This document shows, piece by piece, positions 1-29,737 of a DNA stretch of 29,737 nt. A model generated the notes under the pieces. That model searched no databases, was not told the origin of the DNA, and saw nothing but the letters and a program-made list of their open reading frames with translations. The DNA comes from Anaerolineae bacterium (lineage in GTDB: Bacteria; Chloroflexota; Anaerolineae; Aggregatilineales; Phototrophicaceae). The translations under genes were made by a program, and so were the position numbers. The DNA lies in assembly GCA_028284565.1 (NCBI GenBank), contig JANQRM010000033.1:1-29737 (forward strand), read 5' to 3'. Position 1 is the stretch's first letter, and every line of letters begins with the position of its first letter.

Positions 1-2
1 CG

Positions 3-116
3 GTGACACCAAGTCGCACGCCCACACCGACCTTGACCTACACGCCATCGAATACGCCGACGCCGACCCTGATTGTGACAGCAACATCAGCGATTCTGCC
101 GACACCTGCACCGTAA
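3..116 (+). CDS. C-terminal tail of a Thr/Pro-rich protein (partial)
   Basis: An open frame enters from the left edge and stops at TAA 114-116. The 37 visible residues are almost entirely Thr, Pro, Ser and small residues, with repeated TPTPT units and the ending ILPTPAP. Tails and linkers of this kind are common in secreted or surface-anchored proteins of Chloroflexota, where they act as flexible extracellular spacers. No domain is visible, so the function of the parent protein cannot be given. The frame is open throughout and codon use is regular, but only a low-complexity segment is seen. Confidence 0.6.
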   Translation: MTPSRTPTPTLTYTPSNTPTPTLIVTATSAILPTPAP

Positions 117-138
117 GTTAGTTCAGTGATGCGAGTCT

Positions 139-180
139 GTGATGCATATGCATAGCCAAATGCATAGCCATTTGCATCAC
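139..180. repeat. Inverted repeat enclosing a direct repeat, possible terminator of the upstream gene
   Basis: GTGATGCA at 139-146 is the exact reverse complement of TGCATCAC at 173-180. Between them ATGCATAGCCA occurs twice with a 12-bp period (148-158, 160-170). The element begins 22 bases after the stop of the upstream partial gene and is followed by a T-rich stretch (181-197), so it may act as a terminator, though the U-run is interrupted. Confidence 0.4.
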
Positions 181-344
181 ATTTTCCTGTTGTTTTGTGA
201 TACGATGACAAGGCAAACAATGATATAGGAAATTACCATCAATCACGTAACTCAAAAACTTGTCAATGGAAATGTTGCTATAACCTAATTCAAACCTTTA
301 ACCGCCACTCGGCGGGAACGCCCTTGCCAACTGCCGAAAACATA

Positions 345-369
345 TATACTACCGCCGACGGTAAGTATA
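345..369. other. Stem-loop upstream of the LCP gene
   Basis: TATACTACCG (345-354) pairs with 359-369 around a CCGA loop, ten base pairs with one bulged A. No U-run follows on either strand, so it is not a textbook terminator. It lies about 145 bases before the LCP start and could be a leader structure or protein site; the role is unknown. Confidence 0.35.
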
Positions 370-513
370 GTTTCAAATAATTGACAAACTGCTTTCTAAC
401 TTTTCTGGGTTATTAACTACTTAATTGACGATCACCCTACGCTAGAATGGATAGGTCGATAATCTTCTGCTTTTGGGTTACACTGTCTGGCGTTTTGAAG
501 GAAAGGGCTGTTG

Positions 514-2139
514 ATGTCAGTGAGACAAGGTTTGGGGCTGTTGCTTCGGATAATATTTCGTGGATTGATTCCGCTTTTACTCATTGTGGCGATTATCTGG
601 TCGGCTGGTCAGGTTGCCACCACATTTTGGAATCAATTTCAGCAGGCGAACCAAGTAGCAGGGCGGGGTGATGCCTACATTGGTACAGCGACAGCCATTG
701 CTCCGGATGTCTCTAATAACAACACAGGCAATACGTACCCTGATGGTGGATCGCTCGTCATGGCACAACTCTTTTCGACGAATACGCCTCAGGCTGATGC
801 AAATCCGCCTGCCTTGGCGACGAACACACCCGTACCTCAAGCGACACCCGTGCCAACAATGGTGGTGGTCGATACAGCAATCACCTTACCAACCTTATTG
901 CCACCTCCTGCCCTAGAAGCTGGCTTAACGCTCTCTGGAACAGCTGTCCCAACTCAAGTACCTCCCATTCCCCGCAATCATAATTTAGTGAATATCATGC
1001 TCTTGGGTGGCGATGATGAAGTGACCAGCGGGGATTTTATCCGTACCGATACAATGCTGGTTGTTTCCGTCAATTTGGATACGCAGACCGTCTCGATGCT
1101 GAGCTTCCCGCGGGACATCTTCGTATATATCCCGAGTGGAGTCATGCAACGGTTGAATGTGACCTATTCCATTGGGGAGAGTATTGGTTGGCAACCCGGC
1201 GGTGGCTTTGGCTTATTAAGGCAGACGATATTCTATAATTTTGGAATCAATGTCCATTATTTCGCTCGCATCAACTTCTCCAGTTTCAAAAACATCATTG
1301 ATACATTGGGCGGTGTCGATATAGCTGTGGATTGTGCCTATCAAGACTATGCGTTGATTGATACAGAAATTCCCTCTGGGGCATTCCTCGCCAATGAAGA
1401 AGAAGGTTTGTGGACACTGCCTGTTGGCTTTTATCAGATGACAGGTGCTGAAGCCCTCTGGTATGTCCGTTCTCGCCGTGTCACGGATGACTTTGATAGA
1501 GGTCGCCGTCAACAACAATTGCTACGGGCGATATGGCGCAAAGCACGAGAAAACGGCTTGCTCAACAGCTTCCCAGATTTATGGGGACAAGTAACTGAGA
1601 TTGTCGATACCGATATTCCATTGGATACCGTCTTGCGTTTGTTACCGATTGCGCTAAGTCTCGATTTAAGTTCAGTCGAGCAATTTACATTGATTCGCAC
1701 CTATCACACACAACCATGGCAACCCCCGAATGGGAACTTTGTTCAATTGCCAAATTATGAGCCGATTCGCTTCTTGCTCGAAGATTTTTATCAACCACCA
1801 ACAGCGAGTCAGCTGGCTTTAGCGGGTCCGTCGATTGGTGTCTACAACGTCAGTCAGCAAGCCAATTGGGACATTGTGGCGGCAGACCGTCTGGGTTGGG
1901 GAGGTTTTCAGGCATTTGCACTTGGAGAACATCCCGAAGCACCTGCGAACACCACATCGCTGATTGACCTCACGGGCGATGATAAAGGGAGTTTGGTGAA
2001 TTTGGTCGCTCAAGCGTTGAACATCCCCACCACCAACGTTCAAGTCTCACCAGACCCGAACCGCACTTACGATTATGAAATCATTGTCGCAGATGACTAT
2101 AATGCCTGTACTCATGCTGTCTTGCCGATTGAAGAATAG
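514..2139 (+). CDS. LytR-CpsA-Psr (LCP) family cell-envelope protein
   Basis: LCP proteins transfer lipid-linked glycopolymers onto the cell wall or other envelope acceptors. The 541-residue protein has a short N-terminus, one membrane helix (about 12-32), a Thr/Pro-rich extracellular spacer (about 88-150) and an LCP domain (about 158-345). Conserved elements are NIMLLGGDD, the Arg-Thr-Asp of FIRTDTMLV, SFPRDIFVYIP, and the Arg-rich YVRSRRVTDDFDRGRRQQQL. A C-terminal LytR_C domain (about 438-527) begins with GVYNVSQQANW. ATG 514 is preferred over TTG 511 because AAGGAAAGG (498-506) sits at normal spacing. The gene is single, facing an FtsK-like gene whose stop lies 6 bases away. Whether its substrate is teichoic acid, capsule or another glycan cannot be told. 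Confidence 0.9.
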   Translation: MSVRQGLGLLLRIIFRGLIPLLLIVAIIWSAGQVATTFWNQFQQANQVAGRGDAYIGTATAIAPDVSNNNTGNTYPDGGSLVMAQLFSTNTPQADANPPALATNTPVPQATPVPTMVVVDTAITLPTLLPPPALEAGLTLSGTAVPTQVPPIPRNHNLVNIMLLGGDDEVTSGDFIRTDTMLVVSVNLDTQTVSMLSFPRDIFVYIPSGVMQRLNVTYSIGESIGWQPGGGFGLLRQTIFYNFGINVHYFARINFSSFKNIIDTLGGVDIAVDCAYQDYALIDTEIPSGAFLANEEEGLWTLPVGFYQMTGAEALWYVRSRRVTDDFDRGRRQQQLLRAIWRKARENGLLNSFPDLWGQVTEIVDTDIPLDTVLRLLPIALSLDLSSVEQFTLIRTYHTQPWQPPNGNFVQLPNYEPIRFLLEDFYQPPTASQLALAGPSIGVYNVSQQANWDIVAADRLGWGGFQAFALGEHPEAPANTTSLIDLTGDDKGSLVNLVAQALNIPTTNVQVSPDPNRTYDYEIIVADDYNACTHAVLPIEE

Positions 2140-2145
2140 ACCTTG

Positions 2146-3825
2146 TTATTCGTCTTCTTGAATGAGCTTGATAAAGCGGGATACAGCTCCATCAGATTTT
2201 TCAAGGATGAGTTGGGCTTGGAGTTCATCGATAATCTCTGATGAACGTTCCAAGGATAACCCGAATATGTCTTGCAATGCGCCGACACTTAGCCATCCCA
2301 GATAGGCGGCGAGGGCAGTTGCTTGTTCGATAATGGTAAACTCGTGTTCCATATCTCGCATTGGAGCTAGCGGTTGTGTCCGACCTTTATCAACAGATTT
2401 CTCTTCAGGTTGTGATGGGGGTTCTGGGCGTGGTTTAATGGCAACTCCCACGGCAGATTGTCGGTTGGTTTGGGTCTCCAATATCTGTGTGGCTTTTGTT
2501 AACGTGGCAACACTCGGTTTCTCTGGCTGTGGTGGGGCAGGGCGAAGTGTTTGGGTTGCGGTTCGTGCCAATACTCCCGTAACCCCTGTACGGCTACTTG
2601 ATTTAGTGAGTTGTGTATCTTGATAACGCTTCTTTGCCATCTCCCGCCAATAATCGGCGACTCGTGCAATTTCGTTGCTGGTTACTGCACACATTTCGAT
2701 TGGGATTGGCTCATTATCTTGATCGTGAACAAAGCCATCGACAAAACGCAAGAGTGACCCGTGAAAATTGGAGATATGATCCAGAAAATCGCTGTCTCTT
2801 GCGACAGACCCCAAAAGGATACGTGATGGAATCGCCTTGCGGTAGCGAGAAGGAAGGTCGAAATAACTTTCGTCTTCGGTGGTCATAATCAAATGAATGC
2901 CACAATCACGCCCGTATTCCAGCAGTTGCGTTAAAGATGGTGTCCATGCACCACGAGCTTCATACCAGTTCGAGTCAGAGAGCGAATCGATGAGTAAAAC
3001 AATGCGCGGCAACTCAACTAAGCCTGACTCAATGCGCAAGGCATTGTATTCATCTATCGTTTCAACTTGATGCTCGGCGAAAGTCTGTTGCCGTCGTTGG
3101 ATCTCTTTTGCTAATCCTTCAAGTAAGCGTTGTCCTTCTGTGGGAGAGGTGAGTATCCGCCCCAAGGCATGAGGTGTTCTAACGAGTGTCTTATATCCCT
3201 CGCTACTGCCACCTGCGAGCGCGATACGGACTTCACCGGGTGTATTGAGCAGGATGAGGGTCAGGATAAGACTGCGGATGAAATGTTGCTTGGCATTGTC
3301 ACTGCCTAAGATTAAGAGGTGTCCGACTTCACGTAAATCTCGAACAATGAGCTTCTGCTCTAAAGTGATGCCAGCGACAAATGCAAGCGTGGATGGATGT
3401 TTACGAAAGGAGCTACGGACTAATAACCGGCGAAGACTGAGGGGTTGATGCTCTTCTGCACGCAGGAGGATGCCAACCGTACCTTCCTCTTGTAATTGCG
3501 GGACAAATCCGAGTAACCATTCATCATTGTGTTCTTCTGCAAGTTGGCGAATACTCTGCTTGATTTCACTGGAAGTCACGAGATGCCGTTCCCCCGATTT
3601 ACCAATAGTTTCGGGTTTGGCGACATACAGAGTGTAAGATGGAGTCGAGCGCATATTAACAATTCGTGCTGGCGTATTGAGTTCACCCAATTCGTGTTGG
3701 ATCGTTAGCATGCGTTGACGAATGGACCCATCTCCTCCCGGCGTTGAAGAGCCTTGATCGAGAATATCTGCGATTGATGGGGTCAACCAATTCGATTGAT
3801 CCATGCGACTGAAGAGTTCTGGCAT
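2146..3825 (-). CDS. FtsK/SpoIIIE-like protein with degenerate ATPase motifs
   Basis: The 559-residue protein follows the FtsK/SpoIIIE motor layout from about residue 145: a beta-rich lead-in (FVAGITLEQKLIVRDLREV), the P-loop position, the Walker B position IVLLIDSLSD (275-284), then GRDCGIHLIMTTEDES where FtsK has its sensor loop with ATQRPS. A Pro/Gln-rich linker (about 410-490) leads to a winged-helix segment (about 498-553, LSVGALQDIFGLSLERSSEIIDE) like the DNA-reading FtsK gamma domain. The Walker A site reads GSDNAKQH (174-181) where GTTGSGKS is expected, the Walker B Glu is Ser, and the sensor Gln-Arg is Glu-Asp. No membrane helices are present. It is probably a non-hydrolysing relative, perhaps DNA-binding. 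The start has AGGA (3834-3837) upstream. The family call is fairly secure; the role is unknown. Confidence 0.72.
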   Translation of the reverse strand: MPELFSRMDQSNWLTPSIADILDQGSSTPGGDGSIRQRMLTIQHELGELNTPARIVNMRSTPSYTLYVAKPETIGKSGERHLVTSSEIKQSIRQLAEEHNDEWLLGFVPQLQEEGTVGILLRAEEHQPLSLRRLLVRSSFRKHPSTLAFVAGITLEQKLIVRDLREVGHLLILGSDNAKQHFIRSLILTLILLNTPGEVRIALAGGSSEGYKTLVRTPHALGRILTSPTEGQRLLEGLAKEIQRRQQTFAEHQVETIDEYNALRIESGLVELPRIVLLIDSLSDSNWYEARGAWTPSLTQLLEYGRDCGIHLIMTTEDESYFDLPSRYRKAIPSRILLGSVARDSDFLDHISNFHGSLLRFVDGFVHDQDNEPIPIEMCAVTSNEIARVADYWREMAKKRYQDTQLTKSSSRTGVTGVLARTATQTLRPAPPQPEKPSVATLTKATQILETQTNRQSAVGVAIKPRPEPPSQPEEKSVDKGRTQPLAPMRDMEHEFTIIEQATALAAYLGWLSVGALQDIFGLSLERSSEIIDELQAQLILEKSDGAVSRFIKLIQEDE

Positions 3826-3933
3826 ACCAGTTTCCTATCCGAAACGTAACTCAGTTTTTGTTTCTATAACTTATTGTAACGAATTTGTTGCAGAATTGCA
3901 GAAAAGGAAATGTTTGAATTTGGTATGTGCAAC

Positions 3934-3961
3934 AAAAAAGCTCCTGATATCCATCAAGAGC
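3934..3961 (-). terminator. Rho-independent terminator of the tRNA-Pro gene
   Basis: On the minus strand a 9-bp stem (3953-3961 with 3940-3948, one G-U pair) with a GGAT loop is followed directly by six Ts (3939-3934). It begins 8 bases after the tRNA 3' end. Confidence 0.85.
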
Positions 3962-3968
3962 CTATTTG

Positions 3969-4043
3969 TCGGGGTACTCGGATTCGAACCGAGGACCTCT
4001 TGCACCCCATGCAAGCACGCTAGCCGGACTGCGCCATACCCCG
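3969..4043 (-). tRNA. tRNA-Pro, anticodon GGG
   Basis: On the minus strand a full cloverleaf can be drawn: acceptor CGGGGTA with TACCCCG, D-arm GCGCAGTCCGGCTAGC, anticodon arm CTTGC-ATGGGGT-GCAAG with anticodon GGG, and T-arm with GGTTCGAATCC. The discriminator base is A (3969). No CCA is encoded. The gene stands alone, with a promoter-like TGATATACT upstream and a terminator just downstream. It decodes CCC and CCU. Confidence 0.95.
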
Positions 4044-4051
4044 ATAGTTAA

Positions 4052-4060
4052 AGTATATCA
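4052..4060 (-). promoter_or_regulatory. Extended -10 element for tRNA-Pro
   Basis: The minus strand reads TGATATACT, an extended -10 (TGn followed by TATACT), ending 8 bases before the tRNA 5' end. No good -35 is visible. Transcription would begin almost at the mature 5' end. Confidence 0.4.
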
Positions 4061-4102
4061 TAAATCTGTTTTGGGGGAAGCGTGGTTTTATGGTTTGGAA
4101 TA

Positions 4103-4131
4103 TTGTGATTTGACCTTGAGAGACTTATACT
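4103..4131 (+). promoter_or_regulatory. Sigma70-type promoter for selD
   Basis: TTGTGA (4103-4108) and TATACT (4126-4131) are separated by 17 bases. Predicted transcription starts near 4138, about 26 bases ahead of the ATG at 4164. This supports the upstream selD start rather than the GTG at 4248. Confidence 0.5.
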
Positions 4132-4163
4132 CTTTGCATCCTATTTAGCGATTGGATTTTGGC

Positions 4164-5219
4164 ATGTCATCGGATTTCCCACGATTGACGACACTAGCCT
4201 CCTGTGCTGGTTGAGCATCTAAGCTGGGTCCTAGCGACCTGTCGCACGTGTTGCGACCTTTAAGTGATATATTTTCTACCCAAGAGTATCCTAATCTCTT
4301 GGTTGGTTTGGATTCCCCTGATGACTCGGCTGTTTATCAGTTAGATGAAAATCGTGCGATTATTTCAACAACAGATTTCTTCCCACCTGTTGTTGATGAT
4401 CCCTACCATTTTGGGGCAATTGCGGCGGCAAATGCGTTGAGTGATGTGTATGCGATGGGGGGGCGACCTTTCCTAGCGATTAACTTGGTTGCTTTTCCTG
4501 ACGGACTTGATTTAGATATTTTGACGGAAATCTTGCGCGGTGGGGCAGAGAAAGTCAAAGAAGCTGGTGCAATCATTGCAGGTGGGCATACAGTCACTGA
4601 TAAAGAACCGAAATATGGTTTGTCAGTTATTGGTGATGTGCATCCTAATAACGTGATCAAGAAAAGTGGCGCGCGAGTTGGTGATAAGCTCATTCTGACC
4701 AAGCCACTTGGTACTGGGGTGATTACAACAGCCCTTAAACGTGGAGATGCAGAAACCGATCATGTGGATAAAGCAGTTGCAACGATGAGTCTCCTCAACA
4801 AAACAGCTTCGGAACTTGCTCAAGAATTCCAAGTTCATGCAATGACAGACATTACAGGGTACAGTTTGCTGGGTCATGCTCATGAGATGGCGCATTTGGG
4901 ACAGGTCCGTTTTGAGATCACGTTTGCTCAGTTGCGGTGGCTTGAAGGTGCAATGGACTATGCCCGAGCGGATATTTTCCCCGGTGGGATGCATCGCAAT
5001 CGAGATTATTTCTTGAAGTGGGTGACGATTGACCATGCAATTGCTGAGCATCAAGAGTATCTGCTATATGATCCACAAACTTCAGGGGGATTGTTAATGT
5101 CTGTTGCTCCTGACCAGTGTGAAGATTTGCTCGAAAAACTGATTGCAAAGGGTGAGCAAGCCAGTGTCATCGGGACTGTTCTTGCTGGTAATGGAGAGAT
5201 TATTATCACTTCAACGTGA
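4164..5219 (+). CDS. selD: Selenophosphate synthetase, selenoprotein with in-frame UGA (Sec17)
   Basis: SelD makes selenophosphate from selenide and ATP, the Se donor for selenocysteine and selenouridine. The frame open from 4248 lacks the family's N-terminus. Reading back in frame through TGA 4212-4214 restores it: MSSDFPRLTTLASCAG-U-ASKLGPSDLSHVL. The TGA falls at residue 17 and the essential Lys at 20, the same positions as Cys17 and Lys20 in E. coli SelD, where many organisms carry Sec. Downstream family motifs are DSAVYQL, TTDFFPPVVDDP, AGGHTVTDKEP, TDITGYSLLGHA and YDPQTSGGLL. The length of 351 residues is normal. Hairpins suited to a bacterial SECIS follow the TGA. No other selenocysteine machinery genes (selA, selB, tRNA-Sec) lie in the window. 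The ribosome site is weak (GGATTTTGG). Confidence 0.92.
4212..4214 (+). other. selD: UGA codon read as selenocysteine in selD
   Basis: This in-frame TGA occupies the catalytic Cys/Sec position of SelD, with family-conserved sequence on both sides (LTTLASCAG before, ASKLGPSDL after). Conservation across the stop is the main evidence for recoding. Confidence 0.88.
4223..4257 (+). promoter_or_regulatory. Candidate bacterial SECIS hairpins
   Basis: Two hairpins follow the selD UGA. The proximal one pairs GCTGG (4223-4227) with CTAGC (4231-4235) around GTC, one G-U pair, recalling the GGUC loop recognised by SelB in E. coli fdhF. The distal one pairs GTCGCA (4241-4246) with TGCGAC (4252-4257) around CGTGT, six perfect pairs with a G in the loop. 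Either could recruit SelB; which one is used cannot be decided by eye. Confidence 0.55.
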
Positions 5220-5227
5220 ATTGTATC

Positions 5228-5241
5228 GCATTTCATAATGC
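5228..5241 (+). terminator. Weak hairpin after selD, possible terminator
   Basis: GCATT (5228-5232) pairs with AATGC (5237-5241) around TCAT, 9 bases past the selD stop. The following sequence is only partly T-rich, so termination is doubtful. Confidence 0.2.
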
Positions 5242-5263
5242 TTCATCAAAATTTCATAAGTTG

Positions 5264-5272
5264 TGATATAAT
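5264..5272 (+). promoter_or_regulatory. Extended -10 promoter for the RND transporter
   Basis: TGATATAAT is a consensus extended -10 (TGn plus TATAAT). No convincing -35 is present, which extended -10 promoters tolerate. Transcription would begin near 5279, leaving a leader of about 118 bases. Confidence 0.5.
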
Positions 5273-5396
5273 GTGAAAAAATGCACAAAACCTCTTTTTG
5301 CCTGTAAGTAACCAAATAATATCTTATACGTATACAACTTAAATCTATTGTAGCCTGTATTCACGTTTGCTTGATAATTGAAAAGAATGGGAAACT

Positions 5397-8300
5397 ATGA
5401 AATCGCTGTTCAATTTCATTACAGTTGTATCCTTGCGCTTGCGACTAGTGACCTTAGCTTTGGTCTTGGTTGTGATTGCCTTGGGTGTTGTGTCTGCTTC
5501 AGAACTTAAGCAAGAACTCTTGCCTCCTATCGAATTTCCACAGACATTCATCTTCGCGCAAGTATCTGGCATGACAAGCGAAGAAGTCTTGACGGTGATG
5601 ACAGAGCGTGTTGAGGAGCAGATTAAAGATATACCGGGTGTAGTCAATGTCCAATCAACGACGACAAACGCGATTGGTGCGTTTGTGATTGTTTCTAACG
5701 AATTTGGAATCAATCAAGAGCGTTTCTTAGAAGACTTGCAAGTTGCTTTAGACGGAATCTGGCTTCCCCAACGTCGTATTGCGCCTGCTGATGGACAAGA
5801 TACAGGTACATTTGCTGTTCAATTATTGCAAGACTTATCGAGCCAACAATTGATCTATTGGGCAGAGCAAGATGGTAATTTCCTCTTCCAGCTCTCACCG
5901 GAAGTTTGGTCTGCATTATCGGATGATACCTTACAAGCTGTTCTGGCTTATTTGGCGAATCAAGCGCAAAGTGATTCTAGTGAAAAGAGTGCCTTGGAAC
6001 GATTGGTTGAGCAAGATGTCTTGCCACAATTACGTGGTGTTGAGGCTGTTGCTCGCCTGAGCATCAGTGGTGGACAAGCCTTACCGGGTGAAGAAGCGGC
6101 GTTTGAAGCTGTGGAGGTCGAAGAAATTTCGGATGCGGCTCGCAGTCAGTTGCTTCAACTGTCGCGAGATGTGTGGGAAGTGATTGCGTCCCGTCTTGAT
6201 TTGGGCGAACTGAATGAGTCTGCTGTTATAACTCTTCAAACAATGGAATTTATATTACCCGAAGATGTACCTGCACTTCCAGAATCATGGCAGACAGCGA
6301 ATTTCAAAGATGTGACGGACATTGAAGAACTTACGAGTTTGCAAGTGTCCTTAGCCGATATTCTAAATGACTTCTACAATGATGGGGTAATTGCAGGTGC
6401 TTTAGGACAAACGGATGATTTAACTCCAGACGTAGTAGCGCAATTACTGGAGATTGAACCCTCGCTTGTGAACTATTTTGGGGCAGAGCATTTAGTGGCG
6501 ATGTCACCGGACGTTTTTGCTGTGTTGCCAGACGAGTTTATTCTTGAGTTGGACGGCTTCACACGTGATGAATTGGCGGCGGCTTCTTTAGCCGTGAGTT
6601 TGTCGGGTAAAGAAGCATCTCCAGAGCCTGTTGACTTGCCCTCTGCATGGCAATTGCAAACTCCTCAAATCTTAAGTTTTAGCTTTGCTGATTTGCCGTT
6701 AGCGACTTACAGTATTTATAGTGTTGGTGATGGTGTGGTTACCTCTAGTGACTCATCTACTGAAGCGGTAAACGATATGCAAAACGCATTTGATGAGCAG
6801 GATGAGGCAGATGAACCTGACTCTGCTGAGATTCCAGAAGGTCCAGCACTTGCACCGATTTGGGGTATTTTAGGAGCGCAATTCGGCGGTGAGTTTAATA
6901 CTGTCGATGATTTGATCAATATTGAACTCCCTGCCGAAACTGCTGACCAATTTGGGGGCGGAAGTCTCTCAGCGGCAGATTTAATGGGCTTCTTTATCCT
7001 CTTGGCTGATCCATCTGCAATACCAGACGGTGTGGAATTACCTCCTGTTTCTATCAACCCTTCATTGATTTTGGGTGGCTTTAGCGCGGAGGATATCTCA
7101 TTTCTCATCGAATATGACTCGACTTTTTTGCCGAATCTGAATCCTCAAGTCTTTGAGTATTTCGCTGATGAGGTTTTGGCTTTGCCGGAGATTTCACCTC
7201 CATTGGGGAATACATGGTCTACATTATCTAATCGTCCACAGTTTGCATCTATGCCATTAGAAACTGCTGATGATTTATTGCAATTGGGTGATGGCTCAGC
7301 TTCGGAGATATTGAATCTCATTAATGAAACCGTGCCAGATCAATTTGCGGGCTATGAAGTGAGACTGTTTGATAGCTTGTCAGTTGGGACGGTGCGGTAT
7401 CTGGCATTGAATGATACGGATTTATATAGCAATTTATCTGGCGATGTTTTGTTGAAGATGTCCCCTGCTGTATTAGCTCAATTGTCAGAAGATGTTCTTG
7501 AAGAACTCGATAGCGAAATTGCAGACCCATTGCTGGCTATTGCGAATGGTGAATCTCCATCTGCAATTGAACAATTGGCAGAGTTATATTCCTCTGATGT
7601 GACTCCGGCTGACCCAACTGCGCCTGCATTAAACGATGAATGGCAGTTTATTGCTGGCTTCTTGGGTGTGGAATTGAATAATGTCTTCGACTTTTATCGA
7701 TTCCCTGATGCGTTAGGAACGCCTTCTCAGTTTATCAACGGCTTGTTTGATTCTCCTGCTGGGGCGAATTTTGCACCCGATCTATTAGGTAATTTAAGTT
7801 TGGAGGCCTTTCAGTATCTCTCTGATCGTGATACGAGTTTTGTGACTGATTTGCGTCCTGAGGCTGTTTCCTTATTGTCCGAGGAAGTTTTTGGTACATT
7901 GCCTTCATCGGTGCAAGATAGTGCAACATCGGGTGAGGTGTTCAAGCCGACTTCTGCTGTCACTCGCAATAACGGCGCACCCAGTCTCTTTGTGACTGTG
8001 TTTAAAGACCAAGATGCGAATACCGTAGAAACGTTCTACGATGTCGAAGCTGTCATCGAAGAAATCAGCACTAATAATGATGAGGTAGAGGTTCAAGTTG
8101 CTTTTGAACAGGCTAGCTTTATCGAAACCTCGATTGAAGGGGTTGTTCGTGAGGGAACGCTTGGCGCCGTCTTTGCAACGATTATCATTCTTGTCTTTCT
8201 CAGTGGGGGAGGTTGGTCAGTTCAAGCACGGCGAATTGTCGGGACTGTGATTACGGTATTGTTTGCTGTGTTGCTTGCTCTATTGATTGCATCTGGATTG

Positions 8301-10349
8301 GAAGTTTCTGGTGGAGATTGGTCGTTGGCTTTTGCTCAAGCAGATGTGGTTATACGCATACTGTTTATTATGGGAACTGTTTCTGGGTTGGCCATCCTCT
8401 TCTTCCCGAGTAATCTTCCCTATCCAGCTTGGCGCAGTACATTGGTTATTGCCGTTAGTATTCCCTTGTCCTTGTTTATGGCACTGGCTGGGATGCACTG
8501 GCTATCTCCTGCGATGCACGGGCTGTTGGAACCGGGGGCTGATTCATCTGGTTTGATCGCATTTTTACTCCGCTTATTCCCAGAAAACATCACTCTGAAT
8601 ATCATGACCTTGTCTGGTTTGACGGTGGCAATCGGACGTGTGGTAGATGACTCGATTGTGGTCTTGGAGAATATCTATCGCCAAATGCAAAGTGGCATGG
8701 ATAAGCGAGAAGCTATTCTATATGGTACTCGTGATGTCTCGGTGGCGATTTTCTCTGCGACAGGTATTGCAGTGATTGTCTTCTTGCCTCTTGGTTTGAC
8801 AGGTGGGTTAATCAGTGAGTTTTTCCTTCCCTTTGGTCTCGCTGTCACATATGCCTTGCTCGCATCGTTTATCGTGGCGATTAGTGTGGTTCCGGTTTTG
8901 GTTTACCTATTTGTAAGTATCGAAGATATACCAGATGAGCATGAAACCATTATGGAACGGATTTATGTTCCGATTCTACGATGGTCATTATCCTCACGAG
9001 GTACGCGTTTGTTTGTATTGAGTGTTGCTTTTTTCTCGTTTGTCGCTAGTGGCATCCTGCTTGGGACTCGTCCGGCGGCGTTCCTGCCAGCTTTTGGTGA
9101 ACCTCAGCTATCTGCAAGCATTAGCTTGCCACCGGGAACAGGGATGTTGGAGACGAATGCGTTGGTTGAGGAATTTGAAGTCGTTGTCGCTAGCTTAGTT
9201 GAGGATGGGACAATTCCCGCGGAATCATTGTCCAATGTGCAAGTGGTTATTGGCGGCGGCGGCCCAAATGATTTTGAAGCCTTGTTTGGCGGCGGTGGCA
9301 TCGTTTCTGAGAATGAGGCCGAAGTGAATGTCCTGATTCAATCTCAAGAAATCTTGGACGCGGTGACTCCTATATTGCGGGAAGAAGCATTCAGCATTTT
9401 TGGTGAGGAGTATGTGACTGTTTCGGCGGCAAGTTTGGGCAGTGGGGATTTCAACAGTGTTGAGCTGACTGTATCTGGCGTTGAGCAAGATGTTCTGATT
9501 GAGTTTGACTCGCGCATCATTGAAGCGATGAACAATATTGAGGGCATTACGAACGTTACCAGTAATCTGGAGCAGGTTGCGAGTGGTTCCGGTGATTCGG
9601 CTACCTACATTCGTATCAATGGTGTAACTGCCGCGACCTATCAGGGGGACTTGGAGACTCAAGACACAATCAATGTAACTACTCAAGCAATCGAGGCTAT
9701 TAATGGTATACCTGAATTGCCTGAAGGCATCGAAGTAAGCCAAGGCTTCACGAGTGAAATTCAATCTGAAGGCTTCATTGGTATCTTCATTGCGATGGGA
9801 ATCTCAATTGTGATGATGATTATCATTTTGATTGTGACGTTTAACTCGTTCATTTACTGGATTGCACTCATTCTAAGCATTATGGTGGCTCCAGTTGGGG
9901 CGGCGTTGGCTTTGACGCTTACAGATAGGGCTGTAAGTATCTCCGCAACGATTGGTTTGCTGATGCTCTTTGGTTTGGTCGTCACGAATGCGGTGGTTCT
10001 ACTTGACCGGGTTGGTTCTAATCGTTCAGAACGAGGTATGTCACTCTATGATGCCTTGATTGAAGCGGGTGGTCGTCGTGTACGTCCCATCTTAATGACA
10101 GCATTGGCAACGATTATTGCCTTGCTTCCGCTGGCTGTTGGATTGTCTGAAGGTGCAATTATCGCGGCGGAATTGGGTACGGTTGTAATTGGCGGTGTAT
10201 TTAGTAGCACCTTGCTGACGTTGATAGTGGTACCTGTCGCATATAGCATGCTTACGCCGTTACATGACTTCTTTGCTCGTTTATTTGGGCGTGGTGGTCG
10301 TTCTGCTCATACAGGTGAACAAGAGGAAGAAGGCAAAGAAAAGCGGTAG
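5397..10349 (+). CDS. Giant RND-superfamily transporter with repeat-containing extracytoplasmic insertion
   Basis: RND pumps use proton flow to export hydrophobic compounds. The 1650-residue protein keeps the family frame: TM1 (about 15-33), porter PN1 (about 38-125), a PN2-like segment QLRGVEAVARLSISGGQ (211-227), GAPSLFVTVFKDQDANTVE just before TM2, TM4 with GRVVDDSIVVLENIYR (1080-1095, the paired Asp of proton relay), the second porter half (about 1225-1450), and the last helices with GLVVTNAVVLLDRV (Thr where AcrB has Lys940). It differs from the usual ~1050 residues in two ways. Roughly 500 extra residues between about 140 and 855 contain about four units of 95-115 residues, each ending in a motif like LSPxVxxxLSxxVLxxL. 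About 80 extra residues with two added helices follow TM2 (about 945-1005). No membrane-fusion partner is adjacent. The substrate is unknown. Confidence 0.88.
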   Translation: MKSLFNFITVVSLRLRLVTLALVLVVIALGVVSASELKQELLPPIEFPQTFIFAQVSGMTSEEVLTVMTERVEEQIKDIPGVVNVQSTTTNAIGAFVIVSNEFGINQERFLEDLQVALDGIWLPQRRIAPADGQDTGTFAVQLLQDLSSQQLIYWAEQDGNFLFQLSPEVWSALSDDTLQAVLAYLANQAQSDSSEKSALERLVEQDVLPQLRGVEAVARLSISGGQALPGEEAAFEAVEVEEISDAARSQLLQLSRDVWEVIASRLDLGELNESAVITLQTMEFILPEDVPALPESWQTANFKDVTDIEELTSLQVSLADILNDFYNDGVIAGALGQTDDLTPDVVAQLLEIEPSLVNYFGAEHLVAMSPDVFAVLPDEFILELDGFTRDELAAASLAVSLSGKEASPEPVDLPSAWQLQTPQILSFSFADLPLATYSIYSVGDGVVTSSDSSTEAVNDMQNAFDEQDEADEPDSAEIPEGPALAPIWGILGAQFGGEFNTVDDLINIELPAETADQFGGGSLSAADLMGFFILLADPSAIPDGVELPPVSINPSLILGGFSAEDISFLIEYDSTFLPNLNPQVFEYFADEVLALPEISPPLGNTWSTLSNRPQFASMPLETADDLLQLGDGSASEILNLINETVPDQFAGYEVRLFDSLSVGTVRYLALNDTDLYSNLSGDVLLKMSPAVLAQLSEDVLEELDSEIADPLLAIANGESPSAIEQLAELYSSDVTPADPTAPALNDEWQFIAGFLGVELNNVFDFYRFPDALGTPSQFINGLFDSPAGANFAPDLLGNLSLEAFQYLSDRDTSFVTDLRPEAVSLLSEEVFGTLPSSVQDSATSGEVFKPTSAVTRNNGAPSLFVTVFKDQDANTVETFYDVEAVIEEISTNNDEVEVQVAFEQASFIETSIEGVVREGTLGAVFATIIILVFLSGGGWSVQARRIVGTVITVLFAVLLALLIASGLEVSGGDWSLAFAQADVVIRILFIMGTVSGLAILFFPSNLPYPAWRSTLVIAVSIPLSLFMALAGMHWLSPAMHGLLEPGADSSGLIAFLLRLFPENITLNIMTLSGLTVAIGRVVDDSIVVLENIYRQMQSGMDKREAILYGTRDVSVAIFSATGIAVIVFLPLGLTGGLISEFFLPFGLAVTYALLASFIVAISVVPVLVYLFVSIEDIPDEHETIMERIYVPILRWSLSSRGTRLFVLSVAFFSFVASGILLGTRPAAFLPAFGEPQLSASISLPPGTGMLETNALVEEFEVVVASLVEDGTIPAESLSNVQVVIGGGGPNDFEALFGGGGIVSENEAEVNVLIQSQEILDAVTPILREEAFSIFGEEYVTVSAASLGSGDFNSVELTVSGVEQDVLIEFDSRIIEAMNNIEGITNVTSNLEQVASGSGDSATYIRINGVTAATYQGDLETQDTINVTTQAIEAINGIPELPEGIEVSQGFTSEIQSEGFIGIFIAMGISIVMMIIILIVTFNSFIYWIALILSIMVAPVGAALALTLTDRAVSISATIGLLMLFGLVVTNAVVLLDRVGSNRSERGMSLYDALIEAGGRRVRPILMTALATIIALLPLAVGLSEGAIIAAELGTVVIGGVFSSTLLTLIVVPVAYSMLTPLHDFFARLFGRGGRSAHTGEQEEEGKEKR

Positions 10350-10383
10350 GGTAACTTCTTGTAGTAAAATGTAACGTGTAGTC

Positions 10384-10417
10384 AAGAGAGAGGTATGAAT
10401 AGCCTCTCTCTTTATGT
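10384..10417 (+). terminator. Rho-independent terminator of the RND gene
   Basis: A 10-bp perfect stem (10384-10393 with 10403-10412) with a 9-base loop is followed by TTT and, after a short break, TTTT. On the other strand the stem is not followed by Ts, so it probably serves the plus-strand gene. Confidence 0.75.
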
Positions 10418-10418
10418 T

Positions 10419-11618
10419 TTAGGCAGGTTGAGGAGTTGGGATGAGGTCGAGATTGACCCCCACTGTTTTGAAGGCTTCTAAGGCGCGGTCAAGGTGCTCA
10501 ATAGTGTGAGTCGCTGTATAACTGGTGCGTAGGAGGCTCTGGTTTGGCGGGGTCGCAGGGGGAATAACAGGGTTTGTATAGACACCTTCTTCGAGTAGTG
10601 CAAGCCAAGTGAGTCCCGTTCGATACTGTTCGCCAATTATCACAGGAATGATAGGAGCTTGGCTATTGCCGATGTTGTAGCCAAGTTCTTTGAGTCCCTT
10701 CCGCATATATTCTGCATTTTGCCAGACAGTCTGAACATATTCAGGTTCTGTTTCGATAATATCGAGTGCTGCCATCACGACTGCGGCATTGGGTGCTGGT
10801 AGTGCCGCAGAGAACATCAATGAACGAGCATGATGTTGAATATAATGAATTGTTTGTTCGGACCCAGCGATAAATCCACCAATCGAAGCGAAACTTTTGC
10901 TGAAAGTCCCCATGATAAGATCGACTTCATCGGTAAGCCCGAAATGAGCTGATGTGCCACGTCCACCACCTGTAACACCAATACCATGTGCATCGTCAAC
11001 AAGGAGACGCGCGCCATACGTTTTACAAAGCTCAACGATTTCGGGTAGGGGCGCAATATCACCACCCATACTATAAACGCCATCGACAACGACGAGGGTT
11101 CCTGCTTCTTCTGGAATTGATTGTAAAACACGCTCTAAATCGACCATATCGTTGTGCTTAAAGCGTTTCATTGACCCGCGCGACATAGCGACTCCATCGA
11201 CAATACAGGCGTGTGCATCTTTATCGAGAACTGCGATATCTTTTTTGCCGAGTAAAGCGGTGACAACGCCAAGATTGGTTTGATAGCCTGTGGAAAAGAC
11301 TAGGGCGGCTTCTTTGCCTACAAATTCTGCGAGACGGCGGTCTAATTCTAAGTGTAGACTCAAGGTTCCATTTAGAAAACGCGAACCTGTGACACTCGTT
11401 CCGTAACGATCAATTGCTTCTTTCGCGGCTTCTTTTAATTTCGGATGTGTTGTTAAGCCCAAGTAGTTATTTGAGCCAAGCATGACAACATCTTTACCCT
11501 CAAATGTGGCTGTCGTTCCTTCTGTATCGCTCAACGGTCTGAAGAAAGGGTATATTCCGATTTCCATCGCTTCTTTGGCGATGGTGTAGTTTTGTGCTTT
11601 TTCAAATAAATCAGCCAC
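10419..11618 (-). CDS. Alpha-oxoamine synthase, serine-palmitoyltransferase-like (PLP enzyme)
   Basis: This family condenses an amino acid with an acyl-CoA, losing CO2; members are BioF, KBL, HemA and serine palmitoyltransferase (SPT), the first enzyme of sphingolipids. The 399-residue protein has GSNNYLGL near the start, YGTSVTGSRFLNGT, DDAHGIGV (cofactor-holding Asp and His) and MGTFSKSFASIGGF with the PLP lysine at about 241. The late segment NPVIPPATPPNQSLLR resembles Bacteroidetes SPT as I remember it more than KBL or BioF. GTG 11618 is chosen as start because AGGAG (11629-11625) sits six bases ahead; an in-frame ATG at 11699 lacks a ribosome site. No ceramide synthase or acyl carrier protein is adjacent, so the SPT role is inference; KBL-type activity remains possible. 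Confidence 0.82.
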   Translation of the reverse strand: MADLFEKAQNYTIAKEAMEIGIYPFFRPLSDTEGTTATFEGKDVVMLGSNNYLGLTTHPKLKEAAKEAIDRYGTSVTGSRFLNGTLSLHLELDRRLAEFVGKEAALVFSTGYQTNLGVVTALLGKKDIAVLDKDAHACIVDGVAMSRGSMKRFKHNDMVDLERVLQSIPEEAGTLVVVDGVYSMGGDIAPLPEIVELCKTYGARLLVDDAHGIGVTGGGRGTSAHFGLTDEVDLIMGTFSKSFASIGGFIAGSEQTIHYIQHHARSLMFSAALPAPNAAVVMAALDIIETEPEYVQTVWQNAEYMRKGLKELGYNIGNSQAPIIPVIIGEQYRTGLTWLALLEEGVYTNPVIPPATPPNQSLLRTSYTATHTIEHLDRALEAFKTVGVNLDLIPTPQPA

Positions 11619-11624
11619 AATAGT

Positions 11625-11629
11625 CTCCT
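11625..11629 (-). promoter_or_regulatory. Ribosome binding site deciding the GTG start of the SPT-like gene
   Basis: AGGAG on the minus strand lies six bases before GTG 11618-11616. The longer frame beginning at ATG 11699 has no comparable site. Confidence 0.75.
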
Positions 11630-11741
11630 GTACGATGTGTTGTGCTATTTGTTGTCGTATCTGTTGATATAAACTGTGAGTGTAGCAGGCGGGGTACATA
11701 TTAACAATAATTATTTCAATACTTTGTGAAAAAAGTTACTT

Positions 11742-11769
11742 GCAAGTTTGCTACATTAAAGGGTACAAT
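11742..11769 (+). promoter_or_regulatory. Possible promoter for the 82-residue membrane protein
   Basis: A TTGCAA -35-like element and TACAAT (11764-11769) are about 18 bases apart. Transcription would start near 11776, inside the longer possible frame, which agrees with translation beginning at ATG 11807. Confidence 0.35.
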
Positions 11770-11793
11770 TATGTCATCTCAAATGGACTTAAT

Positions 11794-11797
11794 GGAG
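11794..11797 (+). promoter_or_regulatory. Ribosome binding site deciding the start of the small membrane protein
   Basis: GGAG lies nine bases before ATG 11807. The earlier in-frame ATGs at 11771 and 11783 have weaker context. Confidence 0.5.
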
Positions 11798-11806
11798 AAA
11801 TATCTT

Positions 11807-12055
11807 ATGAGTTCGATGACGGTTAAACGGATTGTTGTATGGGTTATTTCGATGGTTGTGGGTTTTGGACTTGCTAATTTGATTATTAGTGTGGGTTTTG
11901 ATCTTTTACCATTAATTAGTTCTATACAATCGCCACAAGGGGTTAGTATCGAAGAATATGGTATTTTGTATTTCTTATTTACTGCTATTCCACTTGGGTT
12001 TGCCGTGTTGATTTGGCTAGATAAGTTCTTTGGGACGGAAATTCTTAAGGACTAA
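11807..12055 (+). CDS. Small two-helix membrane protein of unknown function
   Basis: The 82-residue product has two hydrophobic segments (about 7-32, RIVVWVISMVVGFGLANLIISVGF, and about 55-72, YFLFTAIPLGFAVLIWL) joined by a short polar loop, and ends DKFFGTEILKD. No family is recognised. ATG 11807 is chosen because GGAG (11794-11797) precedes it by nine bases and a promoter-like TACAAT lies at 11764; in-frame ATGs at 11771 and 11783 would add a short polar N-terminus. A terminator hairpin follows the stop. It is transcribed alone, divergent from the SPT-like gene and convergent with the deacetylase gene. The small size and clean punctuation suggest a real gene, but nothing indicates what it does. 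Confidence 0.6.
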   Translation: MSSMTVKRIVVWVISMVVGFGLANLIISVGFDLLPLISSIQSPQGVSIEEYGILYFLFTAIPLGFAVLIWLDKFFGTEILKD

Positions 12056-12077
12056 CAATTCTACTCATGACTTGCCT

Positions 12078-12102
12078 AAGCCTGCGATCACGTGGGCTTT
12101 TC
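12078..12102 (+). terminator. Rho-independent terminator of the small membrane protein gene
   Basis: AGCCTGCG (12079-12086) pairs with CGTGGGCT (12091-12098) around ATCA, eight pairs including two G-U, followed by TTTC. It lies 23 bases after the stop, between convergent genes. Confidence 0.6.
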
Positions 12103-12107
12103 TGATT

Positions 12108-12899
12108 CTATGGGGTATTGCCGAGTATATTTGCCAACCCTGCGACGCTCATATTGCCTGAGATACGCAAGCGACTGAGTTCTAAGCGTTCATCTAATGT
12201 ATGATAAATTCCTCGTTGAGTTGTGACCGCTAATTGTATATCTGTTGATGATAAAACATTGAGAGTGTTGTTGTCATACCTTCCTGCTGGATAAGCAAAC
12301 ATTGCTGGGCGTTGCCCAGTATTTTCTTCGATACTTTCAATGCTACCAAGTATTTGATAAACCAAGAAATTAAGATCGCGCTCGCTTAGGTTTGGATGGG
12401 TCTTTGTATGAGCTTCGATAAACATGCCCCCATCTATCATTTCTTGGGCTTGTTCCCATGTTAGGTGATTGGGATTGCGCTGGTCGATGAAATCGGTAAT
12501 GACAAAGAATGTGCCTGATACATTGAATTCTTGAAGGACTGGAAATACATACTCAAAATGATCTGCATAGCCATCATCAAATGTTAAAACAATTGGATGT
12601 TGGGGTAGGTTGGCTCCCACCGATAGTGCGTTGTAGATTTCGTATAGTGATATAATTGAATAACCTTCTTGAATTAAAAATCGGACATGTTCTCGAAAGA
12701 GTTGTGGATGGATGGTTAGTTCCGTTCTAATCGCATCGGCATCCTCTGGTAGAGGACTGACATAGTGGTACATCAATATAGGGACTGGAATACGTCGTAG
12801 TGTTCTATCTGAAATTATGTCTTGAGATATAATTGTTTGATTTGAACTAAAAGCAAATGAGAAAAGGATTATCAGAAAAAAAATATTTCGCATAGTCAC
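12108..12899 (-). CDS. Secreted polysaccharide deacetylase (NodB homology, CE4)
   Basis: CE4 enzymes remove N- or O-acetyl groups from peptidoglycan, chitin-like or exopolysaccharide chains using a metal ion. The 263-residue protein has an N-terminal signal or anchor helix (about 4-20, IFFLIILFSFAFSS), the lead-in PILMYHYVS, motif 1 TFDDGY (106-111, catalytic Asp and metal Asp), motif 2 AHTKTHP (163-169, metal-binding His164 and His168), motif 3 FAYPAGRYD and a late ELSRLRI. All metal ligands appear intact, so activity is expected at the cell surface. The start is GTG 12899 or ATG 12893; neither has a clear ribosome site. It is divergent from HMG-CoA reductase with only 22 bases between starts, so promoters must overlap coding sequence. 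The sugar substrate is unknown. Confidence 0.88.
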   Translation of the reverse strand: MTMRNIFFLIILFSFAFSSNQTIISQDIISDRTLRRIPVPILMYHYVSPLPEDADAIRTELTIHPQLFREHVRFLIQEGYSIISLYEIYNALSVGANLPQHPIVLTFDDGYADHFEYVFPVLQEFNVSGTFFVITDFIDQRNPNHLTWEQAQEMIDGGMFIEAHTKTHPNLSERDLNFLVYQILGSIESIEENTGQRPAMFAYPAGRYDNNTLNVLSSTDIQLAVTTQRGIYHTLDERLELSRLRISGNMSVAGLANILGNTP

Positions 12900-12921
12900 T
12901 AGACCGACAACAAGATAGATA

Positions 12922-14256
12922 ATGACAGATATACAAAACTATTCTAGCAACATGAATAGACAAAAGACATCACGAATCCCACAATTCTATAAAAAGAGCC
13001 TCCCTGACAGAACAAAAATAATTCAAGAATGGTCTAACACCACAGACAACGAAATAAGAGCAATAACTGGTGATAAGCGACTATCAGCAAAAGAGGCAAG
13101 CCAGATGATTGAAAATGCCCTAGGCACTTTCAATCTACCTCTAGGTATTGCAACAAACTTCCTCATCAACTCAAAAGATTACCTTGTCCCAATGGCTATC
13201 GAAGAACCCTCTGTAGTCGCCGCAGTTAGCAATTCAGCAAAACTATTCAGACACGGAGGCGGATTCAACACAAAAAGCGACGATCCTATCATGATAGGTC
13301 AGATACAAATCCTAGACATACCAGATATAAACGAAGCACACAAAAACATCCAAGAAACAAAAGACAAGCTCTTAGATAAAATAAATTCTATTGGAGGCAG
13401 TATTGTCGAAAGAGGGGGAGGTGCAAGAGACATACAGATAAGACAACTTAAAGATGAACGCATCGGGGATATGTTAATCGTACACCTCCTATACGACTGT
13501 CGCGATGCAATGGGCGCAAACATTATCAATACTTCCGTAGAATACATTGCTCCTGATATTGAAGTTCTAACAGAGGGGCGGGTGAATCTACGAATACTTA
13601 GTAATTTAACTGACACGCGGAAAGCCTACGCAAAAGGCATGATACCCGCAGAATATCTTTCAAGAAAAGATTCAGAAGGAAAAGATGTTGCAAAATCTAT
13701 CGTCGAAGCAGGCATATTTGCAGAAATCGATCCTTATCGTGCCACTACGCACAACAAAGGAATCATGAATGGTATTGATGCTGTCGTAGTCGCCACAGGG
13801 AATGACTGGAGAGCAATTGAAGCTGGCGCACATGCCTATGCCGCGCGTAGTGGCACGTACTCCAGTCTGACTCGATGGTGGCAGGATGAAGAAGGCAACC
13901 TACATGGCTCAATTGAATTGCCCCTTGCAGTAGGTATCATTGGTGGCGCAACACTTGTACATCCTACTGCTCAAGCTGTCTTAAAAATCCTAGACGTACA
14001 ATCAGCTCAAGAGTTAGCTGAAGTCATCGCTTGTGTAGGACTTGCACAGAATTTTGGTGCCATTCGAGCGTTAGCCACAGAGGGGATTCAAAAAGGACAT
14101 ATGCGGATGCACGCACGACAGATTGCTATAGCGGCAGGCGCAGATGATGCACAAGTCTTGTCGATTGTTAAGAGGATGATTTCTGAAGGAAATATCCGGT
14201 TAGGACGTGCAAAAGAGCTTCTCGAACAGATTAATCACCAATCTGATAGCCTTTGA
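12922..14256 (+). CDS. Hydroxymethylglutaryl-CoA reductase, class II
   Basis: The enzyme interconverts HMG-CoA and mevalonate, the committed step of mevalonate-based isoprenoid synthesis. The 444-residue soluble protein matches class II (Pseudomonas mevalonii type) along its length: SRIPQFYKKS, MIENALGTFNLP, EEPSVVAAVS (catalytic Glu at about 94-95), RDAMGANIINT, RILSNLTD, the catalytic THNKGIMNGID (Lys279, Asp286), ATGNDWRAIEAGAHAYAARSG, and GHMRMHARQIA (His393/397). A DUF35-type OB-fold gene follows 86 bases later. Mevalonate kinase and isopentenyl phosphate kinase lie elsewhere in the window, giving a biosynthetic direction. The first ~750 bases are A-rich with many AGA and ATA codons, unlike both the rest of the gene and its neighbours. 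Confidence 0.95.
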   Translation: MTDIQNYSSNMNRQKTSRIPQFYKKSLPDRTKIIQEWSNTTDNEIRAITGDKRLSAKEASQMIENALGTFNLPLGIATNFLINSKDYLVPMAIEEPSVVAAVSNSAKLFRHGGGFNTKSDDPIMIGQIQILDIPDINEAHKNIQETKDKLLDKINSIGGSIVERGGGARDIQIRQLKDERIGDMLIVHLLYDCRDAMGANIINTSVEYIAPDIEVLTEGRVNLRILSNLTDTRKAYAKGMIPAEYLSRKDSEGKDVAKSIVEAGIFAEIDPYRATTHNKGIMNGIDAVVVATGNDWRAIEAGAHAYAARSGTYSSLTRWWQDEEGNLHGSIELPLAVGIIGGATLVHPTAQAVLKILDVQSAQELAEVIACVGLAQNFGAIRALATEGIQKGHMRMHARQIAIAAGADDAQVLSIVKRMISEGNIRLGRAKELLEQINHQSDSL

Positions 14257-14342
14257 TAGCTCTAAATAACTCTCATGAGAGCAAATGGTAGCCTTATTTC
14301 GATATATTTAAGCTACATTGATTAACTGAGGCTATTGAAGTC

Positions 14343-14606
14343 ATGAATGTTGCATCTCTAACGATCAAAGTAGATAATTATCAAGACATCAAACAAACTG
14401 GTATCATTTACAGCTTTGTCCCAAGTGGAGATATAAATGCCAGTAATACCACTGCTTTAATTCGTTTGGAAGATGGCAGAACAATAACCGGGCAAGTCAT
14501 TGACTCAAGAGGTTGTTATATTGGTGACCGCGTAGAGATGGTCAGCCGAAATTCTCTTTACGATTCTTTGCGGAAACCTGAAAAGTATGTGTTTCGTAAA
14601 GTCTAG
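14343..14606 (+). CDS. DUF35-like OB-fold protein lacking the zinc ribbon
   Basis: The 87-residue protein resembles the C-terminal OB-fold half of DUF35 proteins: TGIIYSFVPSGD, then TTALIRLEDGRTITGQVI, then YIGDRVEMVSR. DUF35 proteins bridge acetoacetyl-CoA thiolase and HMG-CoA synthase in archaea, channelling acetoacetyl-CoA into the mevalonate pathway, and bind acyl-CoA in other enzymes. The usual N-terminal rubredoxin-like zinc ribbon (Cys pairs) is absent; only one Cys is present. The position directly after HMG-CoA reductase suggests a related role, perhaps handling CoA esters, which is inference. A GAGG lies 11 bases before the ATG, a loose ribosome site. A strong palindromic terminator follows. 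Confidence 0.65.
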   Translation: MNVASLTIKVDNYQDIKQTGIIYSFVPSGDINASNTTALIRLEDGRTITGQVIDSRGCYIGDRVEMVSRNSLYDSLRKPEKYVFRKV

Positions 14607-14626
14607 TAGATTAGTCTGTTAAGCTA

Positions 14627-14664
14627 ATTATAAAAGGTCGCTCAGCTGAGCGACCTTTTATAAT
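14627..14664. terminator. Bidirectional terminator, perfect 38-bp palindrome
   Basis: The 38 bases are self-complementary about 14645/14646, giving a GC-rich inner stem (GGTCGCTC) flanked by AAAA and TTTT. In either direction the RNA hairpin carries a U-run, so it can stop both the DUF35 gene and the convergent ABC ATPase gene. Confidence 0.92.
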
Positions 14665-14681
14665 CTCTTCTGTTCAGTTAG

Positions 14682-15824
14682 TTAACCTACATATTTTACT
14701 TCCATCGCTTGTTGTTTATGTTCATATGCTAGCGATTCTTCAGTATTCTTATCAAAAATGTGCATGTTGTCGATATCCATTGCCATTCCCATACGCCCAC
14801 CAACGACTGCACTTGTACGTGGGTCTGTTCGAGCAATGAAGCTCTTATTCCCTTCCGTCAAATAGACGATCATTTCGTTACCCATTTGTTCAATCACTTC
14901 AACCGTCGCTTCCAATGTAGAAGGGGTTATACCGGGTGGAATGTAATTTGCATCATGAATATCTTCCGGGCGAATTCCGAGTATCACTTCTTGACCAACA
15001 TGACTCTTATACGGTGTTGCTTTGCTCGCCGGAACGTTGATCTGGAAGACTCCTGTATCTACTACAAGATTATCGCCTTCACCTTTGAGAGATGCATCGA
15101 AGAAATTCATTGAAGGACTACCAATAAAGCCAGCAACAAAGACGTTGGCGGGATTATGATAGAGGTTATATGGTGAATCAATTTGCTGTAAAAGACCGCC
15201 GTTCAATACACAAATCCGTGTACCCATTGTCATCGCTTCCACCTGATCATGGGTCACGTAGATAAATGTAGTTTCAAGGCGTTGGTGGAGTTTACTAATG
15301 AAGGAACGCGCTTCAACACGGAGTTTAGCATCTAGATTGGAAAGCGGTTCGTCCATAAGGAAGACAGACGGTTCACGAACAATTGCTCTTCCTACTGCCA
15401 CACGCTGACGCTGTCCACCAGAAAGCTGACGGGGACGACGATCTAAGAGGTGATCGATTCCAAGGCTTCTTGCTGCCTCTTGTACCCGTTCATCAATGAT
15501 TTTCTTGGGTGTTTTACGCAACTTAAGACCAAACGCCATGTTATCATAGACAGTCATATGGGGATAAAGCGCGTAGCTCTGAAATACCATTGCTACATCC
15601 CGGTCTTTAGGAGCAACATTGTTAACAACGCGATCTCCAATTAGAATTTCTCCATCGGAAATCTCTTCAAGACCTGCTAACATGCGAAGACTCGTTGATT
15701 TACCGCAACCCGATGGACCGACAAAAACAAGGAATTCTTTGTCCGCAACCTGAATACTCAAATCTTGGACTGCTGTTGTATCACCGTACCGCTTATAAAC
15801 ATGATTAAACGTAACACTAGCCAC
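14682..15824 (-). CDS. ABC transporter ATPase, sugar-importer (MalK/UgpC) type
   Basis: The protein powers carbohydrate ABC importers of the CUT1 class. The 380 residues contain Walker A GPSGCGKST (36-44), Q-loop VFQSYALYPHMTV, signature LSGGQRQR (134-141), Walker B VFLMDEP (154-160), D-loop SNLD and the switch His192 (THD). A C-terminal TOBE/regulatory part starts near 235 (GFIGSPSMNFF, then LGIRPEDI). GTG 15824 is the start: GGAGG (15835-15831) lies six bases ahead, and the segment upstream of it in frame is not family-like. No permease or binding protein is adjacent; single MalK-type ATPases serving several importers are known. A 39-bp imperfect dyad lies upstream and could be an operator. 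Confidence 0.93.
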   Translation of the reverse strand: MASVTFNHVYKRYGDTTAVQDLSIQVADKEFLVFVGPSGCGKSTSLRMLAGLEEISDGEILIGDRVVNNVAPKDRDVAMVFQSYALYPHMTVYDNMAFGLKLRKTPKKIIDERVQEAARSLGIDHLLDRRPRQLSGGQRQRVAVGRAIVREPSVFLMDEPLSNLDAKLRVEARSFISKLHQRLETTFIYVTHDQVEAMTMGTRICVLNGGLLQQIDSPYNLYHNPANVFVAGFIGSPSMNFFDASLKGEGDNLVVDTGVFQINVPASKATPYKSHVGQEVILGIRPEDIHDANYIPPGITPSTLEATVEVIEQMGNEMIVYLTEGNKSFIARTDPRTSAVVGGRMGMAMDIDNMHIFDKNTEESLAYEHKQQAMEVKYVG

Positions 15825-15830
15825 AGAAAA

Positions 15831-15835
15831 CCTCC
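15831..15835 (-). promoter_or_regulatory. Ribosome binding site deciding the GTG start of the ABC ATPase
   Basis: GGAGG on the minus strand sits six bases before GTG 15824-15822, ruling against the upstream ATG at 15911. Confidence 0.85.
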
Positions 15836-15869
15836 ATGAAGGAAATAATAGACCTAATTTGCCGAAATA

Positions 15870-15908
15870 TTTGGTTGGTTTGCACAAATATAGTGCTTGA
15901 CAACCAAA
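15870..15908. promoter_or_regulatory. Imperfect 39-bp dyad in the ABC ATPase/cinA-like divergent region, possible operator
   Basis: TTTGGTTG (15870-15877) is the reverse complement of CAACCAAA (15901-15908), and GCAC (15882-15885) of GTGC (15893-15896). Both pairs share the same centre, 15889. A perfect TTGACA (15897-15902) overlaps the right arm. This nested symmetry suits a dimeric regulator or a leader hairpin of the ABC ATPase mRNA. Confidence 0.45.
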
Positions 15909-15928
15909 CAAAAATAACTCTAGGAGAT

Positions 15929-15934
15929 TATAAT
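15929..15934 (+). promoter_or_regulatory. -10-like element upstream of the CinA-family gene
   Basis: TATAAT at 15929-15934 is consensus, 63 bases before the ATG. The nearest TTGACA (15897-15902) is 26 bases away, too far for a normal pair, so the promoter is only partly supported. Confidence 0.3.
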
Positions 15935-15997
15935 ACTTAATTCGCGATTTGCCAAAGGGTTTTACTAAAATTACGGAACATTCTACTCGAGAGATCT

Positions 15998-17224
15998 ATG
16001 ACTGATAATATCAATGCAGAAATCATTGCGATTGGTACTGAAATTTTGCTAGGTGAAATTACTGATACCAATTCTGTTTTTCTTGCTCGAAAGCTTCGAG
16101 ATTTGGGTATCAATCTCTATTTCATGACAACGGTTGGCGATAATGAAGAGCGGATATCATCGGCAATTCATAGTGCGTTGGAACGCGCGCAACTTGTTAT
16201 CACTTGCGGCGGTTTGGGTCCAACTCTGGATGATATGACCCGCCAATCGATTGCAAATGCTACTGATCGTGGTTTGACATTTCATCAGTATTTATATGAT
16301 CAAATTGCAGAACGCTTTTCTACCTTTCGCTCTGAGATGACGGAGAATAACCGACAACAAGCCTTCTTACCCGATGATGCGATTATCGTTGAAAATCCGG
16401 TTGGAACTGCTCCAAGTTTCATGGTGGAACATGGAGACGGGGTTGTCATAAGTTTGCCGGGTGTTCCTCGTGAAATGAAATTTCTATTTACAAAAGAGGT
16501 GGTTCCTTACTTAAAGAAACGTTTCAATCTTGGAGTGATTAAATCTCGAATATTGAAAACAGCAGGTATTGGGGAAAGTTCGCTTGACGATTTGATTGGA
16601 AGAAAGTTACTCAATAATGCTAATCCATCGATTGGTCTATCAGCTCACCAAGGTGTGATTGATGTCCGAATTACTGCAAAAGCGGAGAATAGTAAGGAAG
16701 CCGAACAAGCCCTAGATGGAATAGAATACACATTAAGGCGCAAAATAGGGCAATATGTATTTGGTATCGATGATGCAATTTTGGAAGTTACACTAATTGA
16801 GGAATTGGTAAGTACTGGACAAACTATTGCTGTTTTGGAAGCTGGTTTAGAAGATGCCATCGTTTCCAAGTTGCTTCCATTCAATAATGGTGCAACTATT
16901 CTGGCAGATGTCCAACAGGTCAATCATCCTGATGATCTCAATTTGGGCGTTACTGAGCTTAAAGATAAAGCCGAACAAATTGCTAAGAAAATCTATCATC
17001 AGCATGATGTTGTTGCGAGTATCGCCATCTTGAGTTATCCCGATGTTGATGAAAATCCAGATAAGGAGGCTAGTACAGCGGTCTGTGTGTATACTTCTGA
17101 GCATCAACGGGTACGTATCTATGGCTTTGGGGGGAAATCGAATTTAGCAAGAGATTGGGTGAGCCGTTGGGCAATGTCGGTTTTATGGCAGATGTTAAGA
17201 GAGCAGAACAACTATGTGGACTAA
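15998..17224 (+). CDS. CinA family protein with degenerate C-terminal deamidase domain
   Basis: CinA proteins join an N-terminal COG1058 domain (ADP-ribose pyrophosphatase in characterised members) to a C-terminal PncC-type nicotinamide-nucleotide amidohydrolase, used in NAD recycling. The N-terminal half looks complete: AEIIAIGTEILLGEITDTNS (7-26), TCGGLGPTLDDMTR (69-82), NPVGTAPSF, SLPGVPREM, and the middle segment KTAGIGESSLDDLI. The C-terminal half (about 265-405) keeps the fold outline, but the active-site signature ESCTGG is replaced by EAGLED (281-286), removing the nucleophilic Ser, and the usual AYSNEAK stretch is gone. Deamidase activity is therefore unlikely. The length of 408 is normal. 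The stop overlaps the next gene by 11 bases. Confidence 0.88.
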   Translation: MTDNINAEIIAIGTEILLGEITDTNSVFLARKLRDLGINLYFMTTVGDNEERISSAIHSALERAQLVITCGGLGPTLDDMTRQSIANATDRGLTFHQYLYDQIAERFSTFRSEMTENNRQQAFLPDDAIIVENPVGTAPSFMVEHGDGVVISLPGVPREMKFLFTKEVVPYLKKRFNLGVIKSRILKTAGIGESSLDDLIGRKLLNNANPSIGLSAHQGVIDVRITAKAENSKEAEQALDGIEYTLRRKIGQYVFGIDDAILEVTLIEELVSTGQTIAVLEAGLEDAIVSKLLPFNNGATILADVQQVNHPDDLNLGVTELKDKAEQIAKKIYHQHDVVASIAILSYPDVDENPDKEASTAVCVYTSEHQRVRIYGFGGKSNLARDWVSRWAMSVLWQMLREQNNYVD

Positions 17225-17822
17225 TTTTGTCGATAAGATTGAGGAGACACAACAGAAGAATCGTTCGCAACTCGCATTATTGATTTCACCCAAACTGCAT
17301 CAGATGCCTCTACCTATTCAACGCTATGATGATCCATTCTTACCTTTTAGTAAGTCTGTGATCAATGCCTCACAAGATTTGGTCTGCACTTATCTATTCG
17401 ATTTTCCAGCATACTTGACACTGGGTGCGGCAGGCGCAGTGGCTTTAGAACGCTCTATCGCGTATGTACGGCATCGTGTACCGACAATTTTGCATGGAAA
17501 CTTCGCAAGTACCTCATATAGCGACATTGTTGGTGAAACGGGTTTTCATGTGGATGGTGTGACCGTCGCGTTTGACCATCTACTGTCACATTACCTAAAT
17601 AATCCACCTTTTGCAGGATTTATTGTTAAAGAGGGCAAAGTCAAGACAGGTGCATTATTGGCACAAGGAGGTCATTTGTGGACAGAGCGAGAAACCTTAT
17701 CTTATCATAGTGGCGGGGTGATGACGTACATTCGGGTGCTGGGCGATTCCGTGATATACGGCGACTCTGGGAACAATTTCGCCGATGATATTCATCAACA
17801 ACTTGAAAAATTGCGTACATGA
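17214..17822 (+). CDS. OMP-decarboxylase-like pseudoenzyme (PyrF type 2 fold)
   Basis: The 202-residue protein tracks type 2 orotidine-5'-phosphate decarboxylase: FVDKIEETQQKNRSQLALLISPKL at the start, INASQDLVCTYLFDFPAY (50-67), GAVALERSIAYVRHRVPTIL (74-93), then VDGVTVAF (113-120). At the active site, where the family has DAKRGDIG, it reads HGNFASTS (94-101), so the catalytic Asp, Lys and Asp are His, Asn and Ser. The length is also short (about 270 is usual) and the phosphate-binding C-terminal part is barely recognisable. Pyrimidine synthesis by this protein is not expected. It starts inside the CinA-like gene and overlaps the next gene by four bases (ATGA), so all three are probably translated together. 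Family assignment is by eye and moderately sure. Confidence 0.6.
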   Translation: MWTNFVDKIEETQQKNRSQLALLISPKLHQMPLPIQRYDDPFLPFSKSVINASQDLVCTYLFDFPAYLTLGAAGAVALERSIAYVRHRVPTILHGNFASTSYSDIVGETGFHVDGVTVAFDHLLSHYLNNPPFAGFIVKEGKVKTGALLAQGGHLWTERETLSYHSGGVMTYIRVLGDSVIYGDSGNNFADDIHQQLEKLRT

Positions 17823-18382
17823 TCCTCGAACTGCTGATAAATGCAGGAATCCTCCAATTTGGGAACTTTTATACCCGCAAGCAGTGGCAACCTTACATTT
17901 TTTACTTTGAATTGTTGCCTTCATACCCAAATATATTAAACGAGATTGCCAGCTTAATTTCCCAAGAGCTGAAACCTAATAGGTTCGATTTTCTTGCTTG
18001 CCCAGAAGAGAGTCTACCTCTTGGTATTTTGGTCAGCCAAGAGATTGACAAACCTCTCGTCTACTTTAAAGTTAATTCGCCCAGCATGGGATTCATCGGT
18101 GCATTTGATGTTGGACATCCTGCCATGTTGTTGAGTTACACAGAGTTTTCTAGCTCCATTCTGGATTCGATTACGCAGAGTGGGAGCAAAGTCGGGTTAG
18201 ATTTCCAGTCTGCCTATGCCGTTGTACAATCCATTAACTCCAATAGGAACAAAATATTTCAACAATGCCTGCTTAACTTTGGAGAAGCCATCGGTAAACT
18301 TTATAAAGATGATGTAATTCCTCAAGCATTGTTCAAGACACTTCAGCAGATTAATCATCATCCAAACTCAAAAGAGCCATAA
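17819..18382 (+). CDS. Orotate-phosphoribosyltransferase-like pseudoenzyme (PyrE fold)
   Basis: The 187-residue protein follows orotate phosphoribosyltransferase: [16 protein letters not shown] (5-20; family LxxxGaikFGeFtLksG), [14 protein letters not shown] (27-40), [29 protein letters not shown] (57-85; family FDrIaGvPyaglPiAtals). The PRPP-binding loop, expected as VLVVDDVITTGGS, is [13 protein letters not shown] (102-114), lacking both acidic residues and the Thr-Gly-Gly turn. Activity as a transferase is unlikely. With the preceding gene it looks like a split, catalytically dead version of the PyrF-PyrE fusion known in some bacteria. Its 3' end overlaps the convergent lepA by 32 bases. 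The open frame without frameshifts argues for a retained, non-catalytic role. Confidence 0.6.
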
Positions 18383-20153
18383 ATGCTTCTTGCGGGACTT
18401 CGACGGAGCCGATCATTTTCATCCGTTTTTTCCCTTTTTTCTGCTTTTCTAACAATTTCTTTTTACGAGTGATATCGCCACCGTAGCACTTCGCCAGTAC
18501 ATCTTTGCGCAGAGCTTTTACATTGGCGCGAGAAATCACGCGCTTACCAACTGCCGCCTGTACAGGTACAACAAACATTTGGCGTGGTATGAGGTTTTTT
18601 AGTTTCGTGACAAGTTTCTGTCCTTTGTTATACGCATGGTCACGGTGACAAATCATGGCAAGGGCATCTACAGGGTCATTGTTGACAAGCACATCAACTT
18701 TTACCAATTCTTCTGCACGATATGAATCGAATTGATAATCCAAGCTGGCATAGCCTTGTGTCACACTTTTGAGTTTGTCATAAAAATCAATGATGATTTC
18801 TGATAAGGGGATTTCATAATGCAAAATCACACGATTTGCATCAAGGTATTCTGTAGTGTGGTAAATACCGCGCTTTTTAATCACTAAATCCATTATGCCC
18901 CCGATGTATTTTTGTGGGACATAAATCTGAATTTTCATCCATGGTTCACGAATCTCTTCAATTGTGCTTTCATCCGGTAGTTCTGATGGACTGTCAATAC
19001 GGACAATATTCGCATCACGCAGAAGTACTTGATATTCAACGCTAGGAGCCGTAGCTAGAATATCAAGGTCATACTCCCGTTCCAATCGTTCCTGAACAAT
19101 TTCCATATGGAACAACCCCAAAAAACCAACTCGAAAACCAAAGTTGAGTGCTTGGGATGTTTCCGGTTCATAAACCAATGAGGCATCGTTGAGTTGCAAC
19201 TTCTCTAATGCGTCGCGCAAGTCTGAATAATCTTCATTATTGGTGGGATAAATACCTGCAAAGACCATTGGTTTGACTCGCTTGTAACCTGGAAGCGGCG
19301 CACTGGTGCCATTTTTAACAAAGGTGATCGTATCACCGACGCGACATTCTTGGACAGTTTTTAATCCAGTTGCGATGTATCCGACTTCACCCGTTCCTAG
19401 ACTCTCCATTGGGCGCATCTCTGGATCAAAGATACCGATTTCAATGGGTTCAAATTTTGAGTCAGTGGCGATGAGCTTTAGTTGGTCACGCTTATTAACT
19501 ATACCATCAACAATTCGTACATACGCCACGACACCTTTGTAAGAATCATAATGTGAGTCAAAAACCAGAGCGCGGAGAGGCGCGTCAATATCTCCAGCAG
19601 GGGGTGGGATAGTCTTGACAACCAATTCCATGACATCTTTTATACCAATACCATTTTTGGCTGAGATACGTAGCATATCCACAGCCGGTGTTCCTAGCAG
19701 GTCTTCGATTTCCTGAGCAATATCATCAGGTCGGGCAGCAGGGAGGTCAATCTTGTTAATAATCGGTTGTATCTCAAGGTCTTGTTCTAAGGCGAGATAA
19801 ACATTGGAGAGCGTTTGCGCTTCAATACCTTGGCTTCCATCGACAACGAGCAAGGCACCTTCACAGGCTTGTAATGCACGGCTGACTTCATAGGTAAAAT
19901 CGACATGCCCCGGTGTATCAATTAAGTTGATTATGTACTTTTTTTCATCGTTTGCTGTATAAGCCATACGGACAGCAGAGGCTTTAATGGTTACGCCTCG
20001 TTCACGTTCCAAATCCATACTATCAAGCAACTGTGCTTGCATATCACGTTGTTGAACCGTCTGCGTTAGCTCTAATAAACGATCAGCCAATGTACTCTTT
20101 CCATGATCCACATGGGCGATAATGGAAAAGTTTCGGATATTTTCTGTACTCAT
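18351..20153 (-). CDS. lepA: Elongation factor 4 (LepA), translational GTPase
   Basis: LepA binds ribosomes and acts in translation, with roles proposed in back-translocation and initiation. The 600-residue protein is full length: G1 AHVDHGKST (13-21), switch [10 protein letters not shown]3 DTPGHVDF, G4 NKID, then domain II, the EF-G-like domains, and the LepA-specific C-terminus with [18 protein letters not shown]. It is the last gene of a compact minus-strand series after tlyA (83-base gap). Its final 32 bases run into the oppositely directed orotate-phosphoribosyltransferase-like gene, with no room for a terminator between them. The start ATG has only a weak AAAGAA upstream. Confidence 0.97.
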
Positions 20154-20236
20154 AGATGTTTTCTTTATTGATTTGCTGTCTATCTATTATCGTTGAATGT
20201 AAGAGGAAAGTACATTGAAGGTTATAGAAAATGAGA

Positions 20237-20971
20237 TTAGTCGATTTGCCAGCCTAACCACATCAAGAATTCTTTATTGCCTTTTGCTCCATAAATAGGG
20301 GAGGTCGTGAGATTATGTATCATAAAACCTGCTTTGGTTGCAAACTTCTCTATCACCTCCAAAACCTCTTGATGAACTGTTTCGTCACGTATGATGCCAC
20401 CTTTGCCGACCTTATCACGACCAGCTTCAAACTGTGGTTTTATTAAGGCAATCACGTCAGCCTGCGGTTTTAGCCAGTTCTTAATCGCTGGAAGTAGTAG
20501 ACGTAGCGAAATAAATGATGCATCAATTACTACCAAGTCAATGGGTTCAGCTAAAGATTCTAAATAACGCGCATTAGTACGCTCGATAACAATGACTCGC
20601 TCATCTTGGCGAATCCGATGGGCGAGTTGTCCATAGCCGACATCAATTGCATAGACCCGCTTTGCATTATGTTGCAGAAGACAGTCAGTAAATCCACCCG
20701 TACTTGCTCCGACATCTGCACAGATTTTTCCAGCAGGATTATAGTTAAAGTCAGTCAATGCGCCCGCTAGTTTCTCTCCACCTCGACTGACATAAGGTAC
20801 TTTGTCTTTCACCTTAATCTTTGCGTTATTAGCAACTTTCATGCCTGGCTTATCAATAAGTTGCCCATCTACATGAATCTCAGCCGCCATAATCATTGCT
20901 TGGGCTTTCGTCCGACTTGGTGCAAGGTTGCGCTCAACGAGCAGGATATCCAGACGTTGTTTTTTTGCCAT
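20237..20971 (-). CDS. tlyA: TlyA family rRNA 2'-O-methyltransferase
   Basis: TlyA methylates 2'-OH groups of cytidines in 16S and 23S rRNA (capreomycin sensitivity in mycobacteria); some homologues were named hemolysins. The 244-residue protein has an S4 RNA-binding domain (about 5-65, RLDILLVERNLAPSRTKAQA) and a FtsJ-type methyltransferase domain with the SAM motif DVGASTGGFTDCLLQ (about 91-105), VYAIDVGYGQL, DLVVIDASFISL and ALIKPQFEAGR. It starts two bases after the stop of the protease gene, so it is cotranscribed with it, and lepA follows. All motifs look intact. Confidence 0.93.
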   Translation of the reverse strand: MAKKQRLDILLVERNLAPSRTKAQAMIMAAEIHVDGQLIDKPGMKVANNAKIKVKDKVPYVSRGGEKLAGALTDFNYNPAGKICADVGASTGGFTDCLLQHNAKRVYAIDVGYGQLAHRIRQDERVIVIERTNARYLESLAEPIDLVVIDASFISLRLLLPAIKNWLKPQADVIALIKPQFEAGRDKVGKGGIIRDETVHQEVLEVIEKFATKAGFMIHNLTTSPIYGAKGNKEFLMWLGWQID

Positions 20972-20973
20972 GC

Positions 20974-23181
20974 TTAATCACGAACCATTTCGAGGTAAAT
21001 ATCCACAGAATTGCCATCTTCTTGTGTGACTTCAAAGCCATCTACAGAAAGGGGTAAGTAGCCATCTGCCGCGATTAAGACGCTATAGGGAGCTTCTAGG
21101 GCAAGTGGGCGGTCTACACGAAAGTTACCGTTACGATCTGTTGTGGCCAGTGCGTAGACCTGTTCCTGCTCCCAAATAAAGTCCTCAATTGAGAAGTCTT
21201 CACTAATGAGAATAAAGGTAACATTGGGAATTCCTGTCCCGGTCTCAGCATCAACGATTGTACCTGTGAGTTGTGTGCCTTGTGCCTGAGCAAAGCGGTC
21301 AATTGGGAGTTGTCCAATACCGACCGTTGCGGTAGCTGAATCAATCAATAAATTGTTGATGAGTATCTCGACGGTGTATGTCCCATCCGGAATGAAGTTG
21401 GGTGCAGAAAGCCGGATGAGGAAGTTTTCTCCATTTTCACGAGCAACCCAAGGCTGAACTTGCTCAGAAAAAACAATACCATCCACCAGCCAGCGGACAG
21501 TCCATGTTACACCTGCCGTCATCTGTTGCCAATCAAAGAGGACATATAGGGCATTCACCGATTCGGAAAAGGTTTGAATAATCGGAGCCTCAAAGGCTTC
21601 TTGTGGAGATGACGCAGTTGTGAAATGCAAATCGGTAATCACAGCTGGTAACGGTCCATCTTGCGCCCCAACAACGACAAAATCTGATGTAGCTGATAGT
21701 CCATCTTCAATGTAGATTTCGACACGGTAATTGCCGGGAAACAACCCACTCTCTGGGCGAAGTTGTATTGTGTTGGAGCCATTTTGCCCATAAACCCAAG
21801 TATCATCAGAACTCGCAATTCCTGCACCGTTATAATACCATCGTACTGACCAAGTGAGACCGTCCTCCATATTGCGGAAAATAAACCGTGCGCTCACAAT
21901 ACTTCCTGTCGGCAATACATAGCCTGTTCCCCACAGATTGCCATCAAAATCCTGTAAGCCGAAGACGATATTGGTAATCTGAGATGCTTCATCTGGAGGT
22001 CCACCAATGACAATACGTTGTTCTCTTGCGAGAAATCCATTGATCAATAAGCGAAATTCATAGGTTCCATTCGCCCAAGATTGACCCTCACTCCCGATAT
22101 ACCACATTCCACTTGAGCCACCACTCCAGCGCACTGGAGGTAAACTATAGGTTTGATCGGGCAAGCCATCACGAGTGACACGCAACTCATAAACGGTTTC
22201 TGAGGTCATATTGGCGTAATCGAAGAGTAGATACAGACTATTGGTATTGGCCGGTAAACTCCCGACAACTGTAGTAGGCAAACCATCAACAATAGCCGGA
22301 GAGAAGAATAGTCGAGAGGCTGTAGGGGCATCAATTGGACTAAGTGGGATTTGTGGTACGGTTAACATCTCTGCTTTTAAGTCAAGAGATGCGCCTTGAA
22401 TCAAAGGACGAGCAAAATTTGCTGGACGTAGAGTGCTGATAAAGTCACCTACAGGCACACAAATATCATTGTTATTGATAAAGCCGTCTTGATTTGTGTC
22501 TTCAAGGATTTGACAGCGAGAATCTCCTCCTGCACTTACAAAAGAAACTGTGGTCGGAACGCCGATTAATCGTCCTTGTGAATCATATGCTCCGCCACCA
22601 GACATCCCACCGGGAACGACAGCGCGGGTCTTAATCCACCCACCTCGCGGTTCATCAATGAATGCTGTGATCGTACCCCGCACAACGCCAATAGCTTCGT
22701 TAGCAAAGTTGGGAAAGCCTACGATCGTGATATTTTGATCGAGAGAGAGTTGTGATGAATCGCTGAGTTCTACAAAGGGAAGGGGAGGTAGGTTATCGAG
22801 ATCGATCAAGCGTCCATCGACCTCTCGATTAATTTGTAATAAGGCAAGGTCTAGCCCGTCGTCGACTTGGGTGATTTCTGCACGATATTTGATAATGGGT
22901 GGTTCATCAACCTGTACATTCATCGCAATGATAAGAATGTCACCCGGACAATTTGCGCTTTGCACTGTGTTGTGAGCATTGGTCAAGATTAGACCATCGT
23001 AGCGAACAATCGTTCCGGACCCCATACAAGTTATGACCTGCGTATCCCCAACTTGTTGAGTTTGTATGACTAAAACTGTGGCACGTTGAATCCGATCTAA
23101 GTCGAGTTGCCCATTATCTTGTGCCCGAACAAGTAGCGACATACATATAAGTGTGGTTATGATAAAAGCGCGCCGAATCAT
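20974..23181 (-). CDS. Secreted trypsin-like serine protease with Ig-like repeats and CarboxypepD_reg-like domain
   Basis: The 735-residue protein has a signal peptide (about 1-20, ending LVRAQ), then a trypsin/HtrA-type protease domain (about 28-255) with the triad His70 (LTNAHN), Asp111 (DDGLDLALLQI) and Ser194 (VVPGGMSGGGAYD). A Ca-loop-like insert DTNQDGFINNND (228-239) follows the active Ser. Three similar beta-rich repeats come next (about 300-392, 405-503, 515-620), each with an LYLLFDY- or ARFIFRN-like strand, a Trp-containing middle and a G.Y.VEILINN-like end. A carboxypeptidase-regulatory-like domain closes the chain (about 635-735, GTIVDAETGTGIPNVTF). It overlaps the upstream gene by four bases and precedes tlyA. 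It should act outside the membrane; the substrate is unknown. Confidence 0.85.
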   Translation of the reverse strand: MIRRAFIITTLICMSLLVRAQDNGQLDLDRIQRATVLVIQTQQVGDTQVITCMGSGTIVRYDGLILTNAHNTVQSANCPGDILIIAMNVQVDEPPIIKYRAEITQVDDGLDLALLQINREVDGRLIDLDNLPPLPFVELSDSSQLSLDQNITIVGFPNFANEAIGVVRGTITAFIDEPRGGWIKTRAVVPGGMSGGGAYDSQGRLIGVPTTVSFVSAGGDSRCQILEDTNQDGFINNNDICVPVGDFISTLRPANFARPLIQGASLDLKAEMLTVPQIPLSPIDAPTASRLFFSPAIVDGLPTTVVGSLPANTNSLYLLFDYANMTSETVYELRVTRDGLPDQTYSLPPVRWSGGSSGMWYIGSEGQSWANGTYEFRLLINGFLAREQRIVIGGPPDEASQITNIVFGLQDFDGNLWGTGYVLPTGSIVSARFIFRNMEDGLTWSVRWYYNGAGIASSDDTWVYGQNGSNTIQLRPESGLFPGNYRVEIYIEDGLSATSDFVVVGAQDGPLPAVITDLHFTTASSPQEAFEAPIIQTFSESVNALYVLFDWQQMTAGVTWTVRWLVDGIVFSEQVQPWVARENGENFLIRLSAPNFIPDGTYTVEILINNLLIDSATATVGIGQLPIDRFAQAQGTQLTGTIVDAETGTGIPNVTFILISEDFSIEDFIWEQEQVYALATTDRNGNFRVDRPLALEAPYSVLIAADGYLPLSVDGFEVTQEDGNSVDIYLEMVRD

Positions 23182-23786
23182 AATTTGAAATCCAAGGTCT
23201 GAATGAAATTTTCAAAAATAGGGAGTTCTTGCTCGAAATAGTTAGCATTGACTTGAAAGGTGATAATAATAGCTTGTCCACGGTTGATGACTAGAATATC
23301 TTGTCCGAATACCACTTGAGGGATACTTTCTAGGAAAGGGTTTAGCTCTGTGCTGACAAAGGTGTAGAGCAGAGATTCCGCTTCGACTTCGTTAGGCAAG
23401 GTATAAGGCGCATAATCTAATATCGAGTAACCTGTGAGTGTCTGAGCGCGATTCAACGATAAACTGTTGAATACGGATTGGGCATTGATGTTGTCTGCTA
23501 CAGGGCGAGTGCTGAATTGAATCGTTGTCTTAAAGCCTGATGCAGATAAATCTCTCACTCGGAAAACATAATTGCCATCGGTATCCAGTAACCAGTCTTT
23601 GGGATAAAATGCCTGCAAGCCCGCTTGAGTATCTGAATAAAGTATGGTTTGATTTAACGTGTCATTCCGTAGATTGAGTCCAAAAAGTATAAGCCCCCCT
23701 GCAATGAGTAAGGTCAAATAATGCGCCCATCGCTGACGCTGATTCCAGATGGATTTCCCGCCTGAGCCGATTTCGATAAATTCCAT
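23178..23786 (-). CDS. Single-pass membrane protein with PsbP-like extracellular domain, unknown role
   Basis: The 202-residue protein has a cytoplasmic stretch rich in basic residues (1-20), one membrane helix (about 22-40, HYLTLLIAGGLILFGL) and an extracytoplasmic domain with GLQAFYPKDWLLDTDGNYVF, a pattern seen in PsbP/DUF1795-like domains (Tyr-Pro-x-x-Trp near the start). It contains no catalytic motif. Its ATG shares one base with the stop of the PrsW-like gene upstream, and its stop overlaps the protease gene by four bases. The layout suggests a membrane-anchored partner or substrate of the two flanking proteases, which is inference. Confidence 0.65.
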   Translation of the reverse strand: MEFIEIGSGGKSIWNQRQRWAHYLTLLIAGGLILFGLNLRNDTLNQTILYSDTQAGLQAFYPKDWLLDTDGNYVFRVRDLSASGFKTTIQFSTRPVADNINAQSVFNSLSLNRAQTLTGYSILDYAPYTLPNEVEAESLLYTFVSTELNPFLESIPQVVFGQDILVINRGQAIIITFQVNANYFEQELPIFENFIQTLDFKL

Positions 23787-24682
23787 CAGCTTTGGCTCTC
23801 TTCTTCATAGCGACGGATAGCCACGTTAAACAAGAAGGAAATTACAAGTAAGGGTGCGACAAAAAAGGCAATTGAGAAGCCAAGCCCAAAGAAGCCGCGA
23901 GTAACCGATATTGGAATACTGATCGTTGGGGCAACCAACCCAGACTGGAGTGGAATTGCAATACCAACTAATATCGCACCAATAAGCAGAGTAGCAGGAA
24001 GCAGAAAAGGTAAGGCCCGGCTGAACGTTGTTTCAGCTAGCCCGTAGGCAACGACTGCACTTGCCACAATATGCACAACAAAGAGTGCAAAGATGCGTGT
24101 TGCGGTGAAATCTAAAGTAGTAGATGGTGTGTTGACAACATAATGCAAGCCTGCCACTGTCATATAGCCAACGGATGCAGTCAAAAAATAAGCAAGTGTG
24201 TCAATTCGTACCCGTAAATCAGCGGGCGAGAGGGAATAATGGACGACGATATATTTTAAGGCTTCCTGGACGATACCCACCGTAACTGCATAACCTAAAA
24301 TACGGGTGACGGCTGATTCGAGGGATAGCCATCTACTTGGCTGGATGACATGCTCTATAAAGGGCAATCCGATTGCTCCAGCAATTAATCCACTAATTAT
24401 GAGAACTTGTAGTAGTTTGTCTCGAGGAGCGACGGCATTGCGATCATTTAACCAGAAAAAAACAAACCACAATATTGCTGGAAGAAGTCCAATTCCAACT
24501 CTGACAATTGGAATGAGTATGGATGGAATGAAACCTTCTAGCGTATTTCCTAGCAAAAACAAGCCAACCGTGACTGATACGAGAATGCCAAACTGAACAA
24601 CGAGCGCGTTCCAAGGCACAAAATAGGGGTAAATTTCGTCATCGTCGCCTGGGGGTTCAACTAGTTTGAAATTATCTGTCAT
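23786..24682 (-). CDS. PrsW-like intramembrane protease family protein
   Basis: PrsW proteases cut membrane proteins such as the anti-sigma factor RsiW. The 298-residue protein has about eight hydrophobic segments and the three family sites in order: VQEALKYIVV (138-147; family EExxK, here Gln-Glu), GYMTVAGLHYVV (172-183; family GxxFAxxE), and VVHIVASAVVAYGLA (202-216; the conserved His204). The first of the two acidic residues is Gln139, and the Glu of the second site is His180, so catalysis may be altered. It is the first gene of a five-gene minus-strand series. A palindromic -10 lies in the short divergent space upstream. Confidence 0.65.
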   Translation of the reverse strand: MTDNFKLVEPPGDDDEIYPYFVPWNALVVQFGILVSVTVGLFLLGNTLEGFIPSILIPIVRVGIGLLPAILWFVFFWLNDRNAVAPRDKLLQVLIISGLIAGAIGLPFIEHVIQPSRWLSLESAVTRILGYAVTVGIVQEALKYIVVHYSLSPADLRVRIDTLAYFLTASVGYMTVAGLHYVVNTPSTTLDFTATRIFALFVVHIVASAVVAYGLAETTFSRALPFLLPATLLIGAILVGIAIPLQSGLVAPTISIPISVTRGFFGLGFSIAFFVAPLLVISFLFNVAIRRYEEESQS

Positions 24683-24713
24683 CTAACCGCTTCTATACAT
24701 TTTCACGTCTCTC

Positions 24714-24721
24714 ATTATAAT
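24714..24721. promoter_or_regulatory. Palindromic -10 region between divergent genes
   Basis: ATTATAAT is its own reverse complement, so it offers TATAAT to the plus strand (24716-24721) and to the minus strand (24719-24714). It lies midway between the PrsW-like gene and the importer operon. The -35 boxes are poor on both sides. Confidence 0.4.
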
Positions 24722-24753
24722 ATCACGCATGTTTTCGCAGAAAAGGTCATTTT

Positions 24754-26349
24754 GTGACACAACGATATTGGGCAATCGCGCTCACACTCATCTTTATCCT
24801 AGCAAACTGTGCTAACTCAGTAGAAACTAATTCCGATAATCAAACGAAAATCGTCTATGGGTTAACTCTTGAAGTCAGTGGATTTGACCCGCATGTCAAT
24901 CGATCGTCAGAGTTAGGCATTGTGTTACGTCAAGTTTATGACACATTGGTGTATCGTCACCCTGAGACAGGTGATTTTGTGCCGGGTCTGGCAACATCAT
25001 GGGAAATTTCTGACGACCAATTGGTTTATACATTCAATTTAAGGGAAGACGTAACATTCCATGATGGAACTTCGTTCAATGCCCAAGCAGTAGGGGATAA
25101 TATTGATCGGATATTTGCTCCTGAGACGAATTCTCAAAAGTCCCTCGTACTTCTTGGTCCATTAAGTCGATATGAGAAGGTGGATGATTTCACCATTCGC
25201 TTTTATCTGACGGAACCCTATGCTCCATTTTTGGATGCTTTTAGTCAAGTTTATTTGGGGATTGCTAGTCCGAAAGCCCTCGAAGAATACACTACATTGA
25301 CCTATCAATTCCATCAGGTTGGGACAGGTCCCTTTATATTTGAAGAGTTTCTGCCGGGTGAACGAATCTTGTTACACCGAAATCCTAACTATACATGGGG
25401 ACCTGAGTTTTATCAGCCGTTAGAAGATAATGTTGTCGATGTGATCGAGTATCGCTTTTTTACGGATGCGCCAACTCGTGGGGCTATCTTGGAAGCCAAC
25501 GAGGCACAAATTATGGGTGAACTATTACCGATTGATGCCCGTACTTTTGCGAGTAGTAGCGCGATTCAATTGATTCCAGTTGGAATTGCTGGGCAACCAC
25601 TTCAGTATTACTTCAATACGCAAAATCAACCCACAGAAGAACTCGCAGTCCGTCAAGCCTTGATGTATGCCACCAATCGCACAGCTATAGTTGACTCAGT
25701 CTTTCAAGGCTTCTCGCCAATTGCTTGGGGACCCTTATCCTCATCACATCCAAATTACCATCGAGGATTGATCAACTTATATGCAAATGACTTAACTCTC
25801 GCGCAGGAATTGCTAACTTCTGCTGGTTATGAAGATTCTGATGAAGATGGTATTCTTGATCGTAATGGCGAACCGCTTGAAATTATTGTGCTTACACCAC
25901 CTTGGGGATTATTACCTCAAGTCTCTCAACTTCTCCAAGATCAATGGCGGGCGATTGGGGTGCGTACCATCATAGAACCTGCACCGGGATTTGTCTCTTT
26001 ACTCGAAAAGGTGCAATCAGGGAATTACCATCTGGTCGCATTTAACAATTTTGGCTTAGATGCGAGTATTCTGAATCCTTCTTTCCTCAGTGATGGCTTC
26101 GATAATTGGACAGGTTACAGTAGCGAGGAGCTGGATACCATACTGCTGACTGCATTACAGGAACCCGATCCCTCGACTCGTCGCCAACAATATCGTCGCG
26201 CTCAAGAGATTATTATGGAGCAAGCTCTGATTTTGCCGATACGAGACACTGTCAATATTAATGCTACGTATGCGAATATCGATGGATTGACATTTGATCC
26301 CTATGGCTGGTTTCCATTGATGTACAATGTCACTGTTGATGAGGATTAA
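24754..26349 (+). CDS. ABC transporter solute-binding lipoprotein, peptide/nickel type (SBP family 5)
   Basis: Family 5 binding proteins capture oligopeptides, nickel or similar ligands outside the membrane. The 531-residue protein begins with a lipoprotein signal whose likely lipidated residue is Cys19 (FILANC; Asn at -1 is unusual). Family signatures include LTLEVSGFDPHVNRSSE, the SBP-5 segment LATSWEISDD..VYTFNLREDVTFHDGTSF, VGTGPFIFEEF, and RQALMYATNRTAIVDSVFQG. GTG 24754 is the start, with AAAAGG seven bases ahead. Two permease genes follow with overlaps. The ligand cannot be told from sequence. Confidence 0.92.
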   Translation: MTQRYWAIALTLIFILANCANSVETNSDNQTKIVYGLTLEVSGFDPHVNRSSELGIVLRQVYDTLVYRHPETGDFVPGLATSWEISDDQLVYTFNLREDVTFHDGTSFNAQAVGDNIDRIFAPETNSQKSLVLLGPLSRYEKVDDFTIRFYLTEPYAPFLDAFSQVYLGIASPKALEEYTTLTYQFHQVGTGPFIFEEFLPGERILLHRNPNYTWGPEFYQPLEDNVVDVIEYRFFTDAPTRGAILEANEAQIMGELLPIDARTFASSSAIQLIPVGIAGQPLQYYFNTQNQPTEELAVRQALMYATNRTAIVDSVFQGFSPIAWGPLSSSHPNYHRGLINLYANDLTLAQELLTSAGYEDSDEDGILDRNGEPLEIIVLTPPWGLLPQVSQLLQDQWRAIGVRTIIEPAPGFVSLLEKVQSGNYHLVAFNNFGLDASILNPSFLSDGFDNWTGYSSEELDTILLTALQEPDPSTRRQQYRRAQEIIMEQALILPIRDTVNINATYANIDGLTFDPYGWFPLMYNVTVDED

Positions 26350-27250
26350 TCTCTGGAAAACACTGTTTGAGCAATGTCTGCTTTTTCTAGCGACACTGTG
26401 GTTGGCGATAACTATCGTATTTATCGGATTGCGTCTGTTACCCGGCGACCCAATTGAAGCCCAATTTGCTCAGTCTGGAGCATTACCAGAAATTATCGAT
26501 GGCCGTCGCGCTCAACTGGGCTATGATCAACCTATTTTTATTCAATACACTCATTATCTATCTAATCTGTTGAGAGGGGACTTTGGTGTTTCGCTTATTA
26601 GTAATCAGCCTATTCAGGACATTTTAGTACAACGTCTCCCTTCAACGGTTGAACTAGGAATATCGGCATTATTGATAGCGACAGTTGCTGGACTTTCTCT
26701 AGGTATTCTGAGTACAATTGAAACACGCTTTTATCTCTCACAAATTTCACAGTTCTTGATTCAACTCGCCTTGAGTGTGCCGATTTACTGGACTGCCACT
26801 CTGGTAATTTTTATGATTGCAACACGCTTTGGCACTTCTCGTCTCCTTGTTCCTGCAATTCTGTTGGGGTTTCATAGTGCAGGAGGGGTTGCCCGACTGG
26901 TTCAAAATAACCTGCAAGAAATCCAACAAGCTCCGCATGTCATGACTGCTTATAGTAAAGGATTACCGTATCGTTATATTTTAAGAGACCACATCCTGAG
27001 GGTTGGATTGCTTCCCATTGTAACGGTTATTGCACTTGAAGCTGGGTTCTTGTTAAGCGGGACAGTCATTACAGAGCAAGTGTTTAATCGAAACGGAATT
27101 GGTAAGTTGTTACTCGAAGCCACGCTAGCACAAGATTATCCGGTGGTACAAGCGTTGGTTATTGTGATTGCCTTTATCTATACGGCTTTCAATCAACTTG
27201 CAAACCTCTTGCATCGTCGCATCGACCCTCGAATTGCGGTTGTAAGCTAA
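26327..27250 (+). CDS. ABC transporter permease, DppB/OppB type
   Basis: The 307-residue membrane protein forms one half of the pore. It has the N-terminal helix and RLLPGDPIEAQF motif typical of DppB proteins, GYDQPIFIQYTHYLSNLLRGDFGVSL, about six helices, and the cytoplasmic coupling EAA-like loop HVMTAYSKGLPYRYILRDHILR (read in two parts near residues 204-225). Its start lies 23 bases inside the binding-protein gene, and its stop shares one base with the next gene, so the three are cotranscribed. ATG 26339 is an alternative start. Confidence 0.92.
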   Translation: MSLLMRINLWKTLFEQCLLFLATLWLAITIVFIGLRLLPGDPIEAQFAQSGALPEIIDGRRAQLGYDQPIFIQYTHYLSNLLRGDFGVSLISNQPIQDILVQRLPSTVELGISALLIATVAGLSLGILSTIETRFYLSQISQFLIQLALSVPIYWTATLVIFMIATRFGTSRLLVPAILLGFHSAGGVARLVQNNLQEIQQAPHVMTAYSKGLPYRYILRDHILRVGLLPIVTVIALEAGFLLSGTVITEQVFNRNGIGKLLLEATLAQDYPVVQALVIVIAFIYTAFNQLANLLHRRIDPRIAVVS

Positions 27251-28020
27251 TGTTCCTAAAAGGGCGATTTAGCGTTTTGTTGATTTTCCTGCTTATAGCC
27301 TTGTTTTTAGCAATGCGCCATGATCCATTGACAACTCGATCTGATCGGATTCTCCTTGCGCCCAATAGTGATCATCTACTAGGGACAGATCATTTAGGAC
27401 GCGATGTGTTGAGTCGCTTGGTATATGGTGGTGTCCGCACCATTGGGATGGCAACCGGTGCTGTACTGATCGCAACGGTGATTGGAATGTTTCTGGGTGT
27501 CGTGATGATCTTGAACCAGCATCTTGATCGAATTCTACGCATTTTATTGAATAGCCTACTCGCATTCCCCAGTCTCATTACTGCTTTTATTGTATTAACA
27601 ATTATAGGACGAGGGATAGCAAGCGTTGCAGTGGGTGTGGGTATTGCACTTATTCCACTCTACGCTTTTGTTGTGCGGAGTCGTCTTATTGGCGTGATGT
27701 CACAACACTTTGTAGAAGTAGCTAATGGTTTAGGTGCATCAAGATGGCATGTGTATCGGTTTCATCTATTACCAAATAGCCGCCAAACGCTATTAAGTTA
27801 CGCGAGCGTTTTGTTTGCTTATAGCCTATTGAATGGGGCAGGGCTGAGTTTCTTGGGTTTAGGGGATGATCCGAGTTTGCCAGAATGGGGGGTGATGCTG
27901 GCAGAAGGGCGGTTTGCCTTCCGACAAGCTCCGTGGGTGGCTCTCGCACCGGGTATTTGCTTATCAGGATTGGTTTTAGTCGTGAATCGACTCGTGGATA
28001 GAATTAATCGTTTTGAATAA
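27250..28020 (+). CDS. ABC transporter permease, DppC/OppC type
   Basis: The 256-residue protein is the second permease of the importer. It shows HLLGTDHLGRDVLSRLVYGG (about 38-57), the DppC signature, followed by five or six helices, the EAA-like loop FVEVANGLGASRWHVYRFHLLPN (about 155-177), and FLGLGDDPSLPEWGVMLAEG near the end. No ATPase gene follows; instead its last 17 bases overlap the convergent isopentenyl phosphate kinase gene. The importer must borrow ATPases from elsewhere in the genome. Confidence 0.92.
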   Translation: MFLKGRFSVLLIFLLIALFLAMRHDPLTTRSDRILLAPNSDHLLGTDHLGRDVLSRLVYGGVRTIGMATGAVLIATVIGMFLGVVMILNQHLDRILRILLNSLLAFPSLITAFIVLTIIGRGIASVAVGVGIALIPLYAFVVRSRLIGVMSQHFVEVANGLGASRWHVYRFHLLPNSRQTLLSYASVLFAYSLLNGAGLSFLGLGDDPSLPEWGVMLAEGRFAFRQAPWVALAPGICLSGLVLVVNRLVDRINRFE

Positions 28021-28789
28021 TTGTACCTGCTGGATGATTATCTAACATCACCTTTTGCAGAAGATTCGGTATAGTCCCGTTTATTATTTGGATTTGCAAG
28101 TTTGGGTGTTGTTGAACGAGTTCCAGTATTCCCGCAACTTTGGCATACATCCCACCTGTAACGTCCACTCCTGACGCACCGTCGAAGGCATCTTGTAGCT
28201 CAGCAAAATCATTTGGTGTAATTTTTGAGATAAGTTGCTTGTTTGAATCCCATACCCCATCGACCTCTCCCAACAACAGAATGCGATTGACAGGAAGATG
28301 AGGTACCAAATAGTCGAAAATAGTTTCGGTTGAGAGAATTGTTCCACCACGTATCCTATCGAAACCCACGTCCCCATAAACAACTGGTAGTAAATGATGG
28401 ACCAACGCAATTTGTAGTGTATGTAAAGACATCTCGACAACTTTGCTATCACTTGCGCTTGAGATAGAGAATGGTTGAATACTAATTGCAGGGATATTCT
28501 GTTGGAGTAAGGCCTCCAGAACTAGAAAATTGAGTTCTCTGGCAACGTGTGCGACTTGTGTAAAGCCTTGCCATTGGTCAGTTGAATGAACCCCGTGTAT
28601 TGTATTATGTCGTTTCGCTTCAAAATGCCCGAATGAGCCACTACCATGTCCCAGAATGATAGGGAAATCGGTTTTATCTAAGATTATCTTCAGTTCCTGT
28701 GCTAGTCGATTCATCTCATCTTTGCGGAAAGTACGTTCTTTTGTCTTATCTGTGATAAGCGACCCACCGAGCTTAATCAAGGTAATCAT
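28004..28789 (-). CDS. Isopentenyl phosphate kinase
   Basis: The enzyme phosphorylates isopentenyl phosphate to isopentenyl diphosphate in the alternative mevalonate pathway. The 261-residue amino-acid-kinase-fold protein has KLGGSLITDK (7-16), the glycine loop GHGSGSFGHFEAKRH (about 48-62, with the substrate His), PVVYGDVGFDRIRGGTILSTE, LLLGEVDGVW, and DVTGGMYAKV. These distinguish it from glutamate 5-kinase and uridylate kinase. Its ATG follows the mevalonate kinase stop without a gap, making an operon, and its end overlaps the convergent permease gene by 17 bases. A phosphomevalonate decarboxylase is expected elsewhere. Confidence 0.93.
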   Translation of the reverse strand: MITLIKLGGSLITDKTKERTFRKDEMNRLAQELKIILDKTDFPIILGHGSGSFGHFEAKRHNTIHGVHSTDQWQGFTQVAHVARELNFLVLEALLQQNIPAISIQPFSISSASDSKVVEMSLHTLQIALVHHLLPVVYGDVGFDRIRGGTILSTETIFDYLVPHLPVNRILLLGEVDGVWDSNKQLISKITPNDFAELQDAFDGASGVDVTGGMYAKVAGILELVQQHPNLQIQIINGTIPNLLQKVMLDNHPAGTIIQND

Positions 28790-29731
28790 TTATTGTCTTT
28801 CTCCCGCTTGAACAACCGAACTGAACACTCTGACTGCTCCTGCATGTTTCAACGACTGTTGAACGGTGCCTTGCATTTCCTTATCAACTAACGCAATCAT
28901 GTTGCCACCTCGTCCACCACCAGATAATTTCGCACCATAAGCACCAGCTTGTATAGCGATATCGACCAACTTGTCTAGTTCAGGTGAGGAGACAGTGAGT
29001 TCTTGAAGATGTTGGTGATTTTGTGTCATTAATTGTCCTAGTTCGTTGATGTCTCCCAACTCAATTGCTTGACGAGATTCTTCAACTAATCTTCCTATTT
29101 TCTCTAAAATCAGCGCTGTTGCTTCAGGGTTGGCTTCGTACATCTTCCTCACATCGCCGACTGATTCATGAGTTAAGGCGACTTTGCCTGTATCAGCGAT
29201 GATAATGTGGAGTGGTTTCTCTATTCTGAATGTTTCTATGGGATATTCACGCCTGAAGAAAATCGGCTGTTCATAGACAATGACGGTGTTATCTATCCCG
29301 CTTGGGGTCCCATGATGAATTTTTTCGACTTCATAGACCAATTTGTTTAGCTTGTTTCTAGGAATGTTTTGTTTAGTTGCATATGCTAAGGCACGACCCA
29401 AAGCTGTTGATATTGCCGCGCCACTCCCTAAGCCACTTGCAATAGGGATATCCGATTGGACCGTAATCGTGACATCTGGAGGGGGAGTCTGAAGAAAGTC
29501 CAAGACCAAATTGGTCAACCTTTGAACAGCACTATCGGCTTGCTGAGTGAATTCAAACGTACGCTTAAGGTCTTTGGCGATAATTTTGAAGGGTTGCCCG
29601 GTGTGTTCAAAAGTCGCTTTTGCGCGAAGGCTCGATACAGGAATAGCTATGGAGGGATAGCCATAGACAACAGCATGTTCTCCAACAAGGATGATTTTTG
29701 CACAGGCACTAGAAGTTAGGTTAGTTGACAT
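28790..29731 (-). CDS. Mevalonate kinase (GHMP family)
   Basis: It phosphorylates mevalonate to 5-phosphomevalonate using ATP. The 313-residue protein has the GHMP motifs: KIILVGEHAVVYGYPSIA (12-29), the phosphate loop IPIASGLGSGAAIS (about 94-107), EKIHHGTPSGIDNTV (about 136-150, mevalonate-kinase-like with the catalytic Asp), and AKLSGGGRGGNMIALV (about 268-283). It is immediately followed by isopentenyl phosphate kinase. ATG 29731 lies 6 bases from the window's end, so the upstream promoter or further operon genes are not visible. Confidence 0.95.
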   Translation of the reverse strand: MSTNLTSSACAKIILVGEHAVVYGYPSIAIPVSSLRAKATFEHTGQPFKIIAKDLKRTFEFTQQADSAVQRLTNLVLDFLQTPPPDVTITVQSDIPIASGLGSGAAISTALGRALAYATKQNIPRNKLNKLVYEVEKIHHGTPSGIDNTVIVYEQPIFFRREYPIETFRIEKPLHIIIADTGKVALTHESVGDVRKMYEANPEATALILEKIGRLVEESRQAIELGDINELGQLMTQNHQHLQELTVSSPELDKLVDIAIQAGAYGAKLSGGGRGGNMIALVDKEMQGTVQQSLKHAGAVRVFSSVVQAGERQ

Positions 29732-29737
29732 AAAGAA

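Follow-up and report, generated by a model that had tools for sequence, protein, structure and literature searches.

In Pseudomonas aeruginosa, an inactive dihydroorotase chain is necessary for ATCase activity (PMC7053772, from the part of the report that is accessible), and this pseudo-dihydroorotase is the closest working analogy for the Anaerolineae locus described here. In both cases an inactive chain from the pyrimidine pathway has been kept, in P. aeruginosa as the subunit of an active enzyme; the Anaerolineae case differs in that the pair is optional, is derived from pyrF and pyrE, and has a CinA protein as its presumed partner. In the CinA of T. thermophilus, E12, D20, D45, D76, and E156, together with E187 of the GIGES motif in the KH domain, lie at the ADP-ribose site (PMC4246079, in the excerpt available), and ADP-ribose hydrolysis has been demonstrated for one fused and one stand-alone COG1058 protein (PMC3680494, likewise from the available portion). 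The first gene of our locus shares with the T. thermophilus protein, as described in that excerpt, the domain order and the six COG1058/KH residues, but its deamidase domain is decayed and two extra genes are coupled downstream. The order PyrF then PyrE is also that of PRK05500 and of Leishmania UMP synthase (3qw4), while here there are two split genes without catalytic motifs. The stand-alone pyrF-pyrE genes of Anaerolineae have the same gene order and include the nearest active relatives of the second gene, but have intact motifs and full length. Searches of the open-licence literature returned no paper on an orotidine decarboxylase pseudoenzyme or on an Anaerolineae pyrF with cinA, and nothing on HP1257 as an OPRT; one match for an OPRT pseudoenzyme concerned a trypanosome APRT. 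As far as open-licence papers go, the arrangement is undescribed.

The locus is from an Anaerolineae bacterium (GCA_028284565.1, contig JANQRM010000033.1, positions 1-29,737 of the forward strand); this whole stretch of 29,737 nucleotides is called the window. The three genes occupy 15998..18382, with features as follows.

15998..17224, plus strand: gene 1, CinA-family protein of 408 amino acids, with a COG1058 (apparent ADP-ribose pyrophosphatase) domain, a KH domain, and a decayed NMN-deamidase domain
16019..16519, plus strand: COG1058 (MoCF_biosynth) domain, residues 8-174, Pfam PF00994, with GxExxxG, DTN, GD, GGLGPxxxD, and PGVPREM
16544..16765, plus strand: CinA KH domain, residues 183-256, Pfam match, with GIGES (E193)
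16781..17212 (approximate limits), plus strand: C-terminal domain in the place of the NMN deamidase, with ESCTGG lost and R.YGFG...W...W conserved instead
17214..17224, plus strand: overlap of genes 1 and 2, 11 bases
17214..17822, plus strand: gene 2, pseudo-PyrF of 202 amino acids, OMP decarboxylase fold without the catalytic motif
17391..17402, plus strand: residues 60-63 (YLFD) of gene 2, in the place of YKPN of active PyrF, with the lysine lost and F62 and D63 derived
17493..17504, plus strand: residues 94-97 (HGNF) of gene 2, in the place of the catalytic motif DxKxxD
17819..17822, plus strand: overlap of genes 2 and 3, 4 bases
17819..18382, plus strand: gene 3, pseudo-PyrE of 187 amino acids, orotate phosphoribosyltransferase fold without the PRPP loop
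18098..18118, plus strand: residues 94-100 (GAFDVGH) of gene 3, the window form of the derived signature GAYDIGH

The families of genes 2 and 3 are abbreviated pf (pseudo-PyrF) and pe (pseudo-PyrE), and cinA, pf, and pe together are called the trio. An earlier note on this DNA had described three open frames joined by overlaps of 11 and 4 bases, and they are exactly so. The trio is flanked on each side by one minus-strand gene, which we take from sequence to be an ABC-transporter ATPase (abc) and lepA. Promoter and terminator matches at the locus are at chance level only. Elsewhere in the window, 4161-5219 on the plus strand holds a frame that we take to be SelD-like, in which an in-frame TGA (4212-4214) is read as Sec (...ASCAGUASKL...) and an ATG precedes the listed ORF (4248); just upstream on the opposite strand is a tRNA gene (3969-4043, Rfam RF00005, 58 bits). 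The plus-strand frame at 5397-10349 resembles a transporter, is 1650 residues long, and contains a long repetitive insert. At 12922-14606, also on the plus strand, the HMG-CoA reductase gene directly precedes a small frame that matches OB_ChsH2_C weakly. In three related loci (L149, L245, and L247), two frames in the HMG-CoA reductase neighbourhood presumably represent HMG-CoA synthase and thiolase; no such frame is listed between the reductase and the OB_ChsH2_C frame of the window.

Gene 1 had been described as dead, which is correct for its deamidase motif and incorrect for its first domain. In the alignment to the T. thermophilus protein, the residues E12, D20, D45, D76, E156, and E187 named in the available excerpt of PMC4246079 correspond to E15, D23, D48, D79, E159, and E193 of the window, and none of the six varies in the 27 CinA sequences compared (the window and 26 loci). 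The N-domain has both GxExxxG and GGLGPxxxD, the marks of COG1058 in the accessible part of the literature, and is filed under that family. Gene 1 is apparently a working ADP-ribose pyrophosphatase of NAD recycling, judged by its residues, in which the C-terminal deamidase domain alone has decayed. That domain gives no match to PF02464 (NMN deamidase, PncC) up to E 10, and ESCTGG is absent from all 27 aligned C-domains, from all cinA frames recognised in 20 fetched loci (19 frames, many from genomes that have neither pf nor pe), and from the outgroup CinA proteins L166-L169. A separate PF02464 match is present in 25 of the 27 genomes with gene 2, and we infer that the domain decayed as PncC took over its activity; PncC would not always have done so, since two outgroup genomes (G304 and G330) have a decayed C-domain and no PF02464 match anywhere.

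Gene 2 is predicted to have the OMP decarboxylase fold (pLDDT 94), while its score against TIGR02127 is 29 bits, below the curated cut-off of 110.6. In a column comparison of 31 pseudo-PyrF and 19 active PyrF rows, the lysines of DxKxxD and YKPN occur in none of the 31, the first aspartate of DxKxxD is kept in 16%, and the PGxGxQGG stretch and most of DxKxxD are gone. Only 5 of the 43 columns invariant in active PyrF are kept in at least 80% of the pseudo-PyrF rows. Other residues are both derived and conserved, namely L22, P26, Y38, D40, F62, and Y127, as well as D63 and H94 (84% of the 31 rows each).

Gene 3 is likewise predicted to have the PRT fold of OPRT (pLDDT 92). A search with its single sequence found only itself; when an alignment of 22 relatives served as the query, 87 proteins were matched, gene 3 among them. 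The best sequence match of its profile is PRK05500, and the best structure match is Leishmania UMP synthase (3qw4). Among 24 pseudo-PyrE rows, compared with 24 active PyrE rows, the PRPP loop (DDLxTxG) retains its threonine and its glycine in one row each (4%) and its first aspartate in 17%; PRKExKxYG and most of SGxxSP are also gone, so that the combination of PRPP loop and PRKExKxYG by which OPRT is recognised is missing from the family. A loose PRPP-loop pattern flagged L153 once, in a stretch without TxG. Kept in pseudo-PyrE are 12 of the 46 invariant columns of active PyrE, while Q13, Y36, V81, A95, Y96, D97, H100, A122, and V125 are derived and conserved (D97 in 92% and H100 in 96% of the rows). 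Two basal relatives of gene 3, L263 and L264, have half-decayed traces of the old PyrE motifs. Because the folds are shared and the catalytic motifs are not, genes 2 and 3 are not assigned to any functional family. As the earlier note had proposed, they are pseudoenzymes; they descend from PyrF and PyrE, and their folds are predicted to be intact. The alternative of unrelated folds is ruled out by the sequence and structure matches to the two parent enzymes.

The derived polar residues suggest one use for the old pockets. D63 and H94 of gene 2, and D97 and H100 of gene 3 (GAYDIGH loop), are nearly fixed and could form a new enzymatic or ligand-binding site, but H94 is replaced by D in several relatives (L012, L017, and L025) and each of the two genes is often lost; we consider a new site unlikely. 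A second use, raised in the earlier note, is as a nucleotide sensor that would take up NAD-, PRPP-, or UMP-like ligands but not turn them over. In its favour, nucleotides are bound by both parent folds, and hydrolysis of ADP-ribose yields ribose-5-phosphate, from which PRPP can be made (PMC3680494, available portion). The conservation pattern does not suggest binding of PRPP- or UMP-like ligands, because the lost residues include those that hold the phosphates of such ligands. Gene 3 lacks the PRPP loop of its parent, together with PRKExKxYG and most of SGxxSP; gene 2 lacks the PGxGxQGG stretch, the lysines, and most of DxKxxD. Regulators with the PRT fold, such as PurR, retain the PRPP loop, which also counts against a sensor, and we regard this reading as distinctly improbable.

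Each family holds together in the trees, which are quick trees with SH-aLRT as the sole support: the 31 pseudo-PyrF rows and the 30 pseudo-PyrE rows each form one clade with SH-aLRT 100. Partial sequences (L021 and L027) were dropped from the PyrF tree, a cut one (L019) from the gene 3 sets, and L007, L019, and L021 from the CinA tree. The nearest active relatives were placed for gene 2 alone, and by both search score and tree they are the stand-alone PyrF proteins of other Anaerolineae. These proteins (frames of about 270-310 residues) were matched by gene 2 at about 1e-24 to 1e-37, and fused PyrF-PyrE proteins mostly at 1e-12 to 1e-25. Active pyrE lies beside the stand-alone pyrF in nine fetched loci (L123, L126, L130, L131, L132, L135, L136, L137, and L140). 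The gene after pyrF in L143 and L145 is presumably pyrD. Profile searches of the 16-17 kb surrounding five stand-alone pyrF genes (L143-L147) found no cinA.

Separate active copies, for which a search had been proposed, are found in many of the 27 genomes with gene 2: in addition to the 25 with an NMN deamidase, a PyrF over the cut-off is present in 16 and a PyrE in 13, and the intact copies in trio genomes fall in other clades than pf and pe. PyrF is below the cut-off in 11 and PyrE missing in 14 of the 27, and these may be assembly gaps, as genome completeness is not reported. In G109 and G359, which carry pseudo-PyrF, a full PyrF of that type was not found, and either assembly gaps or another PyrF type may account for this. 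The retired genes may be duplicates or displaced originals; in G248 a pseudo-PyrE lies by cinA, and an active PyrF of the DAKFGDI type is encoded at another place. L155, L156, and L158 are additional PyrF-like proteins in which the full motif is missing; they lie outside the trio clade, on long branches of unsure exact place, so PyrF may have been retired more than once. Neither cinA nor pyrE was recognised as a neighbour of these three; a full PyrF is also present in the genomes of L156 (G274) and L158 (G211), and no other PyrF was seen in that of L155 (G292).

A scan of genome contigs seeded with gene 2 (two peptide patterns) gave 27 loci, in which trios are over-represented. A fairer sample is that of 35 genomes, comprising the 34 of 396 genomes of the class with a CinA at E ≤ 1e-98 and G288, added for its pf. 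The criterion for pf in this sample was a hit of E ≤ 1e-30 in a frame of roughly 177-250 residues; hits of E 8e-18 or weaker, which lay in frames of 266-442 residues, were taken as active PyrF, those of G248 and G345 after inspection. Gene 3 was searched in the 35 genomes and the fetched loci, and its limits are less well known than those of gene 2. In 26 of the 27 scan loci cinA is upstream of pf with no gene between; the remaining one (L027) begins too close. In the 35-genome sample pf adjoins cinA in 10 of 11 genomes, and of the 15 genomes with pe, 14 have it in the cinA cluster, while in G288 all three genes are present but dispersed. Where one of pf and pe is missing, the other is still by cinA, and the linkage is also found where abc and lepA are not neighbours (L020, L023, L026, L263, and L267). 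One cinA-pf locus with an abc gene beside it, L022, comes from a record titled Pleurocapsa minor (JAHHHY010000001.1, 1.0 Mb); the class search placed its genome (G022) among Anaerolineae, so the record is probably mistitled as cyanobacterial, or else its assembly is mixed.

Although pf and pe are mostly found by cinA, the trio is often incomplete. Both genes are present in 7 of the 35 genomes, pf alone in 4, pe alone in 8, and neither in 16 (Fisher p 0.14); for a comparison of the two genes on independent pairs, the CinA tree offers 5 such pairs. In 13 of 16 loci without both, cinA and lepA are separated by at most about 70 bases or overlap, the others being L253, L255, and L262. Coordinated loss of function in three coupled genes, as claimed earlier, is ruled out by the separate presence of pf and pe and by the decayed C-domain of CinA in outgroups and in sisters without the pair. 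An obligate three-protein complex, in the strict sense, is ruled out by the same presence table: CinA is kept without pf and pe in 16 of 35 genomes, so the pair is not essential to it.

Sporadic presence could also mean that genes 2 and 3 are slowly vanishing relics, kept by chance or weak selection. On the CinA tree, where loci from outside the 35-genome sample are included as well, pf requires at least 7 changes and pe at least 8; this is consistent with relics, as is the fast evolution of gene 3, the window copy being the fastest (end branch 2.94 in the tree). The substitution pattern argues otherwise. NG86 dN/dS was computed for 8 trio pairs, and saturation left it undefined in 4 of 8 comparisons of gene 2 and 1 of 6 of gene 3. 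The two least saturated pairs gave 0.11-0.12 for cinA and 0.24-0.28 for the two pseudoenzyme genes, with one-sided p values for pN < pS in genes 2 and 3 of 4e-13 to 4e-16. Other, more saturated pairs gave 0.17-0.31 where defined, three closely related copies of gene 3 gave 0.08, 0.09, and 0.11 at dS 0.46-0.58, and the gene 3 pair L246/L251 gave 0.23. Genes 2 and 3 are under purifying selection, and the range of 0.08-0.31 where computable rules out pseudogenes, in agreement with the earlier note. Intactness of the frames is partly built in because they were found as open frames; the independent check is the count of stops in the matches of the 35-genome sample, where 11 of 11 pf and 14 of 15 pe matches have no internal stop, the exception (G001) having a TAA at the end. 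With folds that are predicted to be well formed and derived residues fixed across each clade, relics are improbable.

Genes 2 and 3 probably have a new, non-catalytic job, since the motifs are lost while the folds and purifying selection are kept. The job we propose, with about an even chance of being right, is that of optional accessory subunits, as scaffold or modulator, of the CinA pyrophosphatase. Accessory subunits are suggested because pf and pe sit with a constant CinA singly or together, also without the abc and lepA neighbours. Other pyr genes would do the old pyrimidine job, as is partly borne out by the separate PyrF and PyrE copies; the overlapping genes would allow the three proteins to assemble during their synthesis; and the two added chains would modulate or scaffold the ADP-ribose pyrophosphatase of the CinA encoded upstream. 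The deamidase domain of CinA is decayed, and most of the genomes concerned have a stand-alone PncC; each subunit would be optional, with lineages keeping both, either, or neither while CinA remains. Counted against subunits are the 16 of 35 genomes without the pair, in which CinA shows no need of an inactive chain such as the pDHO of ATCase provides, the dispersed genes of G288, and the PyrF-less G109 and G359. The linkage to cinA may also be inertia of position, which would weigh on the same side. In a fuller version, which is tentative and rather doubtful, two enzymes of one pathway, encoded by adjacent genes, would have lost their old role and been remodelled as a modular kit that regulates or scaffolds an NAD-recycling pyrophosphatase; D63/H94 and GAYDIGH would be new signatures at the former active sites, and the modules would be kept or dropped singly.

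Two conserved families derived from pyrimidine-pathway enzymes and without their catalytic motifs are now documented, along with possible protein partners for a CinA. Living genomes provide a graded series, from active pyrF-pyrE through partly decayed forms (L155, L156, and L158; L263 and L264) and the rebuilt pair to one gene or none, and this makes it testable what keeps a protein under selection once its catalysis is gone.
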